NCBI RefSeq assembly: GCF_001697225.1
Contig: NZ_CP014671.1
Coordinates: forward strand, 1,984,001-2,048,000
Direction: 5' to 3'
Source: Immundisolibacter cernigliae
Lineage (GTDB): Bacteria > Pseudomonadota > Gammaproteobacteria > Immundisolibacterales > Immundisolibacteraceae
Length of the DNA stretch: 64,000 nucleotides
Every line of letters begins with the position of its first letter. Position 1 is the stretch's first letter. A program made the translations under genes and the position numbers. Of this stretch, positions 1 through 64,000 are shown piece after piece. The notes beneath the pieces were generated by a model, which saw nothing but the letters and a program-made list of their open reading frames with translations, was not told the DNA's origin and searched no databases.

Positions 1-3107
<3,107 letters not shown>

Positions 3108-3116
3108 CGATTTCCT

Positions 3117-4220
3117 CTACAGCCGCATCGGCATGATGACGTACCTGTTGAACCCGCCAGCCGGCTCCGTCAGAAGGCAGCTGCTGCCCGGATCCGACAG
3201 GTGCAGCCGCACCGACTCGCTGCGCAGGGCCGTCAGCACATCGATCAGGTAGCTGACGTTGAAACCGATTTCGAGGTTGGCCCCGGCGTAATCGACTTCA
3301 AGTTCGTCCTCGGCGTCTTCGTTTTCCGCATTGTTTGCCGAAAGACGCAACAGATTCGGTTCCAGCTGCAGGCGTACGGAGCGGTACTTCTCGTTCGCAA
3401 AGATGGCCACGCGGTTCAGGGCATCGCGCAACGCCAGACGGTCGATATCGAGCACCTTGTCCTGATTGCGGGGCACAACCCGCTCGTAGTCAGGAAAACT
3501 GCCGTCGATTACCTTCGACTTGAACACGATGTCCGCGGCCGACAAGGTCAGGTGATCCACACCGACACACAGCCGCGCAGGGGCCTCGTCATCACCCAAA
3601 AGCCGAAGGGCCTCGATGACCGTCTTGCGCGGCACGATGATGCGCCGATTCAGTTCGGGTGCCAGTTCGAGTGGCAACTCCGTTATCGCCATGCGATGAC
3701 CGTCGGTCGCCACCAGCCGCACCTTGCCGGCATTGATTTCGAACAGCATGCCGTTCAGGTAATAGCGCACGTCTTGTTGCGCCATGGCGAAGTGCGTCGC
3801 CTCGATGGCACGTCGCAGATCCCGCTGCGGCAATTCGAGCGCCAGCTCATCTCCCGTGACATCGATTCCCGGAAACTCCGCCGCCGGCAAGGTACTGAGA
3901 CTGAACCGCGACCGACCAGCACGAACCGTGGCCCGATCACCGCTGGCATCGATCGTCAGCAGCGTGCCATCGGGCAGGGCGCGGCACAGATCGAGCAGCT
4001 TGCGCGCCGGTAGCGTCGTTGCTCCCGGAGCAACGCATTTGTCGAGCTTGCCGGGAACCGACAGCTCGACCTCGAGATCGGTCGCGGACAGACGAAACCC
4101 ATGCTCGGTAGCGGTCAGCAGCACGTTGGCCAGGATCGGCAGCGTCTGGCGGCGCTCGACCACCGCATGCGCAACCTGCAAGGGTGTCAGAAGCTGGTTG
4201 CGTTCCACGCTGATCTTCAT
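3117..4220 (-). CDS. dnaN: DNA polymerase III beta sliding clamp
   Basis: Ring-shaped processivity clamp of the replicative polymerase. The 367 aa length and the N-terminus MKISVERNQLLTPLQVAHAV match the family, as do TLPILANVLL and the C-terminal VIMPMRL, part of the partner-binding pocket. The start is the ATG at 4220, followed upstream by an AT-rich gap to dnaA that looks like the replication origin. It is first in the dnaN-recF-gyrB run. Confidence 0.97.
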   Translation of the reverse strand: MKISVERNQLLTPLQVAHAVVERRQTLPILANVLLTATEHGFRLSATDLEVELSVPGKLDKCVAPGATTLPARKLLDLCRALPDGTLLTIDASGDRATVRAGRSRFSLSTLPAAEFPGIDVTGDELALELPQRDLRRAIEATHFAMAQQDVRYYLNGMLFEINAGKVRLVATDGHRMAITELPLELAPELNRRIIVPRKTVIEALRLLGDDEAPARLCVGVDHLTLSAADIVFKSKVIDGSFPDYERVVPRNQDKVLDIDRLALRDALNRVAIFANEKYRSVRLQLEPNLLRLSANNAENEDAEDELEVDYAGANLEIGFNVSYLIDVLTALRSESVRLHLSDPGSSCLLTEPAGGFNRYVIMPMRL

Positions 4221-4277
4221 GGTCGACCTCGATTAAGTTCCATGTATTGAATATTTAAAGCTTATTAGTATTAATGC

Positions 4278-4286
4278 TGTGGAAAA
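4278..4286 (-). promoter_or_regulatory. DnaA box, one mismatch
   Basis: Reads TTTTCCACA on the minus strand, one change from consensus TTATCCACA. It sits between two AT-rich tracts of the dnaN-dnaA gap. Confidence 0.55.
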
Positions 4287-4419
4287 CTGGGTAACTAAAA
4301 ATAATCAATGTATATCAATGAGTTGAATTTATTTCTGGCGATGTAAAAAAACAACAGACACGGTAAACAGTCCCTGACGGCCGCCGTTGACCACGCTTTC
4401 CCGACCCGCTGTCCAAGGC

Positions 4420-4428
4420 TTATCCACA
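4420..4428 (+). promoter_or_regulatory. DnaA box, perfect consensus
   Basis: TTATCCACA, ending 5 bases beyond the dnaA stop codon at 4434-4436. It is a perfect match to the consensus and anchors the origin call. Confidence 0.75.
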
Positions 4429-4433
4429 GGTTT

Positions 4434-5753
4434 TCAGCTGGTCAGGATGTGTCGAAGATTGATGTAGTCCGCCGCGATCGACTCGTCGTCGCGGCGCAGT
4501 TCCGTGACCCGCTCGCAGGCATACAGCACCGTGGTGTGATCTCGGCCGCCGAACGCGGCGCCGATTTCCGGCAGGCTGCAGGAGGTCAGCTCCTTCGCCA
4601 GCGCCATGCCCACCTGGCGCGGGCGAACGAAGTTGCGTTTGCGGCTGCGAGCCGTCAGGTCGCTGCCGCGCAGCCGGTAATACTCCGCTACCGCCTTGAG
4701 GATGGACTCGAGGGTCACCTGCCGATCCTGCGCCTTGATGATGTCCTTCAAGGCCTCGCGAGTCAGTTCCAGGCTGATTGGCGCATGTGTCAGCGTGGCA
4801 TAGGCGATGACCGTCAGCAGCGCGCCTTCGAGCTCTCGCACATTGGAATGCACGCGCTTGGCGATGAAAAACGCCACGTCCTGGGGCACGGTCTTTTTGG
4901 CCAGATCGGCCTTGCTCAGCAAGATGGCGACGCGGGTTTCCATGTCGGGCGGCTCGACCGCAACCGACAGTCCCCACCCGAAGCGGGACTTGAGGCGGTC
5001 CTCCAGGCCCTTGATATCACGCGGATAACGGTCGCAGCTCATCACCAGCTGGTTCTTGCTCTCCAGCATCGAATTGAACACGTGGAAGAACTCTTCCTGC
5101 GAGCGCTCCTTGCCGGCCAGGAACTGGATGTCATCCACCAGCAGCAGGTCGAGGTTCCGGTAGTAGGTCTTGAACGCGTCGATCCTGTTCTGCTGCAGCG
5201 CCGAAACCATGTCCGACACGAACCGTTCGCCGGATACATAGACGACCCGGGCCTGCGGGCGCTGCGCGAGCACGGCGTTACCGATCGCGTGCAGCAGGTG
5301 CGTCTTGCCAAGACCCACACCGCCGTACAGCAGCAGCGGGTTGTACAGACCCCCCATGTTCTCGCTGACCAGCAGGGACGAGGCGCGGGCCAGCCGGTTG
5401 GATTTGCCCTCGATGAAGGCATCGAACTGCAGTGCCGGGTCCACAGCCGGCGCCGCCTGCCGCTTGCGTTTTTGCGGCGTCGCGGCGCCGTTGGGTGGCG
5501 TCTGGATTGGCTCCGGCTGCGCGACGCTGCTGCCGATTTCCAGCGTCAGATTCAGGCCGCGTTCGGCCACCAGCTCCCGAATGCGCTCCTGGAACTGGCC
5601 GCTGACCTGTTCCAACACGAACTGATTGGGAGCCAGCAGGCGCAGCGTGCCGTTGACCAGGCTCGCCTGCAGCGGCCGGATCCAGGTATTGAAAAGCTGT
5701 GGCGACAGCTCGCTCTCGAGCTGGGCGAGACAGCCCTGCCAGGTATTCTTCAA
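4434..5753 (-). CDS. dnaA: Chromosomal replication initiator DnaA
   Basis: AAA+ ATPase that binds DnaA boxes and opens oriC. It is 439 aa. The N-terminus [20 protein letters not shown] is a typical domain I, followed by an Ala/Pro-rich linker near residues 85-110. Walker A is [15 protein letters not shown] near 143 and Walker B is [10 protein letters not shown] near 205. The domain IV DNA-binding signature is [15 protein letters not shown] near 398. It is divergent from rpmH across 173 bases, and its 3' side faces the predicted origin. Confidence 0.98.
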
Positions 5754-5857
5754 GGGAGCCCTCGACGGAAAACCGATCCGGGTTCTGTGCGCCGGTGCGG
5801 TCGCCCAGTTTACGCCTGTCAGCGTCGCCGATGCGCCGCGCGTGGTCGTTTTACCGG

Positions 5858-5887
5858 TTGACCGGGTGTAGGCCCGGCCGTTATGCT
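5858..5887 (+). promoter_or_regulatory. Candidate sigma-70 promoter for rpmH-rnpA
   Basis: TTGACC (5858-5863) and TATGCT (5882-5887) separated by 18 bases, about 40 bases before the rpmH start. The -35 matches the consensus at 5 of 6 positions and the -10 at 4 of 6. Inferred from sequence only. Confidence 0.5.
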
Positions 5888-5926
5888 TCCGCCCCTTTTT
5901 GCCAGCCCTTTTTGGATGACGCGGCC

Positions 5927-6064
5927 ATGAAACGCACCTATCAACCCAGCAACCTGCATCGCGCCCGCACGCATGGTTTTCGCGCCCGCATGCGCACTGT
6001 TGGTGGACGCAAGGTGTTGAACGCCCGTCGCGCCAAGGGCCGTCACCGCATCAGCTGCGTCTGA
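5927..6064 (+). CDS. rpmH: 50S ribosomal protein L34
   Basis: Small basic large-subunit ribosomal protein. It is 45 aa, starting [20 protein letters not shown] with [19 protein letters not shown] following, nearly invariant across bacteria. It is first of the rpmH-rnpA-yidD-yidC-mnmE run and divergent from dnaA, the usual gammaproteobacterial arrangement. Confidence 0.98.
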
Positions 6065-6090
6065 TTCTGGCTGACCCGTCCCCCACGGCT

Positions 6091-6416
6091 TATCGGTTTA
6101 CCCGCCAGCAGCGTCTGCTGACCCCCGGCAGTTCCAGGATGTGTTCCGGCGGGGCCGGCGCCAGCGCTTGGGGGGGCTTGAAGTGATCACGCTGCGCAAC
6201 GACATCGGGCTGGCCCGGCTCGGGCTGGTCATTCCAAAACGCAGCGTTCGCCACGCGGTGCGCCGCAACCTCATCCGGCGCTGGACGCGCGAGGCATTTC
6301 GCCAGCGCCAACACCGCCTGCCGGCGACCGACATCGTGCTGCGCGTGCACAGCGCGGCAATCGCCCACGCCGAGGTTGATGCGGCCTTGGAGCTGCTTGT
6401 GGAGTCAGCCCCGTGA
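6091..6416 (+). CDS. rnpA: Ribonuclease P protein component, frame broken near N-terminus
   Basis: Protein cofactor of RNase P, which matures tRNA 5' ends. The body reads [11 protein letters not shown], then [21 protein letters not shown] with the family RNA-binding signature, and ends at 6416. The conserved start [12 protein letters not shown] (6091-6126) is in a different frame from the rest (RQFQDVF onward). The frames would join if the five-C run at 6122-6126 were six C. No ATG, GTG or TTG precedes YRFT in its frame. The only conventional start of the intact frame is GTG at 6141, which would lose the N-terminal residues. Its stop overlaps the yidD GTG start. A sequencing error or a real frameshift are both possible. 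Confidence 0.85.
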
Positions 6417-6652
6417 GGCGCCTGCTGTTGGGCCTGCTGCACGCCTATAGAATTCTGCTGAGCCCGTTCCTGGGGCGCCGCTGCCGGTTTCATCCCAGTT
6501 GCTCGACCTACGCCGTGGTGGCGGTGCGCCGCTTCGGCGCCTGGCGGGGCGGCTGGCTGGCGATGAGGCGCGTGCTGCGCTGCCATCCCTGGCATCCGGG
6601 TGGGCTCGATGCGGTGCCCGAGCACTGGCCGCCCCGCCCCGCCTGTCGCTGA
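6413..6652 (+). CDS. yidD: Membrane protein insertion efficiency factor YidD
   Basis: Small amphipathic protein that assists YidC-dependent membrane insertion. It is 79 aa. The family core [20 protein letters not shown] with conserved cysteines is present, followed by [17 protein letters not shown]. The GTG start at 6413 overlaps the rnpA stop (GTGA), so translation is probably coupled. It lies directly upstream of yidC, as usual. Confidence 0.93.
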
Positions 6653-6668
6653 ATCAACCGGAATTACC

Positions 6669-8321
6669 ATGGAAACCGTGCGGCTCGTGCTGGTGACCCT
6701 GCTGCTGGTCATCACCTTTTTCATCTACCAGGCCTGGCAGGCGCAACGGCCGCAGCCGGTGCAGCCGCCATCCATTGAACAGGGCACGCTGCCGACACCG
6801 GCGGTCAGCCAGAGCGCGCCGGTTCCGGGCGCTCCGGCGGCCGCGGCCGGGCCTGTCGCACCGCCGGCGGCGCGCCCCTCCGGTACGCCGGTCGCGGTCA
6901 GCACCGACGTGATGAACGTGCAGATCGATACCGCCGGCGGCGACATCACGCGCCTGGACCTGACCGCCTACCGCGCCCACGCCGGGCCGGACGCCCCGCC
7001 CTACAGCATTCTGGATGTCGCCCCGCCGCGGCTGTTCGAGTCCCAGACCGGCCTGCTGTCGGCCGAAGCCGGCCGCGCACCGGATCATCAGGCGACGTTT
7101 ACCGCCGCAGCCAACAGCTATCAGCTCGCGCCCGGCGCCGACACGCTGGAAGTGCCGCTGTCCTGGACCGATGCCGGCTCGGGCATCGAGGTGCGCAAGG
7201 TCTACCGGTTCGCTCGCGGCCGTTATGACATCGGGCTGCGCTACGAGGTGCGCAACACCGGCAGTCAGCCCTGGCAGGCCCAGCCGTACACGCAGCTGAT
7301 GCGCAGGAAAGGCGCCGATGCCCAGGGCAGCATCTTCATGCCGGCCTCGTTCCAGGGCGCCGTGTACTACAGCGCCGCCGACAAGTACCGCAAGATCGGT
7401 TACGACGACATGCTCAAGGCGCCGCTGGCGACCACGCTCAGCGACGGCTGGGTGGGCCTTTCCGAGCATTACTTCCTGGCCGCATTCCTGCTCACCCAGG
7501 GCCAGGCCCAGAACTGCTACACGAAGGCGCTGGCGGACGAGCGCTTCCTGGCCGGCTGCATCGCCGGCCCGCTCAGCGTCGAGCCGGGCCAGACCGCCAG
7601 CTGGGAAACCCGCCTCTACGCCGGCCCCAAGGCGCAGGACAGCCTGGAAGACGTCGCCCCCGGCCTGGCCCTGACGGTCGATTACGGCAAGCTGACCGTG
7701 CTGGCGCAGCCGGTGTTCTGGCTGATGCGCACCATCCACAATTTCGTCGGCAACTGGGGCGTGGCCATCATCCTGGTCACGCTGCTGATCAAGCTGGCGT
7801 TCTACCAGCTGTCGGCGGCCAGCTACCGGTCCATGGCGCACATGCGCAAGGTGCAGCCCAAGATCATGGCCCTGCGCGAGCGCTACAAGGAAGACCGCCA
7901 GCAGCTGAACGAAAAAATGATGGAGCTGTACCGCACCGAGAAGATCAACCCGCTCGGTGGCTGCCTGCCGATCGTGGTGCAGATTCCGGTGTTCATCGCG
8001 CTGTACTGGGTGCTGCTGGAGAGCGTGGAGCTGCGCCACGCGCCCTTCGCGCTGTGGATTCGTGACCTGTCCGGCGCCGATCCCTACTACGTGCTGCCGG
8101 TGCTGATGGGCGTGTCGATGTTCCTGCAGCAGCGCATGACGCCCATGATCGGCATGGAGCCCATGCAACGGCGCATCATGCTGGCCATGCCGCTGGTGTT
8201 CACGGTGTTCTTCGCCCTGTTCCCGGCCGGACTGGTGCTGTACTGGTTCGTCAACAACGTGCTGTCGATCTCCCAGCAGTGGTTCATCAACCGCCAGTTG
8301 GAGCGCAAGGCCGCGGCCTGA
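6669..8321 (+). CDS. yidC: Membrane protein insertase YidC
   Basis: Inner-membrane insertase acting alone or with Sec. It is 550 aa. The start is the ATG at 6669 (METVRLVLVTLLL), which begins the N-terminal membrane segment; an earlier in-frame ATG at 6600 would add a stretch that belongs to yidD. A Pro/Ala-rich linker follows, then a periplasmic beta domain to about residue 340, then the conserved core with NWGVAIILVTLLIKLAFY, MMELYRTEKINPLGGCLP and WFVNNVLSISQQW. The long form with a large periplasmic domain is typical of Gram-negative bacteria. Confidence 0.97.
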   Translation: METVRLVLVTLLLVITFFIYQAWQAQRPQPVQPPSIEQGTLPTPAVSQSAPVPGAPAAAAGPVAPPAARPSGTPVAVSTDVMNVQIDTAGGDITRLDLTAYRAHAGPDAPPYSILDVAPPRLFESQTGLLSAEAGRAPDHQATFTAAANSYQLAPGADTLEVPLSWTDAGSGIEVRKVYRFARGRYDIGLRYEVRNTGSQPWQAQPYTQLMRRKGADAQGSIFMPASFQGAVYYSAADKYRKIGYDDMLKAPLATTLSDGWVGLSEHYFLAAFLLTQGQAQNCYTKALADERFLAGCIAGPLSVEPGQTASWETRLYAGPKAQDSLEDVAPGLALTVDYGKLTVLAQPVFWLMRTIHNFVGNWGVAIILVTLLIKLAFYQLSAASYRSMAHMRKVQPKIMALRERYKEDRQQLNEKMMELYRTEKINPLGGCLPIVVQIPVFIALYWVLLESVELRHAPFALWIRDLSGADPYYVLPVLMGVSMFLQQRMTPMIGMEPMQRRIMLAMPLVFTVFFALFPAGLVLYWFVNNVLSISQQWFINRQLERKAAA

Positions 8322-9655
8322 GCGCACCCACGGACACCATCGCCGCCATCGCCACCCCGCCGGGCCGCGGCGGTGTCGGCATGGTGCGAGTGTCCGGTCC
8401 GGCGGCGACGGCAATTTGCAGCGCACTGACCGGCCGCCTGCCGCCGCCGCGCCACGCCCGGCTCGCCACCTTCCGCGACGCCGACGGCCAGCCCATCGAT
8501 CAGGGCCTGTGCCTGTACTTTCCCGCGCCGCACTCGTTCACCGGGCAGGACGTGGTCGAGCTGCACGGCCACGGCGGGCCGGTGGTCATGGACATGCTGC
8601 TGGCGCGCGTGCTCACGCTGGGCGCGCGTCAGGCCGCGCCGGGCGAGTTCAGCCAGCGCGCCTTCCTTAACGACAAGCTGGATCTGGCCCAGGCCGAGGC
8701 CGTTGCCGATCTGATCGACGCCGCCAGCACGGCCGCCGCGCGCGCCGCCCTGCGCAGCCTGGACGGCGAGTTCTCGCGGCAGATCGGCGCGCTGTCCGAG
8801 CGGCTGATCGAGCTTCGCGTGCAGATCGAGGCCGGGCTCGACTTTCCGGACGAGGAACTCGACCTGCTGGCCGATGGCCGCCTGGCCACCGATGCCGCGC
8901 GTCTGGCAGATGACCTGCGCGCTCTGGTCGGCCGCGCCGATGAGGGCCGCCTGCTGCGCGAGGGCATCAGCGTGGTGCTGGCCGGCGCGCCCAACGTCGG
9001 CAAGTCCAGCCTGCTGAATGCCCTGGCCGAGCGCGAGGCGGCCATCGTCACCGCCATCCCCGGCACCACGCGCGACGTGCTGCGCGAGTACCTGGCCATC
9101 GACGGCCTGCCGCTGCACCTGGTCGACACCGCCGGCCTGCGCGACAGCCACGACCCGATCGAGCAGGAAGGCATGCGCCGCGCGCGGGCCGAGATCGCCC
9201 GCGCCGATCAGCTGCTGTTCGTCACCGAGGCCAGCGCGCCGCAGCCGCCGCCGCCCGAGCTGCTGGCGCAGGCCAGCGCCCTGACGCGCGTCATAAACAA
9301 GATCGACCTGACCGGCGAGCCGCCCCGCACCGAGTCCGCGGGCGGCTGGACCGACGTGTACCTGTCCGTGCGCAGCGGCGCGGGCCTGGACCTGCTGCGC
9401 GCGCGCATCCGCGAAGCGGCCGGCTTTGCCGGCACCGAGGGCCAGTTCAGCGCCCGCCGCCGGCACGTCGAGGCCCTGCGTCAGGCGGCCGAATCGACCA
9501 CCCGCAGCGCCGAATTGCTCGCCACCGGCGCCGGCCCGGAACTGGCCGCCGAGGAACTGCGCCTGGCCCAGCAGGCGCTGGGTGAAATCACCGGCCAGGT
9601 CAGCAGCGACGATTTACTCGGCCGCATCTTCGCCAGCTTCTGCATTGGGAAATAA
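8318..9655 (+). CDS. mnmE: tRNA U34 modification GTPase MnmE
   Basis: GTPase that, with MnmG, installs carboxymethylaminomethyl at tRNA wobble uridine. Homology starts at LSAPTDTIAAIATPPGRGG, giving 445 aa. The matching first codon is CTG at 8318, overlapping the yidC stop as CTGA. The nearest conventional in-frame start is GTG at 8279, inside yidC. Walker A is GAPNVGKSSLLNAL near residue 224, followed by TTRD, DTAGLRD, NKID and the catalytic C-terminal CIGK. The start is uncertain; the function is not. Confidence 0.95.
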   Translation: MSAPTDTIAAIATPPGRGGVGMVRVSGPAATAICSALTGRLPPPRHARLATFRDADGQPIDQGLCLYFPAPHSFTGQDVVELHGHGGPVVMDMLLARVLTLGARQAAPGEFSQRAFLNDKLDLAQAEAVADLIDAASTAAARAALRSLDGEFSRQIGALSERLIELRVQIEAGLDFPDEELDLLADGRLATDAARLADDLRALVGRADEGRLLREGISVVLAGAPNVGKSSLLNALAEREAAIVTAIPGTTRDVLREYLAIDGLPLHLVDTAGLRDSHDPIEQEGMRRARAEIARADQLLFVTEASAPQPPPPELLAQASALTRVINKIDLTGEPPRTESAGGWTDVYLSVRSGAGLDLLRARIREAAGFAGTEGQFSARRRHVEALRQAAESTTRSAELLATGAGPELAAEELRLAQQALGEITGQVSSDDLLGRIFASFCIGK

Positions 9656-9706
9656 GGCCGCATCGACAATACTTGCGCGCTGTCCCGCCCGGAATAACAA
9701 CAGCCC

Positions 9707-11251
9707 ATGGCATCCGACCTCGTCGCCATCGAAAACCGCCTGTGGGCCGCCGCCGACCAGCTTTGGGCCAACACGGGCCTGAAGCCCGCCGAGTTCTCCA
9801 CCCCGGTTCTCGGCCTGATCTTTCTGCGCTACGCCGACAAGCGCTTTGGCGAAGCCGAGCAGCTGCTGGACGCCAAAGGCCTCGCGCCCGATGAGCGCGA
9901 GGCCATGGACTACCAGGCCGAGGGCGTGCTCTACCTGCCGCTGCAGGCGCGTTTCTCGCACCTGCTCACGCTCACCGAGGGCGCCAACCTGGGCCGCGCC
10001 ATCGCCACCGCCATGGAGCTGGTGGAAGCGCACAACCCCGAGCTGCAAGGCGTGCTGCCGCGCGGCTACAACCTGCTGCCCAACGCCACGCTGGTGGAAC
10101 TGCTGCGCCTGCTCAGCTCCCTGGACCTGGAGGGCGACGCCTTCGGCAAGGTGTACGAGTACTTCCTGGGCAACTTCGCGCTCAAGGAGGGCCAGAAGGG
10201 CGGCGTGTTCTACACGCCCACCAGCATCGTGCGGCTGATCGTCGAGATCCTGCAGCCCTTCCACGGCCGCATCTTCGACCCCGCCTGCGGTTCGGGCGGC
10301 ATGTTCGTGCAGTCCGCCGCCTTCGTGCAGCGCCACCAGAAGAACGCCACCCGCGAACTGACCGTGTTCGGCACCGAGAAGGCCAGCGATACCGTCAAGC
10401 TGGCGAAGATGAACCTGGCGGTGCACGGCCTGTCCGGCGACGTGCGCGAGGCCAACACCTACTACGAAGACCCGCACAAGGCGCTCGGCCGCTTCGACTT
10501 CGTGATGGCCAATCCGCCGTTCAACGTCTCCGGCGTGGACAAGGACCGGCTGAAGGACGACCCCCGCTTCGCGCTCGGCCTGCCGAGCACGGACAACGCC
10601 AACTACCTGTGGATCCAGCTCTTCGCCGCCAGCCTGAACGAGAACGGCCGCGCCGGCTTCGTGATGGCCAACTCGGCCGGCGACGCGCGCGGCAGCGAGC
10701 TGGAGATCCGCAAGAAGCTGATCCAGTCCGGCGCGGTGGACGTCATCGTCAGCGTTGGCAGCAATTTTTTCTACACCGTCACGCTGCCCTGCACGCTGTG
10801 GTTCTTCGACCGGGCCAAGGCGCGCGGGCCGCGCAAGGACAAGGTGCTGTTTGTGGATGCGCGGCCGTTCTTCAAGCAGGTGAGCCGGGCGATCCGGGAG
10901 TTCACGCCGGAGCAGTTGGAGTACCTGGCCAACGTTGTGCGGCTGTATCGCGGCGAGACGCCGGAGTTCGAGCAGGGCAGCAAGGCCGCGTTGGCCGAGC
11001 GTTTTTCGGGTGGTCGGTATGCCGACGTGGCGGGGCTCTGCAAGGCAGCGACGCTGGACGAGATCAAGGCTCAGGGCTGGAGCTTGAACCCCGGCCGATA
11101 CGTGGGGGTCGGTGCTCGTGCGGCCGACGAGTTCGACTTCCTTGAGCGGTTGGAGGAACTGAACGAAGAGCTTGAGAGTTTGACGGGCGAGGCAAGGACT
11201 CTAGAAACGGTCATCGCGGCCAATGTTGCCTCACTTCTAGAGCGTGTCTGA
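9707..11251 (+). CDS. hsdM: Type I restriction-modification methyltransferase subunit M
   Basis: N6-adenine methyltransferase subunit of a type I R-M complex. It is 514 aa. An N-terminal HsdM helical domain ([20 protein letters not shown]) is followed by SAM-binding motif [11 protein letters not shown] near residue 190 and catalytic motif IV NPPFN near 268. The stop and the hsdS ATG share one base (TGATG), so M and S are coupled. It starts 51 bases after mnmE, at the left edge of the accessory island. A degenerate copy of its first codons lies at the right edge (about 19695-19777). Confidence 0.96.
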
Positions 11252-12522
11252 TGACGGCGACATGGCGAACCCTCACTCTTGGCGATGTGCTGCGCATCAA
11301 GCACGGCTACGCCTTTAAGGGAGAGTACTTCGCTGACGATGGGCCTTATGTCCTGCTCACGCCAGGAAACTTTGAGCCTTCGGGTGGCCTGAAGCTAAAA
11401 GGCGAGAAGGAGAAGTACTACGTGGGCGACTTTCCACCGCCCTTCGTGCTCGGGCGCGGTGACCTGCTGATTGCAATGACCGACCTGACGCAGTCTGCCC
11501 GCATCCTCGGTAGCCCGGCGGTTGTGCCCGAGTCAGATCGCTACCTGCACAACCAACGCTTGGGCAAGGTCGTTGAACTGAAGGAAGACTTGATCGACCG
11601 TCGGTTTCTCTATCATCTGCTGAACCACAATCACGTTCGCGAGCAGATCAAAGCGTCGGCTACCGGGGCTACCGTGCGCCACACTGCGCCCGAGAGAATT
11701 TATGCCGTCAAGGTTGCACTTCCAGACTTGGGCGCGCAGCGTCGCATCGCCTCGATCCTCTCCGCCTACGACGACCTGATCGAGAACAACACGCGGCGCA
11801 TCGCGATCCTGGAAGAGATGGCCCGGCGCATCTACGAGGAGTGGTTCGTCCGCTTCCGCTTCCCCGGCCACGAGGGCGTGCGGATGGTCGAGTCCGAGTT
11901 GGGGTTGGTGCCGGAGGGGTGGGGAGTGGCGACGCTCGGGCAGCTTGCCGAGGTCAACGCCCGCAGCGTGCGGCGCGGTGCGGAGCCGACCGAGATTCGA
12001 TATGTGGACATCTCATCGGTGTCCACCGGCAGCATCGACAACAAGGAGCCGATGCTGTTCGCAGACGCTCCGGGCCGGGCGCGGCGGATTGTCCGTGATG
12101 GCGACGTGATCTGGGCTTGCGTGCGGCCGAACCGCAAGTCCTACGCGCTGGTGCTGAACCCGGAGCCGAATCTACTGGTTTCGACAGGCTTCGCCGTGCT
12201 CTCGCCAGCGTCGGCGCCTTCGTCATTCATCTACCAGTGCGTGACCACTGACGACTTCGTTTCGTATCTGGTGAATCATGCAAAGGGCGCTGCGTATCCG
12301 GCAGTCGGTACAGAGGAGTTTGAGAACGCGAAGGTGTTGAAGCCCTCCGACAGCCTCGTGATCGAGTTCGATCGCATCGCGGAGCCGATGATGCGTCTCG
12401 TCGCTGCACTTCAGCTCAAGAACACCAACCTCCGCACCACCCGCGACCTCCTCCTCCCCAAGCTCATCTCCGGCGAACTGGACGTGTCGGCGCTGCCCGA
12501 ACCGGAGACCGTCGCTGCATGA
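11251..12522 (+). CDS. hsdS: Type I restriction-modification specificity subunit S
   Basis: Sequence-recognition subunit that sets the target for both methylation and cleavage. It is 423 aa with the usual two-TRD layout. TRD1 covers about residues 1-150. The central conserved helix region reads IASILSAYDDLIENNTRRIA. TRD2 begins near GWGVATLGQLAEVNARSV. The C-terminal repeat ends LLLPKLISGELDVSAL. The two TRDs are divergent in sequence, as expected for a bipartite target. It overlaps the next gene by 4 bases (ATGA). Confidence 0.95.
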   Translation: MTATWRTLTLGDVLRIKHGYAFKGEYFADDGPYVLLTPGNFEPSGGLKLKGEKEKYYVGDFPPPFVLGRGDLLIAMTDLTQSARILGSPAVVPESDRYLHNQRLGKVVELKEDLIDRRFLYHLLNHNHVREQIKASATGATVRHTAPERIYAVKVALPDLGAQRRIASILSAYDDLIENNTRRIAILEEMARRIYEEWFVRFRFPGHEGVRMVESELGLVPEGWGVATLGQLAEVNARSVRRGAEPTEIRYVDISSVSTGSIDNKEPMLFADAPGRARRIVRDGDVIWACVRPNRKSYALVLNPEPNLLVSTGFAVLSPASAPSSFIYQCVTTDDFVSYLVNHAKGAAYPAVGTEEFENAKVLKPSDSLVIEFDRIAEPMMRLVAALQLKNTNLRTTRDLLLPKLISGELDVSALPEPETVAA

Positions 12523-14165
12523 GCGAAGAAGGCCAGCTCTTCGACAAGAAGTCGCTGCGGGTGCTGCGGGACGGAGAGCGTGGCCTGCGCGAGCTGGCGG
12601 CCGATTGCGTGGCCATGGCCAACGCCAGCGGCGGCCGGCTGGCCATCGGCGTGGAAAACGATGCCGCGCACCCGCCGCCCGGGCAGCGCGTCACCGATGA
12701 ACAGGTGATGCGCCTGAACAAGCGCATCCCCACGCTGACGCTGAATGTGGCCGTGGCCGCCACCCGCCAGGTGGCCCCCAACGGCGGCGAATGGATCGAG
12801 CTGCAGGTGTTTGCGTCCCGGCAGGCGGTGGCGGCCACGTCTGACGGGCGCTACTACCTGCGCGTGGGTGACGAGTCGAGGCCCCTCATGCCCGAAGATC
12901 TGGCGCGGCTGGCCGGCGACAAGTCGGCCTTCGTCTGGGAGGCGCAGCCCCAGAGCCAAGTGCCGCGCAGCCGGGTGGACGCCGACAAGCTGCGCGACTT
13001 CGTGCAGGGCATTCGGGCGTCGGATCGGGTGAGCGCCCGAGTCAAGATCAAGAGCGACGCCGAGTTGCTGGACCACTACCTGATGGCCGACGCCGATCGC
13101 CTGACCAACCTGGGGGTGCTGTGGCTGGGCCAGCGGCCGGACCGTGCGGTGCTGCGCCATGCGCCCGTGATCCAGTGCATCCGCTTCGACGAGCAGGGCC
13201 TGAAGGTCTTCAAGCGCGTGTGGGACGACTACAGCCTGAACCCGCAGGAGCTGATCGACGCCGTGTGGCGCGAGGTGCCCGACTGGCAGGACAGCTACGA
13301 GTTCCCCGACGGGCTGTTCCGCAAGAACGTGCCGCACTTTGACGAGGTGGTGGTGCGCGAATTGCTGGCCAACGCCCTGGTGCACCGGCCCTACACCCAG
13401 GGCGGTGACATCTTCATCAACCTGTTCCCCGACCGGCTGGAGGTGCACAACCCCGGCCTGCTGCCGCTGGGCGTGACAGCGGCCAACATCCTGCACACCA
13501 GCCGCAAGCGCAACGACCACCTGGCCCAGGTGTTCTACGACCTGAAGCTGATGGAGCGCGAGGGCTCTGGCTACGACCGGCTGTACGAGCAGTTGCTCGC
13601 CAGCGGACGGCCCGGCCCGAAGGTGGAGGAAGGCGACGACCGCGTGACCGTGACCGTGCAGCGGCGCATCGCACACCCCGAGGTGATCGACCTGATCGGC
13701 AAGGCCGACAGCAGCTACCAGTTGCAGCCTCGCGAGCGCACGGCGCTGGGCCTGATCGCCCAGGAAGAGGCCATCACGGCTGCGCAGTTGGCCAAGGCAC
13801 TGGCTTTGCGCAATGCTGACGAGTTGCGGCCCTGGCTCGGCCGCCTGCTGGACTTTGGCTTGGTGTTGACACAGGGGCGTACCAAAGGCACCAACTACCG
13901 CGTCAACCCGGAGGTGCTGAAGGCCACCCAGTACCGCGGCCGCACCAGCCTGCGCGGCATCGAGCGGCACCGGCTGCGCGAGTTGGTGCTGCGTGACCTG
14001 GGAATCTACGGCCGGTCCAAACGGGGTGAGATTCACGCCCGCATCGGGGCGGAGATCCCGGAGCGCACCCTGCGCAGCGAGCTGGCGGCGATGGTGCAGG
14101 CCGGCCTGCTGACTCCGCTGGGTGAGGCCGGCGGCCGCCGGTATGAACTGACAGCCGGGCGCTGA
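12519..14165 (+). CDS. AlbA_2/Schlafen-like and HATPase-like protein within R-M locus
   Basis: A 548 aa protein. The N-terminal third (RELAADCVAMANASGGRLAI) looks like an AlbA_2/Schlafen-type divergent AAA/RNA-binding domain. The middle, VVRELLANALVHRPY followed by DRLEVHNPGLLP near residues 280-325, matches the GHKL ATPase-like domain found in RecG-like putative transcriptional regulators. The C-terminal part looks like winged helices. The start overlaps the hsdS stop by 4 bases, so it is coupled to the methylation genes and separated from hsdR. Such genes recur beside type I R-M systems; a regulatory or defence-related role is an inference. Domain assignment is moderately sure; function is unknown. 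Confidence 0.75.
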   Translation: MSEEGQLFDKKSLRVLRDGERGLRELAADCVAMANASGGRLAIGVENDAAHPPPGQRVTDEQVMRLNKRIPTLTLNVAVAATRQVAPNGGEWIELQVFASRQAVAATSDGRYYLRVGDESRPLMPEDLARLAGDKSAFVWEAQPQSQVPRSRVDADKLRDFVQGIRASDRVSARVKIKSDAELLDHYLMADADRLTNLGVLWLGQRPDRAVLRHAPVIQCIRFDEQGLKVFKRVWDDYSLNPQELIDAVWREVPDWQDSYEFPDGLFRKNVPHFDEVVVRELLANALVHRPYTQGGDIFINLFPDRLEVHNPGLLPLGVTAANILHTSRKRNDHLAQVFYDLKLMEREGSGYDRLYEQLLASGRPGPKVEEGDDRVTVTVQRRIAHPEVIDLIGKADSSYQLQPRERTALGLIAQEEAITAAQLAKALALRNADELRPWLGRLLDFGLVLTQGRTKGTNYRVNPEVLKATQYRGRTSLRGIERHRLRELVLRDLGIYGRSKRGEIHARIGAEIPERTLRSELAAMVQAGLLTPLGEAGGRRYELTAGR

Positions 14166-14319
14166 AACCAGGGCAGGACATGGCCAGTTTGTCAGTTCAA
14201 TCGCGGCATATCGAAACCAACGTATTGATTTATATATACGTGTTTGCGTTATGAAAAGTCAGTTGCCGAACTGGCGTTGTCAGTTCGGGCCGGGGGCCGT
14301 GTGGCGGCTGTTGCCGGCT

Positions 14320-14427
14320 GGATTGGATAGGCTGGCGGCCGAAGCCGGGGCTTAGCCAAGGATTTATCCAATCCGAGGCTGCGAAATCACACCAACTTAT
14401 TGAGTAAACAGTGATTTATTTTGGATA
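14320..14427. repeat. Inverted and direct copies of a TTGGATA motif before hsdR
   Basis: In the 272-base gap before hsdR, GGATTGGATA (14320-14329) has a perfect inverted partner TATCCAATCC (14365-14374), with a third copy of the core TTGGATA at 14421-14427, ten bases before the hsdR start. The gap is also locally AT-rich and contains three copies of GTCAGTT. The arrangement suggests operator sites for control of hsdR expression, but no binding protein is identified. Confidence 0.45.
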
Positions 14428-14437
14428 GGGGCGGCGA

Positions 14438-17400
14438 TTGAGCACTGATTCGAGCCAAGGCGCGAAGCATGTCGCGCGCGACGTCTCCGCCAGCTACGGC
14501 GAGCTGGCGCTGGTCGAGATGCCGGCAATCGAGCTGCTGACCTCGCTGGGCTGGAGTTTCAAGAACCTGTACGCCGAGACCTTCGGCGCGCAGGGCAGCG
14601 AGGGGCGCGAGAGCGAAACCCAGGTCATCCTGACGCGGCGCCTGCGCGCGGCGCTGGTGGCGCTGAACCCCGATCTGCCGGCCGACGCCTACACGCAAGC
14701 TGTCGAGCAGCTCGCGCAGGACCGCTCCAAGCAGATCGCCGTCAATGCGAACCGCGATTTCTACCGGCTGCTGAAGGACGGCGTGAAGGTGAAGGTGCCC
14801 GACGAGCATGGCGGGCACAGCACCGAGACCCTGCGCGTCATCGACTGGGCCACGCCGGCCAACAACCAGTTCTTCCTGGCCTCGCAGATGTGGGTGGCCG
14901 GCGACATGTACCGGCGCCGCTGCGATCTGCTGGCCTTCGTCAACGGCCTGCCGCTGGTGTTCATCGAGCTGAAGAAGCCAGCGGTGCCGCTGAAAAGTGC
15001 CTTCGATGACAACCTGCGCGATTACCGCGGCCAGTCGGTGCCGCAGTTGTTCCACCCCAATGCGTTCATCCTGCTCAGCAACGGCTCGGACACCCGCGTG
15101 GGCACGCTGACCAGCGCCTGGGAGCACTTCTTCGACTGGAAGCGCGTGGATGACGAGGCCGAGGCCGGCAAGGTCTCGTTGGAGCGCGCATTGCGCGGGC
15201 TGCTGGAACCGGCGCGGCTGCTGGATTACATCGAGAACTTCACGGTGTTCGAGGAGGGCAAGGGCGGGCTGATCAAGAAGGTGGCCAAGAACCACCAGTT
15301 CCTGGGCGTGAACAAATCCATCGCGCGGCTGGTGGAGTTGCGCGAGACCGAGAGGCTGGAGCGCAAGCGCCTGGGCGTGTTCTGGCACACACAGGGCTCG
15401 GGCAAGAGCCTGTCGATGGTGTTCTTCACCCAGAAGGTGCTGCGCAAGGTGCTGGGCAGTGCCACCTTCGTCATCGTCACCGACCGCGAGGAGCTGGACG
15501 ATCAGATCGCCAAGACCTTCAAGGCCACCGGCGCGACGCCCCGCGAGGACGTGCGCGCCACCAGTGGCGAACACCTGAAGGAGCTGCTGCGCGGCAACGA
15601 GCGCTACATCTTCACGCTGATCCAGAAGTTCCGGAACGAGCCGGGGCAGCCCTACCCGCTGCTGTCGGAGCGCGCCGACGTGATCGTCATCACCGACGAG
15701 GCGCACCGCAGCCAGTACGACATCTTTGCGCTGAACATGCGCAACGCGCTGCCCCACGCCGGCTTCATCGGCTTCACCGGCACGCCGCTGATCAAGGGCG
15801 AGGAGGAACGCACGCGCGAGGTGTTCGGCGACTACGTCAGCGTCTACGACTTCGCCCGCTCCATCGAGGACGGCGCCACGGTGCCGCTGTACTACGAGAA
15901 CCGCATCCCCGAGGTGCAGCTCACCAACCAGGACCTGAACCGCGACCTGGAGGCGCTGCTCGAAGCCGCCGAGCTGGACGAGGCGCAGGAGAAAAAGCTG
16001 GAGCGCGAGTTCGGCCGCGAGTACCACATCATCACCCGCGAGGATCGGCTGGAGGCCATCGCCAAGGATGTGGTGGCGCACTTCACCGGCCGCGGCTATC
16101 GCGGCAAGGCGATGATGGTGTGCATCGATAAGGCCACCGCGGTGCGCATGTACGACAAGGTGCAGGCGCACTGGCGGGCGCAGATTGCGCGGCTGAAACA
16201 GGCGCTGGAGTCTGCCCAGGGTGACGCCCGCGAGGCGCTGATCGCCCGCATCCGCCTGATGGAAACCACCGACATGGCCGTTGTGGTGAGCCAGGGCCAG
16301 AACGAGGTGGAAGACCTCAAGGCCAAAGGGCTCGACATCGTGCCGCACCGCCAGCGGCTACTGAAGGAAGCGCTCGACGAGAAATTCAAGGACGAGGCCG
16401 ACCCACTGCGGCTGGTGTTCGTATGCGCCATGTGGATCACCGGCTTCGACGTGCCGACCTGCTCGACCATGTACCTCGACAAGCCGATGCGCGCCCACAC
16501 GCTGATGCAGACCATTGCCCGCGCCAACCGTGTGGCGCCGGGCAAGGAGAGCGGCCTGATCGTGGACTACGTGGGCATCTTCCGCGCCTTGCAGAACGCG
16601 CTGGCCACCTATGCCCGGCCGGCGGCCGGTGGCGGCTCCGAGGGTGGCCATGAAGGCGGGCCGATTCTGGACAAGGCCGAGCTGGTGGCTGCGCTGCAAG
16701 CGACGCTGGACGAAACCGTGCTGTTTGCCGGCGCGCGCGGCGTGCGGCTGGAGGCGATCGCCAAGGCGCAGGGCTTCGCGCGCATCGGCCTGATCGACGA
16801 CGCGGTGGAGGCCCTGCTGGCCAGCGAGGCCGACAAGAAGCACTACCTGCAACTGGCCAGCCGCGTGGCGCGGCTGTTCAAGGCCATCCTGCCCGACGCC
16901 GCGGCCAACGCGCTGGCGCCGCTGGCGGTGCTGGTGGCTTATCTGGCGGCGAAGATTCAGGCGCTGGGCGAGCCGCCCGACATCTCGGCGGTGATGGGTG
17001 ATGTCGAAGCCCTGCTGAACGATTCCATCGCCACCGAGGGCTATCACATCGGCCCGGCCAGCCGGCCCGAGGCGCTGGTCAACCTGTCGGAGATCGACTT
17101 CGCCGCACTGCAAGCCAAGTTCGCTCAGGGCCACCAGCGCACCGAGGCCGAGAAACTGAAGCGGCTGATCGAGGGCCGGCTGGCGCAGATGCTGGCGGTG
17201 AACGGCTCGCGCATCGATCTGGCGGAGAAGTTCCAGCAGCTGATCGACGAGTACAACGCCGGCAGCCGCAACGTCGAAGAATTCTTCGACGGGCTCAAGG
17301 ACTTTGTCGCGGCGCTGACCGCCGAGGAACAGCGCGGCATCGCCGAGGGCCTGAGCGAGGAAGAGCTGGCGCTTTTCGACATCCTGACCAAGCCAGAGCC

Positions 17401-17662
17401 GGTGCTGACCAAGGCCGAGGAGGCCGAGGTCAAGAAGGTGTGCCGCGAATTGCTGGCGACGCTGAAGCGGGAAAAACTGGTGCTCGACTGGCGCGAGAAG
17501 CAGCAGGCGAAAGCGGCGGTGATGCAGACGCTCCGGACGGAGATGCGGCGGCTGCCGGCGCAGTACACGCGCGACTTGCGGGCCGAAAAGATGGCGCGGG
17601 CGTATGCTCACGTCTACGATCACTATTCCGGGGCCACTGTCTCGGCCAAGTGGCGGTCATGA
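14438..17662 (+). CDS. hsdR: Type I restriction endonuclease subunit R
   Basis: Translocase-nuclease subunit that cleaves unmethylated DNA. It is 1074 aa from a TTG start at 14438, preceded by a GGATAGGGG stretch that can serve as ribosome-binding site. The PD-(D/E)xK nuclease core is RRRCDLLAF plus LVFIELKKP near residues 160-180. Walker A is HTQGSGKSLSM near 315, and the DEAD-like motif II is VITDEAHRSQYD near 415. Motif VI-like ARANRVAPGKE is near 690. The C-terminal helical domain is full length, so the system looks intact. Separation from hsdMS by one gene and a repeat-bearing gap suggests its own regulation. Confidence 0.96.
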   Translation: MSTDSSQGAKHVARDVSASYGELALVEMPAIELLTSLGWSFKNLYAETFGAQGSEGRESETQVILTRRLRAALVALNPDLPADAYTQAVEQLAQDRSKQIAVNANRDFYRLLKDGVKVKVPDEHGGHSTETLRVIDWATPANNQFFLASQMWVAGDMYRRRCDLLAFVNGLPLVFIELKKPAVPLKSAFDDNLRDYRGQSVPQLFHPNAFILLSNGSDTRVGTLTSAWEHFFDWKRVDDEAEAGKVSLERALRGLLEPARLLDYIENFTVFEEGKGGLIKKVAKNHQFLGVNKSIARLVELRETERLERKRLGVFWHTQGSGKSLSMVFFTQKVLRKVLGSATFVIVTDREELDDQIAKTFKATGATPREDVRATSGEHLKELLRGNERYIFTLIQKFRNEPGQPYPLLSERADVIVITDEAHRSQYDIFALNMRNALPHAGFIGFTGTPLIKGEEERTREVFGDYVSVYDFARSIEDGATVPLYYENRIPEVQLTNQDLNRDLEALLEAAELDEAQEKKLEREFGREYHIITREDRLEAIAKDVVAHFTGRGYRGKAMMVCIDKATAVRMYDKVQAHWRAQIARLKQALESAQGDAREALIARIRLMETTDMAVVVSQGQNEVEDLKAKGLDIVPHRQRLLKEALDEKFKDEADPLRLVFVCAMWITGFDVPTCSTMYLDKPMRAHTLMQTIARANRVAPGKESGLIVDYVGIFRALQNALATYARPAAGGGSEGGHEGGPILDKAELVAALQATLDETVLFAGARGVRLEAIAKAQGFARIGLIDDAVEALLASEADKKHYLQLASRVARLFKAILPDAAANALAPLAVLVAYLAAKIQALGEPPDISAVMGDVEALLNDSIATEGYHIGPASRPEALVNLSEIDFAALQAKFAQGHQRTEAEKLKRLIEGRLAQMLAVNGSRIDLAEKFQQLIDEYNAGSRNVEEFFDGLKDFVAALTAEEQRGIAEGLSEEELALFDILTKPEPVLTKAEEAEVKKVCRELLATLKREKLVLDWREKQQAKAAVMQTLRTEMRRLPAQYTRDLRAEKMARAYAHVYDHYSGATVSAKWRS

Positions 17663-17804
17663 CCCGAAGCCTTGGATCGGACGCGTCGGCGCACTAGCTT
17701 ATGCGCAGGCGGAACACCTGTTTAGCTGATGACCCCCCCGCTGCTCGGGTCGGTTATGCTCTAAAATCTGTCGAATCATTGCTCTTGGCTAGGACCACCG
17801 ACGC

Positions 17805-18461
17805 ATGGATCTGATCCCCTCAGAGACTTCCCTCGTGGTTGCGGGGTCGTGGAACGCCGCTATTCTTACACCTACATGGATGTTGCGGCACGGGTTCCAA
17901 CGCGCGGCTGGCGAGTCGAGTAACGTCCAGGTATTCCTGCCCGCCGTTCAGGGAGCGGTCTTCGAATTCCCGAGGTTTGCCCTCGAGGAGCTTTCATACA
18001 TCGTTCGTCCCGATGCCCTCTTGGTTCTCCCTAGCGATTCGAGACCGGAGCGCTTTGAATTGGCTGAGCAGGTGACAGCCCGCGTAGTACGAGTTCTGTC
18101 CCATACTCCGATTTCCGGGATTGGTCACAACTTCGAGTTTCGTGAGCCGGCGGCCATACCGCAAGAGGTGGCGGTCTTCACTGGGTCTCGGCAGGACCTG
18201 GTGGATCAGATGCCAGAAGGTTGGGCGCCAGCCGGGGTCGTAATCGCATCGTCTTTCAAGAACGGGGCGGAAACGGTTCACGTCAACATTCAACGGCAGT
18301 GGGACGGGGGAGCCATATCGGTGAAGTTTAACTTCCACCATCCCGTGTCCAATGTTGATCAGGCTATTGCAGTACTCGAAGGTAGAGATGGTTACGTGAA
18401 TATGGCTCAAAACCTAGTGTTTGCGAAGACGGTGATTGCGTCACTCTATAGGGGAGATTGA
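17805..18461 (+). CDS. Unrecognised protein, first gene of a three-gene cassette
   Basis: A 218 aa protein I do not recognise. It has no signal peptide or clear membrane segment. Visible features are a start MDLIPSETSLVVAGSWNAAI, a central acidic and aromatic stretch ISGIGHNFEFREP, and a C-terminal half with KFNFHHPVSNVDQAI. Codon use is visibly less GC-rich than in its neighbours, consistent with horizontal transfer. It begins 142 bases after hsdR and ends two bases before the next gene, so it is probably co-transcribed with the following two. Confidence 0.7.
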   Translation: MDLIPSETSLVVAGSWNAAILTPTWMLRHGFQRAAGESSNVQVFLPAVQGAVFEFPRFALEELSYIVRPDALLVLPSDSRPERFELAEQVTARVVRVLSHTPISGIGHNFEFREPAAIPQEVAVFTGSRQDLVDQMPEGWAPAGVVIASSFKNGAETVHVNIQRQWDGGAISVKFNFHHPVSNVDQAIAVLEGRDGYVNMAQNLVFAKTVIASLYRGD

Positions 18462-18462
18462 A

Positions 18463-18759
18463 GTGACTGGCAATATGCGAATCTTTGAGACTGCCGAACT
18501 TGTTTCGGCGACAGGTTGGAAACTTGTGGATCAACCACAAAGCGTTGCGCTGCCCTCTGACACGCGTGGGACTTCGAATCATGGCGTGCTTATGGTACAA
18601 GGGCGCATTGTTGAACAGGTACAAGGCGGCGCCCAATTTGTAGTGACAGTCGACCCGGCCGCGATTGACCGCAAGCTCGCAATCAGAAAGCTGAATGATC
18701 GGCTTGAAGGCTACACGCCGCGCAATGACACTTTTGCTGATACCAAGGCCCAGCGTTGA
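18463..18759 (+). CDS. Unrecognised small protein, second gene of cassette
   Basis: A 98 aa protein from GTG at 18463. A GGGGAG ribosome-binding site at 18451-18456 favours this start over the upstream TTG at 18436; an ATG at 18475 is the alternative. It continues MRIFETAELVSATGW and ends with the charged stretch DRKLAIRKLNDRLEGYTP. No known domain was recognised. It is one base from the preceding stop region and 18 bases from the next start, so it belongs to the same unit. Confidence 0.6.
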   Translation: MTGNMRIFETAELVSATGWKLVDQPQSVALPSDTRGTSNHGVLMVQGRIVEQVQGGAQFVVTVDPAAIDRKLAIRKLNDRLEGYTPRNDTFADTKAQR

Positions 18760-18777
18760 GGTTCATTCTCTCCGCGC

Positions 18778-19644
18778 ATGCACTTCACTTACGAACACAA
18801 TCCATGTACGACGGAGCTGATGCAGGGCGACGTGCTCGATCGTACGCCGGAGATCAATGCCCTGCTGAACGAGGTTCACCCTCACTTTTATCGTGATCAG
18901 AAGAACTGCTTCTTCATGGTACTAACGCAGAGTTGCGACTTGGTGCGTCGCGCCGAAGGCTTGTGTAAGGCGCCATACATAACCCTTGCTCCGGTTAGGT
19001 CGTTAGACTTGGTTGTTGAGCGGCATCTGACCCAGATCCCCGTCGCAAAGGTCAACGCCGAGCTCCCGGTTCTCGGTACGAAGGCAAAGTCCAAGGCATC
19101 TGAGTTCCTCCAGCGCCTCTTCAACAATAACGAGTCGGGGTATTTCTTCCTCGACTCGGAAGATACCCAGCTCAACTACGATTGCGTCGCGTTTCTCAAC
19201 TTGTCGATCGCGATCAAGTCGGACCTGCATTTGGAGAAGTGTCTCAAGGCCAAAATTTTGCAGCTTGATGCAACTTTTCAGGCCAAGCTTGGGTGGCTGG
19301 TCGGACAAATGTATTCGCGGGTCGGGACCTTGGATTGGGATCCGACTGAGCTGAAGAGGAAGGTTAGTACAGTATTGCAGGAGGCTGCCATCTGGGTCGA
19401 CGATAGCAAAGTTCCTTCACTGGAGGATGCGTTTAGAGCCTTCACGCAGGAGAACCCAGACTCACGCATGACGCAGGCTGAAATCGCTCGCGTTATTGCC
19501 AAGGTGCCTAAAAAGAAGCAATTGGTGCTCAAAGAGGCGGCGCGCGTGATAGAAGAAGTTCTCGGCCCTGAACATGCATCTCTCGCGGAAAAAGTTCGGA
19601 GGCGGCTTGAGGGCGACGCAGGGCTCGCAACCTTGTTGCAGTAG
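18778..19644 (+). CDS. Unrecognised protein with QGDVL and LTQSCDLV motifs
   Basis: A 288 aa soluble protein I cannot name. Near the N-terminus LMQGDVLDRTPEI is followed at about residue 45 by FFMVLTQSCDLVRRAEG, where the Cys-Asp pair looks like a conserved functional site. A helical, charged C-terminal region follows (VPKKKQLVLKEAARVIEEVL). Base composition is lower in GC than the flanking chromosome. It is last of the cassette and just precedes the hsdM remnant at the island edge. A defence role is suggested only by location. Confidence 0.7.
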   Translation: MHFTYEHNPCTTELMQGDVLDRTPEINALLNEVHPHFYRDQKNCFFMVLTQSCDLVRRAEGLCKAPYITLAPVRSLDLVVERHLTQIPVAKVNAELPVLGTKAKSKASEFLQRLFNNNESGYFFLDSEDTQLNYDCVAFLNLSIAIKSDLHLEKCLKAKILQLDATFQAKLGWLVGQMYSRVGTLDWDPTELKRKVSTVLQEAAIWVDDSKVPSLEDAFRAFTQENPDSRMTQAEIARVIAKVPKKKQLVLKEAARVIEEVLGPEHASLAEKVRRRLEGDAGLATLLQ

Positions 19645-19694
19645 CGCTGAAGGCGGATTTACGTAGCTGCCCTTCAAGACCACTCGGGGAAGCA

Positions 19695-19777
19695 CGCAAT
19701 CCCTGCTGAACCGCCCCCCTCCGGGGCGCTGCCGACCAACTGCGGGCTAATGCCGGCCTCAAGCCAGCCGAACCCTA
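19695..19777 (+). pseudogene. Degenerate remnant of an hsdM 5' end
   Basis: Bases 19728-19777 can be read as AADQLRANAGLKPAEP, against [16 protein letters not shown] at residues 14-29 of the hsdM at 9707. About three quarters of the bases are identical. Weaker similarity (AI...ENR) reaches back to about 19695 with indels. There is no start codon in frame and no continuation, so it is a relic of a second, related hsdM. It lies between the three-gene cassette and the chromosomal luciferase-like gene and marks the right edge of the island. Confidence 0.65.
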
Positions 19778-19818
19778 CCCACCATCCCGTCTCTGGCCCG
19801 CCCTTTTTCTGGATAACT

Positions 19819-20841
19819 TCAGTCGGCCAGGCCAAACGCTCCGGCCAGAAGTTCGTACGACCGCTCGCGGTCGGCGTAGTGGTAGGTGACGGTGACGACG
19901 CTGACCTCGTCGGTGCCGTACTCGGCGGCCTGCGCCTCGATCTGCTGGCGGCACTCGTCCGGCGTGCCGATGATGGAGTGGTCGAGCACGGCCTGGTACT
20001 GCGCGCGCTCGCCGGGGCCCATGGCCGACAGCAGGCGATCGACCTCGTCCGGGCTCGGCAGGTCGATGATTCGTCCGCGTGACAGGGCCTGGTAAATCCA
20101 CATGCTGCGCGTGCCGGCAATGCGCATCGCCTCGTCCCGCGTGGGCGCGCACACGGCCGCTACGGCGATCATGACGCGCGGCTCTTGCAGGCTCTTGGAC
20201 GGCTGAAAGGCGCGCCGGTAGGCCTCGACGATGGCCGGCGAGCGGGCGTGGGTGCCGATGAACAGCGCCAGCACGAAGCCGCTGCCCAGTTGCCCGGCCA
20301 CCTCGGCACTGCCGCCGCTGGAGCCCAGCATCCAGAACTGCGGCACGCCGCCGTCTTCCGGCACCAGGCGGATGCCGTGGAACGGGTGCTGGGGCGGCAG
20401 GTCGTTGTTCAGGTAACCCATCAGGTCGAACACCTGACGCGGGTATAGGTCCGAGTTGATCGGCTGGCGCGGGTAGGCCAGGGCCGCGGTGGCCTGGCCA
20501 TCGCCGCCCGGCGCGCGGCCCACGCCCAGATCGATGCGGCCGGGGTAGAGCACTTCCAGCATGCGGAAGGTCTCGGCCACCTTGTACGGCGGGTAGTGCG
20601 GCAGCATGATGCCGCCGCTGCCGACCCGGATGCGCCGCGTGTGGGCGGCGATGTGGCCGATCAGGATTTCCGGGCAGGGGCCGGCGTAGCCGGGCGTGTT
20701 GTGGTGTTCGGCCAGCCAGTAGCGGTGATAGCCGAAGCGCTCGCAGGCCTGCGCCAGGCGCAGACTGTCGTGCGGGCCGCGCGATGGGCGGCCGCCGTCG
20801 TGGATGGGGGATTGGTCGGTGACGCTCAGTTTGATGGCCAT
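19819..20841 (-). CDS. LLM-class flavin-dependent oxidoreductase
   Basis: Luciferase-like monooxygenase family enzyme of the YhbW type. It is 340 aa. The N-terminal pattern KLSVTDQSPI, then ERFGYHRYWLAEHHNTPGYA near residue 40, RVGSGGIMLPHYPPYKVAE near 72 and PGRIDLGVGRAPGG near 100 are all characteristic. The substrate cannot be deduced. It stands alone, divergent from the GNAT gene, and its 3' end abuts the R-M island. Confidence 0.88.
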   Translation of the reverse strand: MAIKLSVTDQSPIHDGGRPSRGPHDSLRLAQACERFGYHRYWLAEHHNTPGYAGPCPEILIGHIAAHTRRIRVGSGGIMLPHYPPYKVAETFRMLEVLYPGRIDLGVGRAPGGDGQATAALAYPRQPINSDLYPRQVFDLMGYLNNDLPPQHPFHGIRLVPEDGGVPQFWMLGSSGGSAEVAGQLGSGFVLALFIGTHARSPAIVEAYRRAFQPSKSLQEPRVMIAVAAVCAPTRDEAMRIAGTRSMWIYQALSRGRIIDLPSPDEVDRLLSAMGPGERAQYQAVLDHSIIGTPDECRQQIEAQAAEYGTDEVSVVTVTYHYADRERSYELLAGAFGLAD

Positions 20842-20903
20842 GGGAGTGGGTGCTGCCGTGTGCTTGAATGGCGGCCAGTTTAAACGCCCACCTCGATACC
20901 CCG

Positions 20904-21344
20904 ATGCCGCCCTACACCATCACCCAGGTCCGCTGGCCGGAGCATGCCGCCGAGCTGCTGGCGATCCGCCGCGCGGTATTCGTCGACGAACAGGGCGTGC
21001 CGGAGGCGCTGGAGGTGGACGGCCGCGACGACGGCGCCTGGCATCTACTGGCGCGCGATGGCGCCGGCCTGCCGGTGGGCTGCGCAAGGGTGTTGCCCGA
21101 TGCCCACATCGGCCGGCTGGCAGTGCTGCGCGGCACGCGCGGGCAGGGCGTGGGACGGGATCTGCTGCTGGCCGCGGTGCGGCTCGCGCGGCGCCTGGGC
21201 ATGGGCGATCTGTACCTGCACGCGCAGACCCGCGCGCGCGGCTTTTACGAAGCGGCGGGCTTCATCGCCGAGGGCGACGAATTCCCCGAGGCCGGCATTG
21301 CGCATGTGCTGATGCGCCTGCCGGCCGGGCAAGCCAGGACTTGA
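20904..21344 (+). CDS. GNAT-family N-acetyltransferase, ElaA-like
   Basis: About 146 aa from ATG at 20904 (MPPYTITQVRWPEHAAELL). An in-frame ATG at 20868 would add 12 residues that do not fit the family, and no clear ribosome-binding site separates the two. The acetyl-CoA loop is LAVLRGTRGQGVGRDLL near residue 72, and the C-terminal FYEAAGFIAEGDEFPEAGI matches ElaA-type acyltransferases. The substrate is unknown. It is convergent with the acyl-CoA ligase across a large inverted repeat. Confidence 0.82.
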   Translation: MPPYTITQVRWPEHAAELLAIRRAVFVDEQGVPEALEVDGRDDGAWHLLARDGAGLPVGCARVLPDAHIGRLAVLRGTRGQGVGRDLLLAAVRLARRLGMGDLYLHAQTRARGFYEAAGFIAEGDEFPEAGIAHVLMRLPAGQART

Positions 21345-21384
21345 TTCGCGGTCTGGATTCGACCGCTTGATCGTCAATGCCGGG

Positions 21385-21452
21385 GTAGGAGCGGGCCATG
21401 CCCGCGACCGCAACTGGCCGGCGTCCCGGTCGCGGGCATGGCCCGCTCCTAC
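21385..21452. repeat. Perfect 26-bp inverted repeat, GTAGGAGCG type
   Basis: Arms 21385-21410 and 21427-21452 are exact reverse complements around a 16-base loop. The outer end is GTAGGAGCGGGC. It lies between two convergent genes. The end sequence resembles REP-like palindromes of pseudomonads and xanthomonads. A related element lies at 38449-38503. There is no U-run, so it is a REP-type structure or a factor-independent stop only by inference. Confidence 0.8.
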
Positions 21453-21487
21453 ACGAGAACCGTCTGCCGGGCCGCTTCGACGGGGCC

Positions 21488-22966
21488 TCAACCGCCGCGC
21501 AGTGCTTCCTTGTTGATCTTGCCGGTGCGCGAGCGGGGCAGGGATTCCTCGCGGATGGTCACCTGGCGCGGCACCTTGTAGTCGGCCAGCAGGCCGCGGC
21601 AGTGGTCGACGATGTCACCAGCGGTCAGCGTGGCGCCCGGCTTGGGCACCACCACCGCCCTGACCGCCTCGCCCTTGAGGCCGCCGGTGATGCCGATGAC
21701 CGCCACTTCGGCCACCTGTGGGTGCTTGTAGATGGCGTCCTCGACCTCCGGCGCGTACACCTTCAGGCCTGCCACGTTGATGACGTCCTTCTTGCGGCCC
21801 TGAATCCACAGGTAGCCGTCGGCGTCGAACATGCCGATGTCGCCGGTGTGAAACCAGCCGTCCGGCATCATCTCGGCGGTCAGCGCCGGCCGCCTGAAAT
21901 AGCCCTGCATCAGGCTGGGGCCGGACAGCCAGACCTCGCCGCTGTCGCCGGCCGGCACGTCGTGCCCTTCGTCATCCACGATCCGAACACCGGCATAGGC
22001 CAGGCGCTGGCCGACGGCGCCGAATTTCTCGGGCGGGAAGCGTGCCGGACCCAGCACCACCAGCGGCCCGGTTTCGGTCAGGCCATAGCCCGAGGCCAGG
22101 CCGATGTGCGGCCAGCGGGCATGGAACTGGTGCAGCATTTCCGGCGAGGCGGTCATGCCGAAGGTGAGCAGCGAACGGAACGTCTCCAGCCGATGCTCGC
22201 CGCGCGTGTGCAGCAGCGCGTGCGCCATCGGCGGCACCATGTGCGCCAGGGTCATGCCGTGGCGCTCGGCCTCGTCCAGGAAACGGGATGGCACGAAGCG
22301 GTCGAACAGCAGCAGCGTCATGCCGCTGCGCATCGCGGTGCCCAGCAGCATGGGGCCGGAGATGTGCGACATCGGCACCGCCAGGCCGTAGACGTCACCC
22401 GGTGCGATGCCCAGAACATCGATCATGGCGGTCATCGAGTGCGTCAGCGCATCGTGGCTGAGCATCACTCCCTTCGGGCCGCCGACGGTGCCGGAGGTGT
22501 AAAGCACCACCGCCGTGGTGGTGACGGCATTGAGCGTCAGCGGGGCGAGCGGCGCCGGGCGGCCGGTCTGCTCGACATCGGCCACGGTGTACAGGGCCAG
22601 CGTGTCGCCCTTGACGGTCAGAGCCTCGCGGGCTGCAGCCTCGCTGCCATTGGCCACTACCAGCAATCGCGGCTGCAGGTCGGCCAGGATCTCGGCCAGC
22701 TCGTCGGCCTTGAGCACCGGGTCCAGCGGCACGAACACCGCGCCCAGGGCCACCGTGGCGTAGTAGCCGTCCGAGAACTCCGGCCCGTTTGGCAGCAGCA
22801 TGGCCACCCGGTCGCCGGCCTTGACGCCCAGGCGCTGCAGGCCGTCCTGCCAGCGACCGGCGCGCTGCGCCAGCGTGCCGAAACCGATGGCTTGATCGTT
22901 GAACAGCAGCGCCGTGCCGTCCGGCCAGCGGTCAGCCGCGTCGATCAGTTCATGGGCGATGTTCAT
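21488..22966 (-). CDS. Class I acyl-CoA synthetase (AMP-forming)
   Basis: ATP-dependent ligase making an acyl- or aryl-CoA through an acyl-adenylate. It is 492 aa. The P-loop-like motif is LYTSGTVGGPKGVMLSH near residue 158, GYGLTETGPLV is near 290, GWFHTGDIGMFDADG near 370 and the catalytic lysine region PRSRTGKINKEALRGG at the C-terminus. All core motifs are intact. The acid substrate cannot be inferred. Its start overlaps the end of the upstream acyltransferase gene by 17 bases, so both are in one unit. Confidence 0.92.
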   Translation of the reverse strand: MNIAHELIDAADRWPDGTALLFNDQAIGFGTLAQRAGRWQDGLQRLGVKAGDRVAMLLPNGPEFSDGYYATVALGAVFVPLDPVLKADELAEILADLQPRLLVVANGSEAAAREALTVKGDTLALYTVADVEQTGRPAPLAPLTLNAVTTTAVVLYTSGTVGGPKGVMLSHDALTHSMTAMIDVLGIAPGDVYGLAVPMSHISGPMLLGTAMRSGMTLLLFDRFVPSRFLDEAERHGMTLAHMVPPMAHALLHTRGEHRLETFRSLLTFGMTASPEMLHQFHARWPHIGLASGYGLTETGPLVVLGPARFPPEKFGAVGQRLAYAGVRIVDDEGHDVPAGDSGEVWLSGPSLMQGYFRRPALTAEMMPDGWFHTGDIGMFDADGYLWIQGRKKDVINVAGLKVYAPEVEDAIYKHPQVAEVAVIGITGGLKGEAVRAVVVPKPGATLTAGDIVDHCRGLLADYKVPRQVTIREESLPRSRTGKINKEALRGG

Positions 22967-23873
22967 GCCGTCCCTCCTTCATCTCGCTGCGGCGCGGCCG
23001 CCAGCGGTTGTGGTTCCACATCCATTGTTCGGGGTGCTGCCGCACCCAGCCGCCGAAAATCCGGTGCAGCTCGGCCGTGATAGCCAGCTCGTCGGCCTTG
23101 CGGTCGCCGCTTGGCACAGGCGTCAGTGCTGGCTCGAACACCAATCGGAAGCCATCGCCCACGCGCAGCGCGCAGGCCGGCACGATGGCCGCGCCGGTGC
23201 GCAGGTGCAGCGACGCCGTACCGGTCGCACACCACGCAGGATGCCCGAGAAAATCCACCTTCACGTCGGCCGAGCGCCGGTCGGCAACGATAAACAGAAT
23301 GCCATTGCCGCGCAGCAACTTCAGGCAGGCGTGGGCATGTTCGCGGCTGAGCGGCGTGTTGTAGAAGGTGAGCCCCATGCGGGTGACGGCGTCGGCCTCG
23401 GCCGCGTGGGCCACCGGATTGCTGGGCAGGCGCAGCAGGGAGCCGGTGGCATGGCCGCGCTCGTTCAGGTAGCGCGGCAGCAGCGTCCAGCCGCCCAGAT
23501 GCGCGGTGGCCAGCAGCACGCCCTTGCCGGCCGCCAGGGCAGCATCCAGGTGCTGCAGGCCTTCGACCTGGCACCAGTCGGCGATCGACAGGCCATGCCG
23601 TTGCGGCTCCCAGAACAGCTCGCCAAAGCCGCGCGCCGAGTGCTCGAACACGCCCCGCACGATGGCCCGCCGCTGGGCGACCGACAGCGTGTCGCCATAC
23701 ACCAGGCGCAGGTTGCGGCGCACCAGGCGACGCCAGCCGCCGCCAAACGGACGCATCGCCGCCGCCATCAGCAGGCACCAGCGGCGCAGCGCCGCCGGAT
23801 TCGGCATGGCGCGGATGACGCCCACCAGCGACCAAAACAGCAGCCGCTGCATGGCAAGGACAAATGGATTCAC
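22950..23873 (-). CDS. LpxL/HtrB-like lysophospholipid acyltransferase
   Basis: Predicted inner-membrane acyltransferase of the lipid A biosynthesis (LpxL/HtrB) family. It is 307 aa from GTG at 23873 (VNPFVLAMQRLLFWSLVG); the frame is open further upstream but lacks family similarity there. FEHSARGFGELFW and LLRGNGILFIVADRR fit the family. The usual H-x4-E/D active site (often HFGNWE) is replaced by HLGGWT, lacking the acidic residue. It overlaps the acyl-CoA ligase start, which suggests the two act on the same lipid or acyl group. Confidence 0.8.
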   Translation of the reverse strand: MNPFVLAMQRLLFWSLVGVIRAMPNPAALRRWCLLMAAAMRPFGGGWRRLVRRNLRLVYGDTLSVAQRRAIVRGVFEHSARGFGELFWEPQRHGLSIADWCQVEGLQHLDAALAAGKGVLLATAHLGGWTLLPRYLNERGHATGSLLRLPSNPVAHAAEADAVTRMGLTFYNTPLSREHAHACLKLLRGNGILFIVADRRSADVKVDFLGHPAWCATGTASLHLRTGAAIVPACALRVGDGFRLVFEPALTPVPSGDRKADELAITAELHRIFGGWVRQHPEQWMWNHNRWRPRRSEMKEGRHEHRP

Positions 23874-23999
23874 GCGGTGATGGCCCGGACTGGCGACGGG
23901 AGGCCCAACCGGGCCGGGCCGCGGGGGCGAATTCGGTGCAATGATACCGGCGAGCACCGGCAGCAAGACCGGCAGACACAGCAAACCGAGGAGAACGCG

Positions 24000-24854
24000 A
24001 TGCAGACGCTCACGTCAGAGGTGTACCTGGAAGGGCTCGTATTCGGCGAATGCCCGCGCTGGCACGGCGGCGCCCTGTGGCTATCGGACATGTTCGGCGG
24101 GCGCGTGCTGCGCTCGACCGGCCCGGCGCAGGCCGAAACGGTACTCACGCTGCCCGGCGGGCGCCCGTCCGGACTCGCCTTTCTGGACGACGGCAGTCTG
24201 CTGGTGGTGTCGATGCAGGACCGCAAGTTGCTGCGCCGCTGGCCGGATGGCCGGGTGGAGCCGTTCGCGGATCTGGCGCCGCACGTTACCGGCGACATCA
24301 ACGACATGGTCCGCGCGCCCGATGGCGGGGTGTTTGTCGGCAACTTCGGTTTCGACCTGTTCGGCGGCGGCGAGGGCCGGCTGACCAACCTGCACCACGT
24401 CGATGCCCAGGGGCGCGTGCGCGAAGTGGCGACCGAGCTCAATTTCCCGAACGGCATGGTGATCACGCCCGACCGCGGCACGCTGATCGTGGCCGAAACC
24501 TTTGCCCATCGCCTGACGGCGTTTGACATCCGCGGCGGCGCCCTGGTCAACCGCCGGGTGTTCGCGACGCTGGGCGACTACGCACCGGACGGCATTTGCC
24601 TGGACTCCGCCGGCGCGGTGTGGGTCAGCGCCTTTGTCGGCGATGCCTACCTGCGCGTCGAGCAGGGCGGCAGGATCACGCACCAGGTGCCGACGCCCGG
24701 CCGGCGAGCGGTGGCCTGCAACCTGGGCGGCCCGGACGGGCGCACGCTGTTCATGGTCACCGCCGACACCGACGTCGAGCGCCTGGCCAGGGGCGACTCC
24801 AGCGCCCGTGTGGAAACCGTGCAGGTTCAGATTGCGGGGGCGGGCTCGCCCTGA
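24000..24854 (+). CDS. SMP-30/gluconolactonase family protein
   Basis: Six-bladed beta-propeller lactonase-like hydrolase, 284 aa. The start is ATG at 24000 after GAGGAGAACGCG. Family hallmarks are VFGECPRWHGGALWLSDMFG near residue 12 (metal Glu), GDINDMVRAPDGGVFVGNFG near 100, LNFPNGMVITPDRGTLIVAE near 148 and DGICLDSAGAVWVSAFVGDA near 197. The substrate is unknown. It may hydrolyse a lactone intermediate of the neighbouring catabolic genes, but that rests on context alone. Confidence 0.88.
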   Translation: MQTLTSEVYLEGLVFGECPRWHGGALWLSDMFGGRVLRSTGPAQAETVLTLPGGRPSGLAFLDDGSLLVVSMQDRKLLRRWPDGRVEPFADLAPHVTGDINDMVRAPDGGVFVGNFGFDLFGGGEGRLTNLHHVDAQGRVREVATELNFPNGMVITPDRGTLIVAETFAHRLTAFDIRGGALVNRRVFATLGDYAPDGICLDSAGAVWVSAFVGDAYLRVEQGGRITHQVPTPGRRAVACNLGGPDGRTLFMVTADTDVERLARGDSSARVETVQVQIAGAGSP

Positions 24855-24857
24855 AGC

Positions 24858-24911
24858 TTGTCAAGGCGCCCGCCGGGCGCTACTTTGCGTACCCTTAAAT
24901 AACGAACGTTA
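24858..24911 (+). promoter_or_regulatory. Candidate promoter and palindromic operator for amidohydrolase-Rieske unit
   Basis: TTGTCA (24858-24863), a 17-base spacer and TACTTT (24881-24886) could form a sigma-70 promoter with a weak -10. TAACG-AA-CGTTA (24900-24911) is a 5+5 inverted repeat near the predicted transcript start, a usual place for a repressor site. The spacer itself holds a GC-rich inverted repeat that might instead end the SMP-30 transcript. Confidence 0.35.
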
Positions 24912-24944
24912 GGCAACTGCTGCTTTGCCGAGGAGACCGCCCCG

Positions 24945-26027
24945 ATGGACGCCACCACACTGCGCCCGGCCGTCGACGCCGACGGCCACATCATGGAATC
25001 GCTGGCCGAGATGGCCGAGTACGCGCACCCGTCGGTACGCGAGCTGTGCCTGAACCCGCAGAATTTCTTTCGTACGCCGTTTCCGACGCTCGACGGCGTG
25101 CACTGGCCAAATCCGGCCGTTTTTCAGGCCGAACACGGCGTGATGGGCGAGCAGGAAACGGCCAGCAAGCACCGCAAGGGCTCGGCCGAGGACTGGCTGG
25201 AGTTCCTCGGCAACGTCAACGTCGAATACGCCGTCATGTACACCAGCGAAGGCCTGACGGTCGGCCAGCTGCGTGAAAACAACTACGCCGTTGCCGTCTG
25301 CCGCGCCTATAACGACTACGTCGCCGACCGTTATAGGCGGGTCAGCGACAAGCTGTTGCCGATGGCGCTGATCCCGATGCAGAAAGTGGACGAGGCGGTC
25401 ATCGAACTGCGCCGCGCGGTGAAGGAGCTGAAGCTGCCGGGCGCGATGCTGCCCTCGACCGGCCTGCCGCTGGACCTAGGGCACGAGTATTACTGGCCGG
25501 TCTACAAGGAGGCATCCGAGCTGGGCTGCGCGCTGGGCGTGCACGGCGGCTCCAACGTCGGTCTGGGGCTCGGTTCGGTCAATTCGATTCTCGCCTCGCA
25601 CGTCGTGCATCACCCGATGGGCCTGATGATCGCTGCCACGTCGATGATCCATAACGGACTTTTCGAGCGCTTTCCGGACCTGCGCGTCACCTATGCGGAG
25701 GGCGGCTGCGGCTGGACCACCGTGCTGCTCGATCGCATGGCGCGCAATGCGGAACTGGGCATGATGGGCGCCTACCGCACCTTCGAGGAGGCGCTTGGCA
25801 CCGGCCGTATCCTGATCGGCTGCGAGCCTGGCGAGGGCACGCTGGCACACCTGATCAAGCGCGTGGGTCCGGATGCATGGGCCTTTTCCACCGACTACCC
25901 GCACGAGGTGGATTTCCGCGCCGTGCGCAAGGAAATCGAGGCCGCCTACGCGCAGCCGGACTTGACCCTGGAGGAGAAGAACAAGCTCCTGGGCGACAAC
26001 GCGCGGCGCTTTTTCAGGTTGATGTAA
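24945..26027 (+). CDS. Amidohydrolase family protein (ACMSD-like)
   Basis: TIM-barrel metal-dependent hydrolase or decarboxylase, 360 aa. The start MDATTLRPAVDADGHIME carries the metal motif DxH (DADGH). GCALGVHGGSN near residue 195 and STDYPHEVD near 318 supply further metal and catalytic His/Asp residues typical of the amidohydrolase_2 group. Members often decarboxylate or hydrolyse aromatic catabolic intermediates; the substrate here is unknown. It precedes the Rieske oxygenase by 38 bases, so they probably form one operon. Confidence 0.88.
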   Translation: MDATTLRPAVDADGHIMESLAEMAEYAHPSVRELCLNPQNFFRTPFPTLDGVHWPNPAVFQAEHGVMGEQETASKHRKGSAEDWLEFLGNVNVEYAVMYTSEGLTVGQLRENNYAVAVCRAYNDYVADRYRRVSDKLLPMALIPMQKVDEAVIELRRAVKELKLPGAMLPSTGLPLDLGHEYYWPVYKEASELGCALGVHGGSNVGLGLGSVNSILASHVVHHPMGLMIAATSMIHNGLFERFPDLRVTYAEGGCGWTTVLLDRMARNAELGMMGAYRTFEEALGTGRILIGCEPGEGTLAHLIKRVGPDAWAFSTDYPHEVDFRAVRKEIEAAYAQPDLTLEEKNKLLGDNARRFFRLM

Positions 26028-26065
26028 GCGCTGGTTTGGGCGTTCGCATTTCAGGAGGAACCCTG

Positions 26066-27283
26066 ATGAAACCCAACGACACCCTGCCGGCCTCATTGCC
26101 ACGCTGGCCGGCGGCGTTCAATCAGGTGCCCAAGTGGGCATTCGAGGATGCCGATGTGTTCGCCCTGGAGCACGAGCGCATCTTTCGCGGCCCGGTCTGG
26201 CACCCGGTGGCGCACGACGCCGAGTTGCCCAAGCCCGGCGATTACAAGACCGTTACCGTGGGCCGCACGCCGCTGTTGATCATCCGCGGTGACGACGGCG
26301 TGGTGCGCGCCTTCCACAACGCCTGCACGCACCGCAGCACGCGCCTTGCGATGGCCTTTCGCGGCCACAGCGGCGACATCGAGTGCCCCTACCACCGATG
26401 GGTATTCGATACCCGTGGGCAATTGCGATCATGCCCGGGCGAGGCCGAGTTCCCGCCCGATTTCAAACGCGCCGACTACAACCTGGCCGAGCCCCGTACG
26501 GGGACATACATGGGCCTGTTGTTCGTGAGCCTGCATGCCAGTCCGCCGCCGCTGATGGACTGGATGGGCCACATGGCAGAGCCGGTCAGGGATGCCCTGG
26601 GCGGCGATGGCCGGTTGACGCTGCTGGGCTATCAGAAGGTCCGCTACCAGTCCAACTGGAAGGTCTACATCGACAACGACGCCTTCCATGCGCCGCTGCT
26701 GCACGCCGCCTTTCGCATCCTGCGCTGGCAGGGTGGCAGCGGGCGCCAGAGCCGTTTGCCGGCCGGACACATGATGATCCTGTCCGAGGTGGCAGCTCAG
26801 CCCAGTGACGGCGGGCTGCTGCGCGACCCGAGCGTGATCGGCTACCAGGGTGGCGCTGCGCCGCGCAACAAGGCGGCCGCGCAGGCGGCCGGCTCCAGCC
26901 TGCTGGCGTTCTGGCCACTGACGGCGATCGCAAACCACCTGGACATCTTCAACATTCGTTATGCAAACCCGGTCGGGCTGGACCAGGTCGAGGTGCATTA
27001 CGCCTACTTCGCCCACGCCGATGACGACGCCGACATGGTGCGCCACCGCCTGCGCCAGTCGTCGAACATGATCGGTCCGAGCGGCTTCGTGAGCCTGGAG
27101 GACGCCACCGTATTCCTGCGCATCCAGCAGGCGCTGGACACCGACCCGTCGACCACCTTTTTTCTGAAGGGGTACCGCGAGGGCGCCGACCTGACCGAGA
27201 CCAAGCAGAACGACGAGGCGCCCAACGCCCTGTGGTGGGAGCACTACCGGCAGCTGATGGGGTTTGTGCGCGAGGAAGCCTGA
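26066..27283 (+). CDS. Rieske ring-hydroxylating oxygenase, alpha subunit
   Basis: Terminal oxygenase subunit, 405 aa. The start is ATG at 26066 after a strong AGGAGGA site. The Rieske [2Fe-2S] ligands are CTH near residue 90 and CPYH near 110. The mononuclear iron site is DNDAFHAPLLH near 205. No beta subunit, ferredoxin or reductase gene is adjacent, so electrons must come from elsewhere. It is paralogous to the gene at 38517-39698 (compare GYQKVRYQSNWK with GYQKVVYDTNWK). The substrate is probably aromatic, but unproven. Confidence 0.93.
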   Translation: MKPNDTLPASLPRWPAAFNQVPKWAFEDADVFALEHERIFRGPVWHPVAHDAELPKPGDYKTVTVGRTPLLIIRGDDGVVRAFHNACTHRSTRLAMAFRGHSGDIECPYHRWVFDTRGQLRSCPGEAEFPPDFKRADYNLAEPRTGTYMGLLFVSLHASPPPLMDWMGHMAEPVRDALGGDGRLTLLGYQKVRYQSNWKVYIDNDAFHAPLLHAAFRILRWQGGSGRQSRLPAGHMMILSEVAAQPSDGGLLRDPSVIGYQGGAAPRNKAAAQAAGSSLLAFWPLTAIANHLDIFNIRYANPVGLDQVEVHYAYFAHADDDADMVRHRLRQSSNMIGPSGFVSLEDATVFLRIQQALDTDPSTTFFLKGYREGADLTETKQNDEAPNALWWEHYRQLMGFVREEA

Positions 27284-27356
27284 AGGGACGTTCTGGGCGC
27301 CTCGACTCAGGCGAGTCTCGTCTGCTGGGCGCCGCGCGTGGCGGCGGTGATCTGCG

Positions 27357-27821
27357 TCAGGCCGCTGGAGCTGGCTCGTCGGTCGGCGCATCCAATGGCG
27401 GCACCGGCCGTGGCCTTCGCTGCTCGTCCACGGCGACGAAAGTCACCGTGGCTTCCGTGACCTTGACCACTTGACCGGGATCGCCAGCGCGCTGCGCGTA
27501 CGCCACCAGTTGCAGGGTCAGCGAGGTGCGGCCGACGCGCACGACATGGCCGTAACAACTGACCAGGTCGCCGACGAATACCGGCTGCAGGAACTCAAAT
27601 GCGTTCATGGCCACGGTGACCACGCGGCCACCAGCGCGGCGACTGGCAAGAACGCCGCCGGCCAGGTCCATCTGCGCCATGATCCAGCCGCCGAAGATGT
27701 CGCCGGTGGGATTGGTGTCGGCCGGCATGGCCAACACGCGGATGGCCGGCTCGGTGCCGGCAAGGACTGGATCGATCACGCGGGTGCCTCTTGATACGGT
27801 GGGGATTGCCCCCATCTTCAT
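27357..27821 (-). CDS. Acyl-CoA thioesterase, YciA-like hotdog fold
   Basis: A 154 aa single-hotdog thioesterase that hydrolyses acyl-CoA. The signature ADTNPTGDIFGGWIMAQMDL near residue 35 includes the catalytic Asp-containing helix, and VTVAMNAFEFLQPVFVGDLV follows. YciA relatives prefer short to medium acyl-CoA. The Pro/Ala-rich tail is longer than minimal family members. It is convergent with the Rieske gene and followed upstream by tRNA-Glu on the same strand. Confidence 0.9.
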   Translation of the reverse strand: MKMGAIPTVSRGTRVIDPVLAGTEPAIRVLAMPADTNPTGDIFGGWIMAQMDLAGGVLASRRAGGRVVTVAMNAFEFLQPVFVGDLVSCYGHVVRVGRTSLTLQLVAYAQRAGDPGQVVKVTEATVTFVAVDEQRRPRPVPPLDAPTDEPAPAA

Positions 27822-27860
27822 GCTTACGCAACATCCGGGCCGGTTGATTCGGCTGTCGGA

Positions 27861-27936
27861 TGGCGCTCCCTAGGGGACTCGAACCCCTGTTTTCGCCGTG
27901 AGAGGGCGACGTCCTGGGCCACTAGACGAAGGGAGC
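27861..27936 (-). tRNA. tRNA-Glu (anticodon CTC)
   Basis: A 76-base cloverleaf on the minus strand. The acceptor arm GCTCCCT pairs with AGGGAGC and the 3' CCA is encoded. The anticodon loop is CTCTCAC, giving anticodon CTC, which reads GAG. The T-arm is CAGGGGTTCGAGTCCCCTA. It is divergent from pcnB. No integrase or island is attached to it. Confidence 0.95.
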
Positions 27937-27960
27937 CGGTGGCGTCAAAGGCAAGCTGCT

Positions 27961-27989
27961 ACTATAGCCCACACACGTCCTGTTGCGAC
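27961..27989 (-). promoter_or_regulatory. Candidate promoter for tRNA-Glu
   Basis: TATAGT on the minus strand at 27961-27966, about 25 bases before the tRNA 5' end, preceded at 17 bases by a weak -35 (GTCGCA). The -10 is convincing; the -35 is not. Confidence 0.35.
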
Positions 27990-28037
27990 AGGCGGGCACT
28001 GCGCCCGCCCCCGGGACGCACCCTCGACACGAGACCT

Positions 28038-29366
28038 ATGCCGGAACCTTCCCTCGGCCCGCCCCGCATCCTGCCCCGCAGCGAACATTCCATTTCCCGC
28101 GCGCACATCAGCAAGAGCGCGCTGAACGTCCTGTACGGCCTGCACAAGGCCGGTTACGAGGCCTGTCTGGTCGGCGGCGGCGTTCGCGATCTGCTGCTGG
28201 GTGTCACGCCCAAGGACTTCGACATCGCCACCAGCGCGCTGCCCGAACAGGTGCGCGCCACCTTCCGCAACAGCCGGCTGATCGGCCGGCGCTTTCGCCT
28301 GGCGCATGTGCACTTCGGGCCGGACATCGTCGAGGTAGCCACCTACCGCGCCTCGCACGACAAGGCCGAGGACGAAGCCGATGCCCGCCTGGACGGCGAT
28401 CGCATCCTGCGCGACAACGTCTACGGCACGCGCGAGGAAGACGTGATTCGCCGGGACTTCACCGTCAATGCGCTGTACTACCGCATCGAGGATTTCTCGC
28501 TCATCGATCACGTCGGCGCGCTGGAGGACATCGACAAGCGCCGCCTGCGCACCATCGGCGATCCGGAGGCCCGCTACCGCGAGGATCCGGTGCGCATGCT
28601 GCGCGCCGTGCGCCTGGCCGCCAAGCTGGAGCTGACCATCGAACCGGCCACCGAGGCGCCGCTGTTCGAACTCGGTTATCTGCTCGAAACGGTGCCGCAG
28701 GCGCGGTTGTTCGACGAGACGGTCAAGCTGCTGCTGTCCGGGCATGGCATTCGCAGCTACGAACAGCTGAGTCGCTATCGGCTGCTCGATTACCTGTTTC
28801 CGGTGGAGTCCGCCGCGCTGGCGCCGGAGCGCGACCGGCTGATCCGTGCCGCGCTGACCAACACTGATCAGCGGGTCGCTGCCGGCCTGCCGGTGACACC
28901 GGCGTTCCTGATTGCGGTCTTGTTGTGGGAGCCGCTGCAGGAAGCGATGGCGCATCAATTGGTGCGCGGCGTGTCCGAACACGATGCCTTGATCAAGGCG
29001 CAGGAAGACGTGCTGCGCACGCAAAACGACCTGCTCGCGGTGCCCAAGCGCTTTACGCTGCCGGCGGCCGAAATCTGGTCCCTGCAAAGCCGGCTGCAAC
29101 GCCGTCGCCAGCCCGACCGCTTGCTCGGCCACCCACGGTTTCGGGCGGCCTTCGATTTCCTGGCCCTGCGCGCTCAGTCCGAGCCGGACCTGCAGTCTGT
29201 GGTCAATTTCTGGGCCGCCCGACAGGAAGGACTGGACCTGCCGATCGAGGCCGAAACCGACGGCGAGTCCCCCGACGGCGCGCTGCCGCGCCGTCGCCGC
29301 CGTCGGCGTGGTCGGCGGCGCGGCGCCCAGGGCGCCTCTGCGCCACCGGTCGCCGCCGACGTATGA
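28038..29366 (+). CDS. pcnB: Poly(A) polymerase I
   Basis: Adds 3' poly(A) tails to RNA, promoting turnover. It is 442 aa from ATG at 28038 (MPEPSLGPPRILPRSEHSIS). Upstream in-frame codons run into the tRNA promoter region and are unlikely to be translated. The nucleotidyltransferase motif is GGGVRDLLLGVTPKDFDIAT near residue 48 (catalytic DFD). RRDFTVNALYY is near 140 and REDPVRMLRAVRLAAKL near 180. A C-terminal arginine-rich tail follows (PRRRRRRRGRRRG), which fits RNA binding and pcnB rather than CCA-adding enzymes. It overlaps folK by 4 bases. Confidence 0.94.
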   Translation: MPEPSLGPPRILPRSEHSISRAHISKSALNVLYGLHKAGYEACLVGGGVRDLLLGVTPKDFDIATSALPEQVRATFRNSRLIGRRFRLAHVHFGPDIVEVATYRASHDKAEDEADARLDGDRILRDNVYGTREEDVIRRDFTVNALYYRIEDFSLIDHVGALEDIDKRRLRTIGDPEARYREDPVRMLRAVRLAAKLELTIEPATEAPLFELGYLLETVPQARLFDETVKLLLSGHGIRSYEQLSRYRLLDYLFPVESAALAPERDRLIRAALTNTDQRVAAGLPVTPAFLIAVLLWEPLQEAMAHQLVRGVSEHDALIKAQEDVLRTQNDLLAVPKRFTLPAAEIWSLQSRLQRRRQPDRLLGHPRFRAAFDFLALRAQSEPDLQSVVNFWAARQEGLDLPIEAETDGESPDGALPRRRRRRRGRRRGAQGASAPPVAADV

Positions 29367-29893
29367 ACGCTTGGCCGGCATTCATCGGCCTGGGCGCGAA
29401 CCTTGACGATCCTGCCGGGCAGATCGAGCGCGCGCTGGGCGCCATCGCCAGCCTGCCGCTGACCACGCTCGTGAAGCGTTCAGCCCTGTACCTTAGCCGC
29501 CCCATGGGGCCGGCCGATCAGCCGGATTACATCAACGCAGTCGCAAAGGTGGACACCGGCCTGCCGGCGGCCGAGTTGCTGACCGAACTGCTGGCCATCG
29601 AGCGCCGCCAGGGCCGGCAACGCTGCGCCGATCAGCGCAACGGGCCGCGCACGCTGGATCTGGACCTGCTGCTGTATGCGGACCTCGTGAGCCACGAGCC
29701 TGCCCTGACCCTGCCGCACCCCGGGGCTCACGAGCGCGACTTCGTGCTGGTGCCGCTGGCCGAGATTGCGCCGCGGCTGGTCATACCCGGTCGCGGGCGG
29801 GTCAGTGAGCTGCTCGCCGGCTGCATCGACCACGGCCTGTGTCGCTACGACCCACCGGCAACGGTCGCAACAGCGGCCGCGCTTGCGGGCTGA
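29363..29893 (+). CDS. folK: HPPK, 2-amino-4-hydroxy-6-hydroxymethyldihydropteridine diphosphokinase
   Basis: Transfers pyrophosphate to 6-hydroxymethyl-dihydropterin in folate synthesis. It is 176 aa. The start ATG overlaps the pcnB stop (ATGA). FIGLGANLDDP is at the N-terminus. The HPPK signature RNGPRTLDLDLLLY near residue 93 carries the Mg-binding aspartates. The C-terminus is slightly extended. pcnB-folK-panB is a common gammaproteobacterial order. Confidence 0.95.
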   Translation: MNAWPAFIGLGANLDDPAGQIERALGAIASLPLTTLVKRSALYLSRPMGPADQPDYINAVAKVDTGLPAAELLTELLAIERRQGRQRCADQRNGPRTLDLDLLLYADLVSHEPALTLPHPGAHERDFVLVPLAEIAPRLVIPGRGRVSELLAGCIDHGLCRYDPPATVATAAALAG

Positions 29894-29955
29894 CCCCCCT
29901 TCATTAGAATGTCGCGCCCCGCAGCCCGCCCGGGCTGCCGCGAGGAGCCAGTGCC

Positions 29956-30750
29956 ATGGCCGTCACCCTCGATACCCTGCGCAAGATGAAGCAGGCCGGC
30001 CAGCGCATCGCCTCGCTGACCGCTTACGACTACTCCTTCGCCCGCCTGCTGGAAGCCGCGGCCGTCGACGTGGTGCTGGTCGGCGATTCGCTGGGCAACG
30101 TCATCCAGGGTCAGGCCACCACGGTGCCGGTGACGCTGGACGAGATGGTCTATCACACCCGTTGTGTGGCGCGCGGCCTGGAGCGGGCCTTGCTGCTGGC
30201 CGATCTGCCGTTCATGAGTTACCAGGAAAGCCCGCAGCAGGCGCTGCGCAGCGCCGGCCGGCTGATGAAGGAAGGCCTGGCGCACATGGTCAAGCTCGAG
30301 GGCGGTGCCGCGATGGCGCCGACGGTCGAGTTCTTGGTCGAGCGCGGCGTACCGGTGTGCGGCCACCTTGGCCTGACGCCGCAGTCTGTGCACCAACTGG
30401 GCGGCTACAAGGTGCAGGGCCGTGGCGAGGCGGCCGCGCAGCGCCTGCGCGACGACGCGCTGGCCCTGCAGCAGGCCGGCGCCGCGCTGCTGGTGCTCGA
30501 AGCCGTGCCGCGCGCCCTGGCGGCGCAGCTCACCCGTGACCTTGCCATCCCCACCATCGGCATCGGCGCCGGCGTGGACTGCGACGGCCAGGTGCTGGTG
30601 TTGCAGGATGCTCTGGGCATGAATCCGACGCCGGCGCGCTTCGTGCGCAATTTTCTGGCTGGCCACGACGACCTGGGCGCGGCGATTGCAGCCTACGTGC
30701 AGGCGGTCAAGGACGGCAGTTTCCCGGCCGCCGAGCACGGCTACGACTGA
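29956..30750 (+). CDS. panB: 3-methyl-2-oxobutanoate hydroxymethyltransferase
   Basis: First committed step of pantothenate synthesis: hydroxymethylation of ketoisovalerate from methylene-THF. It is 264 aa. [40 protein letters not shown] and [20 protein letters not shown] are canonical. A TTGCGG-16-TAGAAT promoter-like pair lies at 29883-29910. Stop and panC start overlap (TGATG type). Confidence 0.97.
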
Positions 30751-31631
30751 TGCTGCACATAAGCGACGCGGCCACGCTGCGCGCCACGCTGCGCGCCACG
30801 CTGCGTGGCTGGCGGGCGGCCGGTGAGCGTGTTGCCCTGGTGCCGACCATGGGCAATATCCACGAGGGCCATTTGCGTCTGGTCGACGCTGCCCGCGCGC
30901 AGGCGGCGCGGGTGGTGGTCAGCGTGTTCGTGAATCCGACCCAGTTCGACCGCGCGGACGATTTCGAGCGCTATCCGCGCACGCTGGAGGCAGACGCCTG
31001 GGCGCTGGCGAGTCGCGGCGCGGACCTGCTGTTCACGCCCGATGTCGAGACGCTGTACCCGCACGGCCTGGATCTGGCCGCCTACGTCGAGCCGACGCAC
31101 AGCGCCCAGCCGCTGGAGGGCGAGTTCCGCCCCGGCCATTTCCGCGGCATGGCCACCGTGGTGACCAAGTTGCTGAACCTGGTGCAGCCGGATTGCGCGG
31201 TGTTCGGCGAGAAAGACTACCAGCAGCTCGCCGTGGTGCGGGCGTTGGTGCGCGAGCTGCTGCTGCCGGTCGAGATCATCGGGCTCGCGACCGTGCGCGA
31301 GGCGGATGGTGTGGCCATGAGTTCGCGCAACCAGTACCTGACGCCGGCCGAGCGCGCACTGGCGCCGCGCCTTTATCAGGCGCTGCTGGCGGCAGCCGGC
31401 GAGGGCGCGGCAGCCGACGCGCCGCTGCCCGCCATCGAGGCCTACCACACGGCAGCCCTGAACGACGCGGGTTTCCGTGTTGAATATTTCCGTTTTCGCA
31501 ATGCACAATTGGCGCCCCCCGCGACGGCCGATGGCCGACGTGTGGTATTAACCGCCGCCTGGCTGGGGAAGGCCAGGCTGATCGACAACCACCCGTTCGA
31601 TGTCGCCCGCGGCCAGGGAACGCCGGGCTGA
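30750..31631 (+). CDS. panC: Pantothenate synthetase
   Basis: Condenses pantoate and beta-alanine using ATP. It is 293 aa. The ATP site is VPTMGNIHEGHLRLV near residue 30 (HEGH), followed by FVNPTQFDRADDFERYPRT, the catalytic GEKDYQQL near 152 and SSRNQYLTPAER near 190. An in-frame 12-base triplication near the start gives ATLRATLRATLR (30776-30811 region), an N-terminal oddity. It overlaps panB by one base. Confidence 0.96.
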   Translation: MLHISDAATLRATLRATLRGWRAAGERVALVPTMGNIHEGHLRLVDAARAQAARVVVSVFVNPTQFDRADDFERYPRTLEADAWALASRGADLLFTPDVETLYPHGLDLAAYVEPTHSAQPLEGEFRPGHFRGMATVVTKLLNLVQPDCAVFGEKDYQQLAVVRALVRELLLPVEIIGLATVREADGVAMSSRNQYLTPAERALAPRLYQALLAAAGEGAAADAPLPAIEAYHTAALNDAGFRVEYFRFRNAQLAPPATADGRRVVLTAAWLGKARLIDNHPFDVARGQGTPG

Positions 31632-31664
31632 TCGTCCACACGCCAGTCACCGCAGGTACAGGCA

Positions 31665-32045
31665 ATGATTCAGTACATGCTGAAGGCCAAGCTGCACCGG
31701 GTCACCGTGACCCGGGTCGAGCTTGACTACGAGGGCTCCTGCGCCATCGATGCCGACCTTCTGGACGCGGCCGGCATCCGTGAGTACGAGCAGATCGACA
31801 TCTACAACATCGCCAACGGCGAGCGGTTCACGACCTACGCCATCCGCGCCGAGCGCGGCAGCCGGGTCATTTCCGTGAACGGCGCCGCCGCCCACAAGGC
31901 GAGCGTGGGCGACAAGGTCATCATCGCCGCCTACTGCGGCCTGGATCGTGCCGAGGTGCTGATCCACAAACCGCGCCTGGTCTATGTGGACGCCGACAAC
32001 GGCATCACCCGCATCGGCAACGACATTCCGGAACAGGCGGCCTGA
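31665..32045 (+). CDS. panD: Aspartate 1-decarboxylase
   Basis: Makes beta-alanine from aspartate, completing panBCD. It is 126 aa. Gly24-Ser25 in DYEGSCAID is the self-cleavage site that generates the pyruvoyl cofactor from Ser25. Further conserved residues are [19 protein letters not shown] and the C-terminal [20 protein letters not shown]. It lies 33 bases after panC and is the last gene of the pathway here. Confidence 0.97.
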
Positions 32046-32194
32046 GCCGCCGACTCCTGCCCAGTCTGTATTCCGACCGGCGTGCCCGCCGCTCGGTAGC
32101 TCCCCGAAGGCCGCATCGGGCCAGCATTTGAGCGTATAAAAAGCGCAAAAGGCACCGCTGCCCGGCGCAGCGCTGCCCAAAGGGAGGAGACCCC

Positions 32195-33274
32195 ATGCGC
32201 AGATTGCTGCTGCCCGGCGCCCTGCTGGGCCTGCTGCTGGCCGGCCCGGCACCCGGTGCCGACGAAGCCGCCGCGGTGTCCGTGGCCACACTCGAACACG
32301 CCCCGCCGCAGGCGCAGCTGGTGCTGCCCGGCACCGTGCTGGCGCGGCGCAGCGCCTTGCTGTCGGTGGAAGTGGCCGGCGTGGTATCGCAGCTGGCGGT
32401 CGACGACGGCGATACGGTACGCGCCGGCGACCTGTTGCTGCGCCTGCGCGACCGCCCGCAAGCCCTCGCGCTGCGGGCCGCGCGGGCCGACGCACAACGC
32501 GCGCGGGCGGCGGTCGACCTGGCCACCGTGCAGGAGCGCCGCCAGACGCAACTGGTGGCGCAGAAGATGACGCCGCAGGACAGCTTCGACCAGGCGCGGG
32601 CGCAGCGGCGCCAGGCACAGGCCGATGCCGCCGCTGCCAATGCCCGCGTGGCCTTGCTCGAAGACGAACTCGCCCGCCACGCGCTGAAGGCCCCCTTCGA
32701 TGGCGTGATCAGCCGCAAGCACACGGAACTTGGCGCCTGGGTGCGGCCCGGTGACGGCGTGCTGGAGCTGGTCGAGACGGCGCCACTGCGGGTGGAATTC
32801 GCCCTGCCGCAAATCCACTACGCCACGGTCAGGCCGGGCACGCCGGTCGAGCTGCGCTTCGATGCCGTGCCCGGCGAGCCGATCATGGCCAGCGTATCGC
32901 GTCTGATCCCGGTCGGTCACGAGGCGGCGCGCAGCTTTCGGGTGCGCGTCGAGCTGCCCAATCCCCAGCAGGTTTATGCGCCCGGCATGTCGGTGGACGT
33001 GACGCTGCCCACCACAACCGCCGACACCGCGCCGGTCGCCACGGTTCCGGTCGACGCCCTGGTGCGCGACGCCGATGGCGGCGCCGTGGTGTGGGCGGTG
33101 CAGGGCGAGGGCGATGCGCTGCAGGCCGCGCCCGTTCCGGTGCGACCGGGCCGTGCACTCGGCGATCGGGTCGAGTTGCTGGGCAGCGAGCTGCCGCCCG
33201 GCACACGGGTCGTCGTGCAAGGCAACGAACGCCTGCGCCCCGGCCAGGCGCTGCGCATCGTCGGCGGCTCCTGA
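32195..33274 (+). CDS. RND efflux periplasmic adaptor (membrane fusion protein)
   Basis: A 359 aa adaptor linking an RND pump to an outer-membrane channel. The signal peptide is MRRLLLPGALLGLLLAGPAPGA, with no lipobox Cys. The lipoyl-like half motif VEVAGVVSQLAVDDGDTVRAG is near residue 62, a coiled-coil hairpin spans about 95-155, and the second lipoyl half is APFDGVISRKHTELGAWVRPG near 165. A C-terminal beta-barrel and membrane-proximal domain follow. AGGGAGGAG-like ribosome-binding site. It lies 7 bases before the pump gene; no OprM-type channel gene is in the window. Confidence 0.92.
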   Translation: MRRLLLPGALLGLLLAGPAPGADEAAAVSVATLEHAPPQAQLVLPGTVLARRSALLSVEVAGVVSQLAVDDGDTVRAGDLLLRLRDRPQALALRAARADAQRARAAVDLATVQERRQTQLVAQKMTPQDSFDQARAQRRQAQADAAAANARVALLEDELARHALKAPFDGVISRKHTELGAWVRPGDGVLELVETAPLRVEFALPQIHYATVRPGTPVELRFDAVPGEPIMASVSRLIPVGHEAARSFRVRVELPNPQQVYAPGMSVDVTLPTTTADTAPVATVPVDALVRDADGGAVVWAVQGEGDALQAAPVPVRPGRALGDRVELLGSELPPGTRVVVQGNERLRPGQALRIVGGS

Positions 33275-33281
33275 GGCGGCC

Positions 33282-36200
33282 ATGCTGGAAGGCATCATCC
33301 GGCACGGCGTGGTGGTGGCGGTCGCCGCGCTGGTGGTGTGCCTGCTCGGCGCGGCGGCCATATTCCGGGTGCCGGTGCAGATGATCCCGGACATGGACAT
33401 CACCTCGCTCACCGTCACCACCGCCTGGCCCGGCGCGGCGCCGCAGGACGTGGAGCGCGAGATCCTTATCGAGCAGGAGGAGTACCTGCGCTCGATCCCG
33501 GGCCTGGCGCGCATGACCGCCGAGGCCACCACAGGCGGCGCCAGCATCGAGCTCGAATTCGGCCTGGGCCGGAACCTCAGCGAAGTGCTGGCGCTGACCA
33601 ACAACGCGCTGTCGCAGGTGCCCCGCTACCCGGACAACGTGGACCGGCCGCGCATCTTCACCACGGCGTTCTCCGACAACTATTTCATGTTCTATGTGAT
33701 CCAGCCGGCGGCGGGCAATCCGCGCGGGCTGGACATCGAAGGCCAGTTCGACTTCGTCGAGGACCACGTGAAGGCGGCGCTCGAGCGCACGCCGGGCGTG
33801 GCGGAGGTCAAGGTCGAAGGCGGCGCCGAGCGCCAGTTGCGGGTGTACGTGGACCCGGCCCGTCTGGCGCAGCGGCGCATTCGCCTCAGCGAACTGCGCG
33901 ATGCCCTGCTGGCCCGCAACCAGGACATGTCCGGCGGCGACATCGACGCCGGCAAGCGCCGCTACCTGGTGCGCACGCTGGGCCGTTTCGAGGACGTCGC
34001 AGACGTGCAGGACACCATCGTCGCCCAGCGCGACGGCACCCCGGTGTATGTGCGCGATCTGGCGCGGACCGAACTGACGCACGCGGAGCTGCGCACGCAT
34101 TCGCGCTTTGGCGGCGAGCCGGGCCTGATGGTGATGGTCAAGAAGCAGCGCGGCACCAACGTGGTGGAGGTCGAGCGGGCCGTCACGGCCACTGCGCAGC
34201 GCCTGCAGCAGACCGTCCTGCCGGCGGCCGGCCTGCAGATGCACCTGATGCACTCGGACGTCAATTACGTGCGCCAGGCGGTCGGCGTGGTGCGCGAGAA
34301 CCTGATCCTGGGCGCCTTGCTGGCGGTGCTGGCGCTGTACCTGTTCCTGCGCCGGGCGACGCCGACGCTGATCGGCGCGCTCGGCATTCCGGTGGCCACG
34401 CTGGCCGCCTTCATCGGCCTGCTGTGGGCCGGGCGCACCATCAACGTGGTGTCCCTGGCCGGGGTGGCGCTGGCCATCGGCATGACGCTCGACAACAACA
34501 TCGTGGTGCTGGAGAACATCCACCGCCACCGCGCCGCCGGCCGCCGTGGGCTGGACGCGGTGCTGGCCGGAACGCGCGAGGTGTGGGGCGCGGTGCTCGC
34601 TTCCACCGCCACCACGGTGATCGTGTTCATCCCGCTGCTGCTGGTGCGCGAGGAGGCCGGCCAGCTGTACTCGGACATCGCGATTGCGATTTCCGCCGCC
34701 ATCATCGCCTCGCTGCTGGTGGCGCTGACCCTGGTGCCGGTGGCCGAGGCGCGCTTTGCCAGTGCGGCCGGCGAGGCGCCCACGACGGGCCTGTTGCAAC
34801 GCGTTGGCCAGGGCTTTGCCGGCGTCTACACGCGCCTGCTCGGCTGGCTGCTGCGCAGTCGCGCCCGCAGCGCCGGCTACGTGGCCGCGGTCGCGCTGGT
34901 TGCCGGCGCGGTGGCGCTGCTGCTGACGCCGCGCGCCGAGTACCTGCCGGAGGGCGAGGAGGCGGTCACGTTCTCGATGCTGTTCCCGCCGCCGGGTTAC
35001 AACCTGGCCACCATGGACCGCATCGGGCGCGAAATCGACGCCGTCTTTGCGCCGCATCTGGGGCGCGAGGCGGCCGATTTCGATCCGGCCCGCGACGACA
35101 TCCCGCCGCTGCGCTGGTTCATGACCAACGCCAGCGCGGGAGGGCTGGAGATCATCGCCGGCACGCGCGACCGCGCGCACATCACGCCGCTGATCGAGAC
35201 GCTCGGCCGGCGCTTTGCCGACTACCCGGGCATGATCTCGTTCTCGGCCCGCGGCTCGATCTTCTCCGGCAACGAGGGCGGCACGCGCAGCATGGAACTC
35301 GATATTTCCGGCGAGAACCTGCAGCAGTTGTTCGATCTGGGCCTGAAGGCGTTCCTGAAAACGCGCGAGGTGCTGCACGACCCGCAAATCCTGCCCGACC
35401 CACCCAGCCTGAGCCTGGGCCAGCCGTTCATCGAAGTGCGCCCGGACTGGGAGCGGGCGGCGGAACTGGGCCTGGGCGCGGACGAGCTGGGCTACCTGGT
35501 ATGGGCGCTGGCCGACGGCGCCTATCACGACGACTTCTACCTGGGCGACCGCAAGGTGGACCTGTTCCTGTACGGCAGCGAGCGGCCGCCGCAGCGCCCG
35601 GCCGACCTTGCCGCACTGCCGCTGTATACCGAGCGCGGCGGCATCGTGCCGCTGTCGGCGGTGGCGCAGCTGCGCGAGACCGTCGATACCGACACCATTC
35701 GTCGCCTGAACGGCCAGCGCACGGTGACCCTGAACATCGTCTCGCCCAGCGACATGCCGCTCGAAACGGCGGTGCAGAAGGTCGAGATCGAGGTGATCGG
35801 CGCCCTGCGCGCGGCCGGCCAGGTGCCCGCCGGCGTGCACATCACCATTGGCGGCGCCAGCGACAAGCTGGCCGCCACCCGCGCCGCGCTGGCCGACAAC
35901 ATGCTGCTGGCCTTGGCGCTGACCTACCTGATCATGGTCGCCATCCTGCGCCACTGGGGTTACCCGCTGGTCATCATGCTGACCGTGCCGCTCGGCTATG
36001 CGGGCGGCGTGCTGGGCCTTTGGGTGATGAACGCGGTCGGCATTGCGGCCACCTTCGACATGATCACGGTGCTTGGATTTCTGGTGCTGATCGGCGTGGT
36101 GGTGAACAACCCGATCCTGCTGGTGGAGCGGCACCGCGAGAATCTGGCCGCCGGCCGGACGCCGGTCGATGCCCTGCTGGACGCCGCCCGCACCCGCCTG

Positions 36201-36407
36201 CGGCCGATCATGATGACCACGTTGACCACGCTGTTCGGCCTGTTTCCGCTGGTGTTTCTGCCGCGCGAGGGCACCGAGCTGTACCGGGGGCTGGGCATCG
36301 TGCTGCTGTTCGGGCTGCTGTTCTCGACCCTGGTGACGCTCAGCTTCACGCCGTGCCTGCTCAGAGTGCTGCGCCGCGACGGCCCGCAGACAGCGCACCC
36401 GGCGTGA
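33282..36407 (+). CDS. RND efflux transporter permease
   Basis: Proton-driven inner-membrane pump, 1041 aa, the AcrB/MdtB-like length. The start MLEGIIRHGVVVAVAALVV is the first membrane helix. Two large periplasmic loops and about 12 helices are visible. In helix 4 the usual Asp-Asp proton relay reads GMTLDNNIVVLENIHRH, that is Asp-Asn, a variant seen in some HAE-type subfamilies. PTSPW-like conserved loop features are present. It forms an operon with the adaptor. The substrate is unknown. Confidence 0.93.
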   Translation: MLEGIIRHGVVVAVAALVVCLLGAAAIFRVPVQMIPDMDITSLTVTTAWPGAAPQDVEREILIEQEEYLRSIPGLARMTAEATTGGASIELEFGLGRNLSEVLALTNNALSQVPRYPDNVDRPRIFTTAFSDNYFMFYVIQPAAGNPRGLDIEGQFDFVEDHVKAALERTPGVAEVKVEGGAERQLRVYVDPARLAQRRIRLSELRDALLARNQDMSGGDIDAGKRRYLVRTLGRFEDVADVQDTIVAQRDGTPVYVRDLARTELTHAELRTHSRFGGEPGLMVMVKKQRGTNVVEVERAVTATAQRLQQTVLPAAGLQMHLMHSDVNYVRQAVGVVRENLILGALLAVLALYLFLRRATPTLIGALGIPVATLAAFIGLLWAGRTINVVSLAGVALAIGMTLDNNIVVLENIHRHRAAGRRGLDAVLAGTREVWGAVLASTATTVIVFIPLLLVREEAGQLYSDIAIAISAAIIASLLVALTLVPVAEARFASAAGEAPTTGLLQRVGQGFAGVYTRLLGWLLRSRARSAGYVAAVALVAGAVALLLTPRAEYLPEGEEAVTFSMLFPPPGYNLATMDRIGREIDAVFAPHLGREAADFDPARDDIPPLRWFMTNASAGGLEIIAGTRDRAHITPLIETLGRRFADYPGMISFSARGSIFSGNEGGTRSMELDISGENLQQLFDLGLKAFLKTREVLHDPQILPDPPSLSLGQPFIEVRPDWERAAELGLGADELGYLVWALADGAYHDDFYLGDRKVDLFLYGSERPPQRPADLAALPLYTERGGIVPLSAVAQLRETVDTDTIRRLNGQRTVTLNIVSPSDMPLETAVQKVEIEVIGALRAAGQVPAGVHITIGGASDKLAATRAALADNMLLALALTYLIMVAILRHWGYPLVIMLTVPLGYAGGVLGLWVMNAVGIAATFDMITVLGFLVLIGVVVNNPILLVERHRENLAAGRTPVDALLDAARTRLRPIMMTTLTTLFGLFPLVFLPREGTELYRGLGIVLLFGLLFSTLVTLSFTPCLLRVLRRDGPQTAHPA

Positions 36408-36473
36408 GGTGTCAACTCGCTGCCGCTGGGGCGCGGTGCTACCCTGCCGCGCCCCGCCCAGGTCGCTGATCCG

Positions 36474-36851
36474 ATGTCTCCACCTCGACTGCCGCTGTTC
36501 CTGCTCGCCGCCTACGGCCTGATCGCGCTGGGCGAAGGCGCCTCGAGCGCGCTGGACAGCGGCGTCGGCACCGACCTGTCGCGGGCCGTCATCACCGTGG
36601 CTGGCGTGCTGTGGCTGCTGCACGGCCTGCGGCGCGCTCAGGCCTGGGCCTGGTGGCTGGCGACCGGCGGTGCGACGGTGTTTCTGATATCGGTCAGCAC
36701 CGCGCTGGTGATGGCCGGATTGGCCGGCCAACCGGCCAAGCTGCCGCCGTCGCTGTACGCCAAGAGCGCCCTGCTGCTGGGTGTCGCCTGCCTGCTGCTG
36801 CTGCCGGCCAGCCGGCGCCGCTATCTTGGCCGGCGCGACGCGGCATCCTGA
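36474..36851 (+). CDS. Small hydrophobic membrane protein, unrecognised
   Basis: A 125 aa protein with about three to four predicted helices: PLFLLAAYGLIALGEG, VITVAGVLWLLHGL, ATVFLISVSTALVMAGLAG and ALLLGVACLLLLPA. No conserved motif was recognised. It lies 66 bases after the RND pump and 4 bases before the next gene, so it may belong to that transcript. Confidence 0.6.
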   Translation: MSPPRLPLFLLAAYGLIALGEGASSALDSGVGTDLSRAVITVAGVLWLLHGLRRAQAWAWWLATGGATVFLISVSTALVMAGLAGQPAKLPPSLYAKSALLLGVACLLLLPASRRRYLGRRDAAS

Positions 36852-36855
36852 TACC

Positions 36856-37452
36856 GTGTTCGGGCAAACGCCGGCGCAGCGCCTGGCGCGACGCTACCGC
36901 CGCGAAGGTGATGCCTATCTGGTGGAAGTGCACCTGCGCGAGCTGCGGGCGCTGTTCAACTCGCTCGACCCGGCGCCGTTCCTGGACAAGGACCTGGACG
37001 ATGAAGCCGAGCAGTACATCGTCGGCGCGGTGGAGGAATTCCCGCTCGGGACGCCGCTGAAGCTGGTGTTCCACGTGCCGGCCACCACACCGCGCGACCC
37101 CGGCCCGGCGTTGCTGGCGGACAGCATCCGCGGCTATTTCGATTACCGGGCGGCGCACGCCGGGCGGCGGCTCGATCTGCTGCTGCGCCAGGGGCGGCTG
37201 TCGCTGTTGATCGGCGTCGGTTTTCTGTTTGCCTGCCTGGGTGCGCGCGGCGTGGTGGTCGGAACCTTGACCGGCACCCTGCGCGACATCCTGGCCGAGG
37301 GCCTGCTGATCAGCGGCTGGGTCGCCATGTGGCGGCCGCTGCAGATATATCTTTACGACTGGTGGCCACTGGTCCGCCACCTGCGGATACTGCGCAAGAT
37401 TCGCGACCTGCCGGTGCAGCTGCGTGTCACCGGCCGGCTGCCCGACCGGTGA
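36856..37452 (+). CDS. Membrane-anchored protein of unknown function
   Basis: A 198 aa protein from GTG at 36856, four bases after the preceding stop. The N-terminal soluble part (LRALFNSLDPAPFLDKDLDD) is acidic. Two hydrophobic segments are near residues 115-160 (LSLLIGVGFLFACLGARGVV and EGLLISGWVAMWRPL). The C-terminus is basic. The family is not recognised. Tight packing suggests co-transcription with its neighbours. Confidence 0.65.
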   Translation: MFGQTPAQRLARRYRREGDAYLVEVHLRELRALFNSLDPAPFLDKDLDDEAEQYIVGAVEEFPLGTPLKLVFHVPATTPRDPGPALLADSIRGYFDYRAAHAGRRLDLLLRQGRLSLLIGVGFLFACLGARGVVVGTLTGTLRDILAEGLLISGWVAMWRPLQIYLYDWWPLVRHLRILRKIRDLPVQLRVTGRLPDR

Positions 37453-37457
37453 CCCCG

Positions 37458-37751
37458 ATGCCCGCCTACCTGATCTACCGCGCCCACGTGCACGACGCCG
37501 ACGCCTACCGTGCCTACATGGCGCGCACTCCCGACGCCATTGCCGCCTTCGGCGGACGGTTCCTGGCCCGCGGCGGCGCGACGCTGACCCTGGAAGGCGA
37601 GCCCGAGACGGCGCGCGTCATCATCGTGGAATTCCCGGACCTTGCCGCCGCACAGGCGTTCTATGATTCGGACATCTACCGGGCGGCGATACCGTTTCGC
37701 CAGGACGTGGCGGACGTACAGATGGTGGTTGTGGACGGACTTGCAACGTGA
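37458..37751 (+). CDS. DUF1330 family protein
   Basis: A 97 aa ferredoxin-like-fold protein. MPAYLIYRAHVHDADAYRAY, FGGRFLARGG and RVIIVEFPDLAAAQAFYDS are hallmark DUF1330 segments. Function is unknown; members are soluble stress- or catabolism-associated proteins. The stop overlaps the next GTG start by 4 bases. Confidence 0.88.
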   Translation: MPAYLIYRAHVHDADAYRAYMARTPDAIAAFGGRFLARGGATLTLEGEPETARVIIVEFPDLAAAQAFYDSDIYRAAIPFRQDVADVQMVVVDGLAT

Positions 37752-38101
37752 GCGACGCCGGCTTTGCAGTGCTGCGTACCGGCCTGCTGCTGACCCTGTC
37801 GAACGTGTTCATGACCTTCGCCTGGTACGCACACCTGCGCGAGCTGCAGCACAAACCATGGCTGGTGGCGGCCTTGATCAGCTGGGGCATCGCCCTGTTC
37901 GAGTACCTGCTGCAGGTGCCGGCCAACCGCCTGGGTTACGGCCCGCTCAGCCTGGCGCAGTTGAAGGTGATGCAGGAGATCATCGCGCTGTCGGTGTTCG
38001 TGCCGTTTGCGGTGTTCTACATGCGCCAGCCGCTGCGGCTGGATTACCTGTGGGCAGCGCTGTGCCTGGTCGGGGCCGCGTATTTCATCTTTCGGGGTTG
38101 A
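37748..38101 (+). CDS. DUF486/DMT-family small membrane protein
   Basis: A 117 aa protein with four helices. SNVFMTFAWYAHLRELQHKP, SWGIALFEYLLQVPANRLGY and KVMQEIIALSVFVPFAVFYM match the DUF486 family, related to small multidrug-resistance-like transporters. The GTG start at 37748 overlaps the DUF1330 stop (GTGA). Confidence 0.88.
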   Translation: MSDAGFAVLRTGLLLTLSNVFMTFAWYAHLRELQHKPWLVAALISWGIALFEYLLQVPANRLGYGPLSLAQLKVMQEIIALSVFVPFAVFYMRQPLRLDYLWAALCLVGAAYFIFRG

Positions 38102-38105
38102 GAGC

Positions 38106-38396
38106 ATGAAAATCCGGCCCGCGCTGATCCTGATGGCGGCATCTGTGCTGACGCAGGGCGCCTGGGCCGGCATACGCTGCGGCAGCAAGCTGATCGATGT
38201 CGGCGATTTTTCGGCCTACGTGCTCAGGCAGTGCGGTGAGCCCCAGTCCCGGCAGGTCGTGTCCGGCGCCGTGGGCGCGGACAGCCCGCTGGTCGAGCAG
38301 TGGGTCTACGACTTCGGGACCAGCAAGCCATTGCAAGTGCTGACCTTCGTTGGCGGGCGCCTGCAGCGGATCGAAGACGGCGGCCGGCCTCGCTGA
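38106..38396 (+). CDS. DUF2845 family secreted protein
   Basis: A 96 aa protein with signal peptide MKIRPALILMAASVLTQGAWA. The mature region RCGSKLIDVGDFSAYVLRQC and CGEPQSRQV resembles DUF2845 periplasmic proteins of unknown function. It lies 4 bases after DUF486 and is last of this short run. Confidence 0.8.
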   Translation: MKIRPALILMAASVLTQGAWAGIRCGSKLIDVGDFSAYVLRQCGEPQSRQVVSGAVGADSPLVEQWVYDFGTSKPLQVLTFVGGRLQRIEDGGRPR

Positions 38397-38400
38397 GTGA

Positions 38401-38435
38401 AGCGCTGAATAAATCCATCTGGATTTTCCAGCGCC
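38401..38435. repeat. Short palindromic repeat, GCGCTGA-AATCCA type, copy 1
   Basis: GCGCTG (38402-38407) and AAATCCA (38411-38417) pair with TGGATTT (38420-38426) and CAGCGC (38429-38434) around a 2-base loop. A related element lies at 52102-52137. It is between convergent genes. Confidence 0.6.
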
Positions 38436-38448
38436 ATCAGGAAAACCT

Positions 38449-38503
38449 TGTAGGAGCGCAGCTTTGCTGCGCGATGATCGCCCGGCGCAGCCGGGCTCCC
38501 ACA
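38449..38503. repeat. REP-like element with two internal hairpins
   Basis: Outer arms TGTAGGAGC (38449-38457) and GCTCCCACA (38495-38503) pair with one mismatch. Inside are hairpins GCGCAGC-TTT-GCTGCGC (38456-38472) and GCCCGG-CGCAG-CCGGGC (38480-38496). The outer end is shared with the inverted repeat at 21385. It also sits between convergent genes. Confidence 0.6.
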
Positions 38504-38516
38504 GTTTTCCGTTGGC

Positions 38517-39698
38517 TCAGGCCTCGTCCCGCACGAAGCCCATCGCCTTTCGATACCACTCCCAGCGCGGCATGTTGCCGGCCTCGTCGTTCTGCTTGAA
38601 GTCGAACCACAGCGCGTGCTCGTCGTGCACGCCCTTCTGGAACAAGGCGTTGCCGGGCGTGCGGTTGCCGGCCTGGATGCGGTGAAAGATGGCCGCGTCC
38701 TCGATCGACACCAGCCCGCTTGGCCCCAGCATGTTGCCGGCCTGACGCAGGCGGTGGCGGATCATGTCCGGGTCGTCGTCCAGGTGATGGAAGTAGCCGT
38801 AATGCACTTCCGTTTTGCCGACTGCGCGCGGGATGGCGAAGCGGATGTTGATCATGTCCAGGTGCATGGTGATCACGGTCAGCGGACTGATCACCACCGC
38901 CACCGAGCCTTTGGAACGGTGCGCCTGGCGAAATTCCAGCAGGGACGGGTCGCGCAGGAAGCCGGGGTTGTCCGGCAATTTCAGTTCCGCCTCGATCACC
39001 ACGTGTCCGCGCTCGGTGGCGTACTGGGTGCCGGCGCCGCCCTGCCAGTTGAGCATCTTGAAGGCCTTGTGCAGCAGCGGCGGGTGGTAGCCGTCGTTGT
39101 CCACGTAGGCCTTCCAGTTGGTGTCGTAGACCACCTTCTGGTAACCCAACAGGCCCAGACGCCCGTCGCCGCCCAGTGCCGTGCGCAGGGCCGGTCCGAT
39201 GCGGCCCAGAAACTGTTCGAGACTGGGCGCCGCCGGACTCATGGTGACGAACAGCAAGCCGCCAAAATCGGCCGAGCGCAGCTGCGTGAGGCCAAAATCG
39301 TCAGTGCTGAAACTCGGCGAGAAATCGTCCCGCCCGGGCGCGCCACGCAACCGGCCCTGGTCGTCGAACAGCCAGCGGTGATACGGGCATTCAAACTCGG
39401 GCCGATTGCCGCAAAAGCGTGTTTCGAGCAGCGTGCCGCGGTGCGCGCAGGCGTTGTAGAACACCCGCAGCTGGTCGTCGTCGCCGCGCACGATCAGCAG
39501 CGGCCGGCGTCCGACATGGATGGTCTTGAAGTCGCCCTTGCGCGGCAGCTCGCCGGTCACCGCGACCGGGTGCCATTCCGGGCCGTAGAAGATGGCCTCG
39601 AGCTCGCGCTCGAACAGCGCCGGGTCGTCGAAGATGGCCTTGGGCACCGCGTTGGTGGCTGCCGGCCAGCGCAATCCGCTCGGTTGGGGTGCGTTCAT
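38517..39698 (-). CDS. Rieske ring-hydroxylating oxygenase, alpha subunit
   Basis: A 393 aa terminal oxygenase subunit. The Rieske ligands are CAHRG near residue 84 and CPYH near 105. The mononuclear iron site is DNDGYHPPLLHKAF near 200. The start is MNAPQPSGLRWPAATNAVPK. It is a paralogue of the gene at 26066, with shared blocks around the iron site (NWQGGAG versus RWQGGSG). No small subunit, ferredoxin or reductase gene is nearby. It is followed upstream by two DUF1329 genes on the same strand, a pairing seen in aromatic-degrading bacteria. Confidence 0.93.
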   Translation of the reverse strand: MNAPQPSGLRWPAATNAVPKAIFDDPALFERELEAIFYGPEWHPVAVTGELPRKGDFKTIHVGRRPLLIVRGDDDQLRVFYNACAHRGTLLETRFCGNRPEFECPYHRWLFDDQGRLRGAPGRDDFSPSFSTDDFGLTQLRSADFGGLLFVTMSPAAPSLEQFLGRIGPALRTALGGDGRLGLLGYQKVVYDTNWKAYVDNDGYHPPLLHKAFKMLNWQGGAGTQYATERGHVVIEAELKLPDNPGFLRDPSLLEFRQAHRSKGSVAVVISPLTVITMHLDMINIRFAIPRAVGKTEVHYGYFHHLDDDPDMIRHRLRQAGNMLGPSGLVSIEDAAIFHRIQAGNRTPGNALFQKGVHDEHALWFDFKQNDEAGNMPRWEWYRKAMGFVRDEA

Positions 39699-39735
39699 GC
39701 GTTAAGAGCTCGTGTCCGGTCAACAACGGGTTCGT

Positions 39736-41169
39736 TCAGCGTACGCCGTACTTGCGCAGTCCGGCCGGGGTAAACAGCGCCGGGTCGGGCATTTTCTTGT
39801 AGTTGGGCGGAAAGGTGCCCAGCTTGGCGCCCTGGTTGTACCAGGCGTTGGCCGACGAATAGCGGCCATTGATCACGTCCATGTGCGCCTCACCCCACCA
39901 GACGATGGCCGGCAGGTTGTAGAAATTCATCGGATACGCCTCCGACACCCGCCACAACTTGTCCTGCTGGTCATACATCTCGGCGTACACGCCCCACCAG
40001 CTGTCCTCGTCCAGATAGACGAAACGACGCGGCCCCAGGTGCCGGAACCCGGGTTTCAGCTTGGCCTCGACCACCCAGACCCGGTGCAGCTCGTAACGCT
40101 TCAGATCGGAGTTTACGTGGCCCTTTTTCACAATGTCCTTGAAGTCATACTCCGGGCTCGCCAGCTTGTAGCTGTTGTACGGAATGATCATCTCGCGCAG
40201 TACCGGCTTGGCATACTCATACCACTCTTCGGCACCGGTGATGGCGAACAGGAAGCGCTGGTCGGCCGTGCGCAGGCCATCCGAGCCCGTACCCGGGCTG
40301 TCATAGAAACCAATTTCGGGCGCCTTGCGTACGCGCCGTTGTCCGGGCACATACAGATAGGCGTCGAAATCCGTGTTATGCAGGTAGGTGCAGCCACCAA
40401 ACATCTGTCCGGCATTGCGCGGCGGTGATATCTGCTCCTGCGAGAAACAGCCGGTAGCGCCGCCCTGGCGCGTGAAGTACGCGTCCTTGATCTGCTCCTC
40501 CGGTGCCAGATAAATACCCCAGATCCAGCGGTCCACCACGGCGTGCTCGGCGTAGGTGCCGTCAGGAAACACGTTAAAGGCGTACGCGGCAGTTTCCCAG
40601 TACTTGCCGTGGAAGGCGTACAGGTGATTCCATTGCGCCTCCGCGCCCGTCTTCGGAATGGGAAAGAAAACGCCAGGCTTGAAGCTTGTCTCGTCTATAC
40701 AGCGCTCTTCACGATGCGGACCCAGAGATGGGTTGCAGAACTGCGTATTGGCGGCGTTATGAATCGACCCTTCGTAATACCACTGCGGATACGACGCGCT
40801 GCGCCGGGTCGGGTAGACCGGCATACGGAAGGTGTCCGGGTACTTTTGCAGTAGCGCGATCTGCCCCGGCGCGAGAAACTTTTCGTATTGCTGATAGTTC
40901 TGGGCCGTGACAGTAAATACCGGCTGGTCACTCGGGTAGGGGTCAATGTACCACTTGCCCTCTTCGTACCCCGCCGGGGCTTGGGTGATACCGCCTTCCC
41001 AAGCCGGAATGGAGCCGTCCGCATTGCCGGCCCGTATGGCGCCGACCGGAGTCAGCTCGGTCCCCTCGATTCCCAGCCGGGCTGCTTCCTCCGGTGCGAC
41101 CTTGGCCAAGGCGCTGCCCGCAAGCAACATGGCAAGCAAGGCGCATATTCCATTTTCGAACAGCTTCAT
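39736..41169 (-). CDS. DUF1329 protein, exported
   Basis: A 477 aa protein with signal peptide MKLFENGICALLAMLLAGSA followed by LAKVAPEEAARLG. DUF1329 hallmarks are present: RAGNADGSIPAWEGG, VYPTRRSASYPQWYY, RRVRKAPEIGFYDSPGTGSD and RYELHRVWVVEAKLKPG. DUF1329 proteins are periplasmic or outer-membrane-associated, often encoded near RND or catabolic genes; their biochemical role is unsettled. It is a close paralogue of the next upstream gene and separated from it by a terminator. Confidence 0.92.
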   Translation of the reverse strand: MKLFENGICALLAMLLAGSALAKVAPEEAARLGIEGTELTPVGAIRAGNADGSIPAWEGGITQAPAGYEEGKWYIDPYPSDQPVFTVTAQNYQQYEKFLAPGQIALLQKYPDTFRMPVYPTRRSASYPQWYYEGSIHNAANTQFCNPSLGPHREERCIDETSFKPGVFFPIPKTGAEAQWNHLYAFHGKYWETAAYAFNVFPDGTYAEHAVVDRWIWGIYLAPEEQIKDAYFTRQGGATGCFSQEQISPPRNAGQMFGGCTYLHNTDFDAYLYVPGQRRVRKAPEIGFYDSPGTGSDGLRTADQRFLFAITGAEEWYEYAKPVLREMIIPYNSYKLASPEYDFKDIVKKGHVNSDLKRYELHRVWVVEAKLKPGFRHLGPRRFVYLDEDSWWGVYAEMYDQQDKLWRVSEAYPMNFYNLPAIVWWGEAHMDVINGRYSSANAWYNQGAKLGTFPPNYKKMPDPALFTPAGLRKYGVR

Positions 41170-41201
41170 GGAATCCCCCGCATCGCTTTAAACGAATGAT
41201 T

Positions 41202-41232
41202 AAAAAAGGCGGGGCGCCAGCGCCCCGCCTTT
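41202..41232 (-). terminator. Rho-independent terminator after upstream DUF1329 gene
   Basis: Stem AAAGGCGGGGCG (41205-41216) pairs perfectly with CGCCCCGCCTTT (41221-41232) around the loop CCAG. On the minus strand it is followed by a T-run (A6 at 41202-41207). It lies 22 bases beyond the stop of the gene at 41254. Confidence 0.85.
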
Positions 41233-41253
41233 GTCGGGCATCAGGCGCTGTCC

Positions 41254-42705
41254 TCAGCGAACACCAAACTTGCGCAAGCCCGCTGGCGTATAGAGCTCCT
41301 GATCCGGCCTGCCTTTGGCCGTGAAATCCGGCGGTGCAGCCGTGCCTTTGGGTCCGACGTTATAGAAGGAGTTGAGTGCCGAATGCCGGCCGGAGATGAG
41401 GTCGGAGTGGTCATCACCCCAGAAATAGGGCAGCGGCACGTTGTAGTAATTCATCAGGTAGGACTCGGTCACCCGCCACAGATCGCCGCGGGCGTCGTAC
41501 ATGTCGCCCAGTGCGCCGTCCCAGCTATCGGCGTCGATATAGGCGAAACGGTGCGGCGACAGGTGGCGGAAGCCGGGCTTCAGCTTGGCCTCCACCACCC
41601 ACACGCGGTGCAGTTCGTAGCGCTTCAGGTCAGGGTTGTTGTGGCCTTTCATGACGATGTCTTTGAAAGTCAGCCCCGGCTGGGCGATCTTGTAGCTGTT
41701 GTAGGGGATGTATATTTCCTTGAGCTGCAGCGGCCCGTACTCGTACCATTCCTCCTGGCCGGTCAGCCAGAAGGTCCAGCGCGAGTCGCCTGTGCGCAGG
41801 CCGTCCGAGCCGGTGCCGGGGCTGTCGTAGAAACCGATTTCCGGCGCCTTGCGCACCCGGCGCTGCCCCGGCACGTACAGGTAGGCGTCGAAGGTGGTGT
41901 CCTGCAGGTACAGGCAGGCGCTGAAGATGGTGCCGGCGGAGCGCGGCGGCGAAATGTCTTCCTGCGAGGCGCACAGGCCGCCGCCGCCCAGCCGGGTGAA
42001 GCGTTCGTGCGTCAGCGGGGGGTCACCGCCGGCGTCCGGGCCGATCCACAGCGGCATCAGGAAACGGTCAAGCTTGACCTGTTCGGCGTAGCTGCCGTCG
42101 GGAAAGGCGTTGTAACCATAGGCCGTTGCGGTGTACCACTTGCCGACGAAGCGGAAGGTGTGGTTCCACATCACCTCGGCGGCGTCGTTGGGAATCGGAA
42201 AGAACACGCCTGGCTTCGAGGTATTCGAGGCCAGGCAGCGCGTTTCACGGTTCGGCCCGGGCGAGGGGTTGCACCACTCGGCGCGGGTGGCGTTGTAGAT
42301 CGAGTTGTCGTAGTGCCATTGTGGAAACGACGCGCTGCGTCGGCTCGGATACACGTTCATCTTGTATGTATCCGGGTACTTCTTGAACATCGCGATCTGT
42401 CCCGGCGTGAGCTTGTCAGCATATTGCTGATGGTTTTGCGCCGTGATGGTGAACAGGATCTTGTCGTCGGCGTAGGGGTCGATGTACCAGTCGCCCTCCT
42501 TGTAGCCGGCGGGAGGCGTCTTGATTCCGCCCTCCCAGGCCGGGATCGTTCCGTCCGCGTTGCCGGCCCTGATGGCGCCAAACGGTGTCAGCTCCGTGCC
42601 CTCGAGTCCCAGTCTTGCCGCTTCCTCGGGCGACACCTTGGCGACCGCCCCGGTCGCCAGGAGCGCGCCAACCGCCAGAAAAACGCAATTGCGCCGTATA
42701 TGCAT
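41254..42705 (-). CDS. DUF1329 protein, exported, second copy
   Basis: A 483 aa protein from ATG at 42705, chosen for the strong GAGGAGGACGGTG site before it and because it begins the signal peptide MHIRRNCVFLAVGALLATGA. The mature start VAKVSPEEAARLG nearly matches the paralogue at 39736. Shared blocks include VYPSRRSASFPQW and KAPEIGFYDSPGTGSDG. An in-frame ATG 25 codons upstream lacks a signal sequence context. It is divergent from the AAHS transporter across 339 bases. Confidence 0.92.
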   Translation of the reverse strand: MHIRRNCVFLAVGALLATGAVAKVSPEEAARLGLEGTELTPFGAIRAGNADGTIPAWEGGIKTPPAGYKEGDWYIDPYADDKILFTITAQNHQQYADKLTPGQIAMFKKYPDTYKMNVYPSRRSASFPQWHYDNSIYNATRAEWCNPSPGPNRETRCLASNTSKPGVFFPIPNDAAEVMWNHTFRFVGKWYTATAYGYNAFPDGSYAEQVKLDRFLMPLWIGPDAGGDPPLTHERFTRLGGGGLCASQEDISPPRSAGTIFSACLYLQDTTFDAYLYVPGQRRVRKAPEIGFYDSPGTGSDGLRTGDSRWTFWLTGQEEWYEYGPLQLKEIYIPYNSYKIAQPGLTFKDIVMKGHNNPDLKRYELHRVWVVEAKLKPGFRHLSPHRFAYIDADSWDGALGDMYDARGDLWRVTESYLMNYYNVPLPYFWGDDHSDLISGRHSALNSFYNVGPKGTAAPPDFTAKGRPDQELYTPAGLRKFGVR

Positions 42706-43044
42706 CACCGTCCTCCTCATGCAACAAACCAGCACCGTGCAGGTGCGCCATGTACGCATCAGGCAATGCCGGCCATCCATGGCCGAGGAGGCTCAGATCC
42801 TTGGGGTTCCTCGTAAAGTCAGGGTGCCGGACGGATTGCTCCGGTCGGCACATCGCGTCAGCCTCCCCGCCCTCGCCCGGAAATCCGTTTTTATAGTTCG
42901 GACACGGTCGATGCTGGCACCCGCCGGCAGTCATGTCAACGGTCGTTCAGTACAAGTCGCCCGTCGACCAACGGACCGGGCGGTCGGTCCGCAGCCGGCT
43001 GCTATGCTGCACAGCAGGACATCGTTGGGGGAGGGGTTAAAGAC
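42706..43044. promoter_or_regulatory. Divergent promoter region, DUF1329 / transporter
   Basis: A 339-base gap with no gene that I can support. On the minus strand TATAAA (42890-42895) could be the -10 of the DUF1329 gene, with a poor -35. On the plus strand TATGCT (43003-43008) could be the -10 for the transporter. The TetR-type palindrome at 42971-42988 overlaps the place where its -35 would sit. GGGGGAGGGG before 43045 is a strong ribosome-binding site. Confidence 0.5.
42971..42988. promoter_or_regulatory. Near-perfect TetR-type palindrome
   Basis: ACGGACCG-GG-CGGTCGGT: the two 8-base half-sites are reverse complements except at one position. Form and spacing match operators of TetR-family repressors. 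No regulator gene is in the window, so the repressor would act in trans. Confidence 0.55.
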
Positions 43045-44379
43045 ATGAACGCCGGCGCGCGTCAGGGTTTGCCGCAGTGGTTCGATCAGGCACGCTTTGG
43101 CGCCTATCAGGTGCGCGTGGTGCTGTTGTGCTTTCTGGTCACCACCTTCGATGGCTTCGATACGCAGGCGATCGCCTTCACCGGGCCGGCACTGGCGCAG
43201 GCGCTGGGCGTGGGGCCGCGCGGGCTGGCGCCCATCATCACGGCGGGCGTGGCCGGCATGGCGCTCGGCGCGGTGCTGTTCGGGCCGCTGGGCGACCGTT
43301 ACGGCCGACGCGCGGCGGTGTTGCTGGCGACGGCCGTGTTCGGGCTGTTCTCGCTGCTGACGGCGTTTGCCGTCAATGTTGAGCAGCTCATGGTGCTGCG
43401 TTTCCTGACCGGCATCGGCATGGGTGGCGCGGCGCCGAACGTGTATACGCTGGCGTCGGAGTTCTCGCCCCATCGCCACCGCGGCCTGGTGATGCTGCTG
43501 GCCGGGCTCGGCTTGCCGGTCGGCGCCATATTGGGCGGCCTGATCGCCGGGCAGGTCATTCCCGCCTGGGGGTGGCAGGGCGTGTTCGTGCTGGGCGGAG
43601 TCGCTCCCTTGCTGTTCCTGCCGCTGCTGTGGATTCTGTTCCCGGAATCGCCTTACTACCTGGCGCGACGCAATCGGCAGTCGGCACTCATAGGTTTGCT
43701 GGCGCGGGTGGCGCCCGCCGCTGCGCCGACCGCCGATACGGTGTTCACGCTGCCGGAGGCGCCGACCCGCGTCGGTGCCGCGGCCTTGTTCTCGCCGGCC
43801 CTGCGGCACAACACGGTGGCCATCTGGGGCACCTATTTTTTCAACTGGGTAGCCTGGTTCGGCCTGGTGCTGTGGATTCCGTCGGTGCTTACCGCCGCCG
43901 GCCTGCCCCGGGAACAGGCCGGCCTGGCGACGGTGACGCTCAACGGCGCGGCGCTGTTGTTCATGCTGCCGCTGGCCTGGCTGTTGCCCAAACTGCCGGT
44001 ACGCCGGGTCATCCTGCTGCTGCTGGCTGGCGCGGTGCTGGTGTCGCTGCTGCTGGCGCGGGCCGGCGGCAACTGGCCGCTGGTGTTCGCACTGGTCGGG
44101 CTCAGTGGCCTGTGCGTAGGCGGTCCGCAGATCGCCCTCAACTATCTGGCGGTGTCCATTTATCCGACCGCGGTGCGTGCCAGCGGGGTCGGCTGGGCGA
44201 TCGGCATGGGGCGCCTGGGTACGGTGGCGGGTGGCGCGGCCGGCGGACTGGTGCTGGCGGACTTCGGCCCACAGGGGTTTTTCCTGGCCCTGATCGTGCC
44301 GTTGGCGCTCGCCATCCTGGCCGCGCTGCTGGTACGCAGCGCCGATCACCCCGGCCCCGGTGACAAAATCGGCGACTAG
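43045..44379 (+). CDS. MFS transporter, aromatic acid:H+ symporter (AAHS) type
   Basis: A 444 aa protein with 12 predicted helices. TTFDGFDTQAIAFTGPALAQ near residue 32 is the AAHS signature with the essential DGFD aspartates. The MFS loop 2-3 motif is GPLGDRYGRRAAV near 85 and GIGMGGAAPNVYTLASEFSP near 128. The family imports benzoate-, hydroxybenzoate- or protocatechuate-like acids. The position upstream of a molybdenum hydroxylase and opposite a Rieske oxygenase fits uptake of an aromatic acid; the exact substrate is unknown. Confidence 0.9.
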   Translation: MNAGARQGLPQWFDQARFGAYQVRVVLLCFLVTTFDGFDTQAIAFTGPALAQALGVGPRGLAPIITAGVAGMALGAVLFGPLGDRYGRRAAVLLATAVFGLFSLLTAFAVNVEQLMVLRFLTGIGMGGAAPNVYTLASEFSPHRHRGLVMLLAGLGLPVGAILGGLIAGQVIPAWGWQGVFVLGGVAPLLFLPLLWILFPESPYYLARRNRQSALIGLLARVAPAAAPTADTVFTLPEAPTRVGAAALFSPALRHNTVAIWGTYFFNWVAWFGLVLWIPSVLTAAGLPREQAGLATVTLNGAALLFMLPLAWLLPKLPVRRVILLLLAGAVLVSLLLARAGGNWPLVFALVGLSGLCVGGPQIALNYLAVSIYPTAVRASGVGWAIGMGRLGTVAGGAAGGLVLADFGPQGFFLALIVPLALAILAALLVRSADHPGPGDKIGD

Positions 44380-44389
44380 TTGCTAGAGT
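44360..44389 (+). promoter_or_regulatory. Candidate promoter for the molybdenum hydroxylase operon
   Basis: GTGACA (44360-44365) and TAGAGT (44384-44389) with an 18-base spacer, overlapping the end of the transporter gene. It would give a leader of about 110 bases before 44509. Moderate matches only. Confidence 0.35.
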
Positions 44390-44508
44390 CCGCCACTTGG
44401 GCATTACCGCACGCTGGCGCGACGCGCGGCAGGCCGTTGCCTTTCCACCACCATCCCGCCGCGCAAGGCGGGATTCTCCCCCGATCAGAGAAGGAGTTAA
44501 AAACGCCT

Positions 44509-45381
44509 ATGCACAGCTTCGATTACGCGGCGCCCACGTCGCTGGGCGAGGCCCTCACGCTGCTGGCGGGGGCGCGCGGCAATGCCCGCGTGCTGGCCGG
44601 CGGCACGGATCTGATCGTCAACATGCGCGTCGGCCGGCGCAAGCCGGGCCTGGTGGTGGATGGCAAGCGCATTCCGGAACTGAATGAGCTGTCGCTGACC
44701 GCCGACGGCCTGACGCTGGGTGCCGCCGTTTCCTGCCGGCGCGCCTACGAGCACGCCGAGGTGGCCAAGCGCTACCCGGCACTGGTCGACTCCATGAGCC
44801 TGATCGGCAGCGTGCATATCCAGGGCCGCGCCACGGTTGGCGGCAACCTGTGCAACGCAGCCCCCAGCGGCGACGCCATCCCGACCCTGATCGCGCTGGG
44901 CGCGGTGGCGCGGGTGCTCGGGCCAAACGGAACTCGCGAAGTGCCTGTCGAGGAGTTCTGCGTGGCTCCCGGCAAGACCTGCCTGGCCGACGACGAGCTG
45001 CTGGTCAGTGTGTTTATCCCTGCGCCGACGGCCAACAGTGGCGCCCACTATCTGCGCTTCATTCCGCGCAACGAGATGGACATCGCCATCGCCGGCGCCG
45101 GCGTGAGCGTGGTGCTGGACGCGGCCAAACAGAACTTCGTTTCGGCGCGCATCGCGCTGGCATCGGTCGGCCCGACGCCGATCTTCGCCCGCGAAGCCGG
45201 CGCGCTGCTGGCCGGCAAACCGGTCAACGAGGACAACATCCAGCTTGCCGCGGATTCCGCACAGACGGTCGCCAAGCCGATTACCGACATGCGCGGCACC
45301 ATCGAGCAGCGCAAACATCTGGTCAAGGTGCTCACGGCCCGCGCGCTGCGCGGTGCCATCGAGCGTGCAAAGGGAGCTTGA
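44509..45381 (+). CDS. Molybdenum hydroxylase FAD-binding subunit (medium)
   Basis: A 290 aa FAD subunit of a xanthine-dehydrogenase-family enzyme. Flavin contacts are VLAGGTDLIVNMRVG near residue 28 and RATVGGNLCNAAPSGD near 105. The start is ATG at 44509 (MHSFDYAAPTSLGEALTLLA), preceded by AAGGAG. It transfers electrons from the Mo centre to the acceptor and is first of the M-S-L gene order. Confidence 0.92.
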   Translation: MHSFDYAAPTSLGEALTLLAGARGNARVLAGGTDLIVNMRVGRRKPGLVVDGKRIPELNELSLTADGLTLGAAVSCRRAYEHAEVAKRYPALVDSMSLIGSVHIQGRATVGGNLCNAAPSGDAIPTLIALGAVARVLGPNGTREVPVEEFCVAPGKTCLADDELLVSVFIPAPTANSGAHYLRFIPRNEMDIAIAGAGVSVVLDAAKQNFVSARIALASVGPTPIFAREAGALLAGKPVNEDNIQLAADSAQTVAKPITDMRGTIEQRKHLVKVLTARALRGAIERAKGA

Positions 45382-45385
45382 AGCC

Positions 45386-45865
45386 ATGGCAAAGAAAACA
45401 CACGTCGAAACAACCCTCAATGGCGAAGCGCTGGAATTTCTGGTCGAGCCGCGGCAGAGCCTGCTCGAGTCGCTGCGCGACGTGGTGCACATGACCGGCA
45501 CCAAGGAAGGCTGCAACGATGGCAACTGCGGTGCCTGCAGCGTCCTGCTCGACGGCGTGCTGGTGAATTCCTGTTGCGTGCTGGGCGTCGAGGCACAGGG
45601 TCGCACCATCGAGACGGTCGAGGGCCTCGGCACCACCGACAACCTGCACCCGTTGCAGCAGGCTTTTCTGGAAGAAACCGGCATGCAGTGTGGTATCTGC
45701 ACGCCGGGTTTCCTGATGGCGTCCAAGGCGCTGCTGCAGAAAACACCCAATCCATCCGAGGACGAGGTTCGTCTGTGGCTGGCCGGCAACCTGTGTCGCT
45801 GCACCGGCTATGACAAGCTCGTGCGGGCGGTTCTGAAAGCCAGTAAGGCAATGGAGGCTGCGTAA
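45386..45865 (+). CDS. Molybdenum hydroxylase [2Fe-2S] subunit (small)
   Basis: A 159 aa protein. The plant-type cluster is CNDGNCGACSVL near residue 43, and the second cluster is formed by CGICTPGF near 103 and CRCTGYDK near 141. The ATG at 45386 lies 4 bases after the FAD gene. The stop overlaps the large-subunit start (TAATG). Confidence 0.95.
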   Translation: MAKKTHVETTLNGEALEFLVEPRQSLLESLRDVVHMTGTKEGCNDGNCGACSVLLDGVLVNSCCVLGVEAQGRTIETVEGLGTTDNLHPLQQAFLEETGMQCGICTPGFLMASKALLQKTPNPSEDEVRLWLAGNLCRCTGYDKLVRAVLKASKAMEAA

Positions 45866-48183
45866 TGAACATGGAACCCGAATACAAACCCCGTCAGTGG
45901 CGTGTGCTGGGTACGACTCCGGTACGCCGCGACGGCATCGACAAGGTGACCGGCCAGGCCAAGTTTGGCGACGACGTGCACCTGCCGGACATGCTGCACG
46001 GCAAGGTCGTGCGCAGTCCGCATCCGCACGCTCGCATCAAGCGCATCGACATCAGCAAGGCGATGGCCCTGCCGGGCGTCAAGGCGGTCATCACCGGCGC
46101 CGATTTTCCGCCGCTGAATCAGGCCGTGGTTGCGGCTGGTGAGGGCGGCAGCGTCAGCATGCAGGACATCGCCGACAACTGCATCGCCAAGCACACCGTG
46201 TTCTACGACGGCCACGCCGTGGCCGCCGTGGCGGCCGAGAATCCGCACGTGGCCGAGGAAGCCGCGGCGCTGGTCGAGGTCGAGTACGAAATCCTGCCGT
46301 TCATCCAGGACGTACGCGAGGCGGTGAAGGAAGGCGCGGTGGTGCTGCACGACGACTACGTACCCGGCGCGTTCCTGTTCCCGACCCAGAAGGCGCTGCC
46401 CAATGCCGGGCGCCTGCAACTGGCGGCTGGCGACATCGAGCAGGGGTTCAAGGACGCCGACATCGTGGTGGAGCGGGAATACACCACTGCCACCGTGCAT
46501 CAGGGCTACATCGAGTCGCACATCACCACCTGCCGCTGGGACAGCGACCAGCACCTGACGGTGTGGACCTCGACCCAGGGCGCGTTTGCGATTCGCGATT
46601 TTCTGGCTTCCATCCTGAACCTGCAGCTGTCGCAGATCCGCGTCATCCCGATGGAGATCGGCGGCGGCTTCGGTGGCAAGGATGTGGTGTACCTGGACCC
46701 GCTGGCGGCGCTGCTGGCCAAGAAGACCGGCCGTCCGGTGAAGATGGCCATGACCCGCGCCGAAGTGCTCAAGGCCACCGGCCCGAGCTCCGGCACCTAC
46801 TGCCGCGTCAAGATCGGCTGCAAAAAGGACGGTACGCTGGTTGCGGCCGACCTGTACCTGCTGTTCGAGGCCGGCGCCTACCCGGGTGGCCCGATCGCGC
46901 CCGGCGCCCTGTGTGCGCTGACCCGCTACAACATCCCGAACGTGGTCATCGACGGCTACGACGTGATGCTGAACAAGCCCAAGATCAAGCCGTACCGTGC
47001 ACCCGGCGCCACTCAGGCGAATTTCGTGGTCGAGACGGTGATCGACGAGCTGGCCGAGAAATGCGGCCTGGATCCGATCGATTTTCGCCTCAAGAACGCC
47101 ACCGTCGCCGGCGATCGTCTGATCATCGGCATGCCGGTGCCGCCGATCGGTACCGTCGAGATGCTGCAGGCGGTCAAGAAGCACCCGCACTACACGGCGC
47201 CGCTGGGCGGCCCGAACCGCGGTCGCGGCGTTTCCTACGCCTTCTGGTTCGGCGCCGGTCTGACCTCAAGCTGCGAGATACATGTCAACGCCGACGGCAC
47301 CATCAACCTGGCCACCGGCTCGGCTGACCTGTCCGGCACGCGCATGACCCTGGCCATGCAGGCGGCCGAGGCGCTGGGCGTGCCGCTGGGCGACATCAGC
47401 TCCAGCGTGTCCGATACCGACTCCATCGGCTACACGTTCCAGTCGGTCGGAAGCCGCACGACCTTCGCCACCGGCTACGCCATCATCAAGGCGGCGCAGC
47501 TTGTGCTCGAGCAAATGAAAAAGCGCGTGGCGATGATCTGGGAAGTCGATGTCGCCGACGTCGACTGCACGGTGGAGACCGCCGGCGTGGCCGATTTCGT
47601 CGACCGCAACGACCCGCACCGGCGCATGCACTTCAAGCAAGTGGCGGCGCGCATGGACGAGACCGGCGGGCCGATCTCGGTCGATTTCACTGCCAACCCG
47701 CATGGCGTCGGCTTCCAGATCGCCGCGAATATCTGCGACGTGGAAGTGGACCCGGAAACCGGCAAGGTGCAGATCCTGCGCTTCACCGCCTTCCAGGACG
47801 TCGGCAAGGCGGTGCATCCGGACTATGTGGCCGGACAGATGCAGGGCGGCGCGGTGCAGGGCCTCGGCTGGGCGCTCAGCGAGGGGTACTGGTACAACAA
47901 GGACGGCCGCCTGGCCAACGCCAGCCTGCTCGACTACCGCATGCCGACCTCGCTGGACGTGCCGATGATTGACACCGTGATCCTGGAGACTCCCAATCCG
48001 GGCCATCCGTTCGGCATCCGCGGTGCCGGCGAGGTGCCGATCGTGCCGCCGCCGGCAGCAGTTGCCAATGCCATCTACAACGCCGTGGGCGTGCGCATGA
48101 CCACCCTGCCAATGGCACCGGGTGCGGTGCTGGAAGCCCTCTGGGCCAAGGAAGGCAAGCCCGCCTCGGTGAAGGTGGCCTGA
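45865..48183 (+). CDS. Molybdenum hydroxylase molybdopterin-binding subunit (large)
   Basis: A 772 aa catalytic subunit of the xanthine dehydrogenase/4-hydroxybenzoyl-CoA reductase superfamily. The GGGFGGKD loop near residue 266, YRAPGATQANFVVE near 376 and the catalytic-Glu motif RGAGEVPIVPPPAAV near 720 bind the Mo-cofactor. The substrate could be an aromatic N-heterocycle, purine or hydroxybenzoyl-CoA; the sequence does not decide. No dedicated XdhC-like maturation factor was seen, but a MoaD-like gene follows immediately. Confidence 0.93.
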   Translation: MNMEPEYKPRQWRVLGTTPVRRDGIDKVTGQAKFGDDVHLPDMLHGKVVRSPHPHARIKRIDISKAMALPGVKAVITGADFPPLNQAVVAAGEGGSVSMQDIADNCIAKHTVFYDGHAVAAVAAENPHVAEEAAALVEVEYEILPFIQDVREAVKEGAVVLHDDYVPGAFLFPTQKALPNAGRLQLAAGDIEQGFKDADIVVEREYTTATVHQGYIESHITTCRWDSDQHLTVWTSTQGAFAIRDFLASILNLQLSQIRVIPMEIGGGFGGKDVVYLDPLAALLAKKTGRPVKMAMTRAEVLKATGPSSGTYCRVKIGCKKDGTLVAADLYLLFEAGAYPGGPIAPGALCALTRYNIPNVVIDGYDVMLNKPKIKPYRAPGATQANFVVETVIDELAEKCGLDPIDFRLKNATVAGDRLIIGMPVPPIGTVEMLQAVKKHPHYTAPLGGPNRGRGVSYAFWFGAGLTSSCEIHVNADGTINLATGSADLSGTRMTLAMQAAEALGVPLGDISSSVSDTDSIGYTFQSVGSRTTFATGYAIIKAAQLVLEQMKKRVAMIWEVDVADVDCTVETAGVADFVDRNDPHRRMHFKQVAARMDETGGPISVDFTANPHGVGFQIAANICDVEVDPETGKVQILRFTAFQDVGKAVHPDYVAGQMQGGAVQGLGWALSEGYWYNKDGRLANASLLDYRMPTSLDVPMIDTVILETPNPGHPFGIRGAGEVPIVPPPAAVANAIYNAVGVRMTTLPMAPGAVLEALWAKEGKPASVKVA

Positions 48184-48190
48184 GACCGGA

Positions 48191-48457
48191 ATGGCGAGCG
48201 TCTGGATCCCCGCCACCATGCAGCACCTGACAGGTGGCGAGGCGGTGGTTCAGGCGCCCGGCAGCACGGTGCGCGAGCTCGTGTCCCGGCTCGACCAGAC
48301 CTATCCCGGACTGAAGGCGGCCATCGTGCAGGAAGATGGCCGCCTGAAACCCGGCGTTGCCGTGGCGGTCGACGGCTACGTCACCAGCCTTGGCCTGTTC
48401 CAGCCGATCAAGGAACACAGTGACGTCCAGTTCGTGCCCGCCATCGGTGGTGGCTGA
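48191..48457 (+). CDS. MoaD/ThiS-family small sulfur-carrier-like protein
   Basis: An 88 aa ubiquitin-like protein with the beta-grasp pattern STVRELVSRLDQTYPGLKAA and the C-terminal VQFVPAIGGG, ending in the Gly-Gly needed for thiocarboxylation. Only 7 bases separate it from the large subunit, which suggests co-expression. It might supply sulfur for the molybdopterin of this enzyme, or act in another sulfur transfer. It overlaps the next gene's presumed start. Confidence 0.85.
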   Translation: MASVWIPATMQHLTGGEAVVQAPGSTVRELVSRLDQTYPGLKAAIVQEDGRLKPGVAVAVDGYVTSLGLFQPIKEHSDVQFVPAIGGG

Positions 48458-49100
48458 GGCAGGGCCTGCTGCATGGTTCTGCCTGCCGCGGCGGGCTTCC
48501 TTCGGCGGTGGCGGGCGGTCGTGGTCGGGCGGGTTGTTGGTGTTGTGGCTGGCCACCCTCGGGTTGGCCGGATGTGGCCACGCACCGGCGCGAACCGGCT
48601 TGGCGGCCCTGCCCGCAGCTCCCTACCAGGACAACCTGCTGGCAGCCGAAATAGCGGCATCGATGATCGGCACGCCGTATCGCGCCGGCGGCGATCGGCC
48701 GCGTGAAGGTTTCGACTGCAGTGGCCTGGTCAGGTATTCCTATCGCCTGCTGGGCCTGGATCTGCCGCGCACGGCCGATGCGCAGCGGGCGGTCACGCAG
48801 CCCGTGACCGAAGGCGCGCTGGCCATCGGCGACCTGCTGTTTTTCCGTATCAATGGCGCCATCAGTCATGTTGGCATTTATTACGGCGACGGCGAGTTCG
48901 TGCACGCACCCTCGAGCGGCAAGGCGGTCATGCGCAGTCGGCTCGATGAACCCTACTGGCGGGCGCGCCTGGACGCGCGCGGGCGACCGCTGCCGGGGCT
49001 TCAGGACAGTGCCGGCAGCAGCCCGCGCAACAGTTCCGGGGCATTGACCAATCCCGGCAGGTCGGTGGCGGCCACCGGCGCGCTGAGCAGGAATCCCTGA
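48450..49100 (+). CDS. NlpC/P60 family lipoprotein, predicted cell-wall hydrolase
   Basis: Predicted outer-membrane-facing endopeptidase, 216 aa from GTG at 48450 (GTG at 48447 is equally possible). The lipobox is LATLGLAGCGH, with the lipid-attached Cys near residue 43 after an unusually long basic n-region. The NlpC/P60 active site has Cys in REGFDCSGLVRYSYR near 90, His in AISHVGIYYGDGEFVHAP near 140 and a third polar residue after it. The C-terminal 33 codons overlap the convergent GGDEF-EAL gene by 100 bases. The start is uncertain. Confidence 0.85.
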   Translation: MAEAGPAAWFCLPRRASFGGGGRSWSGGLLVLWLATLGLAGCGHAPARTGLAALPAAPYQDNLLAAEIAASMIGTPYRAGGDRPREGFDCSGLVRYSYRLLGLDLPRTADAQRAVTQPVTEGALAIGDLLFFRINGAISHVGIYYGDGEFVHAPSSGKAVMRSRLDEPYWRARLDARGRPLPGLQDSAGSSPRNSSGALTNPGRSVAATGALSRNP

Positions 49101-51088
49101 CAATAATCACAGCCGCGCTGGCGCAGAAACTGGAGTTGTTCCGCGTTCTCGACGCCTTCGGCAACCACTGACAGGCCAAAGGTTCGTCCGATGGCGATCA
49201 GCGCCTCCACCAGCTGGGCGCTCAGGGTGTCGTTCGGCAAGCCGGCAACCAGGCTGTGGTCCAGCTTCAGGCTGCGGATGGGCAGGCTGCTGATGTTGCG
49301 CAGCGACAGCATGCCCTGGCTGACATCGTCGACCGCCAGGTACATGTCGGTGGCCGCGGTCACGTCACCGAGCGCACGCCCCAGTTCCTGCGCCATGATG
49401 CTTTCGCTCACTTCCAGGCGCACGGCGGCGCTGGTCAGGCCGTGGCTGTGCAGCACGCGCCGGAAGCGGCCAGCAAAATCGGCGCGTCGCAGCTGCGCGG
49501 CCGACAGGTTGGCGCAGACAAAGAAATCCTCGCCCAGCACCCAGCGCCACTGCGCCAGTTGTGCGCACAGGCGGTCCAGAACCCAGTCACCGATCTCGAG
49601 GATCAGCCCGCTGGTTTCGGCAACGTCCAGAAACTGCGCCGGATGCAACACGCCCACGGTCGGCCGGTGCCAGCGCAGCAGCGCCTCCGCACCCACGAAG
49701 CGTGCGCGCTTCAGATCCAGCAGCGGCTGGTAGAGCAGTTCGAACTCGCCGCGCAGCAAGCCCTGCTTGAGGCCGGCCGTGAGTTCCTGACGGCGCTGCG
49801 AGACGGCGTCAGCGTGCGTGGAAGCGAGGCGGTAGGTGTCGCGCCCGCTGCGCTTGGCCGCGTACATGGCCTCATCGGCCACCCGCAACAATCCCTCGGC
49901 GTCGCTGGCATGATCCGGATACACCGCAACGCCGATGCTCAGACCAAGCTGCAGCGTGCGTTCGCCGGCCTGCAGCGGGGCATCGAGCGCGCCGAGTACG
50001 CGCTCGGCGATGCGGCTCTCGAATCCGGGCGGAAAGCTTTCGGCCAGCATGACCAGTTCATCTCCACCCACCCGCGCCAGCAGCTCGCCCGAACGGCGTA
50101 CCGCGGTCAGGCGTTGCGCCACGGCGATCAGCACGGCGTCGCCGACGTCGTGGCCGAAGGCGTCGTTGATCTGCTTGAAGCCGTCCAGATCCAGATACAG
50201 CACCGCCACCCGACCGCCGTCGCGGTCGGCGCGCGCCAGTGCCGAGTTGAGCTCCTGGTGCAGGCGCACCGAATTGGGCAGGCCGGTCAGTGTGTCGTGT
50301 TCGGCACGAAACTCCAGCGCCCGGGCGGCGGCGCGGCGCTCGGTCGCGTCGTGCAGGCTCACGACCGCGGCGCCGCCGGCCCGCGGCAGCGCACGGCTTT
50401 TCCACTCAAGCGTGCGGCCGTCGGGCGCGGTCCATTCCTGAATTCCTTGGTCATCGCCGCTCAAGTCCAGGCGATGGCCGTGCAGATCGGCGGTGGTCCT
50501 GCCCAGCAGTCGCCCGGCGGCAGGGTTTGCCAGGGCAACCCGCTGATCCGCTTCCAGCAGCAGCACGCCGTCCGGATTGGCCGCGAAGGCCAGGTTGATC
50601 TGCGCCTGCCCGAGCGCCGCCAGCAGCTCGCCGCGGCCGAAATCACGCCGCAGCCAGACGCAGCCGGTCGGCCATCGGTCGTCGAGCACGTTGGCCTCGT
50701 CGGGCGGCGCGTCCAGCACCAGCAACAAAGGCAGCTCCGGGGCGAGCGTGGCCAGGTCGCAATCCGGCAGCGCGCGCGTCAGCGCATCCAGGGACCAGGC
50801 GGCCAGGAGCACGGCGTCGGCCGCGGTGGTCTGCAGCGCCGTAGACAGGTGCTGAGCGTCGACCGGATGCGGATCGATGGCAACCGTGGCGGTCGACGCC
50901 AGGCGCTCGGACAAGCTTTCACCCGTGCGCACGGCCGTATCCACAAACAGGATCCGCCAGTGCTGCCGATGGCCCTCGTACGACGACAAACTCAGCTCCC
51001 TCGTGGACCGGGGACGTTTCCCGGAGCGCGTTATCCGCAGGCCGCCCGCGGCGGCCAGCCGATTTCGATACAGGCACAATGAGGGCAT
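49001..51088 (-). CDS. PAS-GGDEF-EAL protein for cyclic-di-GMP turnover
   Basis: A 695 aa protein. An N-terminal receiver-like or unknown domain (about 1-160) is followed by a PAS-like segment near 165-265, a GGDEF domain with HDTLTGLPN and RVGGDELVML near 370, and an EAL domain with GAEALLRWHRP near 485. GGDEF is GGDEL here. In the EAL domain, substrate and metal residues (NLSAAQL, LEVSES, VDDVSQG, LKLD, AEGVE, CDYCQGF) are mostly kept, but the usual DDFGTG loop reads DDVSQG. Both activities may therefore be altered. The true start could lie further in than 51088. Confidence 0.88.
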   Translation of the reverse strand: MPSLCLYRNRLAAAGGLRITRSGKRPRSTRELSLSSYEGHRQHWRILFVDTAVRTGESLSERLASTATVAIDPHPVDAQHLSTALQTTAADAVLLAAWSLDALTRALPDCDLATLAPELPLLLVLDAPPDEANVLDDRWPTGCVWLRRDFGRGELLAALGQAQINLAFAANPDGVLLLEADQRVALANPAAGRLLGRTTADLHGHRLDLSGDDQGIQEWTAPDGRTLEWKSRALPRAGGAAVVSLHDATERRAAARALEFRAEHDTLTGLPNSVRLHQELNSALARADRDGGRVAVLYLDLDGFKQINDAFGHDVGDAVLIAVAQRLTAVRRSGELLARVGGDELVMLAESFPPGFESRIAERVLGALDAPLQAGERTLQLGLSIGVAVYPDHASDAEGLLRVADEAMYAAKRSGRDTYRLASTHADAVSQRRQELTAGLKQGLLRGEFELLYQPLLDLKRARFVGAEALLRWHRPTVGVLHPAQFLDVAETSGLILEIGDWVLDRLCAQLAQWRWVLGEDFFVCANLSAAQLRRADFAGRFRRVLHSHGLTSAAVRLEVSESIMAQELGRALGDVTAATDMYLAVDDVSQGMLSLRNISSLPIRSLKLDHSLVAGLPNDTLSAQLVEALIAIGRTFGLSVVAEGVENAEQLQFLRQRGCDYCQGFLLSAPVAATDLPGLVNAPELLRGLLPALS

Positions 51089-51158
51089 TGTCCGGCACGC
51101 CGATCCGTCGCCATTGGCCGGAAGGACAAGCCAGCCATCACATCGGGAGCAGTTGCGG

Positions 51159-52031
51159 ATGAATCCGGCCGGGAGCAGTCAGTTCGAACACGACAGCCGC
51201 CTCGTGCACGCCGGAAATGGCGTGTATGAGGGCGAGCTGTCCGCCGCCTGGGCCATCGGCGCCGTGCCCAATGGCGGCTATGTCATGGCGATTGCCTGCC
51301 GGGCGCTGGCCGCGGCGCTCGACCTTCCGCATCCTGCGAGCATGACCGGCCATTACCTGGCTCCCACAGAAGCCGGCCCGGTACGCATAGAAACCCAGAT
51401 CATCCGCCGTGGGCGCCGGATCAGCACGGCGACGGCGCGGCTGATGCAGGGCGACCAGGAACGGGTCCGGTTCACGGGTGCCTTTACCGATTTTGCCCTC
51501 AGCACCGGCATCGACCTGACTACAGTATCACCGCCCGAGATATCCGGGATCGCGCATTGCGTACCGATAACCGAGCTCACGCCGCGCCCGGTTGCCATCC
51601 ATGACCGGATACTCGCACGCCTGGACCCGGACACTGCCAGTCACTGGCACAGCGGCGACCCGGCGGCCGACACGCAGCTTCGCGCCTGGCTCGGCTTCGC
51701 TGACGGCGCCGACCCGAATGTGTTCTCGCTGCCCCTGTTTGCCGATGCGCTGCCGCCACCGCTGTTTCGGCGGGTGGGCTTCAGCGGCTGGGTACCGACG
51801 GTGGAACTGACGGTGCACGTGCACCGAGTGCCGGCGCCCGGCCTGCTGCGGGCGCGCTTCGTCACCCGCCACGTCACCGGCGGATTGCTGCATGAGGACG
51901 GTGAACTGTGGGACAGCGCCGGCCAGCTGGTGGCGTTGTCACGGCAGCTGGCCATCATCAACGGGTCGGCAGCGTCCCGCGAAAGCGGCCGTTCGAAGCC
52001 GGTCGGCGCGCCGCCGGAAGGTGTCACATGA
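51159..52031 (+). CDS. TesB-like acyl-CoA thioesterase family protein
   Basis: A 290 aa double-hotdog protein from ATG at 51159. The N-terminal hotdog carries AIGAVPNGGYVMAIACRAL and HYLAPTEAGPVRIETQIIRR; the C-terminal one carries VPTVELTVHVHRVPAPGLLR and GLLHEDGELWDSAGQLVALS, matching TesB/4HBT_3-type thioesterases. The substrate is unknown. It is divergent from the GGDEF-EAL gene and precedes moxR on the same strand. Confidence 0.85.
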   Translation: MNPAGSSQFEHDSRLVHAGNGVYEGELSAAWAIGAVPNGGYVMAIACRALAAALDLPHPASMTGHYLAPTEAGPVRIETQIIRRGRRISTATARLMQGDQERVRFTGAFTDFALSTGIDLTTVSPPEISGIAHCVPITELTPRPVAIHDRILARLDPDTASHWHSGDPAADTQLRAWLGFADGADPNVFSLPLFADALPPPLFRRVGFSGWVPTVELTVHVHRVPAPGLLRARFVTRHVTGGLLHEDGELWDSAGQLVALSRQLAIINGSAASRESGRSKPVGAPPEGVT

Positions 52032-52247
52032 GTGCGAGGCGGCTTTCCCGCGCGCCGCGCCCGCCTCACCGCCGGGTTCGGTGAGGCGCTAAAGTTCAAA
52101 AAAGCGCTGAGTTTCCATCCTGGATTTCTCGGCGCTTCCCTGGCGGGCAACCGGGGCAATACGGCAGGCTTTGAACGTACGTCCGAACGGGCGATCATTG
52201 GCTGCGAAGGCCACTGGATTCCGCCACGCCCAGCCCGAGACCGCGCC
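52032..52247. other. Intergenic gap before moxR-like gene
   Basis: 216 bases without a supported gene. It contains the palindromic repeat at 52102-52137 and no clear promoter that I can point to. Confidence 0.5.
52102..52137. repeat. Short palindromic repeat, GCGCTGA-AATCCA type, copy 2
   Basis: AAGCGC (52102-52107) pairs with GCGCTT (52132-52137), and the inner TCCATCCTGGA resembles the inner AAATCCATCTGGATTT of the element at 38401. It is less regular than copy 1. Confidence 0.5.
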
Positions 52248-53099
52248 ATGACCGACCGCTTCACCGGCACCGACCGCTACGTCGCCACCGACGACCTGAC
52301 GCTGGCGGTCAACGCCGCAATCACGCTGGAAAGGCCCCTGCTGATCAAGGGTGAGCCGGGCACCGGCAAGTCCATGCTGGCGGTGGAAGTGGCCCGCGCG
52401 CTGGGCAAGCCGCTGATCGAGTGGCACATCAAGTCCACCACCAAGGCGCAGCAGGGTCTGTACGAGTACGACGCGGTGGCGCGCTTGCGCGACTCGCAGC
52501 TGGGCGACGCCCGCGTGCACGACATCGGCAACTACATCGTCAAGGGCAAGCTGTGGCAGGCCTTCGAGGCCGACGACACGCCGGTGCTGCTGATCGACGA
52601 GGTCGACAAGGCCGACATCGAGTTCCCGAACGACCTGCTGTTGGAACTCGACCGCATGGAGTTCCACGTCTACGAGACGCAGCAGACCGTGCGCGCGCAC
52701 CGGCGGCCGATCGTCATCATCACGTCCAACAACGAAAAGGACCTGCCGGACGCCTTCCTGCGGCGCTGCTTTTTCCACTACATCCGCTTTCCGGACGCGG
52801 GCACCATGGGCCGCATCGTCGAGACGCATTTCCCGGACCTCAAGCGCGATTTGCTGGCTGCGGCGCTGGGCACGTTCTTCGAGCTGCGCGAAACGCCGGG
52901 CCTGAGCAAGCGACCGTCGACCTCCGAGCTGCTGGACTGGATCAAGCTGCTGCTGGCCGAAGACATCCCGGCCGAGGCGCTGCGCAGCGCGGACATCAAG
53001 ACCAGCCTGCCGCCGCTGTACGGCGCCCTGCTCAAGAACGAGCAGGATCTGCACCTGTTCGAGAAGCTGGTGTTCCTGAACCGGCGCGAGGGGCGCTGA
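52248..53099 (+). CDS. MoxR-family AAA+ ATPase
   Basis: A 283 aa chaperone-like ATPase from ATG at 52248 (MTDRFTGTDRYVATDDLTLA). Walker A is KGEPGTGKSMLAVEVA near residue 35, Walker B is VLLIDEVDKAD near 110, and sensor 1 is VIITSNNEKDLPDAFLRRC near 158. It is paired with the VWA gene 25 bases downstream, the classical MoxR-VWA arrangement for metal insertion or complex activation. The client is unknown; CoxD/CoxE-type pairs mature Mo-enzymes. Confidence 0.93.
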   Translation: MTDRFTGTDRYVATDDLTLAVNAAITLERPLLIKGEPGTGKSMLAVEVARALGKPLIEWHIKSTTKAQQGLYEYDAVARLRDSQLGDARVHDIGNYIVKGKLWQAFEADDTPVLLIDEVDKADIEFPNDLLLELDRMEFHVYETQQTVRAHRRPIVIITSNNEKDLPDAFLRRCFFHYIRFPDAGTMGRIVETHFPDLKRDLLAAALGTFFELRETPGLSKRPSTSELLDWIKLLLAEDIPAEALRSADIKTSLPPLYGALLKNEQDLHLFEKLVFLNRREGR

Positions 53100-53124
53100 G
53101 GCGCCGGCCGGGCGGAGCGGCCGC

Positions 53125-54297
53125 GTGTTCACGTCGTTTCTGGAGCAACTGCGCGCCACCGGCATTCCGGTCAGCGTGCGCGAGTACCTGACGTTTCTGG
53201 AGGCGCTCGGCCGCGACGTGTCGCCGCGCAGTGCGGACGGCCTGTATCACCTGGCCCGCTGCGCGCTGGTCAAGGATGAGAAGTTCTACGACCGCTTCGA
53301 CACTGTGTTTGCGGCCTATTTTCGCGGCGCTGAAATCGCCTTTGAGCAACTTGACGGCGCCATCCCCGAGGACTGGCTGCGCAAGGAAATCGAAAAGCTG
53401 CTCACCGACGAGGAAAAGGCCCGGCTGCAATCGCTCGGCAGCCTGGAGGCGCTACTGGAAACCCTGCGCCAGCGCCTGGCCGAGCAGAAAGGCCGCCACC
53501 AGGGCGGCAGCAAGTGGATCGGCACCGGTGGCACCTCACCCTTCGGCCACGGCGGCTACCATCCCGAGGGCGTGCGCATCGGTGGCGAAGGCGGCCAGCG
53601 GCGCGCCGCCAAGGTGTGGGAGCAGCGGCAGTTTCGCGATCTCGACGATCAGGTTGAACTGGGCACGCGCAACATCAAGGTGGCGCTCAAGGGCCTGCGC
53701 CGGCTGGCGCGCGAGGGGCTCGCCGAAGAACTGGACATCGACGGCACCATTCGCGGCACCGCCCGGCGCGGCTATCTGGACCTGCAACTGCGCCCCGAGC
53801 TGCGCAACCGGGTCAAGGTGCTGCTGTTCCTGGACGTGGGCGGCTCCATGGACCCGCATGTGCGGCTGTGCGAGCGCTTGTTCTCGGCCGCGCGGGCGGA
53901 ATTCAAACACCTCGAATACTTCTACTTCCACAACTGCGTGTACGAGCGCCTGTGGCGCAGCAACGCGCGCCGCCACGCCGAGCGCTTTTCCACCTGGGAG
54001 GTGCTGCGCAAGTACGGCCGTGACTGGAAGGTGATCTTCGTCGGCGACGCGTCCATGGCGCCCTACGAGATCACCCACGTCGGCGGCAGCGTGGAACACC
54101 GCAACGAGGAGGCCGGCGCCACATGGCTGCGCCGCCTGGTCGACACCTATCCATCATCCGCCTGGCTGAATCCCGAACGGCCCGCTGACTGGGGCTATAT
54201 TCCGTCCATCGGCCTGGTGCGCGAGCTGCTGCAAGACCGCATGTACCCGCTCACCGTCGAAGGGCTGGAGCGGGCCGTCCAGGCGTTGCGCCGATAG
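53125..54297 (+). CDS. VWA-domain protein, CoxE-like
   Basis: A 390 aa partner of the MoxR ATPase. An N-terminal helical region runs to about residue 115, followed by a Gly-rich linker (GTGGTSPFGHGGYHPEG). The VWA domain starts with FLDVGGSMDPHVRLC near 235: the MIDAS DxSxS has Gly in place of the first Ser. GTG start at 53125. It probably binds a client protein and recruits the ATPase; a role in assembling the upstream molybdenum hydroxylase is speculative. Confidence 0.88.
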   Translation: MFTSFLEQLRATGIPVSVREYLTFLEALGRDVSPRSADGLYHLARCALVKDEKFYDRFDTVFAAYFRGAEIAFEQLDGAIPEDWLRKEIEKLLTDEEKARLQSLGSLEALLETLRQRLAEQKGRHQGGSKWIGTGGTSPFGHGGYHPEGVRIGGEGGQRRAAKVWEQRQFRDLDDQVELGTRNIKVALKGLRRLAREGLAEELDIDGTIRGTARRGYLDLQLRPELRNRVKVLLFLDVGGSMDPHVRLCERLFSAARAEFKHLEYFYFHNCVYERLWRSNARRHAERFSTWEVLRKYGRDWKVIFVGDASMAPYEITHVGGSVEHRNEEAGATWLRRLVDTYPSSAWLNPERPADWGYIPSIGLVRELLQDRMYPLTVEGLERAVQALRR

Positions 54298-54320
54298 CCT
54301 GCCGGCAAGTGAGGGGAAGC

Positions 54321-54905
54321 ATGAAGAAACGTCTGATCGTCGGCGTCACCGGCGCCACCGGCGCCATTTACGCCTACGAGCTGCTGCGCCAGGTCCGCGC
54401 CCTGGGCGACATCGAGACGCACCTGGTGATGTCGTCCGCCGCCGTGCTGACGGCCCGCCAGGAACTGCGCCGCGAGCGGCCGGACTTCGAGGCCGTTGCC
54501 GACGTGGTCCACAACGTCAAGGACATCGGCGCCAGCATCGCCTCCGGTTCGTTCATTACCGAGGGCATGGTCATCGTGCCCTGCTCGATGAAGACGCTGG
54601 CCTCGGTGGCAAACGGCTATTCCGACAACCTCATCGCGCGCGCCGCCGACGTCATCCTCAAGCAGCGCCGCCGGCTGGTGCTGGTCACCCGCGAGACGCC
54701 GCTGAACCTGGCGCATATCCGCAACATGGAGTCGGTGACGCTGATGGGCGGCATCATCTTCCCGCCCGTGCCGGCCTTCTACGCCGAACTGACCTCGCTC
54801 GACGACATGGTGACGCACACGGTCGGCCGGATCCTGGACCTGTTCGACATCCGCCACGACCTGGTCAACCGCTGGCGCGGCCTGGGCGAGGCGCTCAAGG
54901 ACTGA
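54321..54905 (+). CDS. ubiX: UbiX-like flavin prenyltransferase
   Basis: Makes prenylated FMN, the cofactor of UbiD-type decarboxylases. It is 194 aa from ATG at 54321 after GAGGGG. FMN-binding GVTGATGAIYAYELLRQ and IVPCSMKTLASVANGYSDN, and the hallmark LVTRETPLNLAHIRNM, are present. No ubiD-like gene is in the window. The location before the catabolic cluster suggests a decarboxylation step for an aromatic acid, encoded elsewhere, or simply the ubiquinone pathway copy. Confidence 0.92.
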   Translation: MKKRLIVGVTGATGAIYAYELLRQVRALGDIETHLVMSSAAVLTARQELRRERPDFEAVADVVHNVKDIGASIASGSFITEGMVIVPCSMKTLASVANGYSDNLIARAADVILKQRRRLVLVTRETPLNLAHIRNMESVTLMGGIIFPPVPAFYAELTSLDDMVTHTVGRILDLFDIRHDLVNRWRGLGEALKD

Positions 54906-54911
54906 CGCAGC

Positions 54912-55712
54912 TCAGATCGGCGTGCCGCCGCTGACCGGCAGCACGTAGCCGGTCAGGTAAGAGGCCTCCGGCGCCGCCAGGAAGCAGATCGCCGCCGCCT
55001 GTTCGTCGGGCGTGGCAAAGCGCTTGATGAAGGTGTCCTGCAGGGTCTGGTCGAGCACGCCCTTCATCCACTGCTGGTCACGCTCGGTGGGCGGCGTGGG
55101 CGTGCGTGGAATCGCGCGCTGGCCGACGTTCGTGCCGCCGGGGGCAATGCAGTTCACGCGCACGCCAAACTCGGCCAGCTCGTAGGCCAGGGACACCGTG
55201 ATGGCATGGATGCCGCCCTTGCTGGCGGTGTAAGGCACGCGAAAAACACCGCGCGTGGCCGTGGAGCCGACGTTCACGATGGCGCCCGAGCGCCGCTCCA
55301 CCATGTGCGGAATCACCGCCCGGCAGGTCCACAGCGTCGGCCACAGCGAGCGCTGGACCTCCTTTTCGATCTCCTCGGGCGCGTACTCCCAATACGGGCG
55401 CGCCCAGATGGTGCCGCCGACGTTGTTGACCAGCACGTCGACGTGTCCATAGGCGGCCAAGGCGCCCGCGGCGAGCTGCTGCGCGCCGGCCCAGGTTTCC
55501 AGATCCGCCAGCACCACCTCGGCCTGCCCGCCGGCGGCGCGGATTTCGTCCCGCACCGCATCGGCCTGCGGCGCAGCGCGGTCGGCCACGATCACCCGCG
55601 CGCCTTCGGCGGCCAGGCGCAGCGCGGTGGCGCGGCCGATACCCTGCGCGGCGCCGGTGACGACGGCGGTCTGGCCCTCGAAACGGCGGCAGTGGTAGGC
55701 GTTGTCGGTCAT
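54912..55712 (-). CDS. SDR dehydrogenase, BenD-like cis-diol carboxylate dehydrogenase
   Basis: A 266 aa short-chain dehydrogenase. The NAD site is [13 protein letters not shown] near residue 19. NNVGGTIWA near 96, [15 protein letters not shown] near 123, [19 protein letters not shown] and the catalytic YTASKGG near 160 closely match BenD (1,6-dihydroxycyclohexadiene-carboxylate dehydrogenase). Such enzymes rearomatise dihydrodiols made by Rieske oxygenases. It is convergent with ubiX and divergent from the aldehyde dehydrogenase. Confidence 0.85.
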
Positions 55713-55907
55713 GTGTGGCTCCTGTGGCAGACGGCGGCAGGCTGCGGGCCAAACAGTATGCTGCGACCGTCGGGACGCGCAAAATGCCTGCCTTGTGGCC
55801 CACGCCAGCCGCCAAGTACCATTACCGGTCCGGACCGTGCCATCCGGGCCGTTCGCCGCCGGGCGACGGCATTCCGGCCGCTTACTGGCCTGCCGAGGAA
55901 ATTCGTC

Positions 55908-56825
55908 ATGAAAATCAACTGCGCCCTGATCGGGTCGGGCAACATCGGCACCGACCTGATGTTCAAGCTAAAGCGCAGCCCGGTGCTCAATCCGGTCTGG
56001 ATGGTCGGCATCGACCCCGACTCCGACGGCCTGCGCAAGGCGCGCGAGGCCGGCATGAAGACGACTCACGAGGGCGTGGACGGCCTGCTGCCGCACCTGG
56101 CCGAGGACAACATCCAGATTGCGTTCGACGCCACCTCGGCCTACGTGCACAAGGAAAACTCCGACAAGCTGACCTCGCGCGGCGTGGTCATGATCGACCT
56201 GACGCCGGCCGCCATCGGCCCGTTCTGCGTGCCGCCGGTGAACATCAAGGATCACCTTGGCAAGCGCGAGATGAACGTGAACATGGTCACCTGCGGCGGC
56301 CAGGCCACCATCCCGATGGTCTATGCGGTCAGCCGCGTGCAGCCGGTGGTGTATGGCGAGATCGTTGCCACCGTGGCCTCCAAATCGGCCGGCCCTGGCA
56401 CGCGCAAGAACATCGACGAGTTCACCCGCACCACGTCCAGGGGCATCGAGGTGGTTGGCGGCGCGCGCAAGGGCAAGGCCATCATCATCCTGAACCCGGC
56501 CGAGCCGCCGCTGATCATGCGCGACACCATCCACTGCCTGACCGAGACCGTGCCCGACCAGGACGCCATCCGCGCCTCGGTCAAGGACATGATCGCGGAA
56601 GTGCAAAAGTACGTGCCCGGCTACCGCCTGCTGCACAACATCGTGTTCGACGGCAACCGGGTGTCGATCTTCGTCGAGGTCGAGGGCCTGGGCGACTATC
56701 TGCCCAAGTACGCCGGCAACCTGGACATCATGACCGCCGCCGGCACCCGCACGGCCGAGATGATTGCCGAAGAGATCATCGCCGGCAGCTTCAATCCGGC
56801 GCAGTACAAGACCGCCGCCGCCTGA
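55908..56825 (+). CDS. Acetaldehyde dehydrogenase (acetylating)
   Basis: Converts acetaldehyde and CoA to acetyl-CoA, the last step of meta-cleavage pathways (DmpF/MhpF type). It is 305 aa. The NAD site is [16 protein letters not shown] near the N-terminus, and the catalytic Cys is in [19 protein letters not shown] near residue 130. [20 protein letters not shown] is also typical. It is paired with the aldolase 15 bases downstream, with which this family channels acetaldehyde. Confidence 0.95.
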
Positions 56826-56840
56826 CCCGAGGACATCGCC

Positions 56841-57890
56841 ATGGCCCTGAAAGACTTGAAAGGCCGCAAGGTCACCCTGCACGACATGTGCCTGCGCGAC
56901 GGCATGCACGCCAAGCGGCAGCAGATCACGCTGGAACAGATGACCGCCATCGCCTCGGCGCTGGACGAGGCCGGTGTGCCGATGATCGAGGTCACCCACG
57001 GCGACGGCCTGGACGGCACCTCCATCAACTACGGTTTCGGCCTGCACACGGACGAGGAATACCTGAAGGCGACCGTGCCGCACCTGAAGCAGGCCAAGGT
57101 GTCCTGCCTGCTGGTGCCGGGCATCGGCACCGTGGACGGCCTGCGCATGGCGGCCGATCTTGGCGTGTCCTGCATCCGCGTGGCCACGCACTGCACCGAG
57201 GCAGATTGCGGCGAGCAGCATATCGGCCTGGCGCGCAAGCTGAACCTGGACGCGGTCGGCTTCTTGATGATGGCGCACATGGTCAGCCCGGAAAAAATCC
57301 TCGAGCAGGCCAAGCTGTTCGAGTCCTACGGCGCCACCTGCATCTACGTGACCGACTCGGCCGGCTACATGCTGCCGGACGACGTTGCGGCCAAGGTCGG
57401 CCTGCTGCGCGCCAATCTGGCGCCGAACGTCGAACTGGGCTTTCACGCCCACAACAACCTGTCGATGTCGGTCGCCAACTCGCTGGCCGCGATCGATGCC
57501 GGCGCCAATCGCATCGATGGCTCGGCGGCGGGCCTGGGCGCCGGCGCCGGCAACACGCCGCTGGAAACCCTGGTGGCGGTATGCGATCGCCTGAAGATCG
57601 AAACCGGCATAAGCCTGTACAAGATCATGGACGTGGCCGAGGACGTGGTGCGCCCGATCATGGACCAGCCGGTGCGTGTGGACCGCGACTCGCTGTCGCT
57701 GGGCTTTGCCGGCACCTATTCCACCTTCCTGCTGCACGCCAAGCGCTTCTCGGACCGCTACGGCATTTCCGTGCGCGACCTGCTGGTCGAGTGCGGCCGG
57801 CGCAAGACCGTCGCCGGCCAGGAAGACATGATCGAATCGATCGCGCTCGAAATGCTGGCCGAACGCGGCAAGCAAGCCGCCCACGCCTGA
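56841..57890 (+). CDS. 4-hydroxy-2-oxovalerate aldolase
   Basis: Cleaves 4-hydroxy-2-oxovalerate to pyruvate and acetaldehyde (DmpG/MhpE type). It is 349 aa. [20 protein letters not shown] near residue 13 holds the catalytic RD, and [20 protein letters not shown] near 197 holds the metal-binding HxH. The order dehydrogenase-aldolase is conserved, and the two proteins normally form a complex. Confidence 0.95.
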
Positions 57891-57900
57891 GGATCCGCGC

Positions 57901-58689
57901 ATGGCACTTGATTCCGCGACCATCGCCAAGCTGGCCGAGCACCTGGAGACGGCTGAACTCGAAGCCTACGACGTCACCAAGATCACCGACGACCACCCGG
58001 ACATGACCATCGCCGAGGCCTACCGGGTGATGGAGGCGATCCGCGACCGCAAGCTCGCGCGCGGCATCCGCCAGGTCGGCTACAAGATGGGCCTGACCTC
58101 TCGCGCCAAGATGGTCCAGATGGGGGTCGACAAGCCCGGCTACGGCCTGCTGTTCGACTACTTCGCCGTGGAGGACGGCGGCACCATCGACATCAAAAAG
58201 CTCATCCACCCCAAGGTGGAGGCGGAAATCGCCTTCGTCACCAAGGCGCCGCTCAAGGGCCCCGGCATCCACATCGGCAACGTGCTGGCGGCCACCGATT
58301 TCGTGCTGCCGGCATTGGAAGTCATCGACTCGCGCTACCGCGACTTCAAGTTCGACATGGTCAGCGTCATCGCCGACAACAGCTCGTCGTGCCGCTTCGT
58401 GACCGGCGGGCGCAGCCGGGACGTGTCCGATGTGGACCTGAAAACGCTCGGCCTGGTGATGGAAAAGAACGGCCAGCCGGTCGGTCTTTCCTGCGGCGCG
58501 GCGGTATTGGGCCACCCGGCCGCCAGCGTGGCCATGCTGGCCAACATGCTCGGCGCCAAGGGTCAGGAGCTGCCGGCCGGCAGCTTCATCATGACCGGCG
58601 GCGTCACCGCCGCCATCGCGGTGGAGGCCGGTGACAACATCACCGTGCACTACCAGGACCTGGGGTCCATTTCGGTCAATTTCGCCTGA
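57901..58689 (+). CDS. 4-oxalocrotonate decarboxylase / hydratase-family enzyme
   Basis: A 262 aa member of the DmpH/DmpE family. GYKMGLTSRAKMVQMGVDKP near residue 60, HPKVEAEIAFVTKAPLKGPG near 102 with metal-binding Glu residues, and ALEVIDSRYRDFKFDMVSVI near 138 match 4-oxalocrotonate decarboxylases (XylI/DmpH) best. A separate 2-oxopent-4-enoate hydratase (DmpE) is not present here. It starts 10 bases after the aldolase. Confidence 0.9.
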   Translation: MALDSATIAKLAEHLETAELEAYDVTKITDDHPDMTIAEAYRVMEAIRDRKLARGIRQVGYKMGLTSRAKMVQMGVDKPGYGLLFDYFAVEDGGTIDIKKLIHPKVEAEIAFVTKAPLKGPGIHIGNVLAATDFVLPALEVIDSRYRDFKFDMVSVIADNSSSCRFVTGGRSRDVSDVDLKTLGLVMEKNGQPVGLSCGAAVLGHPAASVAMLANMLGAKGQELPAGSFIMTGGVTAAIAVEAGDNITVHYQDLGSISVNFA

Positions 58690-58699
58690 GGAGGCCGCC

Positions 58700-58891
58700 A
58701 TGCCGTTCCTGCAAGTCAACATTCTCGAAGGCCGCACCGAGGAACAGAAACTCGGCCTGATCCGCGAGCTGACCGAAACCGTCTGCCGCGTGCTCGGCTC
58801 CAAGCCGGAAGCGGTGCGCGTGCTGATCAACGACGTGCCCAACACCAACTGGGGCATCGCCGGCAAGTCGGCCAAGGAACTGGGACGCTGA
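58700..58891 (+). CDS. 4-oxalocrotonate tautomerase family protein
   Basis: A 63 aa enzyme. After removal of Met, Pro1 is the catalytic base (MPFLQVNILEGRTEEQKLGL). NTNWGIAGKSAKELGR aligns with the usual FGIGG region near residue 50. It isomerises 2-oxalocrotonate in meta-cleavage. It starts 10 bases after the decarboxylase, with a GAGGAG site upstream. Confidence 0.9.
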   Translation: MPFLQVNILEGRTEEQKLGLIRELTETVCRVLGSKPEAVRVLINDVPNTNWGIAGKSAKELGR

Positions 58892-58929
58892 GCTTCCCTG
58901 CCGATCCACGCCAGACTGGAGACCGTGCC

Positions 58930-59478
58930 ATGGCCAAGAAAAAAATCGAAAAGCCATTCCTCACCGACATCAAGGCGCTGCGCAAGCGGGCCCGCGAGCA
59001 CATCGAGCGCGGGGCGGTCACCGCCGGCTACCGGGCCGATCTGGACACCGTCATCCGGCTTTTGAACGAGGCGCTGGCCACCGAGATCGTCTGCATGCTG
59101 CGCTACAAGCGCCATTACTTCATGGCCAGCGGCATCAACGCCCAAAGCGTGGCGCAGGAATTCCTGACGCACGCCAATGAGGAGCAGGCGCACGCCGACC
59201 AGATCGCGCAGCGCATCGTGCAGCTCGGCGGCGAGCCCAACCTGTCGCCGGAGGGCATGCTCACGCGCAGCCATGCCGAGTACGTAGAGGGCGAGACGCT
59301 GGCTGACATGATCCGCGAGGATCTGGTGGCCGAGCGTATCGCCATCGACAGCTACCGCGAGATGATCGCCTACCTCGGCACTGACGATTCCACCACCCGG
59401 CGCATGCTGGAAGGCATCCTGGCGATGGAAGAGGAGCATGCCGACGACCTGGTCAGCCTGCTCGAAGAGCTGGGCTAG
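58930..59478 (+). CDS. Ferritin-like (bacterioferritin/DPS-related) protein
   Basis: A 182 aa four-helix protein. Carboxylate and His metal ligands are visible as LNEALATEIVCMLRYKRHYF near residue 45, HANEEQAHADQIAQRI near 80 and MEEEHADDLVSLLEEL near the C-terminus. The type resembles the ferritin-like-domain proteins sometimes called bacterioferritin. It sits inside the catabolic operon between tautomerase and hydrolase. A role in iron supply or protection for iron-dependent ring cleavage is an inference. Confidence 0.85.
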   Translation: MAKKKIEKPFLTDIKALRKRAREHIERGAVTAGYRADLDTVIRLLNEALATEIVCMLRYKRHYFMASGINAQSVAQEFLTHANEEQAHADQIAQRIVQLGGEPNLSPEGMLTRSHAEYVEGETLADMIREDLVAERIAIDSYREMIAYLGTDDSTTRRMLEGILAMEEEHADDLVSLLEELG

Positions 59479-59519
59479 GTTGTCGGGCTCCCCCACTGCT
59501 TCAACCCCGTGAGAAAACC

Positions 59520-60341
59520 ATGAGCAATCCTGAAATCGGCAAGTGGATCAACGCCGGCGGCATCAACACCAATTACCACGACGTTGGCGAGGGCTACCCG
59601 ACGGTGCTGATCCACGGCTCCGGGCCGGGCGTGAGCGCCTTCTCCAACTGGCGCCTGGCGTTTCCGGTGCTGTCGCAGAAAGTGCGCGTGCTGGCGCCGG
59701 ACATGCTGGGCTTCGGCTACACCGAGCGCCCGGCCGGCGTGCAGTACACGCTGGATACATGGGTCAAGCACCTGGTCGATTTCATCGACGCGCTGGGCCT
59801 GGACAAGGTCAACCTGGTCGGCAATTCCTACGGCGGCGCGCTGTCGCTGGCCACTGCCATCCGTCATTCCGGGCGTGTGAACCGCATGGTGCTGATGGGC
59901 GCGGCGGGCGTGAAGTTCCCGCTCACCGAGGGTCTGGACTACGCCTGGGGCTACACGCCCTCGCTCGAGAACATGCGCAAGATGCTCGACCTGTTCGCCT
60001 ACGACCGCAATCTGGTCAGCGACGAACTGGCGCGCCTGCGCTACGAGGCCAGCCTGCGCGAGGGCGTGCAGGAAGCCTATGCCAGCATGTTCCCGGCGCC
60101 GCGCCAGCGCTCGATCGACGCCCTGGCCAGCCCGGAGGAGGACATCGCCAAAATTCAGTCCCCGGCGCTGATCATCCATGGCCGCGAGGACCGCATCCTG
60201 CCGTACAGCAACTCGGTGCGCCTGTTCGAGCTGCTGCCCAACAGCCAGCTGCACATGTTCGGCAAGTGCGGCCACTGGACGCAGATCGAACACTCGGCCC
60301 GCTTCAACAAGCTGGTACTGGATTTCTTCGGCGAAGCCTGA
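59520..60341 (+). CDS. Meta-fission product alpha/beta hydrolase (DmpD/XylF-like)
   Basis: A 273 aa C-C bond hydrolase. The oxyanion region is VLIHGSGPGVSAFSNWR near residue 29, the nucleophile is GNSYGGALS near 101, the acid is HGREDRILPYSN near 222 and the catalytic His is in CGHWTQIEHS near 248. This set matches 2-hydroxymuconate semialdehyde hydrolases. A ring-cleavage dioxygenase that would make the substrate is absent from the window. Confidence 0.92.
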   Translation: MSNPEIGKWINAGGINTNYHDVGEGYPTVLIHGSGPGVSAFSNWRLAFPVLSQKVRVLAPDMLGFGYTERPAGVQYTLDTWVKHLVDFIDALGLDKVNLVGNSYGGALSLATAIRHSGRVNRMVLMGAAGVKFPLTEGLDYAWGYTPSLENMRKMLDLFAYDRNLVSDELARLRYEASLREGVQEAYASMFPAPRQRSIDALASPEEDIAKIQSPALIIHGREDRILPYSNSVRLFELLPNSQLHMFGKCGHWTQIEHSARFNKLVLDFFGEA

Positions 60342-60360
60342 AACGCCGACCGTGTGCGTG

Positions 60361-60399
60361 AAGGCCGCTTGCCGGGCACATCGGCAAGCGGCCTTTTTT
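60361..60399 (+). terminator. Rho-independent terminator after meta-cleavage operon
   Basis: Perfect 14-base stem AAGGCCGCTTGCCG (60361-60374) and CGGCAAGCGGCCTT (60382-60395) around a 7-base loop, followed by a T-run to 60399. It ends the transcript about 20 bases after the hydrolase stop. Confidence 0.9.
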
Positions 60400-60509
60400 A
60401 TGCCCGGCCGCCGGCGGGTAGCTTGCGACCTGCCCGTCGCAGCAGCGCGTTATGATCGTCCCCGACCGGCCACGACCGGCGCGGATTCACCACAACAGGA
60501 GGAGTAACC

Positions 60510-60956
60510 ATGTCGGATCAGAATCGTCTGGAACAGAACAAGCAGTTCGTGCGCAAATTTTTTGCGGCGATGGACGCCAAGCGCTTCGATGAAATGGAGG
60601 CGCTGCTGCACCCGGAGCACCTGTTTCACCTGCCGATGGCGCGCGAGCCGCTGAACGTGAAGACGCACATGGAAGTGAACAAGCACATCCAGAAGTCCCT
60701 GCCGATCGTCAAGCGCGTGTTCGAGGACCAGATCGCCGAGGGCGACAAGGTGGTCAGCCGCGGCCGGCTGAGCTTTCAGCACATCGGCGAGTTCAACGGG
60801 GCGGCACCCACGAACAAGGTCATCGAAGTCAGCTTCATCCACATCATGCGCATCAAGGACGGCCTGAACGCCGAGGAATGGGACGAGGTCAATTTCCTGC
60901 CGTTGATGAAGGCGCTGGGCGCGGTGCCGGAGAGTGCCGGCATCAACTGGCACTGA
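60510..60956 (+). CDS. SnoaL/NTF2-like protein
   Basis: A 148 aa cone-shaped NTF2-fold protein. NKQFVRKFFAAMDAKRFDEM and EGDKVVSRGRLSFQHIGEFN are typical of SnoaL-like polyketide cyclase/ester-cyclase relatives. Aggaggagtaacc provides a strong ribosome-binding site. It follows the terminator, so it has its own promoter or read-through. Function cannot be deduced. Confidence 0.82.
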   Translation: MSDQNRLEQNKQFVRKFFAAMDAKRFDEMEALLHPEHLFHLPMAREPLNVKTHMEVNKHIQKSLPIVKRVFEDQIAEGDKVVSRGRLSFQHIGEFNGAAPTNKVIEVSFIHIMRIKDGLNAEEWDEVNFLPLMKALGAVPESAGINWH

Positions 60957-60957
60957 T

Positions 60958-62421
60958 TCAGGACGAGCAGGACAACTCGATCGCGCCGCCGTCATCCAAC
61001 GGCGGCGCGGCGTACTCGTCCATTTCCGGACACGGTTCGAACGGTCGCGCCAGCAGGCGGCGCAGGCGCTCGATTTCGCTGTAATCACGATGATCGGCCG
61101 CCCGGCGTATGGCGCGCTCCGCCAGATGCGTGCGCAGCACGTAGAGCGGGTTGATGGCGTTCATGCGCGCCTGGCGGGCTTCGCCCGGGTCGCTTTCCCC
61201 GGCCAGCCGGGCGGCGTAATCGTCCAGCCACGCGGCGAGTGATTCCGGCGCCCGCGACAGGGCCAACAGCGGGGCGCGGGTCGCCGCATCGTGTGGGCGA
61301 AACGTGCCCAGGCCGCGCATGAAGGCCGGGTAATCGACATGCCCAGCCTGCAGCGCCAGCAGCAGGCGATCGACCAGATCGGCATCCTGCGCGCGGGCTT
61401 CCAGCAAGCCGAGCTTGCGGCGCATGAGTTCGCCGTATGCGCCGACGAACAGCGGCTCGAACGTTGCCAGCGCCGCTTCGCGCGCCTCGGCGGGGATCAG
61501 CGTGGACAGGGCCTCGGCCAGCGCGTGCAGGTTCCACAGGGCCACGCGCCCCTGGTTGGCATAGGCGTAACGCCCGCGTTGGTCGGTGTGATTGAACACC
61601 CGCATTGCCTCGAAATGGTCCAGAAACCCGTAGGGTCCGTAGTCCAGGGTCAGGCCCAGAATCGACATGTTGTCGGTATTCATCACGCCATGCACGAAGC
61701 CCTGCGCCTGCCAGGCGGCGACCAGTAGGGCGGTACGTTCGATCACCTCGCGCAGCAGGCGGTGATGGCAATCCGGCAGCCCGCTGAACACCGGAAACTG
61801 CGTGTCAATCACGAAATCGGCCAGCTGCGCCACGCGCTGAGCCTCGCCCCGGTAATGAAAGAACTCGAACGAGCCGAAGCGCACGTGGCTGGGCGCCAGG
61901 CGCGCCAGAACGGCGGCGGTCTCGATCTGCTCGCGGTAAACGGGCTGGTCGCTGCCGACGATGGCCAGCGCGCGGGTAGTCGGAATGCCCAGGCCGTGCA
62001 TGGCCTCGCTCGCCAGGTACTCGCGGATGGTCGAGCGCAGCACCGCCCGGCCGTCGGCGCCGCGCGAAAACGGCGTCCGGCCGGCGCCCTTGAGCTGCAG
62101 TTCGCGGCGGGCGCCGTCGACATCGATGAGATCACCCAGCAGCAGCGCCCGGCCGTCGCCCAGCTGCGGCACGTAGACGCCGAACTGGTGGCCCGCGTAC
62201 ACCGCGGCCAGCGGCTGCACGTGCGCGGGCACGTGGTTGCCGCACAGCGTATCGATGTCTCGTGGCCCCAGATCACCAGACAGGCCGAGCTGTCCGCCCA
62301 GGTCCGGGTTGAAGGCGATCAGGTAGGGCCGCGGCAGCGAGGTCGGCGCCTGCGGCGCGTAGAAGTCGGCGGGCAGGCGGGCGTAGGCGCCGGCAAGAAG
62401 GCGCTGTTCGACTTCGCTCAT
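60958..62421 (-). CDS. selO: Protein adenylyltransferase SelO (YdiU)
   Basis: Pseudokinase-fold enzyme that transfers AMP to proteins, linked to redox stress. It is 487 aa from ATG at 62421 (MSEVEQRLLAGAYARLPADF), ten codons inside a longer open frame. QLKGAGRTPFSRGADGRAVL near residue 105, TTRALAIVGS and the catalytic HGVMNTDNMSILGLTLDYGP near 235-255 are present. The C-terminus ends ELSCSS, the redox CxS-type tail. It is convergent with the SnoaL-like gene, with one base between the stops. Confidence 0.95.
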   Translation of the reverse strand: MSEVEQRLLAGAYARLPADFYAPQAPTSLPRPYLIAFNPDLGGQLGLSGDLGPRDIDTLCGNHVPAHVQPLAAVYAGHQFGVYVPQLGDGRALLLGDLIDVDGARRELQLKGAGRTPFSRGADGRAVLRSTIREYLASEAMHGLGIPTTRALAIVGSDQPVYREQIETAAVLARLAPSHVRFGSFEFFHYRGEAQRVAQLADFVIDTQFPVFSGLPDCHHRLLREVIERTALLVAAWQAQGFVHGVMNTDNMSILGLTLDYGPYGFLDHFEAMRVFNHTDQRGRYAYANQGRVALWNLHALAEALSTLIPAEAREAALATFEPLFVGAYGELMRRKLGLLEARAQDADLVDRLLLALQAGHVDYPAFMRGLGTFRPHDAATRAPLLALSRAPESLAAWLDDYAARLAGESDPGEARQARMNAINPLYVLRTHLAERAIRRAADHRDYSEIERLRRLLARPFEPCPEMDEYAAPPLDDGGAIELSCSS

Positions 62422-62657
62422 GAGGGACACGCAGACCGTGCCCGGCGGCAAGGCGGTTCAGTCAATGGGAAAAAGGGAAGGCCGGCAAAGCCGGCGTTCA
62501 GTTGACGGGCGTGTGTCCGAGCGGGCGCGATTGCTAAACCCTCAAAAAAGCTCGCCTTTTTCAACACAAGGCGGCCGGCACGTAGTCAACCATGCAAGAC
62601 CCGACGCGGCCTGACGTGTGTCAATTCAAGGCGACGGCGCGCATCCGCGTGCCGGGC
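62422..62657. other. Intergenic region, selO to dienelactone hydrolase
   Basis: 236 bases with no supported gene. It contains a small GCCGGC-AAA-GCCGGC hairpin at 62481-62495. No further signal was clear. Confidence 0.5.
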
Positions 62658-63527
62658 TCATTGGTCTGCTGGCTTGCCGCCCGATGCATTGAACAGTTCG
62701 TCAAAAAATTGCCGCATGGCGCCCCAGGAGCGCCGGTCGGCAGAAGCGTTGTAGGCGGCGCCGGTCGAGGCGTCGTTGCCGGCATCGGGATTGGTGAACG
62801 AATGCACGGCGCCGCTGTAGCTGATCATTTGCCAGTCGACGTCGGCGCTGCGCAATTCCGCAAGCAGGGCATCGATATCAGCCGGCTTGACGAAAGGATC
62901 CTCGGCGCCGTGCAAGATCAGCACCTTGCCTCTTATGTTCTTGCCGTCGGCGGGCGTTGGGCTGTCCAGCCCGCCATGGAAGCTGACCACGCCCCGCACG
63001 TCGACACCGGCGCGGGCCAGTTCCAGCACGCCGGTACCGCCGAAACAGTAGCCGATCGCGGCCGTGCGGGCAGCGTCGGCTTGCGGACTTGCCAGCATGG
63101 CCCGGTAGCCTGCCTGCAGGCGCGACCGAAACAGCGCGCGATCCTGCTTGTATTTGCCGGCCTGGGCGCTGGCCGCTTCGGGAGAATCCGGGCGCACGCC
63201 CTTGCCGTAAATATCCGCCGCGAACGCCAGATAGCCCAGTCGCGCCAGTTGCTGCGCGCGCTGTTGGACGGTGGGACCGACGCCCTTCCAGTCATGGACG
63301 ATCAGTACCGCGGGGCGTTTGCCGACTTTCGCGGCGTCGTAGGCGAGATAGCCTTCCAGAACCTGGTCGCCGTCGCGATACTCGATGACCTGCGTTTTGA
63401 GCGCGGCGTGCGGCACCGTTCCGATGGCCGACGATTTGCCGGGCAACGTGTCGGCCCGGGTGAGCATCGGCTGCCAGGCAAGCATCAGCGCCGCCGACAG
63501 GCCGGCGATCAGAACGCGGTATCTCAT
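62658..63527 (-). CDS. Exported dienelactone hydrolase family protein
   Basis: A 289 aa alpha/beta hydrolase with signal peptide MRYRVLIAGLSAALMLAW and cleavage near RADT. The nucleophile elbow is AIGYCFGGTGVLELA near residue 155 (Cys, as in dienelactone hydrolases), the acid is in LHGAEDPFVKP near 200 and the catalytic His is in SYSGAVHSFTNPDAG near 235. Secretion is atypical of catabolic DLH, so a periplasmic role is likely. Confidence 0.88.
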   Translation of the reverse strand: MRYRVLIAGLSAALMLAWQPMLTRADTLPGKSSAIGTVPHAALKTQVIEYRDGDQVLEGYLAYDAAKVGKRPAVLIVHDWKGVGPTVQQRAQQLARLGYLAFAADIYGKGVRPDSPEAASAQAGKYKQDRALFRSRLQAGYRAMLASPQADAARTAAIGYCFGGTGVLELARAGVDVRGVVSFHGGLDSPTPADGKNIRGKVLILHGAEDPFVKPADIDALLAELRSADVDWQMISYSGAVHSFTNPDAGNDASTGAAYNASADRRSWGAMRQFFDELFNASGGKPADQ

Positions 63528-63633
63528 TGCGAGGCCAATCTGGATTTTGGTGACACCGGGCCAGCAGAGCGAAAGTCATGCCCCGCCGGCAGGCGGATCG
63601 ACAGCGAAGGCGGCAGTGATCCTTGCTGCCGGG

Positions 63634-64000
63634 TTATTGCGCCGAGCCGACGGTGATGGCGTCGCCCGGATCGACCATCACGAAGCGGCTCGGACCCGCA
63701 CCGGTGGGGATGTTGGAGTACGCCGTCCACAGGTTGCCGTTGCGCCGGTCGAACGTGATCATGCGCAGGTAGCCCATTTCGCTGGGCAGCGGGAACACCT
63801 CGAAGCTGCGATCGGCCGGGTCGAACCTGTAGATCACGTCGGTGTTGCTGGTGCCCAGCCACACCACCTTGCGCCACGGGTCCCAGACCGCGCTGTAGGA
63901 GGCGTTGCTGGGGTCCGGCATCATCACGCGGGCCAGTTCCTTGTCGGCCTTGCTGTCGTAGATCAGCAGCTCCCCGGTGCCGAACATGGGCACGTACAGC
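63634..64000 (-). CDS. Beta-propeller/streptogramin-lyase-like protein, 5' part outside window
   Basis: Only the last roughly 120 codons are visible; the frame is open to base 64000. GELLIYDSKADKELARVMMP, WRKVVWLGTSNTDVIYRFDP and LPSEMGYLRMITFDRRNGNL show repeated propeller-blade motifs as in NHL or Vgb-type lyases. The full length, signal peptide and function cannot be seen. It is on the same strand as the hydrolase at 62658. Confidence 0.65.
   Translation of the reverse strand, partial: LYVPMFGTGELLIYDSKADKELARVMMPDPSNASYSAVWDPWRKVVWLGTSNTDVIYRFDPADRSFEVFPLPSEMGYLRMITFDRRNGNLWTAYSNIPTGAGPSRFVMVDPGDAITVGSAQ

What the first reader, a model, noticed from the sequence alone, without database searches (positions are those of the whole stretch)
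17805..19644. Three-gene cassette of unrecognised proteins beside a type I R-M system
Three tightly spaced genes (gaps of 1 and 18 bases) have visibly lower GC than the chromosome, sit directly after hsdR, and end at the island edge. None matches a family I know. The third carries a striking QGDVL plus LTQSCDLV pair. Known defence islands accumulate exactly such accessory modules, so this is the best candidate for an undescribed system, most likely phage defence or control of the R-M genes.
Basis: partly seen in the sequence, partly recalled or inferred. Interest (0 to 1): 0.6.

Follow-up and report, generated by a model that had tools for sequence, protein, structure and literature searches.

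The report
Mobile three-gene toxin-like cassette beside R-M
Three small genes beside a DNA-cutting defence system form a mobile cassette found together in distant bacteria and in several phages; the third encodes a protein shaped like the MazF family of cell-stopping toxins, so the cassette is probably an undescribed infection-triggered (or addiction) module.

Summary
In detail: three tightly coupled low-GC genes lie between hsdR and a luciferase-like gene. A same-genus relative has the same hsd locus (hsdR 97.6% identical) without them: 2,183 bp of the window (17634-19816) is 88 bp there. The trio matches nothing in Pfam, NCBIfam or PADLOC, yet it is a real unit: of 24 relatives of gene 3 from one genome scan, 20 have gene 1 and a small gene 2 directly upstream, in many phyla, and genes 1 and 3 co-vary. 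It also occurs in phage contigs and prophages. Linkage to type I R-M recurs but in only 4 of 24 loci. The AlphaFold model of gene 3 (pLDDT 93) has a MazF/CcdB-type fold plus a helical domain; MazF catalytic residues appear not conserved. Related operons swap parts: TIGR04255 + small gene + a gene-3 relative or a true PemK, and gene-1 relative + linker + metallo-beta-lactamase-fold protein. Most likely it is a three-part, toxin-antitoxin-like conflict module acquired as a cassette, acting beside R-M systems rather than as part of them. Activity is untested; the mechanism is inferred.

The parts
17634..19816 (+). Whole inserted cassette, replaced by 88 bp in same-genus genome G538
   Evidence: blastn of window against L080: homology stops at 17633 and resumes at 19817
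17805..18461 (+). Gene 1, 218 aa head protein; alpha/beta fold, no trusted PDB match
   Evidence: ORF; relatives upstream of gene 3 in 20 of 24 scanned loci; model pLDDT 91.8; folds
18463..18759 (+). Gene 2, 98 aa small fast-evolving partner with conserved C-terminal segment (LAIRKLNDRLEG); GTG start preceded by AGGGGA
18778..19644 (+). Gene 3, 288 aa; MazF/CcdB-fold domain (residues about 11-181) plus helical domain (about 189-287)
18823..18837 (+). Codons of QGDVL, residues 16-20 of gene 3 (Q16, G17 invariant)
18922..18945 (+). Codons of LTQSCDLV, residues 49-56 of gene 3 (L49, Q51-L55 invariant)
9707..17662 (+). Context: type I R-M locus hsdM (9707-11251), hsdS (11251-12522), SLFN_AlbA_2 gene (12519-14165), hsdR (14438-17662)
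19819..20841 (-). Context: luciferase-like monooxygenase gene, chromosomal right flank of the cassette
   Evidence: PF00296 E 4.9e-40; 99% identical in G538

Best explanation
A mobile, self-contained three-gene conflict module. Gene 3 is the effector: a MazF/CcdB-fold protein with a family-specific conserved site (QGD...LTQSCDLV) and an added helical domain. Gene 2 is a small, fast-evolving partner encoded just before it, whose conserved C-terminal tail probably binds gene 3 and keeps it inactive, as MazE and CcdA tails do for their toxins. Gene 1 is a structured head protein that probably senses an invader or a disturbed cell and gates release of gene 3, which then stops growth (abortive infection). 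The module is carried on phages and inserted beside other defence genes such as type I R-M. Shown here: the unit, its spread, its insertion, the predicted fold of gene 3, the part-swapping in related operons. Inferred: toxicity, inhibition by gene 2, sensing by gene 1, the anti-phage role.
For: Conserved order and tight coupling in 20 of 24 scanned loci over many phyla; genes 1 and 3 co-vary (Mantel r 0.515, p 0.0001). Clean presence/absence against a same-genus genome, low GC. Predicted fold of gene 3: Foldseek top 50 all MazF family, 8 under E 1e-3; VIA Z 8.9 to MazF, 8.5 to CcdB. A TIGR04255 + small gene + PemK operon (PF02452, E 1.1e-18) and TIGR04255 + small gene + gene-3-like operons, the latter matching gene 3 by profile (probability 90, E 1.6e-6). 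Phage and prophage carriage and defence neighbours: type I R-M, PglZ, OLD-like, SIR2, TIR.
Against: No activity data. The MazF catalytic Arg and Ser/Thr positions are not conserved by a sequence-anchored comparison, and no profile links gene 3 to PemK. Gene 2 shows no recognisable antitoxin domain. Several loci have no obvious defence neighbour, and no background rate was computed.
Confidence: 0.5

Rival explanations
1. Plain addiction (stabilisation) module: a three-part toxin-antitoxin cassette that keeps phages, prophages or R-M islands in place, with no dedicated phage sensing.
For: Carriage on mobile elements and beside R-M genes; MazF/CcdB-type fold; TIGR04255-linked PemK.
Against: A third structured gene is always kept with the pair, which a plain two-part addiction module does not need; no match in 72,556 plasmid records for the queries used, although classical addiction modules are common on plasmids.
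Confidence: 0.22
2. Regulator of R-M: the trio senses DNA or phage status and controls neighbouring restriction genes; the MazF-fold domain is a binding or output domain, not a toxin.
For: Same-strand placement right after hsd genes in the window, L027 and L045; a gene-3-like domain is C-terminal to a receiver domain in R-M loci with a GHKL ATPase, Dcm and Vsr.
Against: About 20 of 24 trios have no type I R-M nearby, several are inside phages, and a sister species has the same hsd operon without it.
Confidence: 0.13
3. Phage-derived counter-defence or host-takeover module that protects its carrier from restriction or from other systems.
For: Presence in phage contigs next to structural genes (L028, L044, L046, L048).
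Against: Most copies are in bacterial loci, some directly downstream of R-M genes on the same strand; cos-proximal loci of P2-like phages are known carriers of anti-phage genes (PMC9122126).
Confidence: 0.1

Closest known systems
MazEF / PemIK (Kid-Kis) and CcdAB toxin-antitoxin pairs
   Same: Predicted fold of gene 3 residues 11-181; small variable gene just upstream of the MazF-fold gene; one TIGR04255-headed relative operon ends in a true PemK.
   Different: No sequence-profile match to PemK; catalytic residues of MazF apparently not conserved; extra C-terminal helical domain; a third, structured gene 1; gene 2 has no recognised antitoxin domain.
TIGR04255-headed operons (NCBIfam 'sporadically distributed' family)
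   Same: Same layout: head protein of similar size, small variable gene, then a gene with QGDI...TQSCDL / SNTCDM motifs (L051, L085, L088); third genes match gene 3 by profile.
   Different: Gene 1 does not match TIGR04255 by HMM or by profile-profile comparison. No function of TIGR04255 was found in the papers searched.
Gene-1 relative + linker + metallo-beta-lactamase-fold operons (L107-L109)
   Same: Gene 1 family heads a three-gene operon with a variable middle gene; one is in a filamentous prophage with Zot and RstB-like genes.
   Different: The third gene is a Lactamase_B-fold protein, not MazF-fold; the middle gene is about 200 aa.
Response_reg_2 / HEF_HK paraMORC systems linked to R-M (PMC8011034)
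   Same: L041 and L043 have a receiver protein with a gene-3-like C-terminal domain next to a GHKL ATPase and a C5 methylase.
   Different: The L041 and L043 receivers did not match PF19192; there is no gene 1 or gene 2 there.
Accessory hotspot of P2-like phages (old/tin locus; PMC9122126)
   Same: In L044 the trio and an OLD-like ATPase lie next to the portal gene, the side on which P2 carries old and tin.
   Different: gpA was not seen in the stretch held, so the hotspot assignment is incomplete.

Membership tests
MazF/PemK toxin (type II toxin-antitoxin) | MazF/CcdB-type fold of the toxin | tested here: met
   AlphaFold model pLDDT 93; Foldseek E 5e-4, probability 1.00; VIA Z 8.9 over residues 11-181. 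Predicted, not solved.
MazF/PemK toxin (type II toxin-antitoxin) | Match to PF02452 or other MazF sequence profile | tested here: not met
   No Pfam match for any of 22 members; hhalign to PemK alignment probability 0.1.
MazF/PemK toxin (type II toxin-antitoxin) | Catalytic Arg at start of strand 2 and Ser/Thr at end of strand 3 | tested here: inconclusive
MazF/PemK toxin (type II toxin-antitoxin) | Small antitoxin gene directly upstream | tested here: inconclusive
   A small gene is there in all 20 loci but has no recognised antitoxin domain.
MazF/PemK toxin (type II toxin-antitoxin) | RNase activity, toxicity neutralised by partner | not testable with these tools
   Needs expression and assay.
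Accessory component of type I R-M | Regular co-occurrence with hsd genes | tested here: not met
   4 of 24 loci (window, L027, L045, L031); absent from the same hsd locus in G538.
TIGR04255 family (gene 1) | Match to the TIGR04255 model | tested here: not met
   No match for the window or for L028, L044, L045, L048 gene 1; hhalign probability 0.2.
Known anti-phage system (PADLOC-DB 2.0.0) | Match to a PADLOC protein model | tested here: not met
   No match at E<=1 for genes 1-3.
Anti-phage defence system (any) | Reduces phage infection | not testable with these tools
   Phage plating needed.

The most novel reading that the evidence does not exclude
A previously undescribed modular immune (or addiction) superfamily: a head protein (gene 1 family, or TIGR04255) + a variable adaptor + an exchangeable effector (the gene-3 MazF-fold family, true PemK, or a metallo-beta-lactamase-fold protein), carried by tailed and filamentous phages and slotted into R-M and methylase/DUF499 loci; the same gene-3 domain is also the output domain of receiver proteins in paraMORC-type R-M systems.
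Probability: 0.45. Interest if true: 0.8.

Novelty: new variant of a known kind. Interest (0 to 1): 0.62.

Why it matters
If right, it adds an uncatalogued three-part module, absent from Pfam, NCBIfam and PADLOC, to the toxin-based conflict systems; it gives a testable role to the TIGR04255 family and an output domain to R-M-linked receiver proteins; and it extends the MazF/CcdB fold to a family with a different conserved site (QSCD). It predicts which gene is toxic and which protects, so simple bench tests decide it.

Tried and rejected
Gene 1 as a TIGR04255 member: rejected as a membership claim because the HMM and the profile comparison fail, although the operon layout matches. Gene 3 as PemK by sequence: no signal. 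PDB sequence searches with alignments A3, A4 and A8 gave nothing credible. Gene 1 fold: VIA best Z 6.5, a tied mixture of arginine kinase, McsB, TBP and AdoMetDC, below what can be trusted; Foldseek PDB has no hit under 1e-3; the best BFVD hit A0A515MGR4 (E 2e-8, TM 0.62) is unnamed. Plasmid and phage record collections: no match. First viral scan with gene 3 alone: nothing. Weak single-protein hits L004-L006, L009, L013 and L014 were not used; the L013 match is in another frame of an oxidase locus. Insertion by a recognisable element: no flanking direct or inverted repeats. No sigma-70-type promoter or terminator match. Literature: no paper found that describes the trio or TIGR04255; the BREX survey PMC12839542 does not mention MazF, PemK or CcdB.

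Full report
What is there. The three ORFs are real and placed as described: 17805-18461, 18463-18759 and 18778-19644, same strand, gaps of 1 and 18 bases. Their GC (0.54-0.56) and GC3 (0.52-0.67) are well below those of hsdM, hsdS, the AlbA gene and hsdR (GC3 0.78-0.91). None of the three proteins matches Pfam, NCBIfam or PADLOC at E<=1, and PHROGs and PDB sequences give nothing credible.

A discrete cassette. The window lies in a 3.24 Mb single-contig genome. A same-genus genome (G538) has mnmE (98%) and the luciferase-like gene (99%) at the same place. Between them it carries hsdM (93%), a different hsdS, a Fic gene where the window has the AlbA_2/HATPase_c_4 gene, and hsdR (97.6%), but no trio: window 17634-19816 (2,183 bp) corresponds to 88 bp there (Fic). 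So the trio is a separate insertion at the 3' end of hsdR or, less likely given its low GC, a deletion in G538. No flanking repeats were found. A gene-3 profile search of 369 genomes of the class found no other close relative, including the same-genus and same-family genomes; one weak hit there, L051, is discussed below.

A conserved unit. A scan of 84,980 species with a gene-3 alignment gave 24 loci. In 17 a gene-1 homolog is found by plain phmmer about 1 kb upstream (3 kb in L024); reading the upstream ORFs of the rest raises this to 20, with a small gene in between in nearly all, in Alpha-, Beta-, Gamma- and Deltaproteobacteria, Firmicutes, Nitrospira, Planctomycetes, Chloroflexi, Armatimonadota and Omnitrophota (L024 is split by transposase genes; the three added by reading also score strongly with the gene-1 profile, but that profile contains them). 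The four exceptions are an IS-broken copy that keeps a gene-2 remnant (L033 = G035), a stand-alone relative (L042), and two receiver-domain fusions (L041, L043). Apart from L024 the spacing is small overlaps or a few tens of bases, at most 85. Gene-1 and gene-3 distances correlate across 22 loci (Mantel r 0.515, p 0.0001; r 0.436, p 0.001 without the closest relatives). Gene 2 evolves fastest (median identity to the window 17%, against 23% for gene 1 and 38% for gene 3), with a recognisable C-terminal segment in the closer members.

Where it lives. Three viral contigs carry gene 1 and gene 3 together: L044, beside P2-type portal, terminase, scaffold and major head genes and an OLD-like ATPase; L045, directly after hsdM-hsdS-hsdR, the same cassette order as in the window; and L048, after phage-like late genes, with gene 3 cut near the contig end (its putative capsid gene had no Pfam hit). 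L046 has gene 3 at the contig edge followed by head genes. In L028 the trio sits in a Firmicutes prophage between a sigma-like regulator and the terminase. In bacterial loci, hsdR-hsdM-hsdS lie directly upstream in L027 and hsdR about 7 kb upstream in L031; an SNF2 helicase and PglZ are upstream and SIR2 downstream in L030; an OLD-like ATPase in L034; a TIR protein near L035, a phage integrase near L038 and GmrSD_N near L039. Other loci (for example L020, L026, L036, L040) show no obvious defence gene. I computed no background rate, so this is a pattern and not an enrichment test. Linkage to R-M is recurrent but not general.

What gene 3 is. The AlphaFold model from 22 relatives has pLDDT 93.2. 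Foldseek against the PDB returns MazF-family toxins throughout the 50 rows shown, eight under E 1e-3; VIA-align gives Z 8.9 (rmsd 3.8, 112 residues) to MazF and 8.5 to CcdB over model residues 11-181. The C-terminal helices (189-287) are not covered by the match. Sequence profiles do not see the link. With the weak alignment of gene-3-like proteins to PemK as an anchor, the positions that correspond to the catalytic Arg and Ser/Thr of MazF are variable and Arg respectively, whereas Q16, G17, L49 and Q51-L55 are invariant. So it has a MazF-type shape but, as far as sequence tells, not its known active site.

Related operons point to exchangeable parts. A profile hit in another genome (L051; E 1.3e-5) proved to be the third gene of an operon headed by a TIGR04255 protein (E 5e-35) followed by a 102 aa gene. 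A search for TIGR04255 in 249 genomes found it in 20. The downstream genes include third genes with the motif QGDI...ILLSNTCDMS in L085 and L088, weaker look-alikes in L087 and L093, and in L086 a true PemK toxin (PF02452, E 1.1e-18). That L086 trio lies inside a same-strand run of genes with a DUF499 ATPase and a DNA methylase (L111). Gene 3 and these TIGR04255-linked proteins match by profile (probability 90, E 1.6e-6; L051, itself found with the gene-3 profile, is one of the four rows). Conversely, searching 398 genomes with the gene-1 profile found three gene-1 relatives (E 1.3e-13, 1.2e-8, 7e-5), each followed by a linker of about 200 aa and a metallo-beta-lactamase-fold protein, one of them (L108) in a filamentous prophage with Zot and RstB-like genes. 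Gene 1 itself cannot be linked to TIGR04255 by profile, so their kinship is only suggested by operon layout.

Receiver fusions. In L041 (and, more weakly, L043) the C-terminal part of a receiver-like protein next to a GHKL ATPase and Dcm (and Vsr in L041) is related to gene 3 (E 4.8e-8 and 1.2e-4). Such loci resemble the Response_reg_2/HEF_HK systems of PMC8011034, whose receiver proteins had no other known domain.

Mechanism. Shown: a mobile, conserved operon with a predicted MazF-fold third gene, a small variable second gene, and related operons with exchanged parts including a genuine toxin. Inferred: gene 3 is the effector, gene 2 a tail-type inhibitor or adaptor, gene 1 the sensor or gate, and the output is growth arrest during infection. 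I give 0.5 to this whole statement and about 0.8 to the weaker claim that the trio is an accessory mobile conflict module of some kind. The rivals (addiction cassette, R-M regulator, phage counter-defence) each have a simple refuting test.

Novelty. No database model and no paper found covers the trio. Because the effector fold and the layout resemble toxin-antitoxin modules, I rate it a new variant of a known kind rather than categorically new.

Noticed in passing
window 12519-14165 and L080:4312-5436: The slot between hsdS and hsdR holds an SLFN_AlbA_2/HATPase_c_4 gene in the window but a Fic/DOC gene in the same-genus genome G538: a second exchangeable cargo slot in the same R-M operon.
   Followed up: partly
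L041:9422-10483, L043:9431-10519: Receiver-like proteins next to GHKL ATPase, Dcm (and Vsr) carry a gene-3-like C-terminal domain, a possible output domain for paraMORC-linked R-M systems.
   Followed up: partly
L111:884-9269: A TIGR04255 + 95 aa + PemK trio lies in a same-strand run between a DUF499 ATPase and a DNA methylase gene, a BREX-related type of locus.
   Followed up: partly
L108:5166-7570: Gene-1 relative + linker + metallo-beta-lactamase-fold protein in a filamentous prophage (Zot, RstB-like genes).
   Followed up: partly
L082, L091, L098, L099, L100: TIGR04255 also heads other three-gene operons with middle genes of about 165-208 aa and third genes of about 130-166 aa that show no gene-3 motif; partners unidentified.
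   Followed up: no
L010:7453-9301 (G035, same place as L033): Gene 3 copy broken by a transposase insertion, with only the C-terminal remnant of gene 2 left beside an IS256-type transposase.
   Followed up: yes
L024:6609-10821 (Nitrobacter sp. Nb-311A): Another trio interrupted between genes 1 and 3 by transposase genes; part of the stretch reads as N.
   Followed up: partly
L042:479-1498 (Bdellovibrionales): Stand-alone divergent gene-3 relative (E 5e-24) with a 67 aa ORF just upstream and no gene 1 seen.
   Followed up: no
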